Source of the DNA: Acidobacteriaceae bacterium | GTDB lineage: Bacteria > Acidobacteriota > Terriglobia > Terriglobales > Acidobacteriaceae | DNA: 64,000 nucleotides | Direction of reading: 5' to 3' | Assembly: GCA_003151335.1 (NCBI GenBank) | Contig: PLXE01000040.1 | Location: forward strand, 1-64,000 | Translations under genes and position numbers: made by a program | Shown: positions 1 through 64,000 of the stretch, piece after piece | How the letters are laid out: each line of letters starts with the position of its first letter | Numbering within the stretch: the first letter of the stretch is position 1 | The notes under the pieces: generated by a model | The model's input: only the letters and a program-made list of their open reading frames with translations | The model's database searches: none | Told to the model about the DNA's origin: nothing

Positions 1-176
1 CTATATTATGTGATACTCAATAGTTCAAGTAATAGATCGTTATAGGACACTTCGTGTTTCCATGGACTTGTACCGCCTGTACTGCCTGAACCAGCTGGCT
101 AATGAGGCTGTGAGCTGTGTGGTTCTTGACGGCATTGGGAAGCAGGGCATAGGATTCGCCCGGAAGACTCGGCGCG

Positions 177-2795
177 ATGCCGACACTTAAAATCATGCAT
201 GGGCGCGCGTCGTTCCGAAAACCGTTCCTGGCAACATTGGCGACCCTGTTGGCCGTGGTTGCGATCGTTTACGGTTCGCTCTGGATGGTCGCTGCGCGTT
301 ACTCGGCCCCAGGTGTAGAACTCGGCTTCAACATCCTCCACAACCCTCAGTACGACGAGAGAACGCACTCGCAATCAGTCGCAGATGTGGTGGAGGGAAG
401 CCCTGCGGAACGCGCCGGCCTACGCGTTGGCGACCGCATTATTGGCGTAAATGGGCGAGCGTTGGACACCGACATTGGTTCTGACGAAGCCTATGTCCTT
501 GGTCGGCCAGGCGATTCGGTGGAATTAACCGTGGAGCGCGCCGGTGAGCCCAAGCCGCTGATTCTGCATGGCGTCTTTCGGGCTGCCGCGCTGGCTAGAA
601 TGCCTGAGGGCCTTGCCAAGTCCTCCGCGCTGCAAGTTATGGGATCATTCCCCATTCCCTTTCTTCTGGTGGCATTCGCCGTCCTGTTCTTGAGGCTGGA
701 GGAACCAAATGCATGGCTTCTGGCATTGCTGTTCTGCGCGTTTGCCGCCTCCCCAGAGTTTCTCAATCCATTGGCCATCTCTCCCGCACTCCGCGCATTT
801 GCGTTTGCTTTTCGCGCAGTGTTTGCGGGAATGCTGTGTCCGCTTTTCTATCTTTTTTTCGCGATTTTCCCGCTGCCATCGCCACTCGATAGGCGCTTCC
901 CGTGGTTAAAGTGGGTGGGGCTTTTGTTCGGAGTCTGTATTGTCGTTCTCGGGTTGCGGACTGGGAATCCAAGCTTTCCACGAGTGGTAGCCCACCTGGC
1001 AGGCAGCCGCGACGTCCTCCGGCTTTTCAACTACGCCTTACTTGCCCTGGGCGTGATCTCTCTGGCACAAAATTCATTCATGGCCGCCGTCCCTCCAGAA
1101 GCCCGGCGCAAATCACAAGTGATTCTGTGGGGAACCGTGGCTGGCGTCCTGCCGATCGTGCTCGAACACGCGGTAGCGGAATTTACCGGTTATCGCCCCT
1201 CCTTCTGGCTCGATACAGTGTTGGTGCTCGTGTTGTTCCTGTATCCCCTCTCGTTCGCTTATGCGGTGGTGAAGCACCGCGTGATGGAGATTCCGGTATT
1301 GCTACGACGCAGTGCGCGGTATGTTCTGGTGCAGAGGGGCTTTATCGTTTTGATGTTCATGGTTGCGGCTTCCGCCATCGCGCTCTTCACCCACGTTTTC
1401 TCGCGACTTCTCCACGCGAATACGAATATCGGGATGGCTCTGAGCGCAGTATTTGGGATTGTCCTGGTGTGGACATCGGCGCCTTTGGTGAAGCGGGGAA
1501 CTATGCATATCGACCGGGCCTTTTTTCGCAGCGCTTATGATTCTCGTATTATTTTGCACGACCTCGCGGAGAAAACCCGGACGGTGGGCGACCGTCGCCA
1601 ACTGGCTGTGCTCCTCGAGCGCCACGTGAGCGAAGCGCTGCACCCGAAAACCCTGGCGTGTTACCTGGAATCAGGCGATGGCCGGCTGGTTGCAATCTCC
1701 GGAACACTCCCCGCGACGCTCGAAACGCTCTCGGCAAGCGAGCCGGGTTTGGTCGAACTTGCGCGCCGCGGGAAAGCGTGGGAAGTACCATCCGGTTCCG
1801 CCGGCGCCGAAGAGTTAACCGCACTGGCGCCGCTCGCGCCGGAATGCCTGGTGCCGATCCTCGGCCGTGAGAACAACCTCATTGGCATGCTCGTTCTCGG
1901 GCAGCGGCTTTCCGAGGAACCTTATTCCGGCGAAGACAAGCGTTTGCTCGATTCGGTAGCGGCCCATGCGGGCATCGCATTGGAGAACATACGTCTCGCG
2001 GAAAAGATGGCGGAGCGAATGGAGGCCGATCGCCGCACCGCTCAGGAAATGGAAATTGCCCGGCAGGTGCAGGCAAGGCTCTTTCCGCAAAAGCTGCCCG
2101 CGATGAAGACGCTCGAATACTCGGGCGGGTGCATCCAGGCTCGGCAGGTGGGTGGGGACTACTACGACTTTCTGGAGCTTCGCCCCGGCCGCTTGGCGCT
2201 GGTGCTGGCGGACATTGCGGGCAAAGGGGTATCTGGCGCCCTGCTGATGGCCAATCTGCAAGCCAACTTGCGCAGTCAATACGCAATGGCGATTGACGAC
2301 CTCCCGCGACTGCTCGCCTCGGTCAACCGCTTGTTCTACCAGAGTACCGACAATGCCAGTTACGCCACCTTATTCTTTGCGGATTACGACGACTCCAGCC
2401 GCAAGCTTCGCTACGCGAATTGCGGACATCTTCCGCCACTCCTGCTGCGCGCCCGCGGAAGTTCGCCGGATCGGGCTTCGGAGGCGCCGAAGGTGGAGTG
2501 GCTGCATTCCACCTGCACCGTGATGGGATTGTTTGAAGACTGGCATTGCGAGCTTGCGGAAGTGCAGCTTGCTCCCGGTGACACGCTGGTACTGTACACA
2601 GATGGAATCACCGAAGCCGCCAACGCGGACGGGGAAGAGTTTGGCGAGTCCCGTTTGCTGGACACCGTTGTGAGCCGTTCTGACCTTCACGCGGAACCTC
2701 TTCTTCAAGCAGTCGTTGCGGCGGTCCAGCAATTCAGCAGGGGAAGCGACCAACAAGATGACATCACACTGGTGATTGCACGGTGCCTGGCATAG
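177..2795 (+). CDS. PDZ-membrane-GAF-SpoIIE (PP2C) serine phosphatase, RsbU-like
   Basis: Probable membrane-bound protein serine phosphatase that controls a partner-switching (anti-sigma antagonist) pathway. In order it has an N-terminal membrane segment (about residues 18-40), a PDZ domain (about 50-130, with SPAERAGLRVGDRIIGVNG), a block of 6-7 membrane helices (about 160-440), a GAF domain (about 470-610) and a C-terminal SpoIIE/PP2C domain (about 650-872). The metal-binding motifs of the phosphatase are visible: GGDYYDF, ADIAGKGVSGALLM, YTDGITEA and QQDDITLV, so it should be active. No anti-sigma or STAS gene lies nearby, so the target is unknown. A start at 195 (MHGRASF) is also possible. 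Family assignment is firm; the role is inferred from RsbU-type proteins. Confidence 0.9.
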   Translation: MPTLKIMHGRASFRKPFLATLATLLAVVAIVYGSLWMVAARYSAPGVELGFNILHNPQYDERTHSQSVADVVEGSPAERAGLRVGDRIIGVNGRALDTDIGSDEAYVLGRPGDSVELTVERAGEPKPLILHGVFRAAALARMPEGLAKSSALQVMGSFPIPFLLVAFAVLFLRLEEPNAWLLALLFCAFAASPEFLNPLAISPALRAFAFAFRAVFAGMLCPLFYLFFAIFPLPSPLDRRFPWLKWVGLLFGVCIVVLGLRTGNPSFPRVVAHLAGSRDVLRLFNYALLALGVISLAQNSFMAAVPPEARRKSQVILWGTVAGVLPIVLEHAVAEFTGYRPSFWLDTVLVLVLFLYPLSFAYAVVKHRVMEIPVLLRRSARYVLVQRGFIVLMFMVAASAIALFTHVFSRLLHANTNIGMALSAVFGIVLVWTSAPLVKRGTMHIDRAFFRSAYDSRIILHDLAEKTRTVGDRRQLAVLLERHVSEALHPKTLACYLESGDGRLVAISGTLPATLETLSASEPGLVELARRGKAWEVPSGSAGAEELTALAPLAPECLVPILGRENNLIGMLVLGQRLSEEPYSGEDKRLLDSVAAHAGIALENIRLAEKMAERMEADRRTAQEMEIARQVQARLFPQKLPAMKTLEYSGGCIQARQVGGDYYDFLELRPGRLALVLADIAGKGVSGALLMANLQANLRSQYAMAIDDLPRLLASVNRLFYQSTDNASYATLFFADYDDSSRKLRYANCGHLPPLLLRARGSSPDRASEAPKVEWLHSTCTVMGLFEDWHCELAEVQLAPGDTLVLYTDGITEAANADGEEFGESRLLDTVVSRSDLHAEPLLQAVVAAVQQFSRGSDQQDDITLVIARCLA

Positions 2796-2881
2796 TTGGC
2801 TTCGCGTCGTAGCCCAAAGCTCGCGAGACCCGGACTGGACGGTCGGCTAGAGGTGGCCGGGCTCACCGGCTTACGCCTGGC

Positions 2882-3217
2882 CTATGGTTGCACTGCCAGC
2901 GACCGGACGCGAGCATTCAGCTCCTGCAGAAACTTGTTGGGCATGCTCCATACCGCGAAGTGTCCTGCGTCCTCGAAAAGCACCATCTCTTTGTGGGGAA
3001 TCGATCCAGAGCCAAGAGGGGACGGAGGAGGCCTCAAATTCATTCGGCAAGGGCTCCAGTCCAATTTTGGGTAGCGGGCTAACTTTGCCTGAATAACTTG
3101 CATGAGCCGCTTAAAAGCTCCACTTTCTAGGAAGTACGTGCTGCCGCCGACCAATGTCAGGCAACCACCCCATCCCGGATGGCCTTCCGTACCTAAATGG
3201 CACGCAGACATCAACAA
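2882..3217 (-). pseudogene. C-terminal remnant of an alpha/beta hydrolase
   Basis: The last 35 or so residues match the end of alpha/beta-fold hydrolases of the proline iminopeptidase/haloalkane dehalogenase type: FEDAGHFAVWSMPNKF contains the catalytic histidine, followed by a helix ending in RVRSLA. The nucleophile elbow (GxSxG) and acidic residue that should lie upstream are absent, and the preceding 75 residues have no recognisable hydrolase character, so frameshifts or deletions have removed the rest. No functional product is expected. Confidence 0.6.
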
Positions 3218-3223
3218 GGTTGG

Positions 3224-3307
3224 TTAAAAAAAGAAAAACGCAGTCAAAATCATTGCTGTCCAAGTTAGCTGAGGACCCGGCTCGGCGCTGCTGAAAATGC
3301 GGGACAT
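3224..3307 (-). CDS. possible 27-residue membrane peptide
   Basis: ATG at 3307 is preceded by a strong Shine-Dalgarno sequence (AGGAGGGG, about 6 bases upstream). The reading frame gives a short polar start and a hydrophobic end (TWTAMILTAFFFF) before TAA inside a T-run. It may be a genuine small membrane peptide, or the signal-like start of a larger gene broken at the T-run, since the hydrolase remnant lies just downstream on the same strand. Low confidence. Confidence 0.25.
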   Translation of the reverse strand: MSRIFSSAEPGPQLTWTAMILTAFFFF

Positions 3308-3819
3308 AATCATCCCCTCCTGCCTTCGCACAAAGCAGGTTGGCCCCTCGAAAATCGGTTCCCCTGATGGATGCTGTCTAGATTGCAGCTCCCGAAATCG
3401 GCAATTTGGCTTAAGAGTCGGATAGGTTTTTCAGCAAGGACAAGTCTCCACCAGACACCAATACCTGCTCCCGCAATTCCTGTGGGATTTGTTGTGGAAA
3501 TGCTAGGTGAGCCAATCCACCGGAAGTCATTTTGGAGCACACTTCGGCAGTCAACATGGACATTTTCTGTAACCGCAAAATCCACTGAGTTCAACAGATT
3601 GCCATACGTCCCGATTGCTAAGTAGCTGAACTTAAATGATTTGCCAGTGGCACTTTAGGGCCGGGAACCTGGCTCCCGAACCAGGTGGCTTACCTGCCGA
3701 TCTACTGCAACCTAATTCAAACTCGCTGCAGCGCAATTCGAACATTACTGCAATTGAATTCGAACCATTACAGTAGCGCCGCCGGAAGTCGCGGCTTCAG
3801 CGTGTAAAATCGCAGTCTG

Positions 3820-5493
3820 ATGCCGCCCCCGGCCGCCCACAACGCAAGCCCAGCGGGTCCCAGTTTCTGGGCGCGGCTGCTGCGTATCCTGCGCCCGTCG
3901 CACCAGCACACTGCTTTCTCGGCTACGCTCCTGATGATCTCGGCCGTGATGCTGTCGCGGACGATTGGCTATCTGCGCGAGGCCTATATCGCATGGGCCT
4001 TCGGAGCTGGCCTGAATACCGACGCCTACGTCGGCGCGTTTAACCTGCCCGACTTCCTCAACTACATTCTCGCTGGCGGCACCGCATCCATCACTTTCAT
4101 CTCGATCTATACACGCCACACCTCCAAGGGACGCGACCGGGAGGCGCAGGACGCCTTCAACTCCACCATCACCATCATGACCGCGGTGGTGTGCCTGGGC
4201 ACGGTACTGCTGGAGATCTTCACGCCGCAACTGGAGCGGCTCATCTTCCCGCACTTCTCCGCCGACCAGTTGCAGTTGTGCGTTCATCTCACGCGCATTC
4301 TGCTGCCCGGCCAGATCTTTTTTTACGCCGGCGGAATCGTTTCGGCAGTGCTGTTCTCGCGGCGGATGTTCCTGTACCCGGCGTTCAGCCCCATCTTCTA
4401 CAACCTGTTCATCATCGTGGGTGGGGTGATCGGCGCGCGCCGGTTTGGCATCGCGTCGCTGGCTTACGGCGCGCTGTTCGGCGCCTTCGTTGGCCCATTT
4501 CTCATCAACGCCATCGGCGCGGCGCGCGACGGCCTGACCTACCGCTTCAACTTCGACTGGCACAATCCGGAATTTCGCGAATGGGTAAAGCTTTCCATTC
4601 CCCTGATGCTGGGAGTGTCGCTGGTTTCCGCCGATGACTGGATCCTGCGCTATTTCGCCTCCGGCGGGACTGGCGACATCACCCGGCTGAACTATGCCAA
4701 GCGCCTGTTCGCGGTGCCCATCTCGATTCTGGGACAGGCGACCGGCCAGGCTTCGATGCCTTTCTTCGCGCGCCTCTTTGGCGAGGGCAGGCGCAAGGAC
4801 TTCGCCGACACGGTCAACGGGTCGGTGTATCGCATCTCAGCGGCATCGTTTCTCTCGGCTGCGTGGATGATGCCAGCAGCCCTGCCGCTCATTGACCTCG
4901 TCTATCGCCGTGGGCGATTCAGCTTCCAGGACTCGCAGGAGACGGCACTCTACTTTTTCTGGTTCGCGCTCTCGCTGGCGCTGTGGTCGGCGCAGGCGTT
5001 GTACGCACGTGCCTTCTATGCCGCGGGCGACACCCTGACGCCGATGATCGCCAGCACCATCATTGTGGCGGCATCGCTGCCCTTGTACTCGGCGTTCTTC
5101 CACCATTTTGGCGTGACCGGATTGGCCATGGCTTCGGACGTCGGCATCTTGATGCACACGGTTGCGCTCGCCTGGCTGCTAAGTCGGAAGAAGCTGGTCC
5201 CACTGGGGGGAATGCCGTGGCCGGAATTGACGAAGGCTGTGGGAACGGCGGGCTTCGCTGCTGTGGCCTGCTATTTTGTCGGTAGGACGATTGCCATTGA
5301 TGGCAGCCGGAAGGCCGATGTGCAGGCATTGGCACTGATTAGCGTGACTTGGCTGGCGGCGGTAGCGGCGGGGCTATGGCTGACGAAGTCGAACCTCCCG
5401 CGCGAACTGCGTAGAAAGAAGGCGGCGGCAGTACCGAACGTTACGCTACCGGACGCGATGGTGGAGCGAACCACGGGAGGAGTGGAGCCATAA
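3820..5493 (+). CDS. murJ: lipid II flippase MurJ (MviN family)
   Basis: Moves lipid II across the cytoplasmic membrane during peptidoglycan synthesis. The 557-residue protein has the MviN/MurJ signature near the N-terminus (MLSRTIGYLREAYIAWAFG, then TDAYVGAFNLPDFL) and about 14 hydrophobic segments. Conserved family features such as the early arginine and the DAYVGAFN/FNLP motif are present, and the length is normal. The C-terminal cytoplasmic tail is basic then acidic. It stands alone; the preceding 1 kb is degenerate and the next gene is convergent. No good ribosome-binding site is visible at this start, but alternatives are not better. Confidence 0.95.
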   Translation: MPPPAAHNASPAGPSFWARLLRILRPSHQHTAFSATLLMISAVMLSRTIGYLREAYIAWAFGAGLNTDAYVGAFNLPDFLNYILAGGTASITFISIYTRHTSKGRDREAQDAFNSTITIMTAVVCLGTVLLEIFTPQLERLIFPHFSADQLQLCVHLTRILLPGQIFFYAGGIVSAVLFSRRMFLYPAFSPIFYNLFIIVGGVIGARRFGIASLAYGALFGAFVGPFLINAIGAARDGLTYRFNFDWHNPEFREWVKLSIPLMLGVSLVSADDWILRYFASGGTGDITRLNYAKRLFAVPISILGQATGQASMPFFARLFGEGRRKDFADTVNGSVYRISAASFLSAAWMMPAALPLIDLVYRRGRFSFQDSQETALYFFWFALSLALWSAQALYARAFYAAGDTLTPMIASTIIVAASLPLYSAFFHHFGVTGLAMASDVGILMHTVALAWLLSRKKLVPLGGMPWPELTKAVGTAGFAAVACYFVGRTIAIDGSRKADVQALALISVTWLAAVAAGLWLTKSNLPRELRRKKAAAVPNVTLPDAMVERTTGGVEP

Positions 5494-5518
5494 CTGGGCA
5501 ACGTGGCTCTGACACGCG

Positions 5519-5716
5519 CTAGGCGACCTGGAATTCCATTTTCTTTGCGTCAGTCACACGTCGGGAAGCGTCCAGTATCTCCATCGAAACCAGATCTCCT
5601 TGTTCGTCATAATCCAGGATGATGCCGGGGTTGTCCTCGTCGCTTTCGGCTACCGCCGCGCCTTCTTTCAGAACGAAGCTTAGCGTATCGGTTTTCGGAT
5701 CATAGCTGGCTTTCAC
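5519..5716 (-). CDS. DUF2283 family small protein
   Basis: A 65-residue protein that fits the DUF2283 family, small proteins often encoded beside toxin-antitoxin-like genes and of unknown function. It shows the typical pattern YDPKTDTLSFVL, then GIILDYDEQGDLVSMEILDASRR. The start is GTG at 5716 with AGGA eight bases upstream. No partner gene (such as a DUF4258 protein) is adjacent: murJ converges on its 3' end and bactofilin lies upstream. Function is unknown. Confidence 0.75.
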   Translation of the reverse strand: MKASYDPKTDTLSFVLKEGAAVAESDEDNPGIILDYDEQGDLVSMEILDASRRVTDAKKMEFQVA

Positions 5717-5727
5717 GATTTCGTCCT

Positions 5728-5763
5728 ACAAACTGACAACTGGCAACTGACCACTGACAACTT
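5728..5763. repeat. short dispersed direct-repeat motif (GTTGTCAGT type)
   Basis: Tandem near-copies of the unit ACTG(A/G)CAACT just upstream of the DUF2283 gene. The same motif in the other orientation occurs at 44846-44873. It looks like a dispersed low-complexity repeat rather than a regulatory site. Confidence 0.5.
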
Positions 5764-5888
5764 ACTTCATCACCTGCATGCGCGACCAGTCATGGCCAAG
5801 TGTTTGCCGCAATCGAGAGAGACGACGTAAGGCACCGGCTTGTTGCCACTTTTGAAACTGGTTGACCACAGTCTCGTTCCGGGAATGA

Positions 5889-6419
5889 TTACACCCGGGC
5901 CGCTGCCGCCGAAGTACCGGCCTCGCCGGTGGTCGTGGCGCTGGTCTCCTTGGATTCGCCATTGGCTTTCTGGCCGGGTTTGCGAATATCGATGCCGCCC
6001 TTGAAGTAGGCGCCATCTTCAATGCTGATGCGCTGGGCAACCACATCGCCGGTGAGCGAGCCTTCGCCGCGGATGTCCACGCGATCGCTGGCGCTCATGT
6101 TGCCGCGAACTTTGCCCAGCACCACAATCTCGCGCGCCGAAATGTTGGCGGCGACGACGCCGTTGCGTCCTACGGTGACGCGATTGCCCGGCAGGTTGAT
6201 CGACCCCTCCACCCGCCCGTCAATGTAAAGCGACTCCGAACCCGTGACCTCTCCCTTAATGACCAGCGACTTGCCCAGCGTGGCCTGTTCCTGGGTGTTG
6301 ATTGGAGGGCTGGCTGGGCGGGGCGCGCTCGGCGTCTCGGGGACAGCCGGAGAGTAGCTGCGCTGGGGTTCGGGACTAGGGGTGGGAGTTGAGGATGGAG
6401 TACTGGTAGGTTTCCACAT
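5889..6419 (-). CDS. bactofilin (polymer-forming cytoskeletal protein)
   Basis: Bactofilins assemble into filaments that scaffold envelope enzymes. After a proline- and serine-rich N-terminal tail (residues 1-45) comes the beta-helical bactofilin core (about 50-150): ATLGKSLVIKGEVTGSESLY, then repeated turns with GRVEGSINL, VTVGRNGVVAANISA and GEGSLTGDVVAQRI. The C-terminal tail is alanine- and threonine-rich. The start at ATG 6419 (MWKPTSTPS) has AAAGGA 15 bases upstream and gives the usual length of 176 residues; an upstream in-frame ATG at 6584 adds residues unlike the family. It is divergent from RNase R. Confidence 0.9.
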   Translation of the reverse strand: MWKPTSTPSSTPTPSPEPQRSYSPAVPETPSAPRPASPPINTQEQATLGKSLVIKGEVTGSESLYIDGRVEGSINLPGNRVTVGRNGVVAANISAREIVVLGKVRGNMSASDRVDIRGEGSLTGDVVAQRISIEDGAYFKGGIDIRKPGQKANGESKETSATTTGEAGTSAAAARV

Positions 6420-6759
6420 AATCGGTAAACGAATCCTTTCTGAAATTGTAAGTGCTTCCACCCCAACAACCGCAAAAGCAGCGGTCGTTGGGGGCCCGGC
6501 TTGGAGAGGCACTTGTTTTGCCAAACCCACGCTCCACAGTTCCGCTTCAGAACCTGATGCTTTGGTGCGGTTTGTCTGGGCCATCGCTCAATGCGCGCCG
6601 AAGCACGCACCCTTGTGCGATGTAATTATTGCTACCATACAGTGAGTTCTTGCATGAGGGAAACCCCTACGCAACTTTTTCATGCGACCTCAGTGCATCC
6701 TTAGTTAATGGCCTAGGGGAAAGGGACTAAGCAAACCGGACGAACTTGACCGTGGATGA
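6420..6759. other. 340-base divergent intergenic region, bactofilin / RNase R
   Basis: It must contain the promoters of both divergent genes. The part next to bactofilin (6420-6600) stays open in frame with that gene, but its composition does not look like protein. I see no convincing -35/-10 pair, riboswitch or repeat. Confidence 0.4.
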
Positions 6760-9327
6760 ATGCCGATTAGACTTTTTATGCTGACTGATCAAGCCATCCT
6801 GAGCCACATCGAACGCCAGCCACACCGCTCGGCGGGGTTTAAGCAACTCGTCCGCGAGATGGGCCTGCGGGGAGACGAACGGCGGCAGCTCGCCGAGCGG
6901 TTGCAGGCGCTGGTGAAGAGCGCGCGGCTGATCGAGACCGGACGCGACCGCTACACCCTGACGGAACATGCGGCCGCTCGTCAGAACCTGATCGCGGGAC
7001 GCCTGACCATGCACCGCGACGGTTACGGCTTCGTCATCCCCAACGCCGGCCAGCGCAGCACGTTCAGCGGCGACATCTACATCAACCCGCAGGCCATCGG
7101 TTCGGCCATGCATGGCGATCAGGTGCTGGTGGAACTGGGACGCAAGCGCGCCGACGGTCGTGCCGAGGGACGCATCCTGCGGGTGCTGACGCGCGGTAAT
7201 CCCACCGTCGTGGGCACCTTTCACTACGGATCGCGCCAAAACTACGTGACGCCCATCGACGAGAAGGTCACCAGAGAGATCGTCATTCCGCGCGGGATGG
7301 AGTGGCCGGCCAGCCAGAATGAAGGCGAATCCAAGGCTGAACCCGCCTCCCATGGTCGGGCGGGAGCCGCGCCGGCGAAGCAATCCACGGCTCCTCGCAA
7401 GCGGCATCAGGACGCAGACCGCGTCCTCGGCGAAGAGGCGCACCGCCGCGAGTGGGACGATCTCGAAGGCTTGGTGGTGGATGTTGAGATTACCGACTGG
7501 CCGTCGCCGGCTGAGAACCCGCGTGGCCGCGTCGTCGAAATTCTGGGCTACGAAGACGACTTCGGGGTGGACGTTGAGATCATCATCCGCAAGTTCCACC
7601 TGCCGCATCGCTTCCCGGTCGAAGTGTTGCAGGAGGCACAGCAGTTCGAGCCGGTCATCCCGTCAAGAGAGTTGCACCATCGGCGAGACTATCGCGCGTT
7701 GCCCATCGTCACCATCGACGGCGAAACCGCGCGCGACTTCGACGATGCCGTCACTGTGAGCCGTCTGGAAGACGGCCATTTCGAGCTGCAAGTCCACATC
7801 GCTGACGTCGCGCACTATGTCCACGAAGGCTCGACCATCGACCTGGAAGCGCGCCTGCGTGGGACCTCGGTCTATTTTCCCGACCGCGCCGTGCCCATGT
7901 TGCCCATGGAGCTCTCCACTGACCTATGCAGTCTGCGCCCGCAGGTTGACCGGCTGGTGCTGTCGTGCGTGATGACGATCGATCCCCAGGGTGAGATCGT
8001 CGGCTACACCCTGAACCAGGGCATCATCCGCTCGGCTGACCGCATGACCTACACCAACGTGAATCTCATCCTCGAAGGAGACGCTGGTTTGCGCCAGCGA
8101 TATCACAAGCTGGTCGATGTCTTTGAGCTGATGCGCGAGCTGGCGATGGTGCTCAATCGCAAGCGGGTGCGTCGCGGATCCATTGATTTCGATTTACCCG
8201 AGCCGGTCATTGAATTTGACGAGCACGGATTGATGAAGGGAGTCACGCGCTCCGAGCGCAATATTGCCAACCGCATCATCGAGGAGTTCATGCTGTCGGC
8301 GAATGAGTGCGTGGCCAGCTATCTCGAGAACAAGCGGGTGGGCTCGCTCTATCGCATTCACGAAAAGCCCGATCCCAAGCGTGTCTTCGATTTCGAGACC
8401 ATCGCCGCCACCTTCGGTTACTCGCTCGGGGTAGGCGCGCTGCCGGTGAAGCGTATGCAGATCCGTGCTGACCGGCGCGATCGTCACAGCAGCGGGCGCA
8501 ATCCGCACGTCGTCGAGATCCCCGAAGAGGTCCACATCACGCCGCGCATGTATCAGAAGCTGACCCAGAAGATTGCGGGCAAGCCGGAAGAGCGCATCCT
8601 GTCCTACCTGATGCTGCGTTCCCTCAAGCAGGCGCGCTACTCCGAGGTCAACGAGGGGCACTTCGCGCTGGCCGCACCGGTTTACACGCATTTCACTTCG
8701 CCGATACGGCGCTATCCCGACCTGATCGTGCATCGCATCCTGAAGGATGTCCTGCGCGAATCGGGGGAGCAAGAAGAGCACGGCGTTTCCGTCGGCGTGG
8801 GAGAGATCGCGCACAGCGAGTCCCCTTCTCCGTGGTCGAAGCGGCTGCCTCCGGTCTCGCCAACCAAGAAGCGAGACACGCACGAGAAGGACCACCGCGC
8901 GCCCCTGGGCGGACCGATTCCTGAGGACACGCTGCACGAGATTGCAGAGGAGTCCAGCCAGTCCGAACGCCGCGCCGACGATGCCGAACGCGAGCTGATG
9001 GAATGGAAGAAAGTGAAGTTCATGGCAGACCGCGTGGGCGAAGAGTTCGCGGGACTGATCGTCAGCGTCACCAAGTTTGGGCTGTTCGTGGAACTGATCG
9101 ACATGTTCATCGAAGGGCTGGTGCCGCTCACGTCGCTGACCGACGACCGCTACCAGTATCACGAGAACACCCGGCAGATCATCGGGCAGCGCAGCCGCAA
9201 GAGCTACTCGATGGGTGATCCGGTGCGCGTGCTGGTGGATCACATCGACCGCGTGCAGAAGCGCATCCAGTTTGCGTTGGTCGAAGAGCGGCCGGCGCAG
9301 GCCAAGCGCAAACACAAGAAGGCGTAA
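6760..9327 (+). CDS. rnr: ribonuclease R (RNB-family 3'-5' exoribonuclease)
   Basis: Processive exoribonuclease that degrades structured RNA. It has an N-terminal winged-helix segment (about 1-75), two cold-shock domains (about 80-290), the RNB catalytic domain (about 300-660) with the metal-binding sequence TIDGETARDFDDAV, and a C-terminal S1 domain (about 755-845). Between the conserved RRYPDL..VHRIL and the ERRADDAERE helix there is a charged extra segment of about 50 residues (about 670-725) that standard RNase R lacks. A second linker rich in K, A and H lies at about 190-235. MLTDQ at 6778 could also be the start. The C-terminal KRKHKKA is a typical basic tail. Confidence 0.95.
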   Translation: MPIRLFMLTDQAILSHIERQPHRSAGFKQLVREMGLRGDERRQLAERLQALVKSARLIETGRDRYTLTEHAAARQNLIAGRLTMHRDGYGFVIPNAGQRSTFSGDIYINPQAIGSAMHGDQVLVELGRKRADGRAEGRILRVLTRGNPTVVGTFHYGSRQNYVTPIDEKVTREIVIPRGMEWPASQNEGESKAEPASHGRAGAAPAKQSTAPRKRHQDADRVLGEEAHRREWDDLEGLVVDVEITDWPSPAENPRGRVVEILGYEDDFGVDVEIIIRKFHLPHRFPVEVLQEAQQFEPVIPSRELHHRRDYRALPIVTIDGETARDFDDAVTVSRLEDGHFELQVHIADVAHYVHEGSTIDLEARLRGTSVYFPDRAVPMLPMELSTDLCSLRPQVDRLVLSCVMTIDPQGEIVGYTLNQGIIRSADRMTYTNVNLILEGDAGLRQRYHKLVDVFELMRELAMVLNRKRVRRGSIDFDLPEPVIEFDEHGLMKGVTRSERNIANRIIEEFMLSANECVASYLENKRVGSLYRIHEKPDPKRVFDFETIAATFGYSLGVGALPVKRMQIRADRRDRHSSGRNPHVVEIPEEVHITPRMYQKLTQKIAGKPEERILSYLMLRSLKQARYSEVNEGHFALAAPVYTHFTSPIRRYPDLIVHRILKDVLRESGEQEEHGVSVGVGEIAHSESPSPWSKRLPPVSPTKKRDTHEKDHRAPLGGPIPEDTLHEIAEESSQSERRADDAERELMEWKKVKFMADRVGEEFAGLIVSVTKFGLFVELIDMFIEGLVPLTSLTDDRYQYHENTRQIIGQRSRKSYSMGDPVRVLVDHIDRVQKRIQFALVEERPAQAKRKHKKA

Positions 9328-9483
9328 GCTATCGTTCGGCTGACGAATGGCAATTCGAGGCGTCTATCGATAAGATCGATTATTCCCGCGCTGGCCGGAG
9401 GCCCGGCGTTTCGCTGCGCGCGAGCGGCCATCGCGAAAATGTGTTTAGAATCTGAGCGAAACTCTGACGCTGCTCTAGGACCC

Positions 9484-10344
9484 ATGCGTAAACTTGCGAT
9501 ATTCGGCTCTTTTGTACTGCTGGCGGCGTCTGCCCTGGCTCAGACAGCCCCAGCGCCAGCCGCACCGGCCCAGACTCCAACCACTCCCGCCGCGTGGCCC
9601 ACCGCCCACTTCGCTGCGACCAAAGATCCCAGCGTGCAGAAGGCGTTCCAGATTCTGACTGACATGCTCAAAGCTCTGGGCGGCGATACGTACCTCAATG
9701 TGCGCGATATGAAGAGCGAAGGCCGCGGTTATGCGTTCTATCACGGACGACCGAGTGGCCAGGGTCTTGAGTTCTGGCGGTTCTGGGAATGGCCCGACAA
9801 AGAGCGGGTCGAGTTTACCAAGCAGCGCGACGTGATCGAACTCTTTGTTGGCGATAAGGGGTACGAAATCACCTACAAGGGCACGACGACACAGGACCCG
9901 AAGGACCTCCAGGATTATCTGCGCCGCCGCGATCATTCGTTGGAGTGGGTGATTCGCAAATGGCTGGCAGCGTCGGACACCATGATTCTGTACAACGGCA
10001 CGGCAATCGTAGAGCAGAACCTCACCGACCAGGTCACCATCTTGAATTCCACGAACGACAGCGTCACGTTGTCGGTTGATCCGCGTTCCCACCTGCCGGT
10101 GAGGAAAACCTATAGCTATCGCGATCCGCTCGATCGGCAGCTCGATGACGAGGCCGAGGTTTTCAGCAACTATCGCCTGGTCCAGGGTATTCAGACACCC
10201 ATGAGCATTGTGAGGCATCGCAACGGTGAAATGACCAGCCAGCGCTTCATCACGTCGGTGACCTACAACAACGGCTTCCCGCCCGCTATGTTTGAGACCA
10301 AGGGCCTCACCTACAACCAGCCCAAGAGTGGGGAACGGAAGTAG
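9484..10344 (+). CDS. secreted protein, LolA/LolB-like outer-membrane lipoprotein-sorting fold (tentative)
   Basis: A signal peptide (MRKLAIFGSFVLLAASALAQ) and an Ala/Pro-rich linker precede a domain of about 240 residues with alternating beta strands, such as EGRGYAFYHG and VEFTKQRDVIELFVGDKGYE. Its style resembles acidobacterial outer-membrane lipoprotein-sorting (LolA/LolB-like) proteins. ATG 9484 is chosen because it begins the signal peptide; the in-frame start at 9439 adds an unrelated leader. It follows rnr by 156 bases and may be transcribed separately. Function not known. Confidence 0.65.
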   Translation: MRKLAIFGSFVLLAASALAQTAPAPAAPAQTPTTPAAWPTAHFAATKDPSVQKAFQILTDMLKALGGDTYLNVRDMKSEGRGYAFYHGRPSGQGLEFWRFWEWPDKERVEFTKQRDVIELFVGDKGYEITYKGTTTQDPKDLQDYLRRRDHSLEWVIRKWLAASDTMILYNGTAIVEQNLTDQVTILNSTNDSVTLSVDPRSHLPVRKTYSYRDPLDRQLDDEAEVFSNYRLVQGIQTPMSIVRHRNGEMTSQRFITSVTYNNGFPPAMFETKGLTYNQPKSGERK

Positions 10345-10389
10345 AGGGCCGCGGGTCCGGTAGCCAACCAAAATATTTTGCGCCTGCCC

Positions 10390-11652
10390 TTATTCGTGTC
10401 TTAGAGATTCCACAGGATCTAATCTCGAAGCATTTTTGGCCGGCAGGGTACCGAAGGTGATCCCGATCAGGCAGGAGACCAGCATCGCGATCCCCGCGGA
10501 GAGCCCGGAGACTGGGAGCCTGTACTGAGTGAAGGCCCAAAGTGAAAACGGGAGCGCCAGCCCGGCCAGAGTGCCGATGGTTCCGCCGATCAAGGAGATC
10601 ATTACCGCCTCGGAAAGGAATTGCAGTTGGATTTCGCGGCGGGTGGCTCCAACCGCCTTGCGAATACCGATTTCCTGAATACGGGCACTCACGGTGGCGA
10701 GCATAATGTTCATGATCCCCACCCCACCAGCCACCAGGGTTATGGTTGCAAACAGCAAGAGAACGATGGTAAATGCGTTCGCGGTTTTTGCCACCAAACT
10801 TAGCACTTGGGTCAGATCACCGACGTTATAGACCGACTCGGCCCGATGCCGCGCCTTTAACACCGCGAGGATTCGTTGTGTGGCCAGGGGAACGCTGCTG
10901 GCATCCGACATGGAAAAATAAATCTGGTTGATTGCGTTCGTGTCTGTCAAATAACGCGCCACGGAATAGGGAATAAGGACCGTATCGTCCTGTATTTCTG
11001 ACTGGCCAAAGGTCTCCACGCCCTCACGAAAAGCGCCGATCACAACAAACGGCAATCCTTGAATGTCGATTTCGTGTCCCGACGCGAACTGGATTCCGCC
11101 GTATTGCTGGTTAGCGAAGTTTTCTGTGACCAGGGCGACTTTGTGGTGGGACTGGGAATCTTGTTGATCGAAAAACCTGCCCGAACTCACGACCATGCGG
11201 CGCACATTTGCATATTCTGGGTTTACCCCGAGGATCAACATGTCCCGTTGCTTGCCGTTGCCGACCAGTATCGGTTCATGCAAATTGAGCACCGGCGTGG
11301 CTGCTTGCACGCCTGTCACCTGTTGTTCCACGGCCATCATGTCGTCCACGGTCAGATAGTCTGCCGTACCGGTAGTGGCGCCACCGTTGGCCGGCCCTGC
11401 ATATTCGGCCCAGATGAGATTGGCGCCAATGTTCTGGATTTCATGCAGGACGTACTGTTTCCCGGTTAGCGCAATCGTGACCACCAAAACCAGCGAGAAC
11501 GTGCCGATCACCATTCCCAGGGCGGTCATGGTGGCACGCACTTTGTCGGCGCGAAAAGAGTCCACGGCGATGGCGAGAATCTCGCGCAAGACCAACGTAC
11601 TCTTGGGGGACACGGTCCACGAGATGGAGCGCACTTTCGCCGGTCGGGGCAT
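10390..11652 (-). CDS. MacB-like ABC transporter permease (FtsX family)
   Basis: Permease of the MacB/LolCE type. It has an N-terminal membrane segment (ATMTALGMVIGTFSLVLVV), a large periplasmic domain (about 70-270) and three C-terminal membrane helices in the FtsX domain (about 290-420), including IMNIMLATVSARIQEIGIRK and the typical ending LPAKNASRLDPVESLRHE. No ATPase gene is adjacent, so the partner must be elsewhere. It is the last gene of a three-gene operon, six bases after the second EamA-like gene. The substrate cannot be told from sequence. Confidence 0.9.
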   Translation of the reverse strand: MPRPAKVRSISWTVSPKSTLVLREILAIAVDSFRADKVRATMTALGMVIGTFSLVLVVTIALTGKQYVLHEIQNIGANLIWAEYAGPANGGATTGTADYLTVDDMMAVEQQVTGVQAATPVLNLHEPILVGNGKQRDMLILGVNPEYANVRRMVVSSGRFFDQQDSQSHHKVALVTENFANQQYGGIQFASGHEIDIQGLPFVVIGAFREGVETFGQSEIQDDTVLIPYSVARYLTDTNAINQIYFSMSDASSVPLATQRILAVLKARHRAESVYNVGDLTQVLSLVAKTANAFTIVLLLFATITLVAGGVGIMNIMLATVSARIQEIGIRKAVGATRREIQLQFLSEAVMISLIGGTIGTLAGLALPFSLWAFTQYRLPVSGLSAGIAMLVSCLIGITFGTLPAKNASRLDPVESLRHE

Positions 11653-11658
11653 AAACCG

Positions 11659-12036
11659 CTAACTCCTGCCGATGAGCACCAAGGTTACGCCCGCGCCAAC
11701 CAGAAGAATGCCGATCCAACGTTGCAAGTTGACACGTTCTCCCAGGAAAAACCTGCCTCCCAACGCGCCCACGACGTAGCTCAGGGCAGTCACGGGCACG
11801 ACAAAGCTTACATTTTCAAAGGAAAACACCGCAAGCAGCGAGAAGAACCCAATGGCCATCATCGCCACACCCAGCCACATCCACTTGCTGTGCAAAGCGC
11901 GGACGATCACCGCGATGAGTGCCCTCGGACGGAAGTTTTTCACCTCGCCGTGGTCCTTCATCGCGCGCGACACGAATATTTCGCCCACGGTCCCGAAGAC
12001 CACAATCAAGAACATCAAGAAGATGAATTCAGCCAC
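11659..12036 (-). CDS. half-size EamA/SMR-type membrane protein (ArnE/ArnF-like subunit)
   Basis: A 125-residue protein with four membrane helices, typical of small multidrug resistance/EamA half-transporters. The ending FLGERVNLQRWIGILLVGAG is the classical last helix pair. I choose the GTG at 12036 because it lies two bases after the stop of the upstream gene and begins a natural N-terminal helix (AEFIFLMFLIVV). It pairs with the 138-residue protein encoded immediately upstream, as ArnE and ArnF do. Together they probably form a heterodimer that flips a lipid-linked sugar; the ArnT- and ArnC-like genes a few kb away support this, but it is inference. Confidence 0.75.
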   Translation of the reverse strand: MAEFIFLMFLIVVFGTVGEIFVSRAMKDHGEVKNFRPRALIAVIVRALHSKWMWLGVAMMAIGFFSLLAVFSFENVSFVVPVTALSYVVGALGGRFFLGERVNLQRWIGILLVGAGVTLVLIGRS

Positions 12037-12038
12037 GA

Positions 12039-12455
12039 CTAGCCATTCTCCGTGGTATTGGGATGGGTGTGGCCGACGAGAAACACCCCGATACAGATCA
12101 CCGCGATGCCAGCCCATCGCAAGGGAGGGACGAATTCGCCCAACCAGGTCGAGGCCAATAGCGCCACCACCGCGTAAGAAATCGAAGAGGCGGGTTGCAC
12201 ATAGCTATAGTCGGCCCACGACAGAACAATCATATAGGCCGCGAAAAACACCAGCAGGGAGCCGACTCCGAGCCATATCGTGGCGGAGGTGAAAACGAGA
12301 GTGAAGACGTGCAGCAGTTGCGCGGGAGGCCAAAGTTGTACCGCTCCCACGTGCTTCATGCCTTTGCCGAGTAAAACGTTGCCCAAAGGGGCGGCAATAA
12401 CCATGATGAAAATCAAAATAAGGGTTTTGAGATGCAGTCGCCTGGGGGATTCCAT
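12039..12455 (-). CDS. half-size EamA/SMR-type membrane protein (ArnE/ArnF-like subunit)
   Basis: First gene of the three-gene operon. A 138-residue protein with four membrane helices: a first helix TLILIFIMVIAAPLGNVLLG with the GK motif, then TIWLGVGSLLVFFAAYMIVL, a third helix with SISYAVVALLASTWLGE, and a last helix WAGIAVICIGVFLVG. It has the same architecture as the following gene, and the two are likely subunits of one transporter. The substrate may be an undecaprenyl-linked sugar or another small amphipath; sequence alone does not decide. Confidence 0.75.
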   Translation of the reverse strand: MESPRRLHLKTLILIFIMVIAAPLGNVLLGKGMKHVGAVQLWPPAQLLHVFTLVFTSATIWLGVGSLLVFFAAYMIVLSWADYSYVQPASSISYAVVALLASTWLGEFVPPLRWAGIAVICIGVFLVGHTHPNTTENG

Positions 12456-12788
12456 GGGCTGTGGTCAGTCGCTCCAACCGTAAACAAGCATACCCATATG
12501 GTATATCAATCAACCCCGCAACCGAGAGGCAGCAAGCATATACGCATTCGGAGCGCTCAACTGCGGCGCAAAGAACCCAACAGAGAACACTGTTACAGAG
12601 CAGGTCGAGCGCTAGCGGTTGGCATCTTGGTGATCGTAAGATGCTATTCTAAGGGTTCGGTTTTGGGGGGGAACTTCCACAATTCGGGAGATGCATATTG
12701 CCTGGGCTGCATTGTCGGATCGCCGTCACTTTGCTCAAGGCCGCAACTGCCGATAGGCCGATGATTCGGTATCGGGGGACTGATCGAT
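12456..12788. other. 333-base divergent intergenic region upstream of asnB
   Basis: It separates the EamA operon from asnB and must carry both promoters. There is a TATTCT at about 12649 with TTGGCA some 20 bases upstream, a poor spacing. I see no repeat, riboswitch or small gene. Confidence 0.35.
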
Positions 12789-14669
12789 TTGTGCGGCATT
12801 GTCGGATTTACTCATAAAGATTGGTCTCCACCTCCGGATCGCATTCGGAACGCCACCTCCACCCTGATCCACCGCGGACCAGACCAGCTTGGTGTTTACC
12901 AATCCCAGATATGCTCAATGGGCGCCACGCGCCTGAAAATCATTGATCTGGAGCACGGCGATCAGCCCATCGCGACCGAAGACGGCGACACGGCCGTCGT
13001 GTTCAATGGAGAAATCTACAATCACCTCGAAGTGCGCGCCGAGTTGGACCAGCTAGGCCATCGGTTTAACACCCACTGCGATACCGAGACGGTCCTTCAC
13101 GCCTTCCTCGAGTGGGACACGCAGTGCTTCCGCCGATTCCGCGGCATGTTTGCCGTGGCACTTTGGACGAATTCCACTCGGCGGCTGGTGTTGGCGCGCG
13201 ATCGTACGGGCATCAAGCCGCTCTACATCGCCCATCGCGGCGAGGAAATATTTTTCGGGTCGGAGCTGAAGGCCATCCTCGCTCATCCGGAGATCGAACG
13301 CCGCTTAAGCCTGGCCGGCCTGGATTGTTATTTGTCGTTGAACTATGTTCCAGCGCCCTGGACGCTGGTGGATGGAATCGAGAAGCTCCTGCCTGGATAC
13401 TGGCTCGAGTGGCGAGACGGCAACGAATTTCGTGAAGCTTACTGGCGCTTACCCGACCAGACACCTAAGCAGCGCAGCTTGGCGTCGGCTCGTGAGGAGC
13501 TCGATTCTCTTCTGCAGCAGTCGGTTCGCGAGCACCTCATTTCAGACGTCCCTTTGGGGGTGTGGCTGAGCGGCGGCATTGATTCATCGACGATCCTGCA
13601 TTATGCATCGACGGCCTCAAGCTCGCGGCTGAAGACCTTCTCGATTTCGTTTCGCGGACGCAGTTTCGACGAGACCAATTACATCCAGCAGGTAGTTGCG
13701 CAATATGGAACCGAGCACGAGCAGCTTGACCTCAATCCTGAACTGGATCTGCAAGGCGCCATCGAGGAATTCGCTTATTACTCGGATGAACCGACTGCGG
13801 ATGCTGGAGAGCTGCCGGTCTGGTTTCTTTCCAAACTCTGCAAAACCCGAACAACGGTCGCGCTGAGTGGAGAAGGCGCCGACGAGTTGTTTGGGGGGTA
13901 TCTAACTTATAGGGCAAATACGTTGGCTGGCTATGTGCGAAAACTCCCGCCCAGCGCTATTCAACTGGCGCTGGCTGGGTTGCGCTTGTGGCCGGTCTCG
14001 AACGAGAAAATAAGCTTCGAATACAAGCTCAAGCGGTTACTCGAAGGCAGCCTGATGTCGCCGGAGCGCGCTCATGTCTATTGGAATGGCACATTCTCCG
14101 ACGCGGAGAAACGCTCCGTGATGGCGACGGAGCTTCCGGGCACACTCGATCACATCCTCGGCGAGTTGCGAGCGATGCTGAGCGGTAAGGAAGACGATCT
14201 GGGCGCTTACATGTGGTTCGATCAAAAGTATTACTTGCCGGACCAAATCCTGGTCAAATCGGACCGCATGAGCATGGCCCATTCCGTGGAGGCACGGCTG
14301 CCTTACCTCGATCACCGTATCGTCGAATTTGCTGCCACATTGCCGCCATCGCTGAAGATTCGCGGCCGGCGCCAGAAGTTCCTACTGAAGGACCTGATGA
14401 AGGATAAACTGCCGCAATCCATCCTGCAACGGAGCAAGATCGGATTTGACATCCCTGCGCACGATTGGTTGCGCGGGCCGCTTCGTTCGCTGCTGGTGGA
14501 TACCTTAAGTACCGGGCTTTCCGAGTTCCCGGAACTATTTCGCCCGGAGGTAATCCAATCCTATCTTCGCAGTCACTTGGAAAAGCGCGTCAACATCGGC
14601 TATCACTTATGGGGCTTGATGATCATGTTCTTGTGGATGAAAAAGTGGCGCATTCAGGCGCCGATCTAG
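12789..14669 (+). CDS. asnB: asparagine synthase (glutamine-hydrolysing), AsnB type
   Basis: Transfers ammonia from glutamine to aspartate or to another carboxylate. The N-terminal Ntn glutaminase domain begins MCGIVGF, so the catalytic cysteine is residue 2. This fixes the start at the TTG at 12789, an unusual codon, because the cysteine must follow the removed methionine. The synthetase domain carries the PP-loop LSGGIDSS (about residue 260) and SGEGADELFGGY. Length (626) is normal. It is followed by a convergent ArnT-like gene and lies in an envelope-sugar neighbourhood, where AsnB paralogues often amidate a sugar acid or peptide. Asparagine synthesis and such amidation are both possible. 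Confidence 0.9.
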   Translation: MCGIVGFTHKDWSPPPDRIRNATSTLIHRGPDQLGVYQSQICSMGATRLKIIDLEHGDQPIATEDGDTAVVFNGEIYNHLEVRAELDQLGHRFNTHCDTETVLHAFLEWDTQCFRRFRGMFAVALWTNSTRRLVLARDRTGIKPLYIAHRGEEIFFGSELKAILAHPEIERRLSLAGLDCYLSLNYVPAPWTLVDGIEKLLPGYWLEWRDGNEFREAYWRLPDQTPKQRSLASAREELDSLLQQSVREHLISDVPLGVWLSGGIDSSTILHYASTASSSRLKTFSISFRGRSFDETNYIQQVVAQYGTEHEQLDLNPELDLQGAIEEFAYYSDEPTADAGELPVWFLSKLCKTRTTVALSGEGADELFGGYLTYRANTLAGYVRKLPPSAIQLALAGLRLWPVSNEKISFEYKLKRLLEGSLMSPERAHVYWNGTFSDAEKRSVMATELPGTLDHILGELRAMLSGKEDDLGAYMWFDQKYYLPDQILVKSDRMSMAHSVEARLPYLDHRIVEFAATLPPSLKIRGRRQKFLLKDLMKDKLPQSILQRSKIGFDIPAHDWLRGPLRSLLVDTLSTGLSEFPELFRPEVIQSYLRSHLEKRVNIGYHLWGLMIMFLWMKKWRIQAPI

Positions 14670-14692
14670 CTATAACGCTGGATGGACTAGTG

Positions 14693-16519
14693 TTAGTGGG
14701 ACAGAGTCGATGCGTCGAGAGCGATCTCCTGATTGGAATACAGCGCCTTGCCACCGACCTCCGCAACCAGGTGCAGCCGATCGCTGGAGACAAGCTTGCT
14801 AACGTGCTGAAAGTCAACCTTCTTGCCCGCAATATAGAATCGTTCCGGCTGTGCCCAGAGTCTCAAGAAATCATCGTCGTTGATAAAGACCGGCGGAACG
14901 TCCGGAGCGTACGAGCCGTATTCCATAGTGAACACCTTGCCGTTGAGTAACAAGGCCTTATCTTCGCTGTAGAAAAATAATGAAGAAATCCTATCGTGTT
15001 CGCCGTAGACGATCAACCTTCCTTTCGGAGCACGGTTGAGAGCCTCTGCGATAGGACGTGAGGACAGATAAGGATCGAAGACCACCAACGCCAGCCTGGC
15101 TGCCTGGAAGAAGATCGCCATCATCAGGGCCATGGCGAGCAGCGCACGTTCCCCGCGCAGACGCCATGCGCCAAGGGCGCCGATCGCAAATGCGATCCCG
15201 GCGACCACAAGGGGCAACCGCAAATAGGCGAACGACTCCAACGTGAGATCGCTCATGTGCCCCATGGAAAGGAAGTAGGTGCCGGGCTTTTGGATGAGCG
15301 CGGTCGAAATGTCACCCGGGTTCGGCATGCCGCGCACAATCACCAGAATTCCGCAGATCAATAGGAAAGCGCACCCGGCTAGGACAGCTACCATCCTCGC
15401 CCCGGCGCGAATGGAATCGTCAGCGGCGGCGACGCTGCATCCTAGCAAGAGCGCCAGGGCAGGATAGATCGGCATCGAGTAGTACTCCTGGGTCGTGGAA
15501 AAGGTGAAGAACACCATCACGAAGCCAATCCAACAGAGCGCCATGAAGCATGTGCGGCCTGCGCGATCCACCGGTTTGTAGCTTAGACGCCGGAGTTGAG
15601 GCAGATATACGCTCCACGGGAAGAGCCAAACGAGGTTCAGAAGCCAGAAGTAGAGCCGCGGCACCGTGTCGTAGTCGCGCGGGTAGCGCGCATTCAGGAA
15701 CCGCAGCAACTGCTCATTAATGAAATAGAACCAGAAGAACCCGTGGTACTCGCCCGGGCCTCCATGCATGGTGAAGTCAAAGTAGGGTGGGTTCCTGATG
15801 GTGGCGAGGACGTGCCAGGGCACGGCGATCGTAGCAAAGATCAGAAAGCTGCTGAACGGGTAAAGCCCTTGCCAGGTCTTCCGGTGGAACAGGCGGCGCG
15901 TCAGCAGAAGAAACATGAAGGCCGCGCCGACCGGGAATACGAGCCCAATAAAGCCCTTGAGCAGCAGGCCGGTCGCGAGACTGGCTGCCAAAACGTACGC
16001 CCACAGCCGCGGATGCTCCTCGTTCTCATCCAGTGTGCGCAGGAACCCCCAGATTGACAGTGTCACCGAAAGCGTGAGGATTACATCCGGTATGACGATG
16101 CGAGTGAACAGGAAAAGACCCACGCACGTGGACAGGAATAGTCCGGCGTAGAAACCAGCCCTTTGCGAAAATGCCCACTGGCCAAATCGGAAGACCACCC
16201 AGCAAAGTGCGATCGCCGAAAGGGCGCTAGGGATCCGTGCCACCCAGTCATGTGTGCCGAGCAGCATGTAGAGGAGTGCCGTCATCCAGTACTTCAACGG
16301 AGCCTTGTCGAGGAAAAGGACGCCATCGAGCCGCGCGCTGACCCAGTCTCCCGAATAAAGCATATTGCGCGCCATTAGCGCCTGGGACGCATCCACGTCA
16401 TCCATCAAAGACGGGGGGCTGATGATTCCTGTCAGGAAGATGACGGCGGCAAAAAGGACAACAATCCACTGATAGCGGCTGCGCGGGCGAGATTCCATAT
16501 TTGTCTGAGTTGGTATCAC
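14693..16519 (-). CDS. ArnT-like GT-C glycosyltransferase (polyprenyl-phosphate-sugar dependent)
   Basis: A 608-residue membrane protein with an N-terminal helix, a first periplasmic loop with paired acids (PPSLMDDVDASQALMARNM, then DWVSARLDGVLFLDKAPLKY) and about 11-12 further helices, followed by a soluble C-terminal domain. This is the pattern of ArnT/PMT-family enzymes, which move a sugar from undecaprenyl phosphate to lipid A or another acceptor. The downstream domain is less conserved and I cannot name donor or acceptor. It lies 149 bases after the GT2 gene on the same strand, consistent with the GT2 making the lipid-linked donor. The start could be MESRPR at 16498. Confidence 0.85.
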   Translation of the reverse strand: MIPTQTNMESRPRSRYQWIVVLFAAVIFLTGIISPPSLMDDVDASQALMARNMLYSGDWVSARLDGVLFLDKAPLKYWMTALLYMLLGTHDWVARIPSALSAIALCWVVFRFGQWAFSQRAGFYAGLFLSTCVGLFLFTRIVIPDVILTLSVTLSIWGFLRTLDENEEHPRLWAYVLAASLATGLLLKGFIGLVFPVGAAFMFLLLTRRLFHRKTWQGLYPFSSFLIFATIAVPWHVLATIRNPPYFDFTMHGGPGEYHGFFWFYFINEQLLRFLNARYPRDYDTVPRLYFWLLNLVWLFPWSVYLPQLRRLSYKPVDRAGRTCFMALCWIGFVMVFFTFSTTQEYYSMPIYPALALLLGCSVAAADDSIRAGARMVAVLAGCAFLLICGILVIVRGMPNPGDISTALIQKPGTYFLSMGHMSDLTLESFAYLRLPLVVAGIAFAIGALGAWRLRGERALLAMALMMAIFFQAARLALVVFDPYLSSRPIAEALNRAPKGRLIVYGEHDRISSLFFYSEDKALLLNGKVFTMEYGSYAPDVPPVFINDDDFLRLWAQPERFYIAGKKVDFQHVSKLVSSDRLHLVAEVGGKALYSNQEIALDASTLSH

Positions 16520-16668
16520 TTAACTGAAGCAGTAACCTGTGTGTTGTGTGCCCAGGCACAGATCCCAGACCTTGGATAGGTGCATGTCTGCGGCCGTTCG
16601 GCGTCTTGCTCTCAAAGAGGAAGTGACGAGCAAACAAACCTTCGGACCCAGTGGCTGCCCCTTGGTGG

Positions 16669-17652
16669 TCAATCTGAGACCGCTTCCTTGTTCTTTTGAG
16701 CGCGGATGACATCGGCGACATCAAACGGAGCACTTCGACCTCGGCCCTGGTAATAGTGTCGCACTTGCATTTCAGCTAGCAGTCCGAGCGCGAAAAGCTG
16801 CAATCCAGAAAGAATGAGGACGGACGCAAAAACCAACAACGGGCCTCGCTCCGGTACGACACTCACGCCACGTACCAGCTGCCACAGCAGCCAGAACCCA
16901 ATCGCGCCGCCGACGAAAATCCCTGCTACACCCGCTGTGCCAAAGAAATGCATTGGCCGCGAAAGGTACCGTAGCATGAAGCGGATGGTGAGGAGGTCGA
17001 AGAAGACGGGCAGTTTGCGGATCATCCCGTACTTGGAAACACCGTGCTCCCTCGGCAGAGTGGTGATTGGAACTTCGCATACCCTGGTGCCTGGTCGAAG
17101 CGCCAAAACGGGAATCAGCCGCTGTAGTTCGCCGTAGATCGGCACTTCTGAAATCAGCTCACGCCTGTATGCCTTGAACCCCACTCCAAAGTCGTGAATT
17201 TTGACGCCGGTGAGTTTCCCTAGCACCCAGTTGGCACACCAAGTTGCCGCGCGCTGCAACCAGGAGCCGGTGTGCTGGTTGCGCCAGCCGCACACAATGT
17301 CGAAGCCCTGTTCCAGTTTGTCGATAAACCGTGGAATATCGGCGGCGTCATGTTGTAGGTCACCGTCCATTGTGATGACATAATCCCCGCATGCCTCATT
17401 AATACCAGCACACAAGGCCACGGACTTGCCCGCGTTCTGACGAAGCCGTACAACCGTGACCCGGCTGTCTATCAGAGCGATCTCCTGGAGGAGGTGAAAG
17501 CTCCCGTCCGTACTGCCATCGTCGACAAACACGCACTCAGACGAGCGGCCCACCGTGTCCAGCGTCTCCTTCAGACGCCCATAAAATGGTGTTATGCTTT
17601 CTTTCTCGTTATAGAGAGGTACAACGATGGAGTATCGAACAGATTCGAACAT
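16669..17652 (-). CDS. GT2 polyprenyl-phosphate glycosyltransferase (ArnC/GtrB-like)
   Basis: Transfers a nucleotide-sugar to polyprenyl phosphate at the inner membrane face. The GT-A domain (about 1-230) has the start IVVPLYNEKESI, the motif VFVDDGSTDGS, LRQNAGKSVAL and the metal-binding MDGDLQHDAAD. Two C-terminal membrane helices (about 235-300) complete the DPM1/GtrB/ArnC architecture. It is upstream of the ArnT-like gene on the same strand, so the two probably form a donor-making and donor-using pair. The sugar is not identifiable. Confidence 0.9.
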   Translation of the reverse strand: MFESVRYSIVVPLYNEKESITPFYGRLKETLDTVGRSSECVFVDDGSTDGSFHLLQEIALIDSRVTVVRLRQNAGKSVALCAGINEACGDYVITMDGDLQHDAADIPRFIDKLEQGFDIVCGWRNQHTGSWLQRAATWCANWVLGKLTGVKIHDFGVGFKAYRRELISEVPIYGELQRLIPVLALRPGTRVCEVPITTLPREHGVSKYGMIRKLPVFFDLLTIRFMLRYLSRPMHFFGTAGVAGIFVGGAIGFWLLWQLVRGVSVVPERGPLLVFASVLILSGLQLFALGLLAEMQVRHYYQGRGRSAPFDVADVIRAQKNKEAVSD

Positions 17653-19241
<1,589 letters not shown>

Positions 19242-19352
19242 AGAGGCGCTAGCATATATTGTTGTGTATCAGGGCACGGCTTCAGACGTGCCGTAACAGG
19301 TTCAACAATGAGTTGGGCTCCCCTAGTTCCCAGCCCCTAGCCCCTGTCTTCC

Positions 19353-20060
19353 CTACCCGTTCGGCCGGATCACCTTGGTATGGCCGGTCATCTTCAACTT
19401 GAAAACGTCGCCTGAGATCTTGTGGTTGATTTGAATATTGCTGTACTTGGCGATCCGGTAGTCGCCTGAGGGTTCCGAAAACCTCTGTTGCACACTGACG
19501 CCTCGCGCTGGGTCGATCCACAGCGTAATCGTCTGGAACATGCCCTTCACTCTTGGTGACTTCGGGGTCAGCTCAAGCTTCGCGGCGTTCACGCCGTCAA
19601 TCGGCTCCATACCGGCATAGCTCACGTTGAACGATTTCTCCAGGTCGTGCCCGCGCCCGCCGAAGCCCAGCACCAGAAAGCTTTCAAAATCAGCTTTGTT
19701 CTTGCCCGGGTTGTACTCGGTGACCTGATCGATTGCGGGCTGATACACACTGACCAGGTTCCCGGTGAAGAGCACATACTTCTTATCGAGCGAGGTAATG
19801 TCGGCGGCCATTTGCACGTCATTGCCCTGGCGGCGGAAGTACATCGTGCCCTTCTGGTAGTCGTGGTCGTCAACCACCTTCTGATATTGGTCCCAAACGA
19901 AATCGCACTGGGCGGTGCGAAAGTTGGCGGCTGCCTGGTCCATGGCGTTCAAGGCACCTTCCAGGCTCTGTGCTTGCAACCCAGCCGTCGCGCAACCCAG
20001 AACCCACGCCACCACGGCAATGCTTATCAGTGTCTTCATACTGGTTCTTGTCGCAGACAT
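19353..20060 (-). CDS. LolA-like periplasmic lipoprotein carrier
   Basis: Probable lipoprotein-binding protein of the outer-membrane lipoprotein-sorting family. It has a signal peptide (MKTLISIAVVAWVLGCATAG, from 20039) and an unclosed-barrel type sequence with YQKGTMYFRRQGNDV, LFTGNLVSVYQP and FQTITLWIDPARGVSVQQ. The start is MSATRT at 20060 or MKTLIS at 20039. It lies 67 bases downstream of the small membrane protein gene on the same strand and is probably co-transcribed with it and perhaps mutS2. A VLGC sequence could be a lipobox, but the site is imperfect. Confidence 0.7.
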   Translation of the reverse strand: MSATRTSMKTLISIAVVAWVLGCATAGLQAQSLEGALNAMDQAAANFRTAQCDFVWDQYQKVVDDHDYQKGTMYFRRQGNDVQMAADITSLDKKYVLFTGNLVSVYQPAIDQVTEYNPGKNKADFESFLVLGFGGRGHDLEKSFNVSYAGMEPIDGVNAAKLELTPKSPRVKGMFQTITLWIDPARGVSVQQRFSEPSGDYRIAKYSNIQINHKISGDVFKLKMTGHTKVIRPNG

Positions 20061-20127
20061 AACCCATGACAGAGAGTTTGAATTGCTCAGGGCGCAATTT
20101 TTCACAGTGAGATGCAGCCGATCTTGA

Positions 20128-20496
20128 TCAGCGATGTCCCCAGACTTTATACGCAACCACATTTTGTTTATTGTCGCGCACGGCTTCGTATCGGTCGATG
20201 GTCACGTAGCCCGCGACCGGCTCGATGATGCGGGCCAGCGACTCCCTGATATCGGCATCGCTGTCCCCCTTGACCGCCGCGGCGTCCACCTTATAGAGGA
20301 AGCCATCTCCCTCTTGTTGGACGACGACTTCAGTTTGATGCGGAGAGCGCTCCACCGGTTTGTCGCGGAAATTGACCCAGTGCGGCGTCAGGAAGATGAA
20401 GGCCAGGATGAGTGTGACCACGACATCGTAATGGATGCTGCCGCGCGGCGAGGTCCACCACACATAACCTTTCAAGGTTTGCCCAAACTTGCTCAT
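20128..20496 (-). CDS. single-span membrane protein of unknown function
   Basis: A 122-residue protein: N-terminal MSKFGQTLKGYVWWTSPRGS, one membrane helix (YDVVVTLILAFIFLTPHWV), then a periplasmic domain of about 80 residues ending KVWGHR. I recognise no family. ATG 20496 is chosen because upstream codons (to 20553) add no family-like residues. It lies between mutS2 and the LolA-like gene, both on the same strand, so it may act at the envelope together with the LolA-like protein. Confidence 0.65.
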   Translation of the reverse strand: MSKFGQTLKGYVWWTSPRGSIHYDVVVTLILAFIFLTPHWVNFRDKPVERSPHQTEVVVQQEGDGFLYKVDAAAVKGDSDADIRESLARIIEPVAGYVTIDRYEAVRDNKQNVVAYKVWGHR

Positions 20497-20666
20497 CGCT
20501 GCATTCAGTCTAGAGAGCCGCACCGCGAAGCGCAAGGAAGCCGCCGGTAGCAATTAGCGCTTGGCAGTTAGCACTTAGCCGAACCAGTTCGCGGCGAACG
20601 CGTAGGATTGCAACACCTTCAAGGTTGCTTTGACTGACCCCTAACCCCCGACCCCTAGCCCCTGCT

Positions 20667-23195
20667 TTACGTCTTCAGTTCTACAACCGTCGCGCCGCCG
20701 CCGCCTTGGTTCTGCGGAGGCTCGCTCACGCTGGCGACGTGCGGATGGCTTTGCAGGAACTGGCGAAGCGCCTTGCGCAAGATTCCCATGCCGCTGCCGT
20801 GCACCACGCGGACCCGCACGGCGCCCGCTAGGAACGCGCGATCCACGAACTTCTCCACCGCGCGAGTAGCTTCGTCCACGGTCTGGCCAATAACATTGAT
20901 CTCGGTGGCGACGTTGTCGTCTTCGCGCGCCAGGGTAACGTTGATGCCGCGGGCGCGCGCCGATTCCACCGGATTGATTCCGGCCCGCGCGATCAGGCTG
21001 GCAAAATCGTCGCGCGCCACCTTCATCTTCATGGGCCCAACCGCAACTTCGAAGCTGTCGTCGTCGAAATAGCGCAGCACCTTGGCGTCGCGGCCCAACG
21101 ATTTCAGTCGCACCGTATCGCCAATGCCGACCTGCGTAAGGACGTGCTGCTGTGCGTGCGGATCTCCGGTATCGGCGCCGGTGGTGTGCGCCACCACGGT
21201 GGAATCGAACTGCTCGCGGAATTCGCGGCGCATCTTGGCGATGCGGCGCTCCGCGTCCTTCGAAAGCTTCAGCGCCTGCGCGCGGTCCTGCACGGCGTTG
21301 ACGGTTTCGCGGGCGCGGTACTCGAAATCGCGCAACACGCTTTCCAGCTTCTTCTCCATCTCGCGCAGCTTCTCGCGTTGTTCCTTGCGGCCTTCGACGG
21401 CAAGATGCTGGCGCTCGCGTGCCAACTCCTGCTCGCGTGCGCCAAGTTCGGCCCGCTCGACATCAATTTGCCGCAGCGCCGAGTGCAGACGGTCGAGAAA
21501 GCGCGAGACGTCCTGGGCTTGTGAGGTCATCCGCTGGCGCGCCTGGACGACGATCTCCGGATTCAGTCCGAGCTTTTGCGCGATGTTGATGCCCGCAGAA
21601 GCCCCTGGCACCCCGATGCGCAACTCGAACGTCGGAGCGAATGTGTTCTCATCGAAGCCAACGGCCGCGTTAAGCACGCCCGGCGTGTTCGCCGCGTAAA
21701 CCTTGAGGGCGGTGTGGTGCGTAGAGACAATGCTGATGCATGCGGCACGCCGGAAGTGGTCGGCAATGGCCACCGCCAGCGCCGCACCTTCTTCGGGATC
21801 GGTGGCCGAACCCAACTCGTCGAGCAGAACCAGCGAATGCGCGGTCGCCTGGTGAGAGATCAGATCGATGTTGGTAACGTGCGCCGAAAAGGTCGAGAGG
21901 TTCTGCTCGATGGACTGGTAATCGCCAATGTCGGCGAACACCGAATCGAAGATAGGCAACTGGGCGCGCTCGGCAGGAAGCGGAATACCCGATTGCGCCA
22001 TCAGCGCCAACAGCCCGATGGTCTTCAGCGCCACGGTCTTTCCGCCGGTGTTGGGACCGCTAATGATCAGTTGGCGGTGCTGTCCGTCAAGCTCGATGGT
22101 GAGCGGAACCACGGCGACGCCCCGCGCCTTCAGGGTCCGCTCCAACAACGGATGCCGCGCGTTGCGCAGTACAAGCGCATCACACGAGTCTTTAACCGAT
22201 GACCCATCGACCGGTGATTCCGTGACCCCGGACACGCCGGCTTGTGACGCTCCCGATTCGGCTGCGGTGTTGCCATTCGCCAGGAACTTTACGGCTACGC
22301 AGTCATAGTCCTCGGCAAATCGCGTCTTGGCGAATTGCAGCTCAAGTTCGGAAAGAACATACACCGCGTTGCTGAGAGCGTCGGCATGTTCGCCGAGCCG
22401 TGCGGTCATTTCCAGCAGAATGCGATGGATCTCCGCCTGCTCGTCTTCCAGCAGGCGCACCAAATCGTTGTTCTGCTCGATGGTCTCCAGCGGCTCGATA
22501 AATACCGTTTGGCCGCTGGAAGAGGCGCCGTGTGCAACGCCTTGCACTCGGCGGCGCTGCTCCACCTTTACCGGAATGACGAAGCGTTCGCCGCGAATGG
22601 TGACCAGCTCTTCCTGCACCGCGCCGTCCTCAGAAAGACGCCGCAGATAGGCGCGCAGCGACTCCTGGATGGTGCGTTTCTGCTTTTCCAAGTCGCGGCG
22701 AATGCGCGCCAGCTCCGGCGAGGCCTTATCGTCGAGCGTGCCGTCAGGGAGGATCTTGTTGCGGAAGTAACGCAACAAGAGCGTGAAGTCAGCCAGGGTT
22801 TGGGAGAGTTCGAGGATTGCCTGCCACTTGCCTTCGACCTGCAGTGGCGGATGCAACGCGATCTCGCGCCACTCGGCGGCGCGGTCGGCTACCAGCAGCA
22901 GGTCGCGGATCTCGATAATTTCCAAGGCAGCACCCCGGATGCGCGACTTGTTGACCAGTGTCGTGGGATCGAGCAGGCCCTGAAAATCGAAATGACCGCC
23001 AGCGCGCAGATATCCGCGTAGCTCCGCGACCAGTTGCTGCTGGCGTTCGATCCATTCGCGATCACGCGAGGGCATGAGCTGCATCACGCGTTCGTGCCCG
23101 AGCGGCGAGCCCGTGTAAATGGCCAGCAGTTGACGCAACTGATCGAATTCGAGCACGTGCTCGCTGGAGTAATGGATTGGGTTGGGAGCGTTCAT
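20667..23195 (-). CDS. mutS2: MutS2 DNA-binding ATPase with Smr nuclease domain
   Basis: MutS2 limits recombination and, in some bacteria, rescues collided ribosomes. This 842-residue protein has the clamp/lever region (about 1-320), the ATPase with Walker A ISGPNTGGKTVALK and Walker B LVLLDELGSATDPEEG, a coiled coil (about 510-640, charged) and a C-terminal Smr domain with VRVVHGSGMGILRKALR. A short insertion rich in G and S (about residues 318-340) interrupts the conserved core just before LRNARHPLL. The start at 23195 (MNAPNPIHYSS) fits the family better than the in-frame upstream codon at 23246. Confidence 0.95.
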   Translation of the reverse strand: MNAPNPIHYSSEHVLEFDQLRQLLAIYTGSPLGHERVMQLMPSRDREWIERQQQLVAELRGYLRAGGHFDFQGLLDPTTLVNKSRIRGAALEIIEIRDLLLVADRAAEWREIALHPPLQVEGKWQAILELSQTLADFTLLLRYFRNKILPDGTLDDKASPELARIRRDLEKQKRTIQESLRAYLRRLSEDGAVQEELVTIRGERFVIPVKVEQRRRVQGVAHGASSSGQTVFIEPLETIEQNNDLVRLLEDEQAEIHRILLEMTARLGEHADALSNAVYVLSELELQFAKTRFAEDYDCVAVKFLANGNTAAESGASQAGVSGVTESPVDGSSVKDSCDALVLRNARHPLLERTLKARGVAVVPLTIELDGQHRQLIISGPNTGGKTVALKTIGLLALMAQSGIPLPAERAQLPIFDSVFADIGDYQSIEQNLSTFSAHVTNIDLISHQATAHSLVLLDELGSATDPEEGAALAVAIADHFRRAACISIVSTHHTALKVYAANTPGVLNAAVGFDENTFAPTFELRIGVPGASAGINIAQKLGLNPEIVVQARQRMTSQAQDVSRFLDRLHSALRQIDVERAELGAREQELARERQHLAVEGRKEQREKLREMEKKLESVLRDFEYRARETVNAVQDRAQALKLSKDAERRIAKMRREFREQFDSTVVAHTTGADTGDPHAQQHVLTQVGIGDTVRLKSLGRDAKVLRYFDDDSFEVAVGPMKMKVARDDFASLIARAGINPVESARARGINVTLAREDDNVATEINVIGQTVDEATRAVEKFVDRAFLAGAVRVRVVHGSGMGILRKALRQFLQSHPHVASVSEPPQNQGGGGATVVELKT

Positions 23196-23264
23196 CAGGG
23201 CTGTTTCTATGGTACAGCAGCCTAAGCTGCGACCAGCCGCCCTCACGGCAGCGAGCGCACCTGC

Positions 23265-23294
23265 TTGAGGTGAGGTCGGACCTCAGGTTAGACT
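23265..23294 (+). promoter_or_regulatory. candidate promoter of the fluoride riboswitch operon
   Basis: TTGAGG (23265-23270) and TAGACT (23289-23294) separated by 18 bases. A transcription start about seven bases downstream would fall exactly at the first base of the riboswitch (23301). The spacer contains a short perfect inverted repeat, TGAGGT-CGG-ACCTCA (23271-23285). Each hexamer matches the consensus at four of six positions, so the call is plausible rather than firm. Confidence 0.45.
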
Positions 23295-23300
23295 TAATCG

Positions 23301-23371
23301 TGGCGATGGAGTTCGCCGTTAACCGCCTGCGGGCTGATAACTCCTACCAAGTAAGCGGGAGAGCTCCATCG
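23301..23371 (+). promoter_or_regulatory. fluoride riboswitch (crcB motif) with translational expression platform
   Basis: The aptamer at 23302-23347 matches the crcB-motif consensus: GGCGATGGAG, TTCGCC, TTAACCGCC, GGCTGAT and ACTCCTAC in order. Downstream, GAGCTCCATCG (23361-23371, including the first base of the GTG start codon) is complementary over 11 positions (one G-U) to CGATGGAGTTC (23304-23314) inside the aptamer. Without fluoride this helix would bury the start codon and part of the ribosome-binding site (GGGAG, 23357-23361). With fluoride, aptamer folding should free them. Control is therefore inferred to be translational. Confidence 0.93.
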
Positions 23372-23742
23372 TGAACTATCTGTGGATCGCCTTAGGCGCG
23401 GTTGCAGGCGCCAGTGCGCGTTACTTCCTCAGCGGATATGTCGCCCGCGTGTTCGCAACCACCTTTCCCTACGGCACCCTTCTCATCAACGCCACCGGCA
23501 GCCTGGTGCTTGGCTTCTTCCTGGTTCTTGCCGGAGAACGCATGCTGATCGATCCTCGCTGGCGGCTGCTGGTTGCCATCGGCTTCTGCGGCTCCTATAC
23601 AACATTTTCCAGCTACGCCTTCGAAACGTTCGCCTACATGGAGCAGGGACAGTGGGCGCTGATGGCGATAAACATTGTGGCCAGCAACGCGCTCTGTCTG
23701 GCCGCCGTCGTCGCGGGCGCAGCCATCGCGCGGGGGTTGTAA
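23371..23742 (+). CDS. crcB: fluoride channel FluC (CrcB)
   Basis: Dual-topology membrane channel that exports fluoride. The 123-residue protein has four membrane helices and the family motifs GASARYFLSG, FPYGTLLINATGSLVLGFF and GFCGSYTTFSSYAFET, whose phenylalanines and central asparagine line the pore. The start is GTG at 23371, directly controlled by the riboswitch. The next gene (DUF190) begins two bases after the stop, so both are under fluoride control. The single gene is consistent with a homodimeric channel. Confidence 0.96.
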   Translation: MNYLWIALGAVAGASARYFLSGYVARVFATTFPYGTLLINATGSLVLGFFLVLAGERMLIDPRWRLLVAIGFCGSYTTFSSYAFETFAYMEQGQWALMAINIVASNALCLAAVVAGAAIARGL

Positions 23743-23743
23743 A

Positions 23744-24073
23744 ATGGCAACTCCTATGGCTGTACAGGTAACCATGTATCTCACGGAGGGCGATTCCTGG
23801 CATCACCGTCCGCTGCACTTGGAAGTGCTGAAGTATCTGCGCGCGGAAAACGTTGCCGGCGCCGTGGCCTTCCACGCGGTCGCGGGTTTCCAGGGCCGCA
23901 GCAGCGTTCAGACCGCCCATCTGGTTGAGGCAGGAGGCGACCTGCCGGTTGTGCTTACCTTTGTCGATACCGACGAGCACGTCTCGCGCGTCCTTCCCAA
24001 GCTGCGAGAGATGGCAGCGCATCGCCTCATCGTCCGCGAAAATGTGGTGATCGAGCAGGGCAGCCTCGACTGA
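23744..24073 (+). CDS. DUF190 family protein
   Basis: A 109-residue cytoplasmic protein of the DUF190 family, related in fold to PII-like regulators and often encoded next to crcB. It shows the family opening VQVTMYLTEGDSWH, then EVLKYLRAENVAGA and VLTFVDTDEHV. The ATG at 23744 follows the crcB stop by one base, with GGGGG upstream in the crcB end; ATG 23756 is an alternative. Co-location suggests a regulatory role in fluoride export, but none is established. Confidence 0.85.
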   Translation: MATPMAVQVTMYLTEGDSWHHRPLHLEVLKYLRAENVAGAVAFHAVAGFQGRSSVQTAHLVEAGGDLPVVLTFVDTDEHVSRVLPKLREMAAHRLIVRENVVIEQGSLD

Positions 24074-24229
24074 TGTCGGCATTCACCGGTTATTCACCTA
24101 GCCGCAGATAACCCAACTATCGTTCCCGCTGCTTGCCAGATAAACTGTTGCGAGCGGATTCATGCCACCATTGGAAGCTCGGGGGCATGCCCGATTCGTC
24201 CACGTCGTTCATCCGGCGAGAGGAGCCCC

Positions 24230-25597
<1,368 letters not shown>

Positions 25598-25609
25598 CTA
25601 CCCGGGCTG

Positions 25610-25739
25610 CTGAAAGGGTTGGCAACCGGCTGCTTTGAAGGGGCGTACCTTTAGGTGCGCCGTAAGATCTTTGTTTTTGTCATCACGAGCGGGCTTCAGC
25701 CCGCGAGGGATCTGCTGTTCCAACTTTTTCAGCGGCCTT
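25610..25739. repeat. palindromic repeat A between convergent zwf and glycosylase genes
   Basis: Contains TTTGAAGGGGCG, an imperfect hairpin with TACCTTTAGGTGCGCC, the hairpin GCGGGCTTCAGCCCGC (about 25689-25704) and AGGGATCTGCTGTT. These end motifs recur, in either orientation, at 17809, 41614, 45932 and 50826. It lies between two convergent genes and could also end transcription from both sides. Confidence 0.65.
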
Positions 25740-26450
25740 TTATGGATTGCGCCGCCTGAGCGCCGAAACGAACGGACTTCCGGCAATCACAAATCGCAGC
25801 GGCCGCTCGACGGCCTTGGTGATCCCGACTCGCGGCGTGGCCGTAATGTGCTCCGGCCGATAGCCGTCATCCGCAAACCACAGGTCCGATGCCGGCGAAG
25901 TGAGGTCCTTGTCGTTGTCGCGGAGGCGGGTTATGCCGAGCGCCTGCGACATGCGCCCCGGGCCGCTGGCGATCAGGCGCAATTGCGTGGGTCGCGGCAC
26001 GGCCGTCAGCTCCAGGCCGCGAGCCCGAGCCATCGCTGGCAGTCCAAACACAGGCTCCATGGCCCGCAGTAGCACGCAGCCGGCATATCCTTCAGGCATA
26101 CAGGAAATATTTAGGCAGTAGTGATTGCCGTAAATGAAGTACACGTAGGCATGTCCCGGTGGCCCGAAGAGGACGGAATTTCGCGGAGTGCGCCCCGAGT
26201 AAGCGTGCGCCGCCGGGTCTTCTGCCCCGAGATAGGCTTCATCTTCGATCACACGGCCGGCCAGCAGCATCCGTCCTTCGCGGCGGATCAGCAGCTTGCC
26301 CAGCAACTCGCGTCCCACGGTGACGGGATCGCGATTGAAGAATTCACGGGGAAGAATCCGAGCACGCCTCAGCATCATCGCCGTAAGCCGGCCGGCTGGC
26401 GGCGCCAACTTCTCCGGGGCTGTATGACGATTCGGCATCGTAAATAGCAT
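25740..26450 (-). CDS. 3-methyladenine DNA glycosylase (AAG/MPG family)
   Basis: Removes alkylated purines from DNA. The sequence follows the AAG family: ELLGKLLIRR, the catalytic glutamate in RVIEDEAYLGAEDPAAHAY, then NSVLFGPPGHAYVYFIYG and NISC. About 236 residues if started at 26450; starts at 26438 or 26378 (MMLRRARILPREF) are possible because the first 24 residues are not conserved. It is divergent from ruvA, a natural DNA-repair neighbour, with only about 30 bases between the starts. Confidence 0.9.
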   Translation of the reverse strand: MLFTMPNRHTAPEKLAPPAGRLTAMMLRRARILPREFFNRDPVTVGRELLGKLLIRREGRMLLAGRVIEDEAYLGAEDPAAHAYSGRTPRNSVLFGPPGHAYVYFIYGNHYCLNISCMPEGYAGCVLLRAMEPVFGLPAMARARGLELTAVPRPTQLRLIASGPGRMSQALGITRLRDNDKDLTSPASDLWFADDGYRPEHITATPRVGITKAVERPLRFVIAGSPFVSALRRRNP

Positions 26451-26483
26451 CCGACGTCCGCCATCAATTTACAATCATCCTGC

Positions 26484-27068
26484 ATGATCGCGCACCTTCG
26501 CGGACGGCTCATCGCCAAACACCCGAACCAGGCCATCGTCGAGGCGGGTGGCGTCGGCTACGACGTCACCATCACTGTGCCCACATTTTCCGAACTGCCC
26601 GCGCCGGGCAGCGAGGTCGCGCTGCACATTCACACGCACGTGCGCGAAGACGCCCTGGCGCTCTTCGGTTTTCTGCGGCGGGAAGAGAAGCAGCTCTTCG
26701 AGAAGCTCATCACGGTGAGCGGCATTGGGCCCAAGCTGGCCATCACCATCCTCAGCGGCATGGCAGCGGCCGACATGGTGGGCGCCATTCGCGGCAACGA
26801 CTTCGCGCGGCTCACTCGAATTCCGGGCATCGGCAAGAAGACCGCCGAACGCATGTGCGTGGAGCTGCGCGACAAGCTGGAAGGATTTGGCGCAGCGCAG
26901 CCCGCGGTGACCCATTCTGCCGTGGAGGAAGACGTGATCTCGGCGCTGTCGAACCTCGGCTACCAACGCGCGACTGCAGAGAAAGCCGTCGAACGCGCGG
27001 CACAATCGGCCGGACGCGACAATTTCGACGCCATGTTCAGAGCCGCCTTGGGGGCGTTGTCGAAGTAA
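26484..27068 (+). CDS. ruvA: Holliday junction ATP-dependent helicase subunit RuvA
   Basis: Binds Holliday junctions and loads RuvB. Domain I (OB fold, MIAHLRGRLIAKHPNQAIVE), domain II with two helix-hairpin-helix motifs (VSGIGPKLAITIL and IPGIGKKTAERM) and domain III (about 148-194, VISALSNLGYQRATAEKAV) are all present in 194 residues. ruvB and ruvC are not adjacent. Confidence 0.96.
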   Translation: MIAHLRGRLIAKHPNQAIVEAGGVGYDVTITVPTFSELPAPGSEVALHIHTHVREDALALFGFLRREEKQLFEKLITVSGIGPKLAITILSGMAAADMVGAIRGNDFARLTRIPGIGKKTAERMCVELRDKLEGFGAAQPAVTHSAVEEDVISALSNLGYQRATAEKAVERAAQSAGRDNFDAMFRAALGALSK

Positions 27069-27106
27069 CTCCGCTCCAGAGAAATCGGAGGTGGGTCCGG
27101 TACGAG

Positions 27107-27325
27107 CTAACCCCACTCTAGCAGCGCGTGGTGGGCGTTTTCCCCGGCATCGCGAAACTGGGTGTGCTTGCAGGCGGAGCATTGCGCGCGAATGGACTTG
27201 AGGTCAATGGTGGGAAAGATGGTGTCCCCGGATTCGATGCCGCCCGGCGTCCTTTCTTTCAGCAGTGCGTAGGCGGGCTCGCCGCATCGCGAACAGTGGA
27301 AGATGTAAACGTTCAACCGCGCCAT
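27107..27325 (-). CDS. small zinc-ribbon-like protein
   Basis: A 72-residue protein with two CxxC pairs (HCSRCG at about 10-15 and QCSACK at about 48-53), which would bind one zinc ion in a ribbon fold. I recognise no named family. It lies between ruvA and a secreted-protein gene, on the opposite strand to both. Probably real because the cysteine spacing is typical and the frame is well bounded. Confidence 0.55.
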   Translation of the reverse strand: MARLNVYIFHCSRCGEPAYALLKERTPGGIESGDTIFPTIDLKSIRAQCSACKHTQFRDAGENAHHALLEWG

Positions 27326-27520
27326 GGCAACCCTCCGGTAATGGCCGGATTATATGCCTTCCCCTCTAAAAATTTGGGGGGGAAGCCGGGTAATGGGCTA
27401 ACGGAATTAGTCCACTACCGGAAGCCGAGTCGCCTCCTGCAGCTAGGAAATTTCCGCTTGCACTTGTGACATTGTCAACGTTTCTGCTTTTATCCCCGGC
27501 CCAGCGCCGGTCGTCGTATC

Positions 27521-28222
27521 ATGGCGCGTATGCGTACGGGGTGCATACCGCTGGTGATGATGGCTGCATTGTTCGTTCAGGCGCAGTCAGACTCGCCTGT
27601 CACCAAGCCGGCTGCTTATCTGACCATCCCAGCGGAACTCACCAAGACCGTGCGCGCCGACAAAGCCCATCGAGGCGATCCCGTCGAATTCACCACGCTG
27701 GAAGCTGTCTTGGTCGGCCCAAGGCAGGTGATGCCGCCCCAAACCAAGCTGTTCGGCCGAATCGTGGGCGCCGCCCCGCGTCAAGGGGACAAGCCATCGT
27801 GGCTCGTGTTGCTGGTGGAGAAAGCCGAATGGAAACAGCATAGCGTTCCGCTGCATGCCTTCATCTCCTCGCAGATAACCTTGGTGCCCGCTCCGAATCC
27901 GAACACCGGCTCTGCGGACGCGACGCCCGTTACCGGCAGTGCGCGCCGGTTGGGCCGCCTGAGCGGTCGGGTAGCCGCTCAATCCGACGGGGAACTGTCG
28001 TCTATGACCAGGCCTCCGCAGGATGCAAGCGAGATGGCCAAGGACTCAACCGTCGCAAGGCCGGCCGCGCTCCAGGACCTTCGCATCGTTCGCGATAAAG
28101 ATGGAATGTCGTATTTGGTCTCCGCTAAATCAAATGTGAAGCTCCCCGGCGGCACCCTGTTCATGCTGCAAAACCGTCCCCCCACCGCGCCGGACCAATC
28201 CACGACCTCAAAACCACGCTAG
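27521..28222 (+). CDS. secreted protein of unknown function
   Basis: A signal peptide (GCIPLVMMAALFVQAQS) is followed by a domain of about 110 residues with a beta-rich pattern: AYLTIPAELTKTVRADKAHR, GDPVEFTTLEAVLV, LFGRIVGAAP and WLVLLVEKAEW. The C-terminal half is low-complexity linker and a short conserved-looking segment. The pattern resembles proteins that hold back organic small molecules or conjugation VirB10-like repeats, but I cannot assign it. Either ATG (27521 or 27530) could be used. Confidence 0.55.
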   Translation: MARMRTGCIPLVMMAALFVQAQSDSPVTKPAAYLTIPAELTKTVRADKAHRGDPVEFTTLEAVLVGPRQVMPPQTKLFGRIVGAAPRQGDKPSWLVLLVEKAEWKQHSVPLHAFISSQITLVPAPNPNTGSADATPVTGSARRLGRLSGRVAAQSDGELSSMTRPPQDASEMAKDSTVARPAALQDLRIVRDKDGMSYLVSAKSNVKLPGGTLFMLQNRPPTAPDQSTTSKPR

Positions 28223-28248
28223 CGGCCGATTGCCTTTGGGTCCTTACA

Positions 28249-29640
28249 TTACTTTCCGATGCAGAACGAGCTGAAGATCAGGTTTAGGATGTCGTCGGCG
28301 GTGGTGGCGCCGGTGATGTCGTCCAAGGGACGCAGCGCGCCGTAGAGATCCAGCAGCACCATCTCGTGGGGTATTTTCACGGGAACCGCGCCGGCTGCCT
28401 TGTCGAGCGCAGCAATTGCGTCAGCCACCAGCTTCTGTTGGCGCACATTAGTGAGAAAACCGCTTTCCTGCTGCGTGCCGGAATCGCCGCCCAGCAACCG
28501 CAGAATCTGCGTGCGCAACTCGGCGATGCCCTGGCCGGTGAGCGCGGACGTTTGGACTACCGGCAAGGTGAGCGCTGCGGGCAGAGGCGTGGCGTTGTTC
28601 GCGGCATCAATCTTGTTTTGCGCCACCACAGCCAAACGCTGCGCAGCCAGCGCGACCAGTTCGGCGTCGCGCGCGCGCGCTTCCTCATCGGCAGCAGGAT
28701 GCGATGCATCCAGCACCACCAGCACCATGTCCGCATCAGCCAGCGCCTCCATGGATTTGCGCACGCCAATGCTCTCGGCTTCATCGAGCGCAGGGCGAAT
28801 GCCGGCCGTGTCCACCAGCCGCACTGGAATGCCTCCGATGGCAACGGTTTCGCTTACCAGGTCGCGGGTGGTGCCGGGCGTCGCGGTAACGATGGCGCGT
28901 TCGCGCTCCACCAGGCGATTGAACAAGCTCGACTTGCCGACATTGGGACGCCCGACGATGGCCAGAGTCAGCCCTTCGTGTACAACTTTTCCAAATGCGA
29001 AGCTGGCCAGCAGGCCTTCCAGCGGCGCACGAATCGCGGCGATGCGTGAAAGGATCTGCGCATCGGGAATCACCGCGACATCGTCTTCGGCAAAGTCCAC
29101 GCCCGCTTCCATAGTGGCAATCAGTTCCATCAGCTTCTGCTTGGTGGGCTGCAATCGTTTCGACAAAGCGCCTTCGAGTTGACGGGCGGCCACCTGCGCC
29201 TGATAGAGCGTTTGGGACTCGATCAAGTCCCGCACCGCTTCGGCCTGGGTAAGATCGATGCGGCCATTGAGAAAGGCGCGCATGGTGAACTCGCCGGGTT
29301 CGGCCAGCCGCGCACCCCGCGCCATCGCCATCTGCACAACATGCCGCAGAACCACGGGCGAACCGTGGCAGGAGATTTCGACTACATCGTCGGTGGTGTA
29401 GGAGTGTGGCTTGGCGAAGAAGGTGACAACGACCTCGTCGATGCGCTCGCCGGTGGAAGGCTCGATCAATTCACCGAAATGAGCGCGGCCATGCTCGAAA
29501 TCATGCCCATGAGCCAGCCGCAGCATGGGACGCGCGATGGCGTGAGCCTCCGCGCCAGAGAGACGCACCACGCCGATGCCGCCGCGTCCTGGCGGCGTCG
29601 CAATCGCAACGATGGTGTCGTCGAGATGCATGGAGAACAT
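28249..29640 (-). CDS. mnmE: tRNA modification GTPase MnmE (TrmE)
   Basis: With MnmG it installs the 5-carboxymethylaminomethyl group on U34 of tRNAs. It has the formyl-THF-binding N-terminal domain ([20 protein letters not shown]), a helical domain, the inserted G domain with [13 protein letters not shown], and the invariant C-terminal FCIGK. The length (463) is normal. It is the last gene of the rpmH-rnpA-yidD-yidC-jag series. ATG 29631 is an alternative start. Confidence 0.96.
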
Positions 29641-29703
29641 TATTCACCACGGAGAACACCGGAGCGCACGGAGAAAGTCAAAGCAGTTGGATCGCCCGGG
29701 ACG

Positions 29704-30120
29704 TTAATTCGGCAAATCATACCGCTTCCAACCGTTCGGCAACTGCGATGCGCGGGTGATGAAGAGCGGGATTTTCTCCTTCACGCAAAGAGCTATGACC
29801 TCGTTGAGAAAGCTCTTTTCTGGTTCCGAGTAGGCGTCAGGATGCGTTGTCACGATCCACACTCCGTTCTCTCTGGCGGAGCTGCTCTGCTTCTGCACGA
29901 AGGCAAGGAACTCTTCAGGCGTTTGAAGAGTTGTTGATCCAGCGTCGGGCGTTAGCTGCTCCGACCTACTCACCGTCAGTCCCCACTTACTTCCTCCCAA
30001 ATCAGCCACACGCTTCGGCAGCATGTGCATGGAAATGCCTTTGGAACGCTCGGGCGTGGCTGCGACAAGTAGCGTGGTGAGTATTAGAACGAAGCTTGTG
30101 GTGAGGGCAGTCCGGTTCAA
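29704..30120 (-). CDS. secreted protein of unknown function
   Basis: A 138-residue protein with a signal peptide (ALTTSFVLILTTLLVAATP) and a compact domain containing VWIVTTHPDAYSEPEK and IPLFITRASQLPNGW. No family recognised. It sits between jag and mnmE on the same strand, an insertion into an otherwise conserved gene order. Confidence 0.5.
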   Translation of the reverse strand: MNRTALTTSFVLILTTLLVAATPERSKGISMHMLPKRVADLGGSKWGLTVSRSEQLTPDAGSTTLQTPEEFLAFVQKQSSSARENGVWIVTTHPDAYSEPEKSFLNEVIALCVKEKIPLFITRASQLPNGWKRYDLPN

Positions 30121-30176
30121 TTATGCCTCCTGCACGTTCTCGGTCCCCTCCGGGCGCTCCGTGGTGAACCGCTTCG

Positions 30177-30716
30177 TTACCTTCGCCGGGAGACCGGCAG
30201 GGCGGGCGGTTTGCCTTGGTAGTCCTTGGGATAGACCACCACGTGGCGCTGCAGAGCTTCGCCGTCGCTGTCGGTGCGCAGGTCGTCGAAATCGCGCAGC
30301 GCTAGATGAACGATGCGGCGCTCCCGCGACGACATTGGCGCGAAGGCGTATGGCAAGCCAGTCTTGCGGACCCGCTCCGCCGCTACATCGGCAGCCAGTC
30401 GAAGCTCCTGCAAGCGGGCGGCGCGGAAATTCTGGCAGTCGAAGCTCACCTTCTCGTGTTCGTTGGGCGCCAGCCTAAGCATCTCGAGCGCCACATGCTC
30501 GAAGGCTCGCAGCAACTCCGCACCGTTCTCCAGCACCAGCGGGCTGTCGGCGCCGGAAATCTCCACCAAAATTTCGGGGCGCTCCCAGTCGCGGTCGCTG
30601 CCGAGCTGAGGATCGACGGTGATCTTGTAGCGCAGATGGAAATCACCGCTGGCGAAGGTGGCGTTCAGCAGTTCGCTGATTTTTTTCGCGGCCGCGATTT
30701 TGTCATGTATCGGCAT
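30177..30716 (-). CDS. jag: Jag/SpoIIIJ-associated RNA-binding protein (KH-R3H)
   Basis: RNA-binding partner encoded with YidC. The first part (about 1-100) is KH-like and contains LVLENGAELLRAFEHVALEM. The R3H domain (about 115-170) has APMSSRERRIVHLALRDF and ends VVVYP, typical of the family. It starts one base after the yidC stop, so translation is coupled. The linker domain of longer Jag proteins is missing; this short form is common outside Firmicutes. Confidence 0.88.
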   Translation of the reverse strand: MPIHDKIAAAKKISELLNATFASGDFHLRYKITVDPQLGSDRDWERPEILVEISGADSPLVLENGAELLRAFEHVALEMLRLAPNEHEKVSFDCQNFRAARLQELRLAADVAAERVRKTGLPYAFAPMSSRERRIVHLALRDFDDLRTDSDGEALQRHVVVYPKDYQGKPPALPVSRRR

Positions 30717-30717
30717 G

Positions 30718-32508
30718 CTACTTACCCGCCTTCTTGCGGGCGCGCTTCTCCATCTCCTCGCGCATCTCCCGGCCCAGGCCGGTGCGGTTCATGATGTACT
30801 GCTGGCCGATGGCGATGAAATTTCCCACCGTCCAGTACACGCTCAAGCCCGCCGGCAGGGAGTAGCTGAAGAAACCGATCATCAGCGGCATCATCAACGT
30901 CATCATCTGCTGCTGTTTCGGATCCATGCCGGCGTTGGGCGTCATCTTCTGCACCAAATAGGTCGTGATCACGATCAAGACCGGCAGGATGAATATCTTA
31001 TCCGGCGACGACAGATCGTGCAGCCAGAGAAAGGGCGCCTGCCGCAGTTCGATGCCGACTCCCAACATGGAGTAGAACGCGAACAGGAATGGCATCTGGA
31101 TAATCAGGGGCACACATCCGCCCGCCGGATTGGCGCCTTCGCGTTTGTACAACTCGCCGATCTCGGTGTTCATCTCTGAGCGCCGCGGATCGCGCAATGG
31201 ATACTTCTTGTACTTTTCCTGGATGGCCTTCATCTGGGGCTGAAGCTTTTGCATCTTCAGCGCCGACTTCATGCTGGTGATGCGCAACGGCAGCAGCACC
31301 AGGTTGATAATGACGGTCAGGATGATGATGCACACACCCCAATTGCTGGCCATGTGCTGGTGGGTCCAAAGCAGCCACAGGAACAGCGGGCGGGCGATCA
31401 GGCTGAAAAATCCGAAGTCCACCACATTGCGCAGATCGGGACCGTTCATTTGCCCGGGCGCAGTGTTGGAGCGTACCGACTCCAAAACGGGGAGGGCTTT
31501 GGGCCCCACGAACATCCGTTCGCGCGTGGTGCCGCTGACATCGCCTACGGCAGCGCCCAGCACGTCGTAGCGGTTCATGCTGTTGGGGTCTGGGTTCTTT
31601 GGATCTTTAGGTACGCTGATCGAATTGTGCAGCGTGACCATGGCTGCGGTGTCGGGATTGTCCGGCAGAAAAATGGCTGCGAAATACTGGTCCTGAGCGC
31701 CGGCCCAGTTAAAGGGTCCGCGCAAGGTGTTACCGCTGCTCACCTTCTTGGCGGCAAGCCGCTCCACCTTGTCGTTGGCCATGTACTCGACCTTGGCCGA
31801 AGCGTACGAAGGACCGGTACTCTGATCGCCGAAGGCCGCCGGCCACATGGGATACGCCTGTACCGGCTTGCCATTCTGGGTGACGACGGTTTCGACCGCG
31901 ATTACGTAGTCGTTGCCGAATTGGAGGGTCTTGTGGACCGTAATATCGCCTTGCGCGTACTCGTAGGTCAGCGTGCCGGGGACTGTGATGGAACCACTGG
32001 CGCTGCCCACGTAGAGCGCCGAATTGATCTGGTTCCGCAGGTTCTCGTCATACGCGTAAAGGCTGAGCGGAAGCCCGAACTTCACCGCCAGCGGGTTCAC
32101 CAGGTCAAGCGGATGTCCGTCCTCGTCCTTGTATTTCTTCAGCACCCACGACTTCGCCTGCGCGCCACGATTGGTAAAAACGATGCGCACAACGTCGTTC
32201 TCGACGACAGTTTCCACTTCACCGTTGGCAACCTTCGCAACTGCGGGGCCCTTCCCAGGGTTGGCGATGGCACGAGCACGCCCCTTGGAGACAGCCTCCG
32301 CCGGTGCGCTCGCGGTTTCGGACTGGGCCTCAGGCGCGGGCGCATTAGACTGCGAGGTTTGGACGGGATTCGTCTTTGGCTGCGGCTTGGACTTGTCTTT
32401 GAAGAGAAAAATCTGGCTGATGATGATCAGCGCAAAGGTAACGGCGAACACCATCAACATGCGGCGATCGCCGCCGGGTTCTTGCTGTGGATTTTTATAC
32501 TCGGCCAA
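30718..32508 (-). CDS. yidC: membrane protein insertase YidC
   Basis: Inserts proteins into the cytoplasmic membrane. The 596-residue protein has an N-terminal helix (RMLMVFAVTFALIIISQIFL), a long Pro/Ala-rich linker, a large periplasmic beta domain (about 100-330) and the conserved five-helix core with NWGVCIIILTVIINLVLLPL and GCVPLIIQMPFLFAFYSML. The charged C-terminal tail MREEMEKRARKKAGK can contact ribosomes. Gene order and overlaps (yidD upstream, jag downstream) are typical. Confidence 0.97.
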   Translation of the reverse strand: MAEYKNPQQEPGGDRRMLMVFAVTFALIIISQIFLFKDKSKPQPKTNPVQTSQSNAPAPEAQSETASAPAEAVSKGRARAIANPGKGPAVAKVANGEVETVVENDVVRIVFTNRGAQAKSWVLKKYKDEDGHPLDLVNPLAVKFGLPLSLYAYDENLRNQINSALYVGSASGSITVPGTLTYEYAQGDITVHKTLQFGNDYVIAVETVVTQNGKPVQAYPMWPAAFGDQSTGPSYASAKVEYMANDKVERLAAKKVSSGNTLRGPFNWAGAQDQYFAAIFLPDNPDTAAMVTLHNSISVPKDPKNPDPNSMNRYDVLGAAVGDVSGTTRERMFVGPKALPVLESVRSNTAPGQMNGPDLRNVVDFGFFSLIARPLFLWLLWTHQHMASNWGVCIIILTVIINLVLLPLRITSMKSALKMQKLQPQMKAIQEKYKKYPLRDPRRSEMNTEIGELYKREGANPAGGCVPLIIQMPFLFAFYSMLGVGIELRQAPFLWLHDLSSPDKIFILPVLIVITTYLVQKMTPNAGMDPKQQQMMTLMMPLMIGFFSYSLPAGLSVYWTVGNFIAIGQQYIMNRTGLGREMREEMEKRARKKAGK

Positions 32509-32510
32509 GT

Positions 32511-32792
32511 TTAAGTTCCGTTCAAGGGACGAGAATTTCCCGGCAAACTATCCGGGGCCCGAAGCCCTGTTTTCACGATCGCTGGCGGCACCGGATCCAA
32601 TCCGGCGCGCGCGAAGGGATGGCAGCGCAACAGCCGCGCGGCGGCCAGCCGGCCTCCGCGAACAACGCCGTGGCACTCGACGGCCTCAATCGCATATTGC
32701 GAGCAGGTGGGAACGAAGCGGCAGGCATGCGGCAGCATGGGCGAGATAACTCGCTGGTAGCACCGCAGCACGAATTGCACCAACTGCTTCAT
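32511..32792 (-). CDS. yidD: membrane protein insertion efficiency factor YidD
   Basis: A 93-residue YidD protein with the conserved core CYQRVISPMLPHACRFVPTC followed by SQYAIEAVECHG. The three cysteines of the family are present. The start codon overlaps the rnpA stop (ATGA), and yidC follows within a few bases, so translation is coupled. Confidence 0.95.
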   Translation of the reverse strand: MKQLVQFVLRCYQRVISPMLPHACRFVPTCSQYAIEAVECHGVVRGGRLAAARLLRCHPFARAGLDPVPPAIVKTGLRAPDSLPGNSRPLNGT

Positions 32793-33190
32793 TTCTGTTC
32801 CCCTGTCCGGGCGCGTTGTGCGGCCAGGCGCAGAGCGCGTGTCACTTCGCTTACCAATTCCGCGAAGCGCACGTTGGCAACGCTTTTCCGCGGATGAAAC
32901 ACTACGTCTATGGGGCCGTCACAGGCCTGGCCCGACAGCCGCACCGCCTCGCGCATCCGCCGCTTGATGCGGTTGCGCTCGACCGATCCTCCCAGCACTT
33001 TGCCCACCGTGAATCCTACACGAGGCGCGTTGCCCGTCCCAATCGCTTCCCGTCCGCCGCTGCGCCGCAGAAAGAAGACCGTCATGTTTCCCGTGAACTG
33101 CCGGCGGCCACTCTGGTACACCCGCTGAAAATCCGCGTGTTTCAGCAGATGCCTCGATTTGGGAAACTTGCTGCTGGCGGCGGAGGTCAC
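32789..33190 (-). CDS. rnpA: ribonuclease P protein component
   Basis: Protein subunit of RNase P, needed for tRNA 5' maturation. It has FPKSRHLLKHADFQRVYQSG, VGFTVGKVLGGSVERNRIKR (the RNR signature) and RMREAVRL. The start is GTG at 33190; the ATG two bases upstream is out of frame and followed at once by a stop. It follows rpmH, as usual. Confidence 0.95.
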   Translation of the reverse strand: MTSAASSKFPKSRHLLKHADFQRVYQSGRRQFTGNMTVFFLRRSGGREAIGTGNAPRVGFTVGKVLGGSVERNRIKRRMREAVRLSGQACDGPIDVVFHPRKSVANVRFAELVSEVTRALRLAAQRARTGEQK

Positions 33191-33309
33191 ATTAAGCGCT
33201 CGGCGCTGACCCGCCGGGTTTCTATCTCTAGCTGCGGCCGAGTCTTGCGACGACTCCCTGGTACTGCCTCTGGAAAGGTCGCGATAACGCAGATTTCGGG
33301 TCCTTTGGA

Positions 33310-33465
33310 TTAATCGCGGAAGCCCGGGCTCACGGAGACGCGCTTGCGCCCCTTGGCCCGACGGCGCGACAGCACCGCCCTGCCGCTGCTGGTCTTCATG
33401 CGAGAACGAAATCCGTGCGTCTTTGAGCGGTGACGACGGTTGGGTTGGAACGTGCGCTTGGGCAT
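33310..33465 (-). CDS. rpmH: 50S ribosomal protein L34
   Basis: A 51-residue gene with the canonical sequence start [20 protein letters not shown] and then [20 protein letters not shown]. It heads the rpmH-rnpA-yidD-yidC-jag operon. The short C-terminal extension VSVSPGFRD is slightly longer than usual. Confidence 0.97.
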
Positions 33466-34006
33466 GCGAAAACTGCGCTCCTCACTAGCTAGAAATTGAA
33501 CAGAGCAAACTCAAAGTATAACGGCCAGCCCGCCCCGCTGGCAAACCCGGCGGGGCCTCCGGGGGCCGACGCAAGACCGCTACGTCTCAGGAATTTCCAC
33601 GCAAGGGCGCCCGAACGTGCTGCCGTGGACTGCCTCTTGGTGTGCTTCGCAGTGGCTCCAGCGCCAGCATTCCTGCACCTGCACCAGGCGCGCAGCACCT
33701 GCAAAAAAAAATTCGCCGCTAACTTTCCCCAAATCAATCACTCGCGAAAAAATGAAATTTCCAGCGCAAGAATTGTCTGGCGCTCAATTTTTTTCGTGCT
33801 AGTATCCCATACAGCCACAAGAAAAACTGACTGCACGAACGCAGGTGCCCGCCGTGGCGGGCTGCTGATCGCCGCAACCGTTAGGGTTTGCAACTTGAAA
33901 ATTTTCAGTTGAGAAGTGTTCGCCAGTCTGTGGCCCTGTACTCGGTTCGTTTCCCTCTAACATCGGTTTTGCTAAAGAGGCAGCAACTGCCTCTGGATTA
34001 CTTTTT
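33466..34006. other. 541-base rpmH-dnaA divergent region (possible origin region)
   Basis: Divergent promoters of rpmH and dnaA must be here. The half near dnaA (33700-33830) is AT-rich, with an A-run at 33702-33711, GAAAAAATGAAATTT and CAATTTTTTTCG. A TAGTAT at about 33801 may be a -10 box for dnaA. I find no convincing DnaA boxes (TTATCCACA), so the assignment as origin rests on gene order only. Confidence 0.4.
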
Positions 34007-35398
34007 ATGTCTTCCTTTGGTGCAGCGTCCGCTAATCCGTGGGTGCGCGTCCTCGACGCGCTGGAAAAAAAGGTCAACCGAACCTCCTACGAGACCTGGC
34101 TCAAGCCTACCCGCTACGATCATGCGCAGGGCGCGGTGTTGTTCGTGCGGGTGCCCAATCCCGAGTTCTGCCACATCGGCGAGCGTTACGGCGATTTAAT
34201 CAGCGAGGCGATGGAAAACCTCGGCCTCGAGTATCTGGACGTCGAGTTCGTCACCGAAGAGGAACCGCAGAAGAAGGCCAAAGTCATTGCGGCGGAGCGA
34301 GTACACAACGAATCTCCTCTGTCTTTGGAGAAACCCGCGGCTAGTCCCGCCCAGCAACAACGGTTCGATTGGGATGGCGCCGCTCAACTCAATCCCAAGT
34401 ACACTTTCGACGATTTCGTCACCGGTGCCGGCAATCAATTTGCCCACGCTGCGGCACGCGCCGTCGGCGAGCGTCCCTCCAAGGCTTACAATCCGCTCTT
34501 CCTCTACGGCGGCGTCGGCATGGGCAAGACCCACCTGATGCAGGCGATCGGGCACGAGATCAAGAAGCGCCAACCCGAAAAGTCCATCTGCTATGTGTCC
34601 AGCGAGCGCTTTACCAACGATATGATCAACGCGCTGCGCTACAGCAAGATGACTGGCTTCCGCGATAAATATCGCAACATGGATGTTCTGCTGGTGGATG
34701 ATATCCAGTTCCTGGTCAACAAAGAGCGCACCCAGGAGGAGTTCTTCCACACCTTCAACGCCTTGCACGAAGGCATGCGCCAGATTGTGATCGCCAGTGA
34801 CCGGCCTCCCAAAGAACTGGCGGAGATTGAAGACCGGTTGCGCAGCCGCTTTGAATGGGGACTGATTGCGGACATCCAGCCGCCCGACCTGGAAACCAAG
34901 GTGGCCATTCTACAAAAGAAAGCCGAGACCGATCAGGTAATGCTGCCGACGGAAGTGGCCCTGTTCATTGCGTCGAACATTCGCAGCAATGTGCGTGAGT
35001 TGGAGGGGGCGCTGATTCGCGTCCTGGCGTACTCGTCTCTCACTGGCGGCGAGATCAACTTGCAGACCACGCAGGAGGTCCTGAAGAACCTGATCGACTC
35101 GCAGGTCCGTAAGATCTCCATCGAATCGATCCAGAAAGCGGTGTCGGAGCAGTTCGGCCTGCGTGTAGCGGAGATTAAGGCGAAGAACAACTCGCGGGTC
35201 ATCGTGTTCCCCCGCCAGATCGCCATGTATATGGCCAAGCACCTCACCGATGCCTCGTTGCCTGAAATCGGGCGGCAATTTGGCGGCAAGCACCACACCA
35301 CAGTTCTGCATTCGGTCGACAAGATCGAACAGCAACGCAAAACCGACAAGGATTTAAACAGGGTGCTCAATAAACTCATCGAGACTTTGGGTGCTTGA
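34007..35398 (+). CDS. dnaA: chromosomal replication initiator protein DnaA
   Basis: Binds DnaA boxes and opens the origin. Domain I (about 1-85), a variable linker, the AAA+ domain with FLYGGVGMGKTHLMQAIGHE and VLLVDDIQFL, and domain IV with the DNA-binding helix GGKHHTTVLHSVDKIE are all complete in 463 residues. dnaN follows at once; rpmH is divergent upstream. Confidence 0.97.
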   Translation: MSSFGAASANPWVRVLDALEKKVNRTSYETWLKPTRYDHAQGAVLFVRVPNPEFCHIGERYGDLISEAMENLGLEYLDVEFVTEEEPQKKAKVIAAERVHNESPLSLEKPAASPAQQQRFDWDGAAQLNPKYTFDDFVTGAGNQFAHAAARAVGERPSKAYNPLFLYGGVGMGKTHLMQAIGHEIKKRQPEKSICYVSSERFTNDMINALRYSKMTGFRDKYRNMDVLLVDDIQFLVNKERTQEEFFHTFNALHEGMRQIVIASDRPPKELAEIEDRLRSRFEWGLIADIQPPDLETKVAILQKKAETDQVMLPTEVALFIASNIRSNVRELEGALIRVLAYSSLTGGEINLQTTQEVLKNLIDSQVRKISIESIQKAVSEQFGLRVAEIKAKNNSRVIVFPRQIAMYMAKHLTDASLPEIGRQFGGKHHTTVLHSVDKIEQQRKTDKDLNRVLNKLIETLGA

Positions 35399-35421
35399 AC
35401 CGCGCATTCAGCGCGGTTTTT
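35398..35421 (+). terminator. intrinsic terminator of dnaA
   Basis: A perfect 8-bp stem, AACCGCGC (35398-35405) and GCGCGGTT (35411-35418), with a five-base loop and a T-run (TTTTT, 35417-35421). The stem begins at the last base of the dnaA stop codon. If efficient, dnaN needs its own promoter downstream. Confidence 0.8.
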
Positions 35422-35747
35422 CACTTTGCGCGACCGTTTTTCTCCGGCCCTACCTGTGGATCGATTGTGAATTCGGTGAACTACACGGATGGAACTTTAA
35501 GTTCATTTCGGTTCGGCACAGGATCCCGCAAGCCAAGCGGGGTCATTTGTACAGCAGCAAGCATCCCCGGCTCGCGTCCGATGCGATTTCTTCCAAAATT
35601 TCCACTTTTCCGGGGTATCTACTGTTACTACTGGTTTTATATGTTTTTTATTTGGTATAAGGAGTAACAGTAATACAGGGTCAGGCACGGGGCCTGCCGA
35701 GGTGCAAACGTATGGCTGCCGAAACCGGAGTCGTTCAAGGTACAGCG
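35422..35747. other. dnaA-dnaN intergenic region with AT-rich inverted repeat
   Basis: Contains one partial DnaA-box match (TGTGGAT at about 35455) and an AT-rich tract (35630-35660, with TTATATGTTTTTTATTTGG). That tract is flanked by a perfect 10-bp inverted repeat, TACTGTTACT (35620-35629) and AGTAACAGTA (35663-35672). A TATAAG within the tract could be a -10 box for dnaN. It may be an operator, promoter or duplex-unwinding element. Confidence 0.45.
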
Positions 35748-36866
35748 ATGGAAATCAGTGTCAGCAAGTTCGAACTGCTTAAGGAACTGACTGCCACCCA
35801 GGGAGTGGTCGAACGCAAGACCACGATTCCCATCCTCTCCAATTTCTTATTTGAGGCTGCGAATGACCGGTTGAACATCACTGCTACTGATCTCGACCTC
35901 AGCCTGCGCACCTCCTGTTCGGCCAAGGTGAAGCGCGAGGGTGCTTGTACCATTCCCGCCCGCAAACTTTACGACTACGTCAAACTGCTGCCCGATGGCG
36001 ACATCTCCATCAAGTTGCTAGAGAACCACTGGGTGAACATTCGATGCGGCCGTTCCAACACCAAGATGGTTGGCATGGCGCGGTCGAACTTCCCGGGATT
36101 GCCGACCTTCCCGGCCACGGGAAGCGTGAAGATTCCCGCGCAGACGCTGCGCAGCATGATTGGCCGGACCATCTTCGCCATTTCCAGCGAAGAATCGCGT
36201 TACACCCTGAATGGCGGGCTCATGGTGCTGAAGGCGGAATCCATAACCATGGTGGCCACCGACGGGCATCGTCTCGCCCATATCGAAAAGCAGGGCGAGC
36301 ACTTCGATGTCAGCGGCGAGAACAAGACGCTCATCCCCAAGAAAGCGATGAGCGAGATTTACTCGCTATTGCAGAACAGCGATGCGACCGAAATCGAGTT
36401 CGCCAAAGATGAGTCGACGCTCTTCTTCCGCATTGGCGAACGGCTGCTGACCTCGCGCCAATTGACCGGACAATTCCCCAATTACGAAGCCGTGCTGCCG
36501 CGTGAGACCACCAAATCGGTTACGGTCCATGGCGCCGATCTGAACACCGCCATTCAGCGCGTGGCCCAGTTCGCCGACGAGCGCTCGCGCGCCATTCGCA
36601 TGAAGTTGGACAAGAATGAACTCAAGATTTCGTCATCGTCCACCGATGCCGGCGAGTCGGAAGACTCCATCGAGACCGCGTACACCGCCGATGCGATGAC
36701 CATTGGCTTCAACTCCGAGTACCTGCTCGATTTCCTGAAGGCCTCCAATGGCGGCGAGGTCCGCCTGGAGTTCAAGGACGCGCAGTCGGCCGGCCAGATG
36801 CGTCCTGACGACGCGAACGACGACGGGTTTAAGTACCGCTACGTGGTCATGCCGATGAGAATCTGA
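35748..36866 (+). CDS. dnaN: DNA polymerase III sliding clamp (beta subunit)
   Basis: Ring-shaped processivity factor. It begins MEISVSKFELLKELTATQGV and keeps the three-domain clamp fold (372 residues) with VERKTTIPILSNFL, and VATDGHRLAHIE in domain II. It ends RYVVMPMRI, the family's usual C-terminus (MPMRL). I prefer ATG 35748 because it matches the family N-terminus; ATG 35712 would add 12 non-conserved residues and also has a ribosome-binding site. Confidence 0.95.
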   Translation: MEISVSKFELLKELTATQGVVERKTTIPILSNFLFEAANDRLNITATDLDLSLRTSCSAKVKREGACTIPARKLYDYVKLLPDGDISIKLLENHWVNIRCGRSNTKMVGMARSNFPGLPTFPATGSVKIPAQTLRSMIGRTIFAISSEESRYTLNGGLMVLKAESITMVATDGHRLAHIEKQGEHFDVSGENKTLIPKKAMSEIYSLLQNSDATEIEFAKDESTLFFRIGERLLTSRQLTGQFPNYEAVLPRETTKSVTVHGADLNTAIQRVAQFADERSRAIRMKLDKNELKISSSSTDAGESEDSIETAYTADAMTIGFNSEYLLDFLKASNGGEVRLEFKDAQSAGQMRPDDANDDGFKYRYVVMPMRI

Positions 36867-36927
36867 GGGCAGCTTGACCATGGTGGTGTTTGTTTGGTTC
36901 GGATCGGAGTAGAGGAGGAAGATCAAA

Positions 36928-37119
36928 GTGGTGGTGCACGAGGCGGAAGGGGGTGGCTATTGGGCAGAGGTGCCCGCGCTACCGGGCTGTGCCACCCAAG
37001 GTGAAACCTTCGAGGAATTACTCACCAACCTTCACGAAGCCATTGAGGGATGTCTGTCTGTCGATGTCGCGAGAGCCGAGTCGCACCCGAAAGACCGTGT
37101 GCTTGAAATCGCGGTATGA
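36928..37119 (+). CDS. hicB: HicB-family antitoxin
   Basis: A 63-residue protein with the HicB partial RNase H-like fold: VVHEAEGGGYWAEVPALPGC, then TQGETFEELLTNLHEAIEG. The start is GTG at 36928 with AGGAGG nine bases upstream. It overlaps the following hicA remnant by ATGA. It lacks a C-terminal DNA-binding domain, as short HicB proteins do. Since the toxin gene is damaged, it may be free-standing. Confidence 0.85.
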   Translation: MVVHEAEGGGYWAEVPALPGCATQGETFEELLTNLHEAIEGCLSVDVARAESHPKDRVLEIAV

Positions 37120-37265
37120 GGGCGTTTTCAGGGAAGGAATTGATTCGAATTCTCGAGCGCCATGGCTGGGTTCTTCTTCGCATCCAGGGCAATCGTCCCT
37201 TAAAGGTTGGACTACTGCAGCATCTACTCAAAACCGCGGGCGTTTCGGAGCAAGACCTCATCTAA
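37116..37265 (+). pseudogene. hicA: HicA toxin with internal deletion of the catalytic segment
   Basis: The 49-residue frame begins MRAFSGKELIRILERHGW then VLLRIQG, as HicA does, and then jumps to NRPLKVGLLQHLLKTAGVSEQ, the HicA C-terminus. The usual middle part, GSHHxxY...VPVHG with the catalytic histidine, is missing, an in-frame loss of about 20 codons at 37190. The remaining protein has the start and end strands but no active site. It starts inside the hicB stop (ATGA). An mRNA interferase function is not expected. Confidence 0.8.
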
Positions 37266-37271
37266 CACTTC

Positions 37272-38921
37272 CTACGCTAGGTCCTCGATCTTTAACCCCG
37301 CCGCCTCGCCCTTCCATTGCTTACGGAACTGCTCTTCCACAAATCCGGCGTCGTAGTTGCGGTCCTGCGCCTTCAGCGCCTGCTGCAATCCGAAAAGCGA
37401 GCGCGGGTTCCTAGGATTGCGATCAAGGTCCTCGCGGAAGACCTTCTCCGCGCCGGCAGCGTCTCCATTCATCAGCAGCGCCGCGCCCAGTGACTCGCGC
37501 ACCGGAAAAAACCAGTCGGGAGGCTCGCCATATTTCAGCGAATCCTGAATGACGATCGCCTCGCGCAACCGGCTGACCGCGGTAGTGTTGTCCTTCTTGG
37601 CCATCGCGATCTTGGCGCCCAGAACATCCTCCGCGATCTTCATGATGTCCTTGGCCTTGTTATCGATGGGCATGGCGAAGATTACGTCTGGGGGAGTGTT
37701 CTGCTCAGCGGCGGCAACACTCTTGTATTCGGCTTCGGCTTCGCTGATCTTGCCGGTTCCCGCCAGCGCCATTCCCCGGCCAAACTGCCAGAAGACCGTG
37801 GCCGTCTTCATGGCGGGATCGGGTTGCGGCATGGCCAGGATCTCATTCCACTTGTGGAAGCGGAGGTTCACCGCCATCGGGATGGTCATGAAACCCTCGA
37901 GCGGAGGCATCTCCTTCACATGCGGGCCGACATTGGCCACCAACAAGTCCGCGTTCTTCACCGCCTCGGCATAGTCGCCGTTCATGCTGGCGCACATGGC
38001 GATGAAGTGCAGATTGTGGCTGTAGTACATCATCGGGTAGATGCCTTGCGCTCCGCTGGCCGCAATATAAGCGCGGTCAACGGCGGCGGCTTCCTCGTTG
38101 GTTTTAACCGCCGCTGCGTAGTCGCCGGTGCGGATATAAATATGCGCCGGCATGTGCACGATGTGCCCCGCGGCGGGCGCCAGCGAAGCCAACCGGTCGG
38201 CGCCAGCCAGCGCTCGTTCCGGCGACGGCGAAGCCTCGACCGCGTGGATGTAGTAGTGGACCGCGCCCAGGTGATCGGGATCGCGGCGGATCACCGATTC
38301 CAGGGTCGCCACGATCTCGTCCGTCCCGGCTTCGGGTGTGCCGTCGGGATGCCATAGGCCCCAGGGATGTAGGTTCATACCCGACTCGGCAAACAGCGTG
38401 GCCGCATCCAGATCATCCGGGTATTTCTTCGAAACCTCCCGCATCGCATCGTGATAGGCCTCAGCGGCCTGCCGGCGGTCCGCCTTGGGATCGGCTGGGA
38501 AACGCTTTGCCATGGCCATGATGTAGGCCTGTTCGCTGGGAGAAGCATTTCCGGAGAGATCGCCCGCCTTCTGGATAGCCACATGCGCCTGCTGGAACCG
38601 GTCGTCGTCTGCCGGATCGTTGTAGTTTGGCCCGACCGCTTCAGCAATGCCCCAGTACGCCATGGCGAGCTTGGGATCGAGTTCAGCCGCACGCTGGAAG
38701 GAACGCGCTGCTTCGTCATGATTGAAGGCGTAGATCAGCCGCAACCCCTGATCGAAAAATTCTTGTGCCTGGGGATTGCTGGTCGTGACCGGATGGTGCA
38801 GGGTTCCCAGCCCTGACATCAACGTCGCTGGCTTCGCCTGGCTATGGGCAGGATGGTTTTGGGAGATGGCCGGAACGCAGAACAACAAACATACAAGCAG
38901 GGCTGGGATCCGATGCTGCAT
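37272..38921 (-). CDS. secreted TPR-repeat protein
   Basis: A 549-residue protein with a signal peptide (RIPALLVCLLFCVPAISQ) and tetratricopeptide-like helices through its length, such as QEFFDQGLRLIYAFNHDEAA, ARSFQRAAELDPKLAMAYWG, and SEAEAEYKSVAAAEQ later on. Several H/Y-rich conserved segments (HYYIHAVEASPSPERAL, HIVHMPAHIYIRTGDYAAAV) are typical of a family widespread in Acidobacteria and Planctomycetes. The role is unknown; TPR proteins usually mediate protein contacts. It is convergent with hicBA. Confidence 0.8.
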   Translation of the reverse strand: MQHRIPALLVCLLFCVPAISQNHPAHSQAKPATLMSGLGTLHHPVTTSNPQAQEFFDQGLRLIYAFNHDEAARSFQRAAELDPKLAMAYWGIAEAVGPNYNDPADDDRFQQAHVAIQKAGDLSGNASPSEQAYIMAMAKRFPADPKADRRQAAEAYHDAMREVSKKYPDDLDAATLFAESGMNLHPWGLWHPDGTPEAGTDEIVATLESVIRRDPDHLGAVHYYIHAVEASPSPERALAGADRLASLAPAAGHIVHMPAHIYIRTGDYAAAVKTNEEAAAVDRAYIAASGAQGIYPMMYYSHNLHFIAMCASMNGDYAEAVKNADLLVANVGPHVKEMPPLEGFMTIPMAVNLRFHKWNEILAMPQPDPAMKTATVFWQFGRGMALAGTGKISEAEAEYKSVAAAEQNTPPDVIFAMPIDNKAKDIMKIAEDVLGAKIAMAKKDNTTAVSRLREAIVIQDSLKYGEPPDWFFPVRESLGAALLMNGDAAGAEKVFREDLDRNPRNPRSLFGLQQALKAQDRNYDAGFVEEQFRKQWKGEAAGLKIEDLA

Positions 38922-39050
38922 AGGTAGAATCCTCCTTCGGTTGCGACAGCAGGGATGGATGCGGACGTGCCTGCACCCCGAGAGAATTGCCGTAGTTTAG
39001 TCAAAAAACCGGGCAACAGGCAATGCAATAACGCTGGAAGCTAGGCTGGT

Positions 39051-40154
39051 TTATTCATACGCCAGCGCATCAATGGGGTCCTTCCGCGCGGCCTTCATCG
39101 CGGGATAAAATGCGCCCAGCAGCGAGCCGATGAGCGCAATGATCGCAGCCTTCACCAGCCAGGCATAGGTGATGAGCACGGGGAGTGTCTGGAACCGTGC
39201 CCGCAAGCCCACCCTCGCGCCGTAGCTGATGGCGATCCCCAGAATGACTCCGCCAATCGCGATCAGCAGGGTTTCCCGCAGCACCACGTTCACGATATAG
39301 AGCTTGCCGGCGCCCAGCGATTTCAGGATGCCGATCTCGCGCGTGCGCTCCATCACCGCGGCGTACATGGCCTGGAAGATGACGATGAAGCCGATGATCA
39401 TGGCAATGCCAATGACGACATCGATCACGGTGGTAAGGCCCGGAATGCTAGCCGATGTCATGAGGCTGAGATATTCCTTCAGCGAGTGCACGCCGTACTG
39501 CTGCATGCCCGGGATATTCTTGATCGCGCGGACAACCTCGTCGGCATTATTGGGATCGTCGAGCTTGACGTAGAAGATGGAGGCCTTGCCCAGCGCGCCG
39601 ATCAGGTCCTGCAGGGTCGCGAGGGGGACGAACTTGCGCGCGCCCTTGCCGTGCTCGACGATGCCGCAGATGCGGAACTGGTGATTGAGCGTCTCAACCA
39701 CGTCGCCCACCTTGCGGTGTTTGGACCCGGCTTCGAGATCGTCAATGATCATGTCGTACGACCCCTGGAATGGCCCCCCCGAAAGATAGTGAAAGCCTCC
39801 ACTCACCGCGTCGAACGATTGCGGGTCAATGCCGTCGAGGACCTCCACATTGCCGGAAGTCGTGAGTTGGGTCACAACGGGCGCCACCGCCACCACATGT
39901 GGCAGCTTGCGCAGCTTGTCGGCGACTTTCACCGAGACTGGCGCGCCGCTCACGCCCATCAGCAGCGATGAACCCGGCGGCTGCACCATGATGTCGGCGC
40001 CAATGCCGGCCTGACGGGTCTTGCTGTCGTTCAGCATCCCGAGCATGATGCCAACGATCAGGAGAATGAGTGTGACCTCGACCGCCACCGCGACCACGCT
40101 GATGATGGTGCGAAACGGGCGGTGTACCAGGTTGGCAAGGATCATCCGGTTCAT
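39051..40154 (-). CDS. MacB-like ABC transporter permease (FtsX family)
   Basis: A 367-residue permease with an N-terminal helix (FRTIISVVAVAVEVTLILLI), a periplasmic domain (about 50-235) and three C-terminal helices. It shows the FtsX/MacB motif MERTREIGILKSLGAGKLYI and the ending AARKDPIDALAYE. No ATPase gene is adjacent. It is a second, diverged member of the class seen at 10390-11652. Substrate unknown. Confidence 0.9.
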   Translation of the reverse strand: MNRMILANLVHRPFRTIISVVAVAVEVTLILLIVGIMLGMLNDSKTRQAGIGADIMVQPPGSSLLMGVSGAPVSVKVADKLRKLPHVVAVAPVVTQLTTSGNVEVLDGIDPQSFDAVSGGFHYLSGGPFQGSYDMIIDDLEAGSKHRKVGDVVETLNHQFRICGIVEHGKGARKFVPLATLQDLIGALGKASIFYVKLDDPNNADEVVRAIKNIPGMQQYGVHSLKEYLSLMTSASIPGLTTVIDVVIGIAMIIGFIVIFQAMYAAVMERTREIGILKSLGAGKLYIVNVVLRETLLIAIGGVILGIAISYGARVGLRARFQTLPVLITYAWLVKAAIIALIGSLLGAFYPAMKAARKDPIDALAYE

Positions 40155-40255
40155 GGTTGAAGCACGATTGTATAGGATGCGGAGGGACGCGGGCGATGGT
40201 GTATGAGGGTGGAAAGCAGTGGGCCAATTCAGCCGTCAGCAATCAGTCACCGCAG

Positions 40256-40311
40256 TGTCATCCTGAGCGAGGAGGTCGCCGCGGCGACCGACGAGTCGAA
40301 GGATCCCTATT
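40256..40311. repeat. dispersed repeat B (TGTCATCCTGAGCG..AGTCGAAGGA)
   Basis: Shares TGTCATCCTGAGCG at the left, GAGTCGAAGGA near the right and CTAT at the end with the copy at 43789-43840. Between them are variable, partly self-complementary bases (GAGGTCGCCGCGGCGACC). A reversed fragment (CTCAGAATGACAG) lies at 44902-44914. Confidence 0.7.
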
Positions 40312-40392
40312 CCAGCTCAGGCGTTGTGTTGTTTAGCTCATTATCGTTCGCGTGGAAGTTCTGGCGAAAAGCGAAAAGCTGACAACTTCTTA

Positions 40393-41130
40393 CTATTGTC
40401 TCCGCCGGTGATACACGGCAAACTCGAAGCCGGGATTCGCGGGGAAGAGCTCGTTGATCTTGCGCAGGCGCTCGGCCAAGGCATTGGGAGCCAGCAGAGG
40501 ATAGTCCCGCTCGCGCAGGTCCTGGTAGTCCACATCGAGATACAGCGACAGCGTGTACACGGCGATGGCATCGGCAAAGGCGGCCAGCAGGTACTCGTGC
40601 TTGGCCTTCTCGGCCTCAGGTCCGGCGGTGGTTGCCACTTTGCGCAACTCGTAGGCGTCAAGCGAGGTCTCGCCGCGCGCTTTCTCGTCCACCTGCTTCC
40701 ACACCAGGTCGGCGAACTCCTGCGAGACGCCGGCGCGCTCCACAAAGTTGTGTCCCACGTTGATGAAGAACTCGAAGGCGATGGCGAAGCTGTCTTCCAT
40801 GAGGCGGGTCGAAATGAACACGCACTGCGAATCGCCCAGGGTCTGGTTGCGATGGCATACGGCGCTATCGGAGAGCTGCACATCGTAGCGATCGGCGATC
40901 ATGGTGTCGTCGCCCATGTTCAGTGTGAGCGGGACGAAGTAGTAGGCCTTGCGGTTGAGTGCCGCGGCAATGGTGCGGGGAACGGCGTTGATCATGCGCT
41001 CCAGGTCGGCGACCGCGGTCGTGACCTCTCCCATGACCGAGTAACAGATGCCGTTGCCAGCCTGCGATACCGGCGCCATGCGCACCACTTCGGCGGGCGT
41101 TCGAGTGACAGCTTGGGAGGTCGAAGACAT
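40393..41130 (-). CDS. conserved protein of unknown function
   Basis: A soluble protein of 245 residues, no signal peptide. Conserved-looking parts are YSVMGEVTTAVADLERMINA, NRKAYYFVPLTLNMGDDTM, YDVQLSDSAVCHRNQTLGD and FEFFINVGHNFVERAGVS. I do not recognise a family. ATG 41130 is preferred to the frame's first start at 41160, which adds an ordinary leader. It is divergent from a small membrane protein gene, 74 bases away. Confidence 0.6.
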   Translation of the reverse strand: MSSTSQAVTRTPAEVVRMAPVSQAGNGICYSVMGEVTTAVADLERMINAVPRTIAAALNRKAYYFVPLTLNMGDDTMIADRYDVQLSDSAVCHRNQTLGDSQCVFISTRLMEDSFAIAFEFFINVGHNFVERAGVSQEFADLVWKQVDEKARGETSLDAYELRKVATTAGPEAEKAKHEYLLAAFADAIAVYTLSLYLDVDYQDLRERDYPLLAPNALAERLRKINELFPANPGFEFAVYHRRRQ

Positions 41131-41204
41131 GAAGGGTTGATTGTAACGCAAGGGCAACAAGCGGGGCGGCCACCGGTCTGCATCGCTGGTGTACCCTAGA
41201 AGCT

Positions 41205-41501
41205 ATGCACAGCACCGCCATGGCGCCCAGCAAGCAGCGCAGCACCGTCTCCGTCGTCTTCACCGCGACGGTGCGGGTGCTGTTCACCACGCTGCTGTTC
41301 ACCGCCGCCGGCATGGGCGCGGGGCTGTTTTGTGGTATCGTCGGCACCGTGATTTATGGCATTATTAGAGGTGCACAGGTTGATATGACCAACGCGTACA
41401 AGCACGTTGCCATCCCCGCGGCCATCGTCATCGGCTCCGCCGCCCTCGTGGGCGCGCTGGTGCTGGAAGTGCGCGCTCACCGCCAACGAACATCCCTGTA
41501 A
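41205..41501 (+). CDS. small membrane protein, two helices
   Basis: A 98-residue protein with an N-terminal charged stretch (KQRSTVSV), a helix LLFTAAGMGAGLFCGIVGTV, a short loop and a second helix VAIPAAIVIGSAALVGALVL, ending RAHRQRTSL. No family recognised. A likely membrane protein with no named relatives; it is divergent from the unknown gene at 40393-41130. Confidence 0.5.
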   Translation: MHSTAMAPSKQRSTVSVVFTATVRVLFTTLLFTAAGMGAGLFCGIVGTVIYGIIRGAQVDMTNAYKHVAIPAAIVIGSAALVGALVLEVRAHRQRTSL

Positions 41502-41613
41502 GCCTCGCATTCCGCCGAGGCTGCGATGGGGCTCGTCATTGCCCTTGGCTTCTTGCCTCCGATACACTCAAAATTCTGCTGATGCGATCTCGTCCATAGC
41601 CAGTCTTTAGAAA

Positions 41614-41691
41614 CAGAGATCCCTCAGGGGCTAAAGCCCAGTGTATTTTGAGCACTCTGAACGGCACGGCTAAAGCCGAGCCCTTTCAAAC
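41614..41691. repeat. palindromic repeat A upstream of thrS
   Basis: Contains AGATCCCTCAGGGGCTAAAG, CCC, about 25 variable bases, then GGCACGGCTAAAGCCGAGCC and CTTTCAAA. Two small hairpins (GGGGCTAAAGCCC and CGGCTAAAGCCG) form the ends. It closely matches the copy inside tilS at 45932-46006. Confidence 0.75.
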
Positions 41692-41726
41692 CCGCAGCGT
41701 GAACGCTGCATACAGGTGCGATCATC

Positions 41727-43769
41727 ATGGCCGAAAATATTCATGTAAAACTACCCGACGGCAGCGTCAAAGACGTGCCCCGCGGGACCTCCGCACTCGA
41801 TATTGCAAAGGGCATCAGTCCGCGTCTGGCAGACGCCGCGCTGGCCGCCCAGATCAAGCCGCTGGCTTCGAACGGGAATGGCAGCGGCGGCAACGGACAC
41901 AAGCCGGCTGCCGAAGCGGCATCTCCGGCAGCCGAGCCGACGAAGAATAACGCGCAACTCATCGACCTCACGCGACCGCTGGAGCAGGATGTCGAGCTGC
42001 GCCTGCTCACCGACCGCGATCCCGAAGCGCTGGAGGTCTATCGCCACTCCTCTGCGCACCTGATGGCGGCCGCGGTGCTGGAATTATTTCCTGAGACCAA
42101 GCTTGGTCACGGCCCGGCGACCGAGAGCGGGTTCTTCTACGACTTCTATCGCGAGAAAGCGTTCACGCCCGAGGATCTCGAGGCCATCGAAAAGAAGATG
42201 CAGGAGCTGGTGAAGCAGGACCTGCCGTACGCGCGCGAGTTCCTGCCGCGCGCCGAGGGGCTGGAGCGCTTCAAGTCGGAAGGCGACTTCATGAAGTGCC
42301 ACTTCATTGAGCAGTTCACCGCGCCCGACGAGAAGATCTCCATCTACAAGACCGGCAAGTTTACCGACTTCTGCCGCGGCCCGCACATCCCGTCCACTGG
42401 GCGCATCAAGGCGTTCAAGCTGCTCAACATCGCGGGCGCGTACTGGCTGGGCGACGAGAAAAATCCGCAATTGCAGCGCATCTACGGCACGTCATTCTTC
42501 TCTCGGAAGGACCTCGACGAGTATCTGCGCAAGATCGAAGAAGCGAAGAAGCGCGACCATCGCGTGCTGGGCAAGCAGCTCGACCTGTTCTCCATCCAGG
42601 AACTGGCGGGGCCGGGACTGATCTTCTGGCATCCCAAGGGCGGCATCATGCGGAAGGAGATGGAAGACTGGATGCGCGACGAGTATCTGAAGCGCGGCTA
42701 CTCGCTGGTGTTCACGCCGCACGTGGCGCGGGTGGACCTGTGGAAGACCAGCGGCCACGAGGGCTATTACGCGCAGAACATGTTCACCCCGATGGAGCTG
42801 GACGACGCCAACTATCGCATGAAGCCGATGAACTGTCCGTTCCACATCCTGATCTACCGCGACAGCCTGAAGTCGTATCGCGATCTGCCGGTGCGCCTGG
42901 GCGAACTCGGCACCGTTTATCGCTACGAGCGCTCGGGCGTGATGCATGGCCTGCTGCGCGTGCGCGGCTTCACCCAGGACGACGCGCACATCTTCTGCAC
43001 GCCCGAGCAAATCGAGGACGAAGTGGTCGGCTGCATTGATTTCGCCCTCGCCGTGCTGAAGACCTACGGCTTCGAAAAGTTCCACGTGGAACTTTCTACC
43101 TGGGACCCGAACGATCGCGCGCCTTACGCTGGCCGTGACGACCAGTGGGAGTTGGGGCAGCGATCGCTGGAGCAGGCGTTGAAGCGGCGCAGCATCGAGT
43201 ACAAGCTGATTCCCGGCGAGGCCGCATTCTACGGGCCCAAGATCGACATCAAGCTGGTGGACGCCATCGGCCGCCTGTGGCAGCTCTCAACCGTGCAGTT
43301 CGACTTCACCCTGCCCGAGCGCTTTGGGCTGGAATACGTCGGCGAAGACGGCAAGCGGCATCAGCCGCTCATGGTGCACCGCGCACTCTACGGCTCGGTC
43401 GAGCGGTTCTTCGGCGTGCTCATCGAGCACTACGCGGGAGCGTTTCCGGTGTGGCTGTCGCCCACGCAGGTGGTCGTTGTCCCGATCGGCGAGAAGCACC
43501 ACGCCTACGCCAACGAGGTCGGCGACAAGTTGAAGGCCGCCGGCGTCCGCGTACAGGTTGATGTGCGCAACGAAAAAATGAATGCAAAGATCCGCGAGCA
43601 CGCCATGCAGAAGGTGCCGTTCCAGCTCGTCGTCGGCGACAAGGAGATGGAAGCCGGCGAGGTGAATGTGCGTGTCCGCGGGCAGGAGCGGGCCGAAGGC
43701 TCGGTCAAGACGGAGGCGTTCGTCGAGCGGGTGAAGGGGCTAATTGAGAGCAAGAGTCCTACTCTGTAG
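41727..43769 (+). CDS. thrS: threonyl-tRNA synthetase
   Basis: Charges tRNA-Thr. N-terminal TGS domain (VKLPDGSVKDVPRGTSALDI), editing domain with HSSAHLMAAAVLELFPETKL, class II catalytic domain (GMNCPFH-like MKPMNCPFHIL, FTQDDAHIFCT) and C-terminal anticodon-binding domain (WLSPTQVVVVPIGEKHHAYA) give 680 residues. A glycine/asparagine/alanine-rich insertion of about 30 residues (about 49-80) interrupts the end of the TGS domain. It stands alone, with the palindromic repeat just upstream. Confidence 0.97.
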   Translation: MAENIHVKLPDGSVKDVPRGTSALDIAKGISPRLADAALAAQIKPLASNGNGSGGNGHKPAAEAASPAAEPTKNNAQLIDLTRPLEQDVELRLLTDRDPEALEVYRHSSAHLMAAAVLELFPETKLGHGPATESGFFYDFYREKAFTPEDLEAIEKKMQELVKQDLPYAREFLPRAEGLERFKSEGDFMKCHFIEQFTAPDEKISIYKTGKFTDFCRGPHIPSTGRIKAFKLLNIAGAYWLGDEKNPQLQRIYGTSFFSRKDLDEYLRKIEEAKKRDHRVLGKQLDLFSIQELAGPGLIFWHPKGGIMRKEMEDWMRDEYLKRGYSLVFTPHVARVDLWKTSGHEGYYAQNMFTPMELDDANYRMKPMNCPFHILIYRDSLKSYRDLPVRLGELGTVYRYERSGVMHGLLRVRGFTQDDAHIFCTPEQIEDEVVGCIDFALAVLKTYGFEKFHVELSTWDPNDRAPYAGRDDQWELGQRSLEQALKRRSIEYKLIPGEAAFYGPKIDIKLVDAIGRLWQLSTVQFDFTLPERFGLEYVGEDGKRHQPLMVHRALYGSVERFFGVLIEHYAGAFPVWLSPTQVVVVPIGEKHHAYANEVGDKLKAAGVRVQVDVRNEKMNAKIREHAMQKVPFQLVVGDKEMEAGEVNVRVRGQERAEGSVKTEAFVERVKGLIESKSPTL

Positions 43770-43774
43770 GACTC
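43754..43774 (+). terminator. hairpin over the thrS stop codon
   Basis: GAGTCCTAC (43754-43762) and GTAGGACTC (43766-43774) form a perfect 9-bp stem with a TCT loop that covers the stop codon. There is no T-run, so a transcription terminator function is uncertain; it may protect the mRNA 3' end. Confidence 0.4.
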
Positions 43775-43788
43775 CTCGCACCTCTTGC

Positions 43789-43840
43789 TGTCATCCTGAG
43801 CGCAGCGAGGCCCAGCCGAGTGGAGTCGAAGGACCGCTAT
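43789..43840. repeat. dispersed repeat B
   Basis: Second copy of the repeat described at 40256-40311: TGTCATCCTGAGCG then CAGCGAGG and GTGGAGTCGAAGGACCGCTAT. It lies between thrS and the EamA exporter gene. Confidence 0.7.
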
Positions 43841-43900
43841 AACCTCTTGTGACCTTCCGGCGACCGCCCGCAAAGGCAGCCGCTTCCTTGTGCCTGCCAA

Positions 43901-44842
43901 ATGAATTCTCGGCCCAATTCGCCGGCTGTCTCCCACGCCACGGCAGTGCTCATCATCGCGCTGGTGGCGACGATATGGGGATTCGGCTTTCCGGCGACAC
44001 GCATTGTGCTCGACGGCGGCCTCTCCGTGGGCGCACTGATGGGGCTGCGCTTTCCTCTCGCCGGTCTGGTGATGTTCGCCATCATTCGCACCAAGGGAAT
44101 CCCCATTACCCGGCGCGGCGTGCTGGATGGCATCTGGCTCGGACTCGTCCTGGTTGTCGTCTTCTGGCTACAGACCGACGGCATGCGCTTCACCACTACC
44201 GCCAAGGCTGGGTTTATTACTGGCCTGTACGTGCTGTTTACGCCGCTGATTGCCGTGGCCATCGGCCAGCGGGTAAAGCTGGCCTCGGCGCTGGGCGCGC
44301 TGATCGCGGTCTATGGAATGTACCTGCTGGTGCATTTGCGGGGCGCCTGGTGGAGTGGCTGGAACCGGGGCGACATCGAGATACTGCTGTGCGCCATTCT
44401 GTGCGGCGTCCACATCGTGATGATGGGCGCATTCACCCGCCGCTCCGAGGCATGGCTGCTGGCCGGCTCGCAGGTGATGATCTGCGGCGTCGTGTCCGTC
44501 GTGGCCACTGCGTTTTTGCCATCGCCTTACGGCTTTCAAAATGCCTTCGCGGCGCTGGCGCACTGGCCGGTCGCAGCCGCGGCGCTCTTCCTGGCGCTCG
44601 GGTCCACGGTCTTCGCCTTCTGGGGACAGGCGACCGCGCAGACGCGACTCGGGCCGACCGAGTCGGCAGTGCTGTTCAGCCTGGAGCCGGTGGTAGCCGC
44701 CGTGCTCAGTGTGGTCTGGCTAAAAGAGGCGATGTCGGCGCGTCAGGCTGTCGGCGGCGCGCTAATAGTGGTGGCCATGATCGTTGCCGAGGCGCTGCCG
44801 TACATGTTCCGCGCCATCACCGTGCCGGACACCAGGCCGTGA
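43901..44842 (+). CDS. EamA/DMT family transporter (10 helices)
   Basis: A 313-residue drug/metabolite transporter with two EamA halves: first VATIWGFGFPATRIVLDGG, second SVVATAFLPSP and LGSTVFAFWGQATAQTRLGP, then TESAVLFSLEPVVAAVLSVV. About ten membrane helices. Substrate unknown; many relatives export amino acids or metabolites. Ordinary in context. Confidence 0.9.
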   Translation: MNSRPNSPAVSHATAVLIIALVATIWGFGFPATRIVLDGGLSVGALMGLRFPLAGLVMFAIIRTKGIPITRRGVLDGIWLGLVLVVVFWLQTDGMRFTTTAKAGFITGLYVLFTPLIAVAIGQRVKLASALGALIAVYGMYLLVHLRGAWWSGWNRGDIEILLCAILCGVHIVMMGAFTRRSEAWLLAGSQVMICGVVSVVATAFLPSPYGFQNAFAALAHWPVAAAALFLALGSTVFAFWGQATAQTRLGPTESAVLFSLEPVVAAVLSVVWLKEAMSARQAVGGALIVVAMIVAEALPYMFRAITVPDTRP

Positions 44843-44845
44843 AAG

Positions 44846-44873
44846 CAGTTGTCAGTTACCAGTTGTCAGTGAC
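44846..44873. repeat. GTTGTCAGT direct-repeat motif
   Basis: CAGTTGTCAGTTACCAGTTG followed by TCAGTGAC, the same motif in opposite orientation at 5728-5763. Downstream, 44902-44914 holds a fragment of repeat B (reverse). Confidence 0.5.
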
Positions 44874-44989
44874 TCCGTCGGGCCAAATGCGGCCGCCGTC
44901 GCTCAGAATGACAGCAGGACGGGCCCATGGCCACGGCCGACGTTGATCCTTTGATAGCTGAAAGCTGAGGGCTGCATTACCATCATTCC

Positions 44990-46624
44990 GTGCGCGAAAA
45001 GGTGCTTCGCTACATTCTGGAACGAAAGCTGATGCGCGCGGGCGACCGCGTGGCTGTGGCTGTGTCGGGCGGTGCAGATTCGGTTGCCTTGCTGCGCGTG
45101 CTGCTCCAGCTTCGCGCCGAGCTGGGCATCGTCGTCTCGGTCGCGCACTTTAATCACGGGCTGCGGGGCGAGGCCTCAGAAGCCGACGAAGCCTTTGTCG
45201 CAGAGTTAGCGAGACGACACGACCTGGAGTTTTTCTCCGGCCGCGGCGAGGTGCGCGATCACGCGCTCGCTAAGAAGTTGAGCCTGGAGGCAGCAGCGCG
45301 CGACCTGCGCTATCGCTGGCTAAGGTCACTGGCTGCGTCGCACAAAGTAAATGAGGTTGCGACCGGACACACGCTCGACGATCAAGCCGAAACCGTGCTG
45401 CTGAAATTTTTGCGCGGCGCCGGTACGCGCGGGCTGGCGGGAATTTACCCCGAGATCGCTAGCGGGGCTAAAGCCCCTACTTCTTGTCAGTCCGCGGAAT
45501 GCGGGTCTGAAGCTTTCGGTTTGCCTCAGCCGGAGGAATCGGACAAAAGGCAGCCCCGAACGGGGCGAAAGAGTTTAGCCCAGCACGGAGCCGCAGGCGG
45601 AGTGCTGGGTAAGTCCGGAAATGAACCCGAGTCCCTTAGGGACGGCAGAGCTGGCGCCAGCATCGTTCGCCCCTTGCTAGGAGTCATGCGCGAGGAGGTC
45701 GAGAAATACCTCGCCGCTCTCGGGCAGGATTGGCGCGAAGACGAGAGCAACCTTGACCATCGTTTCGCCCGCAACCGGGTGCGACACGAACTGCTGCCCC
45801 AGCTGGAGCGTGAGTACAACCCGAATCTGCGGCAGGTGCTGAGCGACGCGGCGGAGTTGGCGCGCGCGGAAGAGGAATATTGGCAAGAGTTGGTGGAACG
45901 GGAACTAGCAGCCCGCCTACGCAGCAAGGCAGAAATCCCTCAGGGGCTAAAGCCCGGCCCTGGGGTAGCTGATAACGGTACGGCTGAAGCCGTGCCCCTT
46001 CAAAGCGGCATGGAGGCGCAACGCCTCAGATTGACGAACTTCCGGGCTCTTCCACTCGCATTGCAGCGCAGGCTGCTGCGGCGATTTGTCCAGACTGCGA
46101 ATCTCAGGTTGGACTTTGAACATGTGGAGAAGCTGCTGCATTGCACCCTCGGCGAACTGCCGAAGGCAGAGCTTCCCGGCGGATGGCTGGCGGTGCGCCA
46201 AGGTGGCTGCCTGAAATTGTTACCGACGCAGGCGGGGCCGCCATTCCCAGGTTACCAATACACTTTGCCGGTTCCCGGCAAGATTCGCATCGCGGAAATC
46301 GGTTTGACCGTGCGATGTATCCCGGTGCCGCAGGAATTCGCGAAGGAGGAACCACCTGATAGCCTGCTTTGCACCGAGCTGCTCGGTCCGGAGTTGACCG
46401 TCCGCAACTGGCACCCGGGCGATCGCTTCTGGCCCGTACACAGTAAGTCGGAAGAAAAGTTGAAGCGACTGTTCTCCGAGAGACACATTCCGACCGGGCA
46501 GAGGCCGCGCTGGCCAGTGGTACTCAAGGGCGAGCAAATCATTTGGGTGCGCGGACTTCCGGTGGCGCGAGCTTTCGCCTGGAAGGGCAGCGGCGATGCG
46601 GTGAAGATCGAGATGCTCGGATAA
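44990..46624 (+). CDS. tilS: tRNA(Ile)-lysidine synthetase TilS with two repeat-derived insertions
   Basis: Modifies C34 of tRNA-Ile to lysidine. The PP-loop VAVSGGADSVALLRVLLQLR, HFNHGLRGEASEADE and TGHTLDDQAETVL define the N-terminal domain; C-terminal domains follow (RNWHPGDRFWP). The 544-residue protein is longer than usual because of two insertions: 45458-45661 (68 codons) between GLAGIYPEI and IVRPLLGV, and 45932-46006 (25 codons). Both consist of dispersed palindromic repeat sequence and preserve the frame; without them the length is a normal 451. The start is GTG 44990. The catalytic sites are intact, so it is probably functional. Confidence 0.93.
   Translation: MREKVLRYILERKLMRAGDRVAVAVSGGADSVALLRVLLQLRAELGIVVSVAHFNHGLRGEASEADEAFVAELARRHDLEFFSGRGEVRDHALAKKLSLEAAARDLRYRWLRSLAASHKVNEVATGHTLDDQAETVLLKFLRGAGTRGLAGIYPEIASGAKAPTSCQSAECGSEAFGLPQPEESDKRQPRTGRKSLAQHGAAGGVLGKSGNEPESLRDGRAGASIVRPLLGVMREEVEKYLAALGQDWREDESNLDHRFARNRVRHELLPQLEREYNPNLRQVLSDAAELARAEEEYWQELVERELAARLRSKAEIPQGLKPGPGVADNGTAEAVPLQSGMEAQRLRLTNFRALPLALQRRLLRRFVQTANLRLDFEHVEKLLHCTLGELPKAELPGGWLAVRQGGCLKLLPTQAGPPFPGYQYTLPVPGKIRIAEIGLTVRCIPVPQEFAKEEPPDSLLCTELLGPELTVRNWHPGDRFWPVHSKSEEKLKRLFSERHIPTGQRPRWPVVLKGEQIIWVRGLPVARAFAWKGSGDAVKIEMLG
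45458..45661. repeat. in-frame repeat insertion 1 in tilS
   Basis: 204 bases with AGCGGGGCTAAAGCCCCTAC at the left, AGCCCCGAACGGGGCGAAAG and AGCACGGAGCCGCAGGCGGA in the middle and CCCTTAGGGACGG at the right, all self-complementary. It separates two blocks conserved in TilS that are normally adjacent. Confidence 0.75.
45932..46006. repeat. in-frame repeat insertion 2 in tilS (repeat A)
   Basis: GAAATCCCTCAGGGGCTAAA then GCCC, a variable middle, GGTACGGCTGAAGCCGTGCC and CCTTCAAAG. It is a close match to the intergenic copy at 41614-41691 and encodes EIPQGLKPGPGVADNGTAEA then VPLQS. Confidence 0.85.
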
Positions 46625-46884
46625 AGATCGCGGCTCGTTACAATCCAAGGCGCCTTGAATCCCATTCATTCGCACAACGACCGTCAGTTTGAATGTGACC
46701 CAGCGCTTCCAAAGTGGAATCGCCGCTCAGTCCTCTCCAGAATTTTGTTTAAGTCTTTTGTGCCGTCCCGTTTAGGCGCGAGTTACAATCTAGAGAACGC
46801 CGAATTTGTACATCCGGCGTCCAGGGGTAGCATCTAAGTTGTTAGGCACAACTTTCTGTATGCCCCATTAGACAGGAGTTTTTA

Positions 46885-48795
46885 GTGAATTCGACGGTCA
46901 AAACAGTCGTGTTCTGGCTGGTCATCGTGTTGTCGGGCGTCCTGCTGTGGCAGGTCGTCAAAGCCGGCAGCTCGAGCCCCAAGCAACGCGAAATTAACCT
47001 CTCCGAGTTCCTTTCTCAAGTGGACCAGAGCAACGTCACCGAAGTGACGATGACCGGCCAGGAGGTTAGTGGCAAGTTCAAGAGCGACAAGGCTGGGTTC
47101 CATGTCACGGTCCCGTCCAACTATCCGGACATGTACAAGATCCTTCAGGACAAGAAGGTCAACATCACGGTGAAGGACCCGGCGTCGGGAGGCTGGCCCT
47201 CCTGGCTGCTCAACCTGGCGCCGTTTGTCCTGCTGGGCGCGCTGTGGTTCATCATGATCCGCCAGATGCAGAGCGGCGGCAACAAGGCGCTGTCCTTTGG
47301 CAAGAGCAAGGCGCGATTGCTCTCCATGCAGCAGAAGAAGGTGACCTTCAAAGACGTCGCCGGCGTGGATGAAGCCAAGGAAGAGCTGAAAGAGATCATC
47401 GAGTTCCTGCGCGAGGCGCAGAAGTTCCAGAAGCTCGGCGGCCGCATTCCCAAGGGCGTACTGCTGGTTGGGCCGCCGGGAACCGGCAAGACTTTGCTGG
47501 CGCGCGCCGTGGCCGGCGAAGCCAACGTGCCTTTCTTCAGCATCTCGGGCTCGGACTTCGTGGAGATGTTCGTCGGCGTTGGCGCAAGCCGTGTCCGCGA
47601 CCTCTTCGAGCAGGGCAAGAAGAACGCGCCCTGCATCATCTTCATCGACGAAATTGACGCCGTAGGCCGCCATCGTGGCGCTGGCCTGGGCGGCGGACAC
47701 GACGAGCGCGAGCAGACCCTGAACCAGTTGCTGGTCGAGATGGATGGCTTCGAGTCCAACGATGGCGTCATCCTGATCGCGGCTACCAACCGTCCTGACG
47801 TGCTCGATCCAGCGCTGCTGCGTCCCGGCCGCTTCGACCGCCGCGTGGTGGTCTCGCGCCCCGATGTCCGGGGCCGCGAAGAGATCCTGCGCGTGCATAC
47901 CCGCAAGATTCCCCTCAATGACGACGTGAATCTTGCTGTGCTGGCCCGCGGCACGCCGGGATTCTCTGGCGCTGACCTGGCCAACATGGTGAATGAAGCT
48001 GCCTTGGTTGCGGCCCGCCAGAACCGCAAGACGGTGCTGATGTGGGATTTCGAGCAGGCCAAGGACAAAGTGCTGATGGGCGCCGAGCGCAAATCCATGC
48101 TGCTCTCGGACGAAGAGAAGAAGGTGACCGCGTATCACGAGGCCGGCCACGCGCTGGTTGCGGCCCTGCGCGAGCACTCCGACCCGCTGCACAAGGTGAC
48201 CATCATCCCGCGCGGCATGGCGCTGGGCGTCACCATGCAGCTACCGGTGGACGACAAGCACACCTACACCCGCGACTATCTGGAAACGCGGCTGGCCATC
48301 ATGATGGGCGGCCGCGTGGCCGAGGAGTTGTTCCTGCATACCATGACCACCGGCGCGGGCAACGACATCGAGCAGGCGTCGGACCTGGCGCGCAAGATGG
48401 TTTGCGAGTTCGGCATGTCCACGCTGGGGCCGATGACCTTCGGCAAGAAGGAAGAGCAGATCTTCCTGGGCCGTGAGATCAGCCAGCACCGCGACTTCAG
48501 CGAGGAGACGGCGCGGAAGATCGACCAGGAAGTTCGTCGCTTCGTGGACGAAGGTTACCAATCGGCGACCAACATCCTGAAGAACAATGGACCGATCCTG
48601 GAAAAGATTGCCGCGACGCTGCTGGTGCGCGAGGTGATCGACGCCGGCGAGATCGAGATGCTCATCGAAGGCAAGGAACTTCCGGAGCGCGTCGATCCCA
48701 ACGCTCAACCGCCCAAGGACGACGTGCAGCAGGTGCTGAAGCCGGCCCCCGGCCAGCAACCCAATGTGGCCCCGGAGAGGCCTGCACAGGCGTAA
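46885..48795 (+). CDS. ftsH: ATP-dependent zinc metalloprotease FtsH
   Basis: Membrane-anchored AAA+ protease for quality control. Two N-terminal helices ([20 protein letters not shown] and [18 protein letters not shown]), the AAA domain with [18 protein letters not shown] and the second region of homology, and the protease site [13 protein letters not shown]. The length is 636 residues with a C-terminal acidic/proline-rich tail. The start is GTG 46885 with AGGAG seven bases upstream. tilS-ftsH order is widespread. Confidence 0.97.
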
Positions 48796-48822
48796 GCAGC
48801 TGTCAGCAGTGAGGTAAAGCGA

Positions 48823-48850
48823 AGGGCAGGACCTCGGTCCTGCCCTTTCT
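48823..48850 (+). terminator. intrinsic terminator of ftsH
   Basis: AGGGCAGGAC (48823-48832) and GTCCTGCCCT (48837-48846) form a perfect 10-bp stem with a CTCG loop, followed by TTTCT. It lies 27 bases after the ftsH stop. Confidence 0.85.
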
Positions 48851-48968
48851 GTCATGCTTCCGCGTTTGAATCGCTCCCAATCTACAAGCCGCGTACACCC
48901 GGCCGCGGTAGCTGAGATGTCTCAGACAGAGGGGATCAACTTTATCCCACCTGTGATATGCTGGAGAC

Positions 48969-49304
48969 GTGGGCTCGAGGCGACGAAAGCAGCCGGCCAA
49001 GCTGGAGAAGAAGATAGATCAGACCTTCTATCTCACAGGCAAAAGACGCGGCGCGATTCTTAAAGAAGAAGCCTGGTTTGCAGGCGAGAGGTTAGTCAAG
49101 TACAGCCTAGCCTACATTAACCATCGGATTTGCACAGCCGATAATGGCCGCGTGCTCGGCTACGACAACAGTCACAATCAGCATCACCGCCATTATATGG
49201 GCAGGGCCGGGGCGATAGAGTTTATCGATTATGAGTCGCTGGTTGAGCAATTTGAGAGGGAAGTGAAAGACCTATGGAGGCGCGAGGATGAAGCGGAACA
49301 CTAA
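48969..49304 (+). CDS. TumE/DUF6516-type toxin (putative)
   Basis: A 111-residue protein whose second half matches the DUF6516/TumE toxin family: VKYSLAYINHRICTADNG, then RVLGYDNSHNQHHRHYMG, with its histidine cluster, and FIDYESLVEQFEREV. It overlaps the next gene, a winged-helix DNA-binding protein, by 17 bases, as in toxin-antitoxin pairs of this type. The start is GTG 48969, but a later start is possible because the first 25 residues are basic and variable. Toxicity is not demonstrated; the family name is from memory. Confidence 0.65.
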   Translation: MGSRRRKQPAKLEKKIDQTFYLTGKRRGAILKEEAWFAGERLVKYSLAYINHRICTADNGRVLGYDNSHNQHHRHYMGRAGAIEFIDYESLVEQFEREVKDLWRREDEAEH

Positions 49305-49668
49305 AGTATGGGTGACTGCCGACGGTGCAGAAGGGTTCTTTCGCCGGGCGCGGGAACACGCTCGCAAGCTCGATCGCGGCGAACCGATCGCGCCCGAGAT
49401 TACCGTGACGTTCGAGGATGTGAGAGACATGTTGAGAGTGCTGTCGGCAGAGCGCGTCCGTCTTCTGCGCGTGGCCAGGGAAAAGGCAGTTCCTGTTTCT
49501 GACCTTGCGAATGGATTGCAGCGAGATACCCGGGCGGTAAGTCGCGATGTCGATTTACTGGAGTCGTTCGGCTTGCTGCGAACGCGTTACGAGAGGAATC
49601 CAGGACATGGCAGGCGCCGAATCGTCGAGCCTTGTGCAGCGAACTACCGACTGCTGGCTGCAATCTGA
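49288..49668 (+). CDS. HTH-domain antitoxin partner (HVO_A0114-like)
   Basis: A 126-residue DNA-binding protein. The middle and C-terminal part is a winged helix: VRLLRVAREKAVPVSDLANG, RDTRAVSRDVDLLESFGLL, then RIVEPCAANYRLLA. This resembles the HVO_A0114 family often paired with DUF6516/TumE toxins. Its start codon lies inside the toxin gene end, and it has a G-rich site (GGAGGCGCGAGG) upstream. It probably represses the pair and neutralises the toxin. Confidence 0.65.
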   Translation: MKRNTKVWVTADGAEGFFRRAREHARKLDRGEPIAPEITVTFEDVRDMLRVLSAERVRLLRVAREKAVPVSDLANGLQRDTRAVSRDVDLLESFGLLRTRYERNPGHGRRRIVEPCAANYRLLAAI

Positions 49669-49718
49669 CGGAAGGCTCTGTAATCCGTCGCTAGGAGCCG
49701 ATAAGTTCCCTTCGCTGG

Positions 49719-50774
49719 TTACGCTAACACCCTGATCAGCGGCTTTTGCTTGGCAGTGACTTCGCCGATTTCTACGGCGTCGATTGCTGAGTTTCGCAAG
49801 GCTGCAACCAATCGCTCAGCATCCTTTTCCGCGACCGAGATCAACAATCCTCCCGCCGTCTGCGGATCGAAGAGCAGTGTGCGAATCTCTTCCGGCACGC
49901 CGTCATCAAACTCGACACAACTCTCGGCGAAGCTGCGGTTCGCCTTCAGGCCGCCGGGAACGTATCCGGCGCGAACGCATTCCAGGGCGCCTTCCAGCAG
50001 GGGCACGCGCGAGGCATGAATTCGCAGGCTAACGCCCGAGCCGATGGCCATCTCGCGCGCATGACCGATCAGGCCGAAGCCGGTGACGTCGGTCATGCCA
50101 TGCACCTCGTAGCCGGGCGGTGAAGTCACTATCTCTGCCGCACGCTTGTTCAGGGTGGTCATGGAGCGCACCGCGTCGCGAACCCATGCGGCCTCGGCTT
50201 TGCCCCGTTTGATCGCCGTCGAGATCACGCCCGTGCCGATCGCCTTGGTAAAGACGAGCCGATCACCGGCCTTCGCGCCACTGTTGGCCAGCACCTGTTG
50301 CGGATGAATCGTTCCGGTCACGGCGTAGCCGAGCTTGATCTCTTCGTCGCGAATGCTGTGCCCGCCGATCACGGTACAGTGGGCCTCGATCATCTTCGAG
50401 AGGCCACCGGCCAGCATCTCTTCCAGCACTTTGAGGTCGCCGCTGTCGGGAAAGCAAACCAGTGTCAGCGCGCTGATCGGCCGCCCGCCCATGGCATACA
50501 CGTCGCTAAGCGCGTTGGTGGCCGCGATCTGTCCGAAGACGTAGGGATCGTCAACGATGGGGGTAAAAAAATCTACAGTTTGGACGAGCGCCAGCTCCGG
50601 CGTGAGTTGATACACGCCGGCGTCGTCGGCTGTTTCGAAGCCGATGAGCACGTTGGGATCGTGTTGCCGGGCTAATTTCCCAAGCACTGAGTCCAGCACC
50701 GCCGGACTTAGCTTGCTGGCTCAACCCGCGGCTTTCACCATCTCCGTGAGGCGCGTTGTCTTGACAGTGGACAT
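49719..50774 (-). CDS. selD: selenophosphate synthetase, selenoprotein form with in-frame UGA
   Basis: Makes selenophosphate from selenide and ATP for selenocysteine or selenouridine. The gene begins at ATG 50774 (MSTVKTTRLTEMVKAAG), then reads a UGA at 50723-50721, then ASKLSPAVLDSVLGKL. The UGA occupies the catalytic Cys/Sec position, three residues before the conserved lysine (U18, K21; compare GCGCK in E. coli). Downstream, GGHSIRDEEIKLGYAVTG and DVTGFGLIGHA are typical and the frame is undamaged to the stop (351 residues). The family conserved start would be lost if translation began at the in-frame GTG 50699 after the UGA. selA, selB and tRNA-Sec are not in the window. Confidence 0.9.
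50693..50719 (-). promoter_or_regulatory. candidate SECIS-like hairpin after the selD UGA
   Basis: Beginning one base after the UGA, CCAGCA (50719-50714) pairs with TGCTGG (50698-50693). Two further G-C pairs (50712-50711 with 50702-50701) close an eight-base loop TAAGTCCG that holds a G-U step, as bacterial SECIS loops do. The stem is short, and the distance from UGA to the loop (about 11-17 bases) is on the low side, so this is a suggestion only. Confidence 0.45.
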
Positions 50775-50825
50775 GCAGGTTCATTCTAGCAACCAGGGGG
50801 CGGTTAGCGGTTGGCCTCTGGAATT

Positions 50826-50975
50826 GTCATTACGAGCGAAGCGAGGAATCTGCTGTTGTTTGCGTCTGGGACGATGGCGGGAAACAGCAGATCCCTCACG
50901 GCCTAAACTTTACCCTAACAAGCGCAAAAACGGCGCTCGTGGGGACCCCGGTTCGGCCGTTCGTGATGACAACTT
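50826..50975. repeat. nested inverted-repeat element (MITE-like, repeat A ends)
   Basis: Outer arms TTGTCATTACGAGCG (50824-50838) and CGTTCGTGATGACAA (about 50959-50973) match at 13 of 15 positions. Inner arms GGAATCTGCTGTT and AACAGCAGATCCC also pair. The inner motif is the end sequence shared with the copies at 25610-25739 and 17809-17850. It lies between the selD start and the DUF2393-like gene. Arm positions are exact to a few bases. Confidence 0.65.
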
Positions 50976-51011
50976 CTAAACTACGAAACGAAGTGCTGAC
51001 GGCCAACTGCC

Positions 51012-51518
51012 CTACTTCAGCTTTAAATTCACCAACTGGATCTCAGGGTAGCTCCGATTCCAGTCGGCGGAGATGTGCTCCAGGGTCACACGGACCGTCT
51101 TGGTCTGGCCCGGAGCAATCGGCGAGCGGCCCAGGTCCACCAAGTCGGGATATCCGCCCATCTGGTTTTCCGCCAGCACGTGCAGCGGCAGGGTCTCGGT
51201 CTGCACCACCTGGTCCAAGGTGTTCTTGAACACCGCCTTCATGTCGGCGCCGACCAACGCTCTGTCGCCCGTGTTTGTGACATTCACATCGAGATAGGTG
51301 ACCGTGCCTCCGACATAGTTTTCCGCAGCGCTCAGCTTGGGATTGGAGAGCTGCAGCTTGGCCGCATAAGGATTGGTCTGCGGGCCGGTTGGTGCGTGGC
51401 TGCGCGTGAGGGCGACGATGATTGCAATGACCGCCAGCACGGCAATCAGGCCCATAACGATAGGCATCCAGTTGCGCTGCTGCGCGGGAGGCTGGGCGGG
51501 AGCAAAGAGGTCGGCCAT
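51012..51518 (-). CDS. single-span membrane protein, DUF2393-like
   Basis: A 168-residue protein: a short Pro/Gln-rich cytoplasmic start, one membrane helix (WMPIVMGLIAVLAVIAIIVA) and an extracytoplasmic beta-rich domain (about 50-165) with YVGGTVTYLDVNVTNTGDRA, VFKNTLDQVVQTETLPL and LEHISADWN. It resembles DUF2393/FxLYD-type domains that bind or hold envelope components. The start at 51518 (MADLF) fits better than the upstream frame. Function unknown. Confidence 0.6.
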   Translation of the reverse strand: MADLFAPAQPPAQQRNWMPIVMGLIAVLAVIAIIVALTRSHAPTGPQTNPYAAKLQLSNPKLSAAENYVGGTVTYLDVNVTNTGDRALVGADMKAVFKNTLDQVVQTETLPLHVLAENQMGGYPDLVDLGRSPIAPGQTKTVRVTLEHISADWNRSYPEIQLVNLKLK

Positions 51519-52348
51519 GGCTGTCAAGATTTTACTCCGGCCAGGTTCCCATCTCGCACTCGCCAGGCACGGTCGGGTGGCGGACAAAGAGATGCAGGCC
51601 GGAATGACATTCCGGCCTGCAGGTTGATTTCAGGTGCAGTTGGGAGTTGCGGAATGTAATCCACAGACGGGGGAGGACTGTGAATCAAAAAAGAATCCCG
51701 AGGGCTATGTTGGGCCGTTGTTCTCGACCAGCGACTTGCATTAAGTTCCTGCTGAACCATGCGACTGGTACTGGCGTACGCAGGGCATGTTCAACTTGAA
51801 GTTTGGGCTCGTCACCAGCCGGAATGACCGCTCAACGCCTCGGGATTCCGTCTTGCCCTTGACCGGTTTCGCGTTTTCCTCAGCCAGCAGTCGCTGCCTA
51901 CCGTAGTAGTTCTTCTGCCTCCGCTCCCGAAGAAGCAGGCGCAGTGAACTCGCTTCAGCCTTTAGTCTCTGCCGACTTGGAACAACTGCAAAACCGTCAA
52001 GGAACGAGTGTCTTTTTACTCCTGCCGCGGCAGATGTCAACAATTTTTTCGCAACTTTATCTCCTCTGTTTTCAATCGAGTGCAGCTCGTCCACAGAGGC
52101 ATGCCGAATTTTTGTGCAACCCTGAAAACCAAGCTTGGCGATGGGCAATTTGGGACGCTAATTTCGCGGATTTCGCCAAATGGAAAACTTCGCTCGCGGT
52201 GACGGTGACTGCGCGCGGAACTGTGAAAATCTGGCAAGAAGCATGTCCCGTGCGGGATACGCTCAATTTGGATTTTCACTTAAGCGACTGCGCCGATCAA
52301 CCGCCCAGCGTGACACCACTCTCACCGCCATTTGTTACCATCGCCAGC
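51519..52348. other. 830-base region without a recognisable gene
   Basis: Contains a perfect 13-bp palindrome (GCAGGCCGGAATG at 51594-51606 and CATTCCGGCCTGC at 51608-51620). Several medium-length frames (such as 51741-52148, minus) have no family features. The frame upstream of the ABC ATPase is open but lacks ATPase-like sequence before 52349. The sequence is less GC-rich between 52000 and 52330. Confidence 0.45.
51594..51620. repeat. perfect 27-base palindrome
   Basis: GCAGGCCGGAATG and CATTCCGGCCTGC, 13-bp arms around one A. There is no T-run after it, so I do not call it a terminator. It may be a repeat-element end, or a site that forms a cruciform. Confidence 0.55.
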
Positions 52349-53149
52349 ATGCCTCTGCTGGAAGCCCGCCACCTCACCAAGACCTTCAGCTCCGGTCAAA
52401 CCATGTTTGGAGCCGGGACTACCGGGCAGGTGCGTGCCGTCAACGACGTGTCGCTGGCGATCGAGGCCGGCGAAACGCTGGGGCTGGTCGGCGAATCCGG
52501 CTCCGGCAAGAGCACCTTGGGACGGATGCTGTTGCGGCTCGTCGAAGCCGACTCAGGTGAGGTGTTCTTCGATGGGCATGACGTATTGCGCGCCGGGGGA
52601 GCTCAACTCCGTCACTTGCGTCGCGACATGCAGATCATCTTCCAGGACCCGTTCGGCTCACTCGATCCCCGCATGACGGTCGAGCAGATTGTCTGCGAGC
52701 CCATGGCCATCCATGGAATCGACGGCCGTGCCGACCGCCGCCAACGGGCAGCCGAGGCGATGCGGGCCGTGGGAATGGATGCCTCAGCCCTCGGGCGCTA
52801 TCCGCATGAATTCAGCGGGGGGCAGCGCCAACGCGTCGGCATCGCGCGGGCCCTGGTTTTGCGGCCGCGATTCATCGTCGCCGACGAGCCGGTTTCCGCG
52901 CTCGATGTAAGCGTCGGCGCGCAGATTGTCAATCTGCTGAAGCAACTGCAGCGCGACTTCTCGCTGACCTACCTCTTCATCTCTCATTCGATGCCCATCG
53001 TGCGCTATCTGGCGAACCGCATCGCGGTCATGCAGCGCGGAGAGTTGGTCGAAGTTGGCGCCACGGAGCAGATCACAACTGCGCCGCAGCATCCCTACAC
53101 GCGCAGTCTGCTGGCAGCCACTCCGGAGATTGAATTCAGCTCGCGCTGA
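52349..53149 (+). CDS. oligopeptide/dipeptide-type ABC transporter ATPase (OppF/DppF-like)
   Basis: A 266-residue ATPase with Walker A GLVGESGSGKSTLGRM, signature FSGGQRQRVGIARAL, Walker B FIVADEPVSALD and the oligopeptide-specific ending TTAPQHPYTRSLLAATP. The start at ATG 52349 (MPLLEARHLTKTF) begins the domain exactly. No permease, binding protein or OppD-like partner is adjacent, so it is an orphan; the partners may be elsewhere. Confidence 0.93.
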   Translation: MPLLEARHLTKTFSSGQTMFGAGTTGQVRAVNDVSLAIEAGETLGLVGESGSGKSTLGRMLLRLVEADSGEVFFDGHDVLRAGGAQLRHLRRDMQIIFQDPFGSLDPRMTVEQIVCEPMAIHGIDGRADRRQRAAEAMRAVGMDASALGRYPHEFSGGQRQRVGIARALVLRPRFIVADEPVSALDVSVGAQIVNLLKQLQRDFSLTYLFISHSMPIVRYLANRIAVMQRGELVEVGATEQITTAPQHPYTRSLLAATPEIEFSSR

Positions 53150-53205
53150 AGGCGACCGTCTACAAAGCCGGTTCGAACTATTACACTCTGAGAGGGGGTG
53201 CGGCG

Positions 53206-53793
53206 ATGATGCGGCATATGCTTTTTCTACTTCTGCTGAGTTCGACATTATGGGCGCAACGCGCTGGCGGGCAACTTAGTGCGTCGGCCCAGGGCGGGCA
53301 AAGTCAGGCAGACACTGCGGGGCAAGCCGCGCCGCGGCCATCGCCTGGCGAAGCGGACGACGATCTGGCGCAAATGCGAACCGACCTCAACCACATGGAG
53401 AGTCTGCTCAACAACATGAGCAGCGAGATCACCTTTCTGCGAGACCAGAACCTGCAAATCCTGCTGAACAGCAACGCTCGCATGTGGACGATCCTGATTC
53501 GCGACCTGCGGCTGCAGATCGATCGCGAGCAGCAGCGCCGCACCGGCAAAAAGACGCCGTCCGCAGCAGAGCGCCAGGTTCCACAGGTCAAGCCGCCTCT
53601 TTTTTTAGGATTCCAAAACCGGAGCGGCTCCCGCTCTAGAGTTTGCAGCCGAACAGTCTGCACACCTAATTGTGATGGGAGTTCAGGGAGTAGGGGCTTT
53701 GGCTTCGCAAGCCAGCCGTCTTGGTTCGATTGCTCACGAGGTAATCTCACGCTCGCCCTGTCGAGTTCTTACGACCGGCGTGAGGAAAGGTAG
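53206..53793 (+). CDS. secreted coiled-coil protein with non-homologous C-terminal tail
   Basis: Signal peptide (MLFLLLLSSTLWAQ), a Gly/Ser/Ala-rich linker, then a helical coiled coil (about 50-115: LAQMRTDLNHMESLLNNMSS, TFLRDQNLQILLNSNARMWT) ending RRTGKKTPSA. The tail from about residue 140 (GSRSRVCSRTVC onward) is a cysteine- and serine-rich reading of DNA that in another frame encodes a universal stress protein end. The tail is thus probably an artefact of a fusion or deletion, and the natural protein is shorter. Function unknown. Confidence 0.6.
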   Translation: MMRHMLFLLLLSSTLWAQRAGGQLSASAQGGQSQADTAGQAAPRPSPGEADDDLAQMRTDLNHMESLLNNMSSEITFLRDQNLQILLNSNARMWTILIRDLRLQIDREQQRRTGKKTPSAAERQVPQVKPPLFLGFQNRSGSRSRVCSRTVCTPNCDGSSGSRGFGFASQPSWFDCSRGNLTLALSSSYDRREER

Positions 53794-53823
53794 TCCGGTT
53801 ACCGATTTCGCCTCAGATCGCTG
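53622..53823 (+). pseudogene. C-terminal remnant of a universal stress protein (UspA)
   Basis: A frame other than that of the secreted protein gene reads ALEFAAEQSAHLIVMGVQGV, then ASRLGSIAHEVISRSPCRVL. This is the C-terminal half of UspA domains, including the ATP-binding-type GxGSIAHxV segment. The N-terminal half is missing and no start remains. The remnant overlaps the 3' part of the secreted coiled-coil gene. Confidence 0.75.
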
Positions 53824-53977
53824 ACACCAATTGACTGGAAGAGACCACCCCGCTAGCTCCGTAGGCTGCGCTAAGTACGCCGGTCACCCTCTGCTGTGCG
53901 GACGATCACTGTGCCACAGGACGACTTTCATAGAACATAGAAGGTTGGATTCCTATCAAGAACTTGAGGAGAGGATT

Positions 53978-55342
53978 ATGCCGGAGAGCGTAGTGAGTGA
54001 GCCGATCGAAGTAGGTACAGAAGTACGTCAATCGGCGCCCAGGCAACTCCCAAAGAAGTCGACCAAAGCATTCAATTCATTTCAGATCGCACAAGAGCAG
54101 TTCGACAAGGTAGCCGAATACCTCGGCTTGGATCCGGCCACCCGGGACCTCCTGCGCTACCCGTTGCGGGAGTTCCATTTTGCCATCCCGGTGCGAATGG
54201 ACGACGGCGCGGTGAAAGTTTTCCGCGGTTTCCGCGTGCAACACAACGACGCGCGTGGGCCGGGGAAGGGTGGTATCCGTTTCCATCCGCAGGAGACCAT
54301 TGACACGGTCCGGGCGCTGTCGATGTGGATGACGTGGAAGTGCGCGGTGGTGGATATTCCGTTGGGCGGAGCAAAGGGCGGTGTCATTTGCGATCCTCAC
54401 AACCTCAGTTTGCGTGAGCAGGAGCAGATTTGCCGTGGCTGGGTGCGCCAGGTGGCAAAGAACGTCGGTCCGCTTACCGATGTGCCGGCGCCGGATGTCA
54501 TGACCAACGCCCAACACATGCTCTGGATACTCGACGAGTTCGAACAGATCCATGGTGGCCGTTATCCTGGCTTCATCACTGGCAAGCCCGTCGGCATGGG
54601 CGGGTCGCTCGGCCGGACCGAGGCGACGGGTTACGGCGTCGTGTTTACTCTGCGAGAAGCTCTTAAGGAATTGGGTATTCACCCGGAGAACACCACGGCC
54701 AGCGTCCAGGGATTTGGCAATGTGTCCCAGTACGCGATCGAACTTTACCAGCGGCTGGGAGGCCGGGTAATCGCCGTCTCCTGTTGGGACCAGGAGGACC
54801 AATGCGCTTACACGTATCGCAAGATGGACGGAGTCGATCTCAGTCAGCTTCTGTCGATCACCGACCGTTTCGGGGGGATCAACAAGCAAAAAGCGAAGGT
54901 CCTGGGCTACCAACTGCTGCCCGGCGAGGCGTGGCTTGAGCAAAATGTCGAGATCCTGATTCCGGCGGCGATGGAAAACCAGATTACCGGCGATAACGTT
55001 GGCAAAATAAGCCCCCGCGTGCGGATAATCGTAGAGGGTGCCAACGGTCCGACAACCCCGGAGGCCGATGTTCAGATCAAGGAACGCGGCATCCTGCTGA
55101 TTCCGGACTTCCTGGCCAATGCGGGTGGCGTGACTTGCAGCTATTTCGAGCAGGTCCAGAGCAACATGAACTACTTCTGGGAGAAGGACGAGGTGCTGGG
55201 AAAGCTCGACCTCAAGATGACCTCGGCTTACTTCGCGGTTTCGGAACTGGCGCATCGTGAGAAGCTGTCCATGCGCGATGCGGCCTACGCGATTGCCATC
55301 GGCCGAGTGGCCAAAGCCTGCCACGACCGCGGCTGGGTGTAA
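53978..55342 (+). CDS. gdhA: glutamate dehydrogenase (Glu/Leu/Phe/Val family)
   Basis: Oxidatively deaminates glutamate (or the reverse). A 454-residue protein with the dimerisation domain, VDIPLGGAKGGVICDP containing the catalytic lysine, and a Rossmann domain with VQGFGNVSQYAIELYQRLG. It ends AYAIAIGRVAKACHDRGW, typical of the family. ATG 53978 has GAGGAGAGG just upstream; the frame extends upstream to 53831 without family character. The next two genes follow within 75 bases on the same strand. Confidence 0.93.
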   Translation: MPESVVSEPIEVGTEVRQSAPRQLPKKSTKAFNSFQIAQEQFDKVAEYLGLDPATRDLLRYPLREFHFAIPVRMDDGAVKVFRGFRVQHNDARGPGKGGIRFHPQETIDTVRALSMWMTWKCAVVDIPLGGAKGGVICDPHNLSLREQEQICRGWVRQVAKNVGPLTDVPAPDVMTNAQHMLWILDEFEQIHGGRYPGFITGKPVGMGGSLGRTEATGYGVVFTLREALKELGIHPENTTASVQGFGNVSQYAIELYQRLGGRVIAVSCWDQEDQCAYTYRKMDGVDLSQLLSITDRFGGINKQKAKVLGYQLLPGEAWLEQNVEILIPAAMENQITGDNVGKISPRVRIIVEGANGPTTPEADVQIKERGILLIPDFLANAGGVTCSYFEQVQSNMNYFWEKDEVLGKLDLKMTSAYFAVSELAHREKLSMRDAAYAIAIGRVAKACHDRGWV

Positions 55343-55417
55343 CGCTGCGGCCGCCGCGACTGTGCCCTTTCGATGATGGGGCGCGCCGCGTCGGCTATGA
55401 CGGCGCCGGAGGCAGCA

Positions 55418-57202
55418 ATGAGCGATCTTAAAACTGTGGTTGCGGAGCTTCCCGCGTTCGACCGGCATTTCTGGGACGGCACCTTTCGCTTCACGCGGAT
55501 CGGAACGGGAGCCTTGGGAGGGAAAGCCAGCGGACTGGCCTTCGCCAAGGACCTGCTGGCTGAAACTATTGACGCCTTCGCTTTCCCGGACATTGACGTC
55601 AATATTCCCACCATGGCCGTCATCGCGACGGACTGCTTCGACGAATTCATCGCGCGGAACCGCCTCGGGGAATTGCGCGTTGACGGGCTGCCGGACGACC
55701 ACATCGCACATGCCTTTCAACAGGCCGATCTTCCTGTAGAGTTATTGGGTGATCTCCGCGCCTTGATCGAGCAAGTCAAGACTCCTTTGGCAATCCGATC
55801 GTCCAGCCTGCTGGAAGATGCCCTGAATCGGCCGTTCGCTGGCGTTTACGGGACCAAGATGATCCCGAACAACCAGTTTGATTCTGACACCCGTTTCCGG
55901 CGACTGACTGAAGCCATCAAGTTTGTTTACGCTTCCACCTACTTCCGGGAAGCACGAGACTACATCAAGACAACCGGTCGCGATCCAAGCGAAGAGAAGA
56001 TGGCCGTAATCATCCAGGAAGTGGTCGGCAGGCGGCATGGCGATCGCTTCTATCCCGATTTGTCGGGGGTGGCGCGCTCCTACAACTTTTATCCGACAGG
56101 GCCAGCTCTTCCTGAGGAAGGTGTGGCCAGCCTGGCACTAGGTCTTGGTAAGACAATTGTTGACGGCGGAATGTCCTGGACATTCTCGCCGGCTTATCCC
56201 AAAAAACCGCCACCGTTTGGCTCGGTGCAGGAAATGCTTCGCGGCACGCAGACCGAGTTCTGGGCGGTCAACATGGGCAAGCCGCCCGCGTACGATCCCG
56301 TCAGCGAGACTGAGTACCTGGTGACAGCGAGCTTGAAGGAGGCCGAGGCTGACGACGCGCTCCGCTTCCTGGCTTCGACCTTTGACCCGGCGCGCGATCG
56401 CGTAGTCCCCGGCTTGGGCGCGCATGGTCCCCGCATCCTCGACTTCGCTCCCCTGTTAGTGTTAGAGCAGTTCCCGATCAACCATCTGATCAAAGCGCTG
56501 CTCGCCACGGCCGAGCACGGACTCGGCGCCAACGTCGAGATTGAATTCGCAGTGACCATCCAGGAAAGAGATGAACCAACCCGGGCGCGACTGGGATTTC
56601 TGCAGGTCCGTCCCATGGTCGTATCAGAGCAGATCGTGAACGTTAGCGCCGAGGACCTCTCCGATCCGAATGCGATCCTGGCGTCCGACGCGGTGATGGG
56701 CAACGGTATTGCCGAGGATATTCAGGACATCGTCTTCGTCCGGCCGGAACACTTCTCGCCCATGCAAACACCCGTGATCGCGCAGCAATTGGACCTGATC
56801 AATCAGCAGCTCTCGGAACAACACCGGCCATTCCTGCTGATTGGTTTTGGCCGCTGGGGCAGCTCTCATCCCTCACTGGGCATTCCAGTGGTCTGGAGTC
56901 AGATATCAGGAGCACGGGCAATCGTTGAAGCTACGCTGCCAGAGATGAACGTGGAGCTCAGTCAAGGTTCGCATTTCTTTCATAATTTATCGAGCTTTCG
57001 CACTAGCTACTTCATGGTGCGCCATGACGGAGGCTTTGCCATCGATTGGGAGTGGTTGAACCGCCAGCCGATCGTGCAAGAAACTGAATTTGTTCGCCAC
57101 GTGCGCCCTACCGGTACACTGACAGTTCGTGTCGATGGCCGCTCCAGGCGCGGGGTTGTGCTGTCAGTCGGGCGAATGCAAGCGGACGAGAAGGAGACAT
57201 GA
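55418..57202 (+). CDS. PEP synthase-like protein: PPDK_N ATP-grasp domain with extra C-terminal module
   Basis: A 594-residue protein with the ATP/pyruvate-binding domain of PEP synthase and PPDK: GALGGKASGLAFAKDL (about 30-46) and LAIRSSSLLEDALNRPFAGV (about 122-140). MAVIIQEVVGRR follows. It has no phosphohistidine swivel domain (no TSCH-like motif) and no PEP/pyruvate barrel. The C-terminal portion carries LIGFGRWGSSHPSLGIPVVW and GSHFFHNLSSF, a module also present in the next gene. GGAGG precedes ATG 55418. The last bases overlap the next gene (ATGA). Catalytic role unknown. Confidence 0.85.
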   Translation: MSDLKTVVAELPAFDRHFWDGTFRFTRIGTGALGGKASGLAFAKDLLAETIDAFAFPDIDVNIPTMAVIATDCFDEFIARNRLGELRVDGLPDDHIAHAFQQADLPVELLGDLRALIEQVKTPLAIRSSSLLEDALNRPFAGVYGTKMIPNNQFDSDTRFRRLTEAIKFVYASTYFREARDYIKTTGRDPSEEKMAVIIQEVVGRRHGDRFYPDLSGVARSYNFYPTGPALPEEGVASLALGLGKTIVDGGMSWTFSPAYPKKPPPFGSVQEMLRGTQTEFWAVNMGKPPAYDPVSETEYLVTASLKEAEADDALRFLASTFDPARDRVVPGLGAHGPRILDFAPLLVLEQFPINHLIKALLATAEHGLGANVEIEFAVTIQERDEPTRARLGFLQVRPMVVSEQIVNVSAEDLSDPNAILASDAVMGNGIAEDIQDIVFVRPEHFSPMQTPVIAQQLDLINQQLSEQHRPFLLIGFGRWGSSHPSLGIPVVWSQISGARAIVEATLPEMNVELSQGSHFFHNLSSFRTSYFMVRHDGGFAIDWEWLNRQPIVQETEFVRHVRPTGTLTVRVDGRSRRGVVLSVGRMQADEKET

Positions 57203-60200
57203 TCCGAGACGAATCCCAAGTTGGGGTAATCCTTCGCGAGTTGCAGGAGCGCGCCAAGGAATTGAACTGTCTCTACAAAGTGGATGAGCTCCTCAATCGG
57301 CCGGACCTCTCACTGGAAGAAATCTTCCGCGGGATGATCGATGTTCTACCCCCAGGTTGGCAGTACCCGCACGACTGCCAGGCGCGAATCATCTTCGAAG
57401 ATCAAGTAATCCAACCGCCGAATTTTGTCCCCACGCCCTGGGTGCAGGGGGCGAACATCGTCGTCCAAGGCGAGACCGTCGGCAGCGTGGAAGTTTCGTA
57501 CCGGGCGCAGATGCCCAAGTCGGACGAGGGTCCCTTTCTCAAGGAGGAGCGAAAGCTGATCGAAACCATCGCCGAGCGCACTGCCAACCACATCATGCAA
57601 CGGCGATTGAAAACAGCTTTTGAGGGACTGTCCGCGGCAGCCGGCGGTCTGGCGAGCGATAAAGGTGAGTGGCGGGTTGTCCTTGAGTTCCTGCGCGGCA
57701 CCGACCCGGTCCTGCTGCGGCGAATTTCGCGCAAACTGATCAATCACTTGAGCTGGGGTGGCGTGCAGGAGGCCAAGGAACTGTTGCAGCGTGGCGGCGT
57801 TGCGACAGCGGCCGACGCAGCGGCTGCCGGCGACGAAAATCGGCCTCTGCGCCGCGACGTTGCGGCCGGGTTTGTTGACCTCACTACGGAAGCGTTTCGC
57901 ATCGCCAGTCAGCACCTGAGTGAAGCCGAGATCCTGAGCTGTGTCACGACCTGGATCAAGGAGGAGAAGTCCAGCTTCCTGGTGCGGACCTTGGAGAACA
58001 TGGCCACATCGCTGGGAGTAGTCATAGAAGCGATCGAACGCTACCAGCACGCAGCGATCGAAGAGAGCGAGCTTTCGCTTTCCACGCAAAAGGGCCTGCG
58101 GGTGTCGCTGATCCGCCGGTTTTTCTCCGAGAACCTGGAGTTCATCAACATCGCCAAGAACTTCATCGAAGTCAAGGACTTTTACGATCTGCTGGGAAGG
58201 ATCATCTTCCCGCTTGGCTGTCACGGGAAGCTTGGAGGCAAAAGCGCCGGGCTGTTCCTGGCCAAGAAGATCATCGAGAAAGCTCTAGAGGCCAGCGGGG
58301 AGCTGCGTCAGGTGAAGGTGCCCCGCACCTGGTACATCACCTCGGACTGGATTCTCAATTTCGTCCACCACAATGAGTTGGAGGATGTACTGAATTGGAA
58401 GTACATGGAGATTGACCAGGTGCGGCAGGAATACCCGCACCTCGTCTCACTGTTCAAGAGTTCGTCATTTCCCTCAGAACTAGCCAAGGGACTTGCGCTG
58501 GCCCTCGATGAGCTGGGCGAACGCCCTTTGATTGTTCGCAGCTCGAGTCTTCTGGAAGACCGCGCCGGATCGGCGTTCTCCGGCAAATACAAGAGCCTCT
58601 TTCTGGGCAACCAGGGAAGCAAGGAAGAGCGGCTGGCGGCGCTGATGGACGCCGTCGCCGAAGTGTACGCCTCGATCTTTGGACCCGATCCCACGGAGTA
58701 CCGGGCGGAGCGAGGTCTTTTGGATGTTCATGAAGAGATGGGCCTCATGATCCAGGAGGTCGTGGGCCGGAAGGTCGGCAAGTACTTTCTTCCGGCTTGC
58801 TCCGGCGTTGCCTTTAGTAACAACGAGTTCCGTTGGTCTGCCCGAATTAGTCGCGGAGACGGGTTAGTGCGCCTGGTGCCGGGATTGGGAACCCGCGCGG
58901 TTGACCGCGTAGCCGACGACTATCCGGTGCTGATCGCGCCGGGACAACCCAACCTCCGAGTCAACGTTACGGTGGAAGAGGTGCTCAAGTACTCGCCTAA
59001 GCGCGTCGACGTGATCAATCTGGAGAGCAACGCGTTTGAAACGGTGGACTCGGTAGAACTGCTTCGCTACTGCGGCGGCAGGTATCCGCAGATTCGCCAT
59101 TTTGTATCGGTGATCGAGCACGATCGCATTGAGCAGCTAGTCGGGCCAGTCCCGGACTTTAGCACACGCGACGTGGTCTTCAGCTTCGAAGGTCTGATCC
59201 GGAAGACACCGTTCGTGGCGCGGATTCGCGAGTTGCTGACTCTTCTGCAATCCAAACTGGGCACGCCGGTGGACATCGAGTTTGCCTACGACGGGGAGGA
59301 TTTTTACCTCCTGCAGTGCCGGCCCCAAAGCTACAGCGGTGATGCGGTCCCGGTTGCGATACCACAGAATCTGCCGGCGGACAAAGTGATCTTCTCGGCT
59401 AACCGCTTCGTCTCCAATGGCAAGGTACCGGAGATCACGCACATTGTTTATGTGGACCTGGAGGGCTATAGCCAGCTTTCCGACCAGACCACAATGCGCG
59501 ATATAGGACGCGCAGTAGGGCGATTGAACAAGTTGCTGCCCAAGCGGCAGTTTATCTTGATCGGTCCCGGACGCTGGGGGAGCCGCGGGGACATCAAACT
59601 CGGCGTTCCGGTCACGTACTCCGACATCAACAACACGGCGATGCTAATCGAAGTCGCGCGGCAACGAGGAAACTATCTGCCGGAGCTTTCCTTCGGCACC
59701 CATTTCTTTCAGGATTTGGTGGAAGCTTCGATACGCTACCTCCCTCTCTATCCGGACGATCCGCAGACCGTATTCAAGGAAGAGTTTCTGCGACGCTCCC
59801 ACAGCGTGCTGGAGGAGCTTCTTCCCGAATTCGCGCATCTGTCGGATACCCTTCGTGTTATCGATATGGCGAAAGAGACGGGAGGCCTGATTTTGCAAGT
59901 GCTCATGAATGCAGAATTGGACCAGGCCATAGCATTTCTCTCACCTCCACGGCAGCGAGACGGACAGCCCGAATCGGACGTCGAGGTGGTTGATCGCACC
60001 GGCGAAGAACACTGGCGCTGGCGCTTCCGGATGGCGCAGAGGATCGCGGCACAACTCGATCCCCAGATGTTTGGCGTCAAGGCGTTTTACCTGATTGGCA
60101 GCACGAAAAATGCAACCGCCGGCCCGGCAAGCGATATAGATTTGCTACTTCATTTCCAGGGCACCAAAGAGCAGAGGAAGGAATTGATGCTCTGGCTGGA

Positions 60201-60375
60201 GGGCTGGAGTCGTTGTCTCGGTGAAATCAACTTTCTGCGAACTGGCTATCGGACGGAAGGCCTGCTCGATGTCCACGTAATCAGTGATGTGGACATCGCA
60301 GAGCGCTCGACCTATGCCGTCAAGATTGACGCGATCACAGATTCCGCACGGAAGCTGCCGATGAAGGAAGCATAG
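57199..60375 (+). CDS. GAF-PPDK_N-nucleotidyltransferase fusion protein
   Basis: A 1058-residue protein. It starts with a GAF-like domain (about 20-150: LYKVDELLNRPDLSLEEIF, PFLKEERKLIETIAERTANH). A helical linker leads to a PPDK_N ATP-grasp domain with GGKSAGLFLAKKI (about 345) and LIVRSSSLLEDRAGSAFSG (about 443). The shared module LIGPGRWGSRGDIKLGVPV / FGTHFFQDL follows. A nucleotidyltransferase-type C-terminus has YLIGSTKNATAGPASDIDLL (about 960), with the GSxxx and DxD pair. No phosphohistidine or PEP domain. It overlaps the upstream PPDK_N gene by four bases. The three activities suggest a signalling or modifying enzyme, but the substrate is unknown. Confidence 0.85.
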   Translation: MIRDESQVGVILRELQERAKELNCLYKVDELLNRPDLSLEEIFRGMIDVLPPGWQYPHDCQARIIFEDQVIQPPNFVPTPWVQGANIVVQGETVGSVEVSYRAQMPKSDEGPFLKEERKLIETIAERTANHIMQRRLKTAFEGLSAAAGGLASDKGEWRVVLEFLRGTDPVLLRRISRKLINHLSWGGVQEAKELLQRGGVATAADAAAAGDENRPLRRDVAAGFVDLTTEAFRIASQHLSEAEILSCVTTWIKEEKSSFLVRTLENMATSLGVVIEAIERYQHAAIEESELSLSTQKGLRVSLIRRFFSENLEFINIAKNFIEVKDFYDLLGRIIFPLGCHGKLGGKSAGLFLAKKIIEKALEASGELRQVKVPRTWYITSDWILNFVHHNELEDVLNWKYMEIDQVRQEYPHLVSLFKSSSFPSELAKGLALALDELGERPLIVRSSSLLEDRAGSAFSGKYKSLFLGNQGSKEERLAALMDAVAEVYASIFGPDPTEYRAERGLLDVHEEMGLMIQEVVGRKVGKYFLPACSGVAFSNNEFRWSARISRGDGLVRLVPGLGTRAVDRVADDYPVLIAPGQPNLRVNVTVEEVLKYSPKRVDVINLESNAFETVDSVELLRYCGGRYPQIRHFVSVIEHDRIEQLVGPVPDFSTRDVVFSFEGLIRKTPFVARIRELLTLLQSKLGTPVDIEFAYDGEDFYLLQCRPQSYSGDAVPVAIPQNLPADKVIFSANRFVSNGKVPEITHIVYVDLEGYSQLSDQTTMRDIGRAVGRLNKLLPKRQFILIGPGRWGSRGDIKLGVPVTYSDINNTAMLIEVARQRGNYLPELSFGTHFFQDLVEASIRYLPLYPDDPQTVFKEEFLRRSHSVLEELLPEFAHLSDTLRVIDMAKETGGLILQVLMNAELDQAIAFLSPPRQRDGQPESDVEVVDRTGEEHWRWRFRMAQRIAAQLDPQMFGVKAFYLIGSTKNATAGPASDIDLLLHFQGTKEQRKELMLWLEGWSRCLGEINFLRTGYRTEGLLDVHVISDVDIAERSTYAVKIDAITDSARKLPMKEA

Positions 60376-60878
60376 TTCGTGCTAAAGCAACTGGCGCGAA
60401 GCATCGTCAGGCGATTCCGCATCGAATCGCACGAGGGCTAATTCTGGCCCGTCTTGCGCGCCATTGATGCACACGGTGCGGCCCAGCCTGGTTTTCCATT
60501 GGTCGGTCAAGCGAGCAGCTTCATGTATATGACCGTGCAATGTGAGCAGTGGATAAACGACGGCATGGCGCCGTAAACAGCGAGCCGAACCGAATCCTAG
60601 GCAATCTGCCCGCGCGGGAAGCCTCGCACGGCGCGACCTTGCCAACGCGCTCCACCCGGTACCGGTCCGAATTCTTCGCAGGCATGGGTGAGGGCAATGC
60701 CGGAGGGGGGCGGGTTCGCCAACCACGTCCGCCACGCCCGAGTTGATCGCAAAGACAATGTCAAAACTGCAATCTCAGCATTTTGTGGAACCAATTCAAT
60801 GCTAAAGTTCTCCACTACCACGCCGGGGTGAATCTTCGTCTTCAGCTCGAAGAAATCTTTGCATCAAGGAGATGGAAA
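60376..60878. other. 503-base intergenic region with a metallophosphoesterase remnant
   Basis: The minus strand keeps the end of a metallophosphoesterase (listed separately). The rest has no intact frame, and a promoter for the following repeat protein may lie at about 60740-60860. I see no other structure. Confidence 0.5.
60382..60735 (-). pseudogene. frameshifted metallophosphoesterase remnant
   Basis: The C-terminal part reads LLTLHGHIHEAARLTDQW and then RTVCINGAQDGPELALVRFD, the metal-binding histidine motif (GHxH) and end of calcineurin-like phosphoesterases. About 60 bases upstream of it the homologous frame switches (GSLAVYGAMP in another frame), and the N-terminal metal-binding motifs (DxH, GD, GNHE) are absent. 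It is therefore not functional. Confidence 0.65.
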
Positions 60879-62135
60879 ATGGCAAACAAGAATTTCTGCT
60901 GCTTCATAACCCGGACTGCTGGGGTTTTCGCCCTGGCTGCAATGCTACTCAGCAGCACGCGGGCGGCGGGCACTGAGACGCCGCTCTATAGCTTTACCGG
61001 CGGGAATGACGGAGGCGATCCCGCTTCACAATTGAGCTTCGATAGCGCCGGCAATGCGTACGGTACAACGGTGACTGGAGGGGCATCCGATTGTGGGACG
61101 GTCTTCCAACTGACGCCCAGCGGCGGAGGCCAGTGGCAGCAGAGCGTGCTGTACAGCTTCGGCTGCTTCGACGACGGAAAGAACCCCTACGGTGGGGTGA
61201 GCCTCGATGCCGCAGGCAATCTCTACGGCACAACCGTCGCTGGCGGTACAGGCGGGATTTGTACTGGCGATGGTTGCGGCGTGGTATTCAAGCTGACACC
61301 GTCCGGTGGTTCGTGGACCGAGAGCGTGCTGTATAGCTTCACCGGCGACACGGATGGGTTCGGTCCCGGGGGAATGGTAGTCTTCGACCGAGCGGGCAAC
61401 CTCTATGGGACAACGCCCGACGGAGGTGCGTATGGCGAGGGCACCATTTACCAACTGTCCCCCAATGGCGGACTGTGGCAGGAGAAGATAATCCATAACT
61501 TCACCGGCGGCGATGATGGAGCCGTGGGCTCACTGGGTGCGCTATTTATCAATGCAGCGGGCGTCATCTATGGCGTAACCGAACTGGGTGGCGCCAACGG
61601 AGCCGGTACCGTGTTCCGGCTGTCCGCTTCTGAAGACACATGGAATCTGATTACGCTGTATGCCTTCCGAGGCCAGCCCGACGCGGCGTTTCCCTACGGC
61701 GGCTTGATCGCGGACGCGCACGGCAATCTTTACGGCACCACCTACTTTGGGGGCGCCAACGGAGCGGGTGCCGTGTTCAAGGTAGCTCCCGGCCCCAACG
61801 TCATCGGAGGCTGGAGAGACACGGTGCTGTATAGCTTTCAAGGCGGCCTCGACGGAGGCTCTCCAACCAGTACGCTGGTCTTTGACGCGGCCGGGAATCT
61901 TTACGGCACAACTTCAGCAGGCGGCGACCCGGGATGCGATTGTGGCGTGGCTTTCGAACTGACTCCAAACGGGAGCGGAGGCTGGAATGAGAGCGTACTC
62001 CACACCTTCGGAACTGCTCCAGACGGAGCCTACTTGTACTACGGAATGACACCTGATGGAGTGGGCAACTTCTTCGGAACGACTGTAGGAGGAGGTGCTC
62101 ACGGCCACGGGACGGTGTTTGAGTTGACGCCGTGA
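60879..62135 (+). CDS. secreted TIGR03803 (Gloeo_Verruco) repeat protein
   Basis: A 418-residue protein with a signal peptide (TRTAGVFALAAMLLSSTRAA) and about eight tandem units of roughly 50 residues. Each contains ...YSFTGG.DGG.P...L..D.AGNLYGTT..GG......GTVF.L.P.... Repeats begin near residues 32, 90, 145, 200, 250, 305, 355. This is the TIGR03803 pattern, common in Acidobacteria and Verrucomicrobia, and predicted to form a beta-propeller-like surface structure. AAGGAG eight bases before ATG 60879 supports the start. Confidence 0.85.
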   Translation: MANKNFCCFITRTAGVFALAAMLLSSTRAAGTETPLYSFTGGNDGGDPASQLSFDSAGNAYGTTVTGGASDCGTVFQLTPSGGGQWQQSVLYSFGCFDDGKNPYGGVSLDAAGNLYGTTVAGGTGGICTGDGCGVVFKLTPSGGSWTESVLYSFTGDTDGFGPGGMVVFDRAGNLYGTTPDGGAYGEGTIYQLSPNGGLWQEKIIHNFTGGDDGAVGSLGALFINAAGVIYGVTELGGANGAGTVFRLSASEDTWNLITLYAFRGQPDAAFPYGGLIADAHGNLYGTTYFGGANGAGAVFKVAPGPNVIGGWRDTVLYSFQGGLDGGSPTSTLVFDAAGNLYGTTSAGGDPGCDCGVAFELTPNGSGGWNESVLHTFGTAPDGAYLYYGMTPDGVGNFFGTTVGGGAHGHGTVFELTP

Positions 62136-62369
62136 CTTGGGAGGCTCTGCGCTGGGATGTGATGTGAGTGGGCGGCTTAGGAAGACACTGCTCTGGCGCG
62201 AACGAAGTCCCGCGCCAATGCTTACAAGCGTCGACCAGCGGCTGCATTGTTTTTCGCTGCCGCCTCGCGCCAGCAAGGCATGCCCAGACGCGGTAGAATA
62301 ACTGGAACGAAAGCGATTTTGATCCCAAGTGAGAGTGCGCGGTTGCAGCCCCGCCTAGTCAGGTATTTG

Positions 62370-63509
62370 ATGAAAAGATTTGCTGTCCTTCTGCTTGCCA
62401 CATTCGTCGGTGCGCCTTGGCTGATGGCCCAAACCAGCCCATCGGCTGGCCAGGACGACACTGTCGTCGAGGAAATCATCGCCCGCATCAACAACAACAT
62501 CATCACCCGGGCCGATCTGCGCCGCAGCCAGGAGCAATTGCAGGCCGAGTCCCGTCAGCCGGACCCCTCCGGTGCTGCGTCCGACCCCAAAGAGCGTCAG
62601 CAGGACTTGCTGCGCGACCTCATTGACCAGCAACTGCTGCTGCAAAAGGGCGGGGAGCTGACGATCTCCGCGGACACCGACCTGGTCAAGCGGCTGGACG
62701 AGTTGCGCAAACAGATGCACGCCGAGTCCATGGAAGACCTGGAGAAGGCGGCGCAGGCGCAGGGCGTCTCGTGGGAAGAATTTAAACAGAACATGAAGAA
62801 CAGCATCATCACGCAGCATGTGATCAGCCAGGAAGTGGGCGGGCACATCAACGTGTCGCAGCAGGAGATCCAGCAGTTTTACGACCAGCACAAGAGCGAG
62901 CTGGATCGCCCGGAACAGGTCCGCATGAGCGAGATTCTGATTTCGACCCAGAACAAGGCGGCGGTCAAGACCGAGAAAGGGCAGGAGGCGCTGCCGGAAG
63001 CTCCGAGCCCGGAAGTGGTCGCCGCCGCCGAGGCCAAGGCGGACAAGGTTTACGACCTGCTGAAGAAGGGTGGCAAGTTCGAGGACTTGGCCAAGCAGTA
63101 CTCTGACGGTCCGACTGCCGCTTTGGGCGGCGATCTGGAATACTTCAAGCGCGGTACGCTTTCCAAAGATCTCGAGGAACGGGTGTTCGCCTTGAACGCG
63201 GGTGGCTACACCGAGCCGGTGCGCACCAATCAGGGATGGGTCATCTTGAAGGTCAGCGAACACCAGAGTGCCGGTATCCCTCCTTTGAAAGAAGTGGAGA
63301 GCCGGGTTCAAGAGCAGATCTACATGACTAAGATGCAGCCCGCGCTGCGCGATTACCTGACTAAGCTGCGCGAGGATGCCTACATCGACATCAAGGCCGG
63401 CTACGTTGACACCGGCGCCAGCCCCAACGAAACCAAGCCGATCTACACCACTGCCGCGACCCAAGGCTCGTCGAAGGCAAAGAAAAAGAAAAAATTCGGG
63501 CTCTTCTAG
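62370..63509 (+). CDS. SurA-like peptidyl-prolyl isomerase (parvulin)
   Basis: Periplasmic foldase. A 379-residue protein with a signal peptide (MKRFAVLLLATFVGAPWLMA), a SurA N-terminal domain (VVEEIIARINNNIITRADLR, LLRDLIDQQLLLQKG), and one parvulin domain (about 180-300: RMSEILIST, FEDLAKQYSDGP and GGDLEYFKRGTLSKDLEERV), then a C-terminal helix. Outer-membrane protein biogenesis is the probable role. It ends in a lysine-rich tail (KAKKKKKFGLF), unusual for a periplasmic protein. ATG 62370 begins the signal peptide; the frame opens further upstream to 62247. Confidence 0.9.
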   Translation: MKRFAVLLLATFVGAPWLMAQTSPSAGQDDTVVEEIIARINNNIITRADLRRSQEQLQAESRQPDPSGAASDPKERQQDLLRDLIDQQLLLQKGGELTISADTDLVKRLDELRKQMHAESMEDLEKAAQAQGVSWEEFKQNMKNSIITQHVISQEVGGHINVSQQEIQQFYDQHKSELDRPEQVRMSEILISTQNKAAVKTEKGQEALPEAPSPEVVAAAEAKADKVYDLLKKGGKFEDLAKQYSDGPTAALGGDLEYFKRGTLSKDLEERVFALNAGGYTEPVRTNQGWVILKVSEHQSAGIPPLKEVESRVQEQIYMTKMQPALRDYLTKLREDAYIDIKAGYVDTGASPNETKPIYTTAATQGSSKAKKKKKFGLF

Positions 63510-63543
63510 AGGTCAGTGGCCGTAGTTCGGATAGTGCGCCTTC

Positions 63544-63586
63544 GTGCCCACCCTGTCGCCAAAATCGGGCGACAAGGGTGGGGCAC
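63544..63586. repeat. large hairpin after the SurA-like gene
   Basis: Left arm GTGCCCACCCTGTCGCC (63544-63560) and right arm GGCGACAAGGGTGGGGCAC (about 63568-63586) pair over about 16 bases with two small mismatches and an AAAATCG loop. It may act as terminator, but no T-run follows. It may also be a dispersed intergenic repeat. Confidence 0.6.
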
Positions 63587-63722
63587 CCGCAAGAATCCGT
63601 AGCAACCAAATAGGTGAACAGCGGCTCTCGCCCCGCGTTTCTTTGGCGCCATTCCCCGCCAAGTGCGATACCATGAAGCCCTGGCCGCATCGTCCTGCCG
63701 CGATGTGTCCACGGTTCCCGCT

Positions 63723-64000
63723 ATGAAGGAATTCTACATTTGCGATTGCGCCTGCCTGGAGAACCAGACCATCACCTCGCTGTTCGTGGTAGCCGCCAAG
63801 CAGGTGAAATCGAAAAAGAGTGGCGACCTCTACCTTTCCCTCACCTTGGCCGACCGCAGCGGGCAACTGCAAGCCAACATGTGGGACAACGTCGCCGACA
63901 CCCTGGAGACGTTCGCGCAGGACGACTTCGTCAAGGTGAAGGGCGTGGTCCACAAGTACAACGGCCGCTGGCAGCTCACCATCCACAAGTTGCGCAAGCT
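63723..64000 (+). CDS. YhaM-like 3'-5' exoribonuclease, 5' part only
   Basis: The frame runs off the window end. The first 92 residues form an OB-fold of the type at the N-terminus of YhaM/CBF1-like HD-domain nucleases: MKEFYICDCACLENQTITSL, VKSKKSGDLYLSLTLADRSG, then QANMWDNVAD and VHKYNGRWQLTIHKL. The HD domain should lie beyond 64000. Moderately sure of the family. Confidence 0.7.
   Translation, partial: MKEFYICDCACLENQTITSLFVVAAKQVKSKKSGDLYLSLTLADRSGQLQANMWDNVADTLETFAQDDFVKVKGVVHKYNGRWQLTIHKLRK

Follow-up and report, generated by a model that had tools for sequence, protein, structure and literature searches.

A predicted translational fluoride riboswitch in Acidobacteriaceae with a pairing arm fused to the fluC start codon

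Introduction

In Bacillus cereus, the terminator of the fluoride riboswitch captures the 3' strand of the aptamer pseudoknot. In the transcriptional crcB riboswitches of B. cereus and Thermotoga petrophila, the expression platform overlaps the aptamer and competes with the pseudoknot by ligand-gated strand displacement (PMC11077080, PMC13273304). Displacement of a weak pseudoknot is known for transcriptional fluoride riboswitches (PMC11077080), and terminators overlapping the motif were described by Weinberg et al. (PMC2864571). Hertz et al. 2026 (PMC13273304) modelled terminator platforms only, with two translational examples as controls; the fluoride riboswitch of Pseudomonas syringae serves there as a translational control. 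Whole-riboswitch covariation work on fluoride found 17% of the tested variants to be functional in a transcription assay (PMC13273304). In translational riboswitches in general, a ligand-dependent choice between two helices sets the access to the ribosome binding site (PMC2258182).

Here we describe a leader in a 64-kb stretch of Acidobacteriaceae DNA (the window; all positions refer to it). It shares its aptamer class and the competition with the pseudoknot with the B. cereus and T. petrophila riboswitches. Those end in an intrinsic terminator, whereas none is predicted here; instead, the alternative helix is predicted to take up the 5' strand (P1 and loop 1) and to mask the start codon. The Pseudomonas eriC fluoride riboswitch (plasmid copies L281 and L282), which is described as translational, resembles this leader in aptamer class and in having a fluoride-export gene downstream. 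It differs in that a predicted downstream hairpin takes the 3' pseudoknot strand (GAUGCCUACAGA with UCUGUAGGCGUU), while the leader of the window uses the 5' strand. This leader has the choice between two helices in common with translational riboswitches in general, but its arm merges with the start codon and duplicates a portion of the aptamer's own pseudoknot strand.

Results

A covariance model search (cmscan) matched the fluoride riboswitch aptamer RF01734 at 23293-23353 on the forward strand, over the full model length, with 56.1 bits against a gathering score of 34 (E 7.2e-13). This is the sole fluoride aptamer copy detected in the genome of the window. P1, P2 and the pseudoknot between loop 1 and the 3' strand can all be formed (Table 1), and 99.2% of their cells are paired in an alignment of 37 related leaders. 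The aptamer is separated by 17 nt from the GTG start of fluC and thus stands ahead of a fluoride-related gene, CRCB/FluC, which is followed by a DUF190 gene. By its sequence, the leader belongs to the class RF01734 and is a predicted fluoride sensor. The initial annotation had already placed a fluoride riboswitch ahead of fluC, and the RF01734 and PF02537 matches bear this out. Its range of 23301-23371 was slightly off, as the aptamer match starts further upstream and the sequestered region takes in the GGGAG at 23357-23361. At 23339, the Rfam consensus GAUGACUCC is replaced by GAUAACUCC in the window and in about half of the leaders with an arm (see below). This changes the last pseudoknot pair from U-G to U-A; among the 37 leaders, UA is found in 21 and UG in 16.

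The FluC protein has 123 amino acids, and its closest relatives, with 93-94% identity, are found in Acidobacteriaceae metagenome-assembled genomes. The DUF190 gene is probably co-transcribed with fluC; mutS2 lies on the opposite strand and points away. The candidate promoter scores under the threshold of the promoter scan. In 37 of 78 family leaders, a -10-like TANNNT lies 6-9 nt upstream of P1 (at one of these spacings), and it is rare elsewhere; going by this spacing, the RNA therefore probably begins at the aptamer. A perfect palindrome, TGAGGTCGGACCTCA, occupies 23274-23288 between the proposed -35 and -10 elements and is partly retained in loci L032 and L034. It could be a repressor site.

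Table 1. Positions of the predicted features of the fluC leader and of the genes downstream of it.
Feature	Position	Strand	Description	Evidence
Candidate promoter	23265-23294	+	-35 TTGAGG 23265-23270, -10 TAGACT 23289-23294	proposed from sequence
P1 hairpin	23302-23317	+	23302-23305 with 23314-23317, loop 23306-23313	Rfam alignment; 100% of cells paired, 37 leaders
OFF helix, 5' strand	23303-23314	+	common to P1 and pseudoknot loop	12 pairs with 23361-23372 in minimum-energy fold
Pseudoknot 5' strand GGAGTT	23308-23313	+	partners 23339-23344, six Watson-Crick pairs	100% paired, 37 leaders
OFF helix extension	23316-23320 with 23354-23358	+	overlaps part of Shine-Dalgarno region	minimum-energy fold of window sequence
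P2 hairpin	23325-23334	+	23325-23327 with 23332-23334	Rfam alignment; 96.4% of cells paired, 37 leaders
Pseudoknot 3' strand AACTCC	23339-23344	+	six Watson-Crick pairs with 23308-23313	
Shine-Dalgarno-like GGGAG	23357-23361	+	9 nt upstream of start codon; alternative partner CTCCT 23341-23345	
OFF helix, 3' arm	23361-23372	+	partial copy of 3' pseudoknot strand; reaches into start codon	
fluC, CRCB family fluoride channel	23371-23742	+	GTG start	Pfam PF02537, E 5.7e-28
DUF190 gene	23744-24073	+	adjoins fluC 3' end	Pfam PF02641, E 1.7e-25

The initial annotation noted that CGATGGAGTTC at 23304-23314 is complementary to GAGCTCCATCG at 23361-23371 in all 11 positions, one of them G-U, with the second strand ending in the first G of the start codon. 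Both observations hold, as the single wobble pair is U23312 with G23363, and 23371 is the first G of the fluC GTG. The complementarity extends one step further, by a twelfth pair, a wobble (G23303-U23372), and the lengthened helix covers the start codon up to its second base. Its 5' strand uses three bases of the 5' side of P1, the entire pseudoknot loop and C23314. The ligand-binding fold needs the same bases 23303-23314; because of this overlap, the predicted aptamer fold and the predicted 12-pair helix (the OFF helix) cannot coexist, in agreement with the mutual exclusivity that had been proposed. The alternative helix would thus mask the start site and exclude the aptamer fold, as expected of a translational platform. 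For the inner helix that extends it, we make no claim of conservation in relatives.

We estimated how often such a helix arises by chance. An equally good helix was found in 26 of 20,000 dinucleotide shuffles when a 20-nt start region was considered, in 5 of 20,000 for a 28-nt region, and at a handful of other places elsewhere in the 64-kb window (both strands). In a single sequence, such complementarity is evidence of modest weight; its recurrence among the sequences of relatives makes it strong.

Folding by transcript length predicted the arm helix only once 23369 is transcribed, with an estimated energy then close to that of the pseudoknotted fold. At 23373, the best fold has -29.9 kcal/mol compared with -14.6 for the aptamer stems, or approximately -25.0 after a generous pseudoknot term is added. 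These energies leave out fluoride, Mg2+, ribosomes and the loop cost of the pseudoknot, and therefore speak to plausibility only. A fluoride-locked pseudoknot could keep the start site open, and a weak one could be displaced.

Terminator prediction found no intrinsic terminator-like site on the forward strand from the aptamer to 23929, in line with the terminator-free mechanism claimed at the outset. A terminator-type fluoride riboswitch was also considered and rejected; no hairpin with a U run overlapping the 3' pseudoknot strand is predicted in the leader.

In the family sample, 168 of 200 genomes contain RF01734; in the phylum sample, 100 of 297 do. From the fetched set, we collected 140 loci with an aptamer followed by fluC, of which 110 are distinct, and clustering at 90% similarity left 78 clusters for which a start could be assigned. 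The start codons were set by a rule that makes a few evident mistakes (e.g. L147), and the counts are thus approximate. An arm was called when the ten bases directly preceding the start codon had at least seven matches to GAACTCCATC. By this measure, a near-copy of the arm (GAACTCCATC followed by GTG) stands directly before the start codon in 37 of the 78 distinct leaders. The helix reaches p≤0.005 against the shuffles of the same leader in 36 of 78, and in 33 of the 37 leaders with an arm the predicted fold joins the P1/loop strand to the start region by 9 pairs or more. Among fluC genes of the family genomes that lack an aptamer, the arm was found in 0 of 8, the best match being 6 of 10. A strict pattern (ACTCCTAC, 5-35 nt, GGAGNACTCCATCGTG) gave one match over 396 genomes of the phylum; it misses the window itself and is too strict. 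Judged from these leaders, the arm is conserved in many relatives.

In the alignment of the 37 leaders, the OFF helix is paired in 96.8% of cells, compared with 29.5-51.8% when the strands are slid, although the rows were selected for the arm, which favours the higher value. No double compensatory changes were found in this alignment because the aptamer freezes the 5' strand, which is nearly invariant. L047 has one double change, in which A to G in the loop is matched by U to C in the arm. Most changes fall in the arm, C to U and A to G predominating, and these keep the pairing; over distinct arms, 29 of 36 transitions keep the pairing where 7 of 11 is expected (p=0.023). The arm is recognisable although the remaining spacer can barely be aligned across relatives. 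Its location is fixed at the start codon, and past the part that resembles the pseudoknot strand it continues into complementarity to P1 (ATCG). The start codon is GTG in 33 of 37 leaders with an arm and in 13 of 41 others (Fisher p=1.9e-7, uncorrected for relatedness); on a tree, the test of this association had only 3 supported pairs and no power. The association fits a predicted pairing of the first G with P1.

There are also variants among the relatives. Five loci (L009, L011, L013, L025 and L026) form a related group with a longer leader and an extra hairpin (CTTCCAGCC...GGCTGGA...GGAAG in L009). Their arm, CGAACTTCATG, finishes with the ATG start codon itself; the design is the same in a modified form. 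Some relatives have many fluoride aptamers, with 14 matches in genome G114, 14 in G169 and 11 in G159 (loci include L019 and L193), and several divergent pairs of aptamers lie approximately 150-250 nt apart. By eye, the reading frames downstream of these copies resemble a HyfC-type membrane subunit, a universal stress protein and an inorganic pyrophosphatase.

Most leaders without the arm have a second platform (e.g. L008, L145, L233 and L243). It is like the leader of the window in its aptamer, its fluC gene and in not needing a terminator, but it has no start-codon arm. Instead, the Shine-Dalgarno sequence GTAGGAG pairs with CTCCTAC of the aptamer (GUAGGAG with CUCCUAC in the RNA), that is with the 3' pseudoknot strand, with a median pairing probability of 0.965. 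The counterpart pairs of the window (GGGAG 23357-23361 with CTCCT 23341-23345) are kept in 92.4% of cells in the relatives with an arm, and in the window itself the mean probability is only 0.06 for the Shine-Dalgarno bases. In many of these relatives, the freed 3' pseudoknot strand is predicted probably to capture the Shine-Dalgarno region. Of 34 distinct aptamers taken from an outgroup phylum, 25 have such 3'-strand pairing and 16 have five consecutive T within 60 nt. Helices of the 5' strand as strong as the OFF helix occur in 3 of these 34, compared with 58 of 127 in the family, and none of the three is shaped like this arm.

Discussion

The leader is very likely a translational ON riboswitch for fluC. 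The riboswitch class, together with the absence of any predicted terminator, leads us to infer the translational action, the fluoride response and the ON direction. Of the start-codon-sequestering switch that the initial annotation proposed, the arm gains support in that it is kept in relatives and is missing before fluC genes without an aptamer; the response to fluoride, its direction and the level of control keep this indirect basis. Transcription would start at or adjoining P1, and the aptamer would fold first. When fluoride is absent, the pseudoknot would stay weak, and once the RNA is out through the start codon, the arm, which nearly replicates the 3' pseudoknot strand, would invade the loop and P1. 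Either the 3' pseudoknot strand, now free, or the 3' strand of P1 would pair with the Shine-Dalgarno sequence, and ribosomes would be blocked from starting. With fluoride and Mg2+, the locked pseudoknot would withstand the invasion and leave the start site open, and FluC would be made and would export fluoride. A terminator would play no part.

The arm helix might be secondary, and translation might be regulated mainly by pairing of the 3' pseudoknot strand with the Shine-Dalgarno sequence, the arrangement predicted for other leaders of the family. The bases for this are present in the window (CTCCT 23341-23345 with GGGAG 23357-23361), relatives with an arm preserve the corresponding pairs in 92.4% of cells, and leaders without one depend on such pairing (median probability 0.965). 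We consider it unlikely, as the mean probability for the Shine-Dalgarno bases of the window is only 0.06 and the extended arm helix, at -24.4 kcal/mol, is more stable than the combined structure at -18.8 kcal/mol. It also leaves the conservation of the arm without a reason. The leader might instead control transcription, for example through attenuation that depends on Rho or on pausing, or else RNA stability, and the arm helix would be one of the states involved. This would agree with the best-studied fluoride riboswitches being transcriptional (PMC11077080, PMC13273304). The absence of an intrinsic terminator-like site from the aptamer to 23929 and the placement of the arm exactly at the start codon in relatives make this very improbable.

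Shared ancestry or chance could in principle have left a complementarity without a function. The leaders are related, the significance in a single sequence is modest, and the 37-leader alignment has no double compensatory changes. Against this, the arm is recognisable while the remaining spacer is barely alignable, it is fixed to the start codon and continues into the P1 complementarity (ATCG), fluC genes without the aptamer lack it, and most of its transitions preserve the pairing. A helix that is only such a by-product is therefore hardly to be expected, and we retain the translational switch as the preferred reading.

It is plausible, if not quite probable, that the unbound leaders of the family undergo a double strand swap. 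Each of the two pseudoknot strands would find its partner in a downstream sequence that mimics the other: loop 1 and P1 would pair with the spacer and start codon, and the 3' strand would take up the Shine-Dalgarno sequence. Fluoride platforms would then be of two kinds, this one and that of the 3' strand. In open papers on fluoride riboswitches (translation, start codon, Shine-Dalgarno, RBS, Acidobacteria), a description of the arm platform was not found; the 2012 Science paper (PMC4140402) lay outside this search. A family-conserved platform that captures the 5' strand and is fused to the start codon is thus, provisionally, a new layout of a known class.

If the double swap is true, evolution would shape the start region, including the GTG, to imitate the aptamer. 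The predicted translational platform has a consensus that can be spotted by eye (GGAGAACTCCATCGTG before fluC) and occurs in one family alongside a second platform. This lets one ask how one aptamer gains different read-outs, and whether a riboswitch may dictate the spacer and the start codon of its gene.

Follow-up and report, generated by a model that had tools for sequence, protein, structure and literature searches.

The closest described relatives of the genes treated here are PEP synthase and PPDK (PpsA, PpdK), in which a PPDK_N ATP-grasp domain is followed by a phosphohistidine swivel and a PEP/pyruvate domain (PF01326-PF00391-PF02896). ATP-grasp domains of the PPDK_N type also serve outside PEP synthesis, in HpeHI, CreHI, PpsAB and RPH. 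Enzymes of the HpeHI type and RPH phosphorylate phenols or rifampin and have an acceptor-binding domain and a recognisable swivel; HpeHI supplies the precedent of a stand-alone PPDK_N subunit that phosphorylates through a partner (PMC12167813). EI-Ntr (PtsP) joins a GAF domain to a phosphohistidine-type enzyme, and glutamine bound to that GAF domain inhibits autophosphorylation, a precedent for GAF gating (PMC4848567). In Thermus, glutamate dehydrogenase (GdhA/GdhB) is partnered by a dedicated homolog of a nucleotide-binding enzyme, APRTh, which is reported to be catalytically inactive (doi 10.1128/JB.00710-18). Among open-access papers, none was found that ties PPDK_N-only proteins to glutamate dehydrogenase.

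Two proteins with PPDK_N domains are encoded directly downstream of gdh in the window (the whole stretch of Acidobacteriaceae DNA that was analysed, 64,000 nucleotides). The gdh gene occupies 53978..55342 (+) when its start is set at the ATG preceding PESVV, the ORF itself opening at 53831; its product is a Glu/Leu/Phe/Val dehydrogenase by Pfam (PF00208/PF02812), and its top NCBIfam match, GdhA_Arch, scores 457 bits, below the model cut-off of 750. Subtype residues place it in GDH1, the partner of classes B and C; this name, like those of classes A, B and C, is a label coined in the present analysis. The class B gene (55418..57202, +) starts 75 bases past the gdh stop codon on the same strand and encodes 594 aa, comprising a PPDK_N ATP-grasp domain (residues ~20-402) and a C-terminal domain with GRWGS and SHFF motifs (~410-585), as delimited by Pfam, an AF2 model and VIA structural alignment. 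The class C gene (57199..60375, +; 1058 aa) encodes, in order, a GAF domain, a helical linker, a PPDK_N ATP-grasp domain, a GRWGS/THFF domain and a nucleotidyltransferase (Pfam, AF2, fold searches). The class B stop and the class C start overlap in the sequence ATGA, so that translational coupling of the two genes, proposed in the first-pass annotation, is plausible. The two PPDK_N ORFs of that annotation, with their ATP-binding motifs, also stand as it placed them, on the + strand and recognised by Pfam.

The PPDK_N matches are strong, with E-values of 5.9e-33 in class B and 1.3e-56 in class C (PF01326; residues 344-723, 58228..59367, +), and the motif pairs GGKASGL/RSSSLLED and GGKSAGL/RSSSLLED are seen in the two proteins. 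Class A, encoded elsewhere in the same genome, adds two receiver domains to the core that all three classes have in common: the ATP-grasp domain and a C-terminal domain with the motifs GRWGS...LG.PV and S.G.HFF. With the ATP-site residues aligned to what we take to be the catalytic positions of PPDK, Lys, Arg, Glu, Gln and Arg are invariant in 35 class A, 60 class B and 95 class C sequences, and the site equivalent to PPDK Asp321 is D or E, apart from a single A in class A; K348, R447, D692, E694, Q706 and R708 of class C are invariant (95/95). At these five positions the class B and class C proteins agree with the ATP-grasp domain of PEP synthase and PPDK, and the conservation of the residues throughout classes A, B and C makes ATP chemistry likely.

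Classes B and C resemble PEP synthase and PPDK in these residues and in a following domain that aligns structurally with the swivel; they differ in the lack of a PEP/pyruvate domain, in a second domain that PF00391 misses, in linkage to gdh and, for class C, in the possession of a sensor and a nucleotidyltransferase. The absence of a PEP domain, already remarked in the first-pass annotation, is borne out by Pfam: neither protein contains PF02896. The presence of PPDK_N, and the existence of split relatives such as HpeI/HpeH (PMC12167813), might still suggest an ordinary PEP synthase or PPDK divided over several genes. The genome, which is 4.65 Mb long and 100% complete, offers no partner for such an enzyme: its four PPDK_N proteins are B, C, class A and a complete PPDK, and its single PF00391 and single PF02896 matches both lie within that PPDK. 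A split PEP synthase is therefore, on the sequence evidence, highly improbable and has been rejected, and the proposed search for a separate phosphohistidine/PEP protein complementing B and C came out empty. RPH and HpeHI have their swivel in cis or in a partner; a separate PF00391 protein is not found in this genome. HpeI (9goj) and RPH (5hv1) are among the best fold matches of B and C.

The second domain of the shared core spans residues ~411-585 in class B (56648..57172, +) and ~724-916 in class C (59368..59946, +); the two versions are homologous (hhalign, 99.7%). The His of the S.G.HFF motif, His519 in class B (codon 56972-56974) and His835 in class C (codon 59701-59703), is kept in 190/190 sequences of the three classes (class B 60/60, class C 95/95). 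The first-pass annotation had denied these proteins a phosphohistidine swivel, and in this it was probably wrong. VIA aligns residues 6..585 of the class B model with 13..467 of Neisseria PEP synthase (2ols) over 354 residues (Z 25.9) and residues 6..584 with 10..510 of PPDK (1dik) over 350 residues (Z 18.7), while fold matches limited to the ATP domain cover 229-276. The surplus residues sit at the PPDK/PEP synthase swivel, the limits of which in these structures we have assumed; the alignments run through the swivels of 2ols, 1dik, 1kbl and 2x0s, and the class C model gives like ranges (305..916 on 2ols). The order of elements in the class B model, strand-strand-helix-strand-helix-strand, a helix from S518-H519 and then further strands, fits a swivel, with the predicted position of His at the start of a helix, as is the phospho-His of PPDK. 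Mean pLDDT is 87.5 for the class B model, falling to ~67 around His519, and 75 for class C, where it is mostly 35-55 around His835. Sequence comparison gives the domain no name. Neither Pfam nor NCBIfam names it; PF00391 matches 0/58 full-length members and 0/43 isolated domains; when Pfam is relaxed to E 10, or the second-domain profile is run against PDB sequences, the only matches are weak and unrelated; and hhalign against the swivels of Acidobacteriota PPDK and PEP synthase yields probabilities <1%, by class or pooled. On the strength of the structural models, we consider it reasonably probable that the C-terminal domain of B and C is a divergent phosphohistidine swivel carrying an invariant His.

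What distinguishes class C from class B is what stands at its two ends. The GAF domain (residues ~8-145, 57220..57633, +) is weak by sequence (6/22 relatives, best E 0.0092) and clear by fold (VIA: Z 12.2 to 3cit_A over 125 residues, rmsd 2.5; also 3ci6). Its joining to what would be a phosphohistidine enzyme recalls EI-Ntr; the difference is that EI-Ntr has a PEP-binding domain, draws its phosphate from PEP and hands it on to NPr, whereas B and C would use ATP. Pfam finds neither PF00391 nor PF02896, the phosphohistidine and PEP domains of EI, in class C, and an NPr-like gene recurring near class C loci was not found. The nucleotidyltransferase (~936-1058; 60004..60372, +) is recognised by PF01909 (E 7.6e-5) and has the fold of the MNT antitoxin. 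Its GS...DxD...D metal motif is largely retained among 95 class C proteins (G967 in 88, S968 in 86, D979 in 87, D981 in 81, with N in 6 others, and D1024 in 88), and the domain is missing from 5/95. Five class C proteins without an aligned nucleotidyltransferase (L091, L093, L169, L174 and L176, of which L169 ends at a contig edge) still lie beside gdh. The first-pass attribution of a GAF-like sensor and a nucleotidyltransferase to the second protein is thus upheld. GlnE and GlnD are nucleotidyltransferases that act in a nitrogen-enzyme context, that of glutamine synthetase; class C shares with them a nucleotidyltransferase in such a context, and differs in that no GlnE/GlnD domain is reported in B or C and in the MNT-like type of its own.

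The association with glutamate dehydrogenase is far stronger than the first-pass annotation had supposed from adjacency in one genome. At 70 of the 80 loci that are the best 80 matches to class C (a non-random sample), gdh lies immediately upstream on the same strand; judged from record titles, these loci represent no fewer than 15 phyla, among them Acidobacteriota, Bacteroidota/Ignavibacteria, Calditrichota, Planctomycetota, Myxococcota, Spirochaetes, Gemmatimonadota, Bacillota, Chloroflexota, Neomarinimicrobiota and Cloacimonetes. Of the ten exceptions, seven are truncated at a contig edge and the remaining three lack gdh despite 1.5-2 kb of upstream sequence. Class B is present at 47 of the 80 loci and missing from 33, some of them truncated; class A appears in the fetched flanks of nine. 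The search for the gene set in other genomes that had been recommended therefore finds it widely. Among 297 Acidobacteriota genomes, with class C counted at >=44% identity, 53 have both class C and GDH1, two have class C alone, three GDH1 alone and 239 neither (Fisher p about 1e-52, uncorrected for kinship); the identity threshold makes a difference here, as 13 more genomes have more divergent class C-like proteins and no GDH1. Among 61 close relatives, the seven genomes having B and C, and no others, have GDH1 (83-100% identity); the gdh homologs of the rest are just about 27-49% identical. GDH1 also has invariant residues of its own, for example R161, E193, W323, Q396 and W457 (96/96). The recurrence of this gene set over so many phyla suggests a module dedicated to gdh, an undescribed system for the control of glutamate dehydrogenase. 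Operon linkage does not, however, establish the dehydrogenase as the substrate.

Class A extends the association to a second gdh family. On another contig of the same genome (L040:3790-10357), class A lies 2.1 kb from an NADP-type gdh (PRK09414, 758 bits), separated from it by one FRG-domain gene in opposite orientation. In Parabacteroides distasonis (L094:6423-15715) class A has one gdh at its side and another about 3.5 kb beyond; between them are genes with the annotations nucleotidyltransferase, RNase adapter RapZ and exo/endonuclease/phosphatase. The pairing of class A with NADP-type gdh is seen in Acidobacteriota and in Bacteroidota too. Two gdh families, each with a partner built to one plan, argue for glutamate dehydrogenase itself and against a chance neighbour. 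Receiver 1 of class A is without a phospho-acceptor Asp; receiver 2 retains it in 35/35. Class A additionally matches DUF5752. A GAF-domain histidine kinase (L084:4676-6604) adjoins one class B/C/gdh locus and is a possible input to the class A receivers. BT1971 of Bacteroides thetaiotaomicron, considered as a class A gene, is a catalase and was rejected.

The sole other frequent adjacent neighbour of class C loci is a calcineurin-like metallophosphoesterase, intact after class C at 29 of 71 evaluable loci (24 convergent, five on the same strand), a frequency that rules it out as an obligatory part. In the window it has decayed to its last 56 codons (60385..60552, -; 76.8% to residues 238-293 of the L037 protein by tblastn), while beside class C in many other phyla it is intact. 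Class B, the nucleotidyltransferase and the phosphoesterase are thus all optional, being missing from 33/80 loci, 5/95 proteins and most loci, respectively. Nucleotidyltransferase and phosphoesterase would make a natural pair for synthesis and breakdown, the former producing a diffusible nucleotide or modifying some other target, the latter degrading its product, with gdh merely co-regulated; weak PADLOC matches of the two to models of candidate systems PDC-S09 and PDC-S10 go in the same direction. We regard this as improbable, for class B, and class C proteins without a nucleotidyltransferase, still lie beside gdh, and the two different gdh families each have their partner. Anti-phage defence was likewise considered and rejected, the weak nucleotidyltransferase and phosphoesterase matches being all that PADLOC yields.

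An ATP-dependent signalling or modifying system, the first-pass proposal, remains the leading inference. In the form that we favour, to which we give somewhat less than an even chance, gdh, B and C, often with the phosphoesterase, form a module that regulates glutamate dehydrogenase by energy state, and probably by nitrogen state, via phosphohistidine transfer. PPDK_N would bind ATP and phosphorylate the His of the swivel-like second domain, which is His519 in class B and His835 in class C, as PEP synthase, RPH and HpeHI do in the first half of their reaction. The PEP (acceptor) domain being missing from B and C, the phosphoryl group would be handed to a separate protein, with glutamate dehydrogenase the most likely recipient. 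In class C, the GAF domain would gate phosphorylation, in response to a ligand for which nitrogen input is plausible (a redox input, also suggested earlier, finds no support), the nucleotidyltransferase would constitute a second output, and the phosphoesterase may reverse the modification. In its general form the scheme becomes a widespread phosphohistidine relay, driven by ATP and reserved for glutamate dehydrogenase: proteins combining an ATP-grasp domain with a sensor, be it GAF or receiver, would autophosphorylate at a divergent swivel and mark the dehydrogenase, with the nucleotidyltransferase as second writer and the phosphoesterase as eraser. This we put forward more tentatively.

The close linkage to gdh would also be explained if B and C were non-covalent, allosteric subunits of glutamate dehydrogenase that sense ATP/ADP/AMP and the GAF ligand and form no phosphotransfer product. 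This is the main rival of the phosphotransfer scheme, and the Thermus APRTh case is comparable (doi 10.1128/JB.00710-18), although APRTh belongs to an unrelated protein family and catalytic residues are kept in B and C. Retention of six ATP-site residues and the His in 155 class B and C sequences suggests catalysis over mere binding, and the nucleotidyltransferase metal residues are largely retained as well; we judge purely allosteric subunits to be rather unlikely. A catalytic role could, on the other hand, be metabolic: ATP-grasp and swivel might phosphorylate or ligate a small molecule related to the gdh reaction (glutamate, 2-oxoglutarate or ammonia), as is the case for the relatives RPH and HpeHI/PpsAB, whose acceptors are small molecules (PMC12167813), and other ATP-grasp ligases do appear lower in the fold list. 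This is unlikely: no acceptor-binding domain of the RPH, HpeH or PPDK type came up, in searches not dedicated to such domains, the fusions to GAF, receiver and nucleotidyltransferase domains favour regulation, and a genome has two to three paralogs with differing sensors.

Carbon and nitrogen metabolism meet at glutamate dehydrogenase, and a partner of it spread across phyla would be a major unrecognised layer of control; the phosphohistidine relay, if true, would be for this enzyme what GlnE and GlnD are for glutamine synthetase. The system can be tested directly in bacteria that grow in culture, Parabacteroides and Oligosphaera among them. Genes beside gdh that are annotated as 'PEP synthase' or 'PEP/pyruvate-binding' are probably misread. 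Elsewhere in the window lies selD (selenide, water dikinase; 49719-50735, -): an in-frame TGA stands at the active-site position (AAGUASKLS) and the ORF call begins after it, so that, judging by its sequence, the SelD of the window probably contains selenocysteine.
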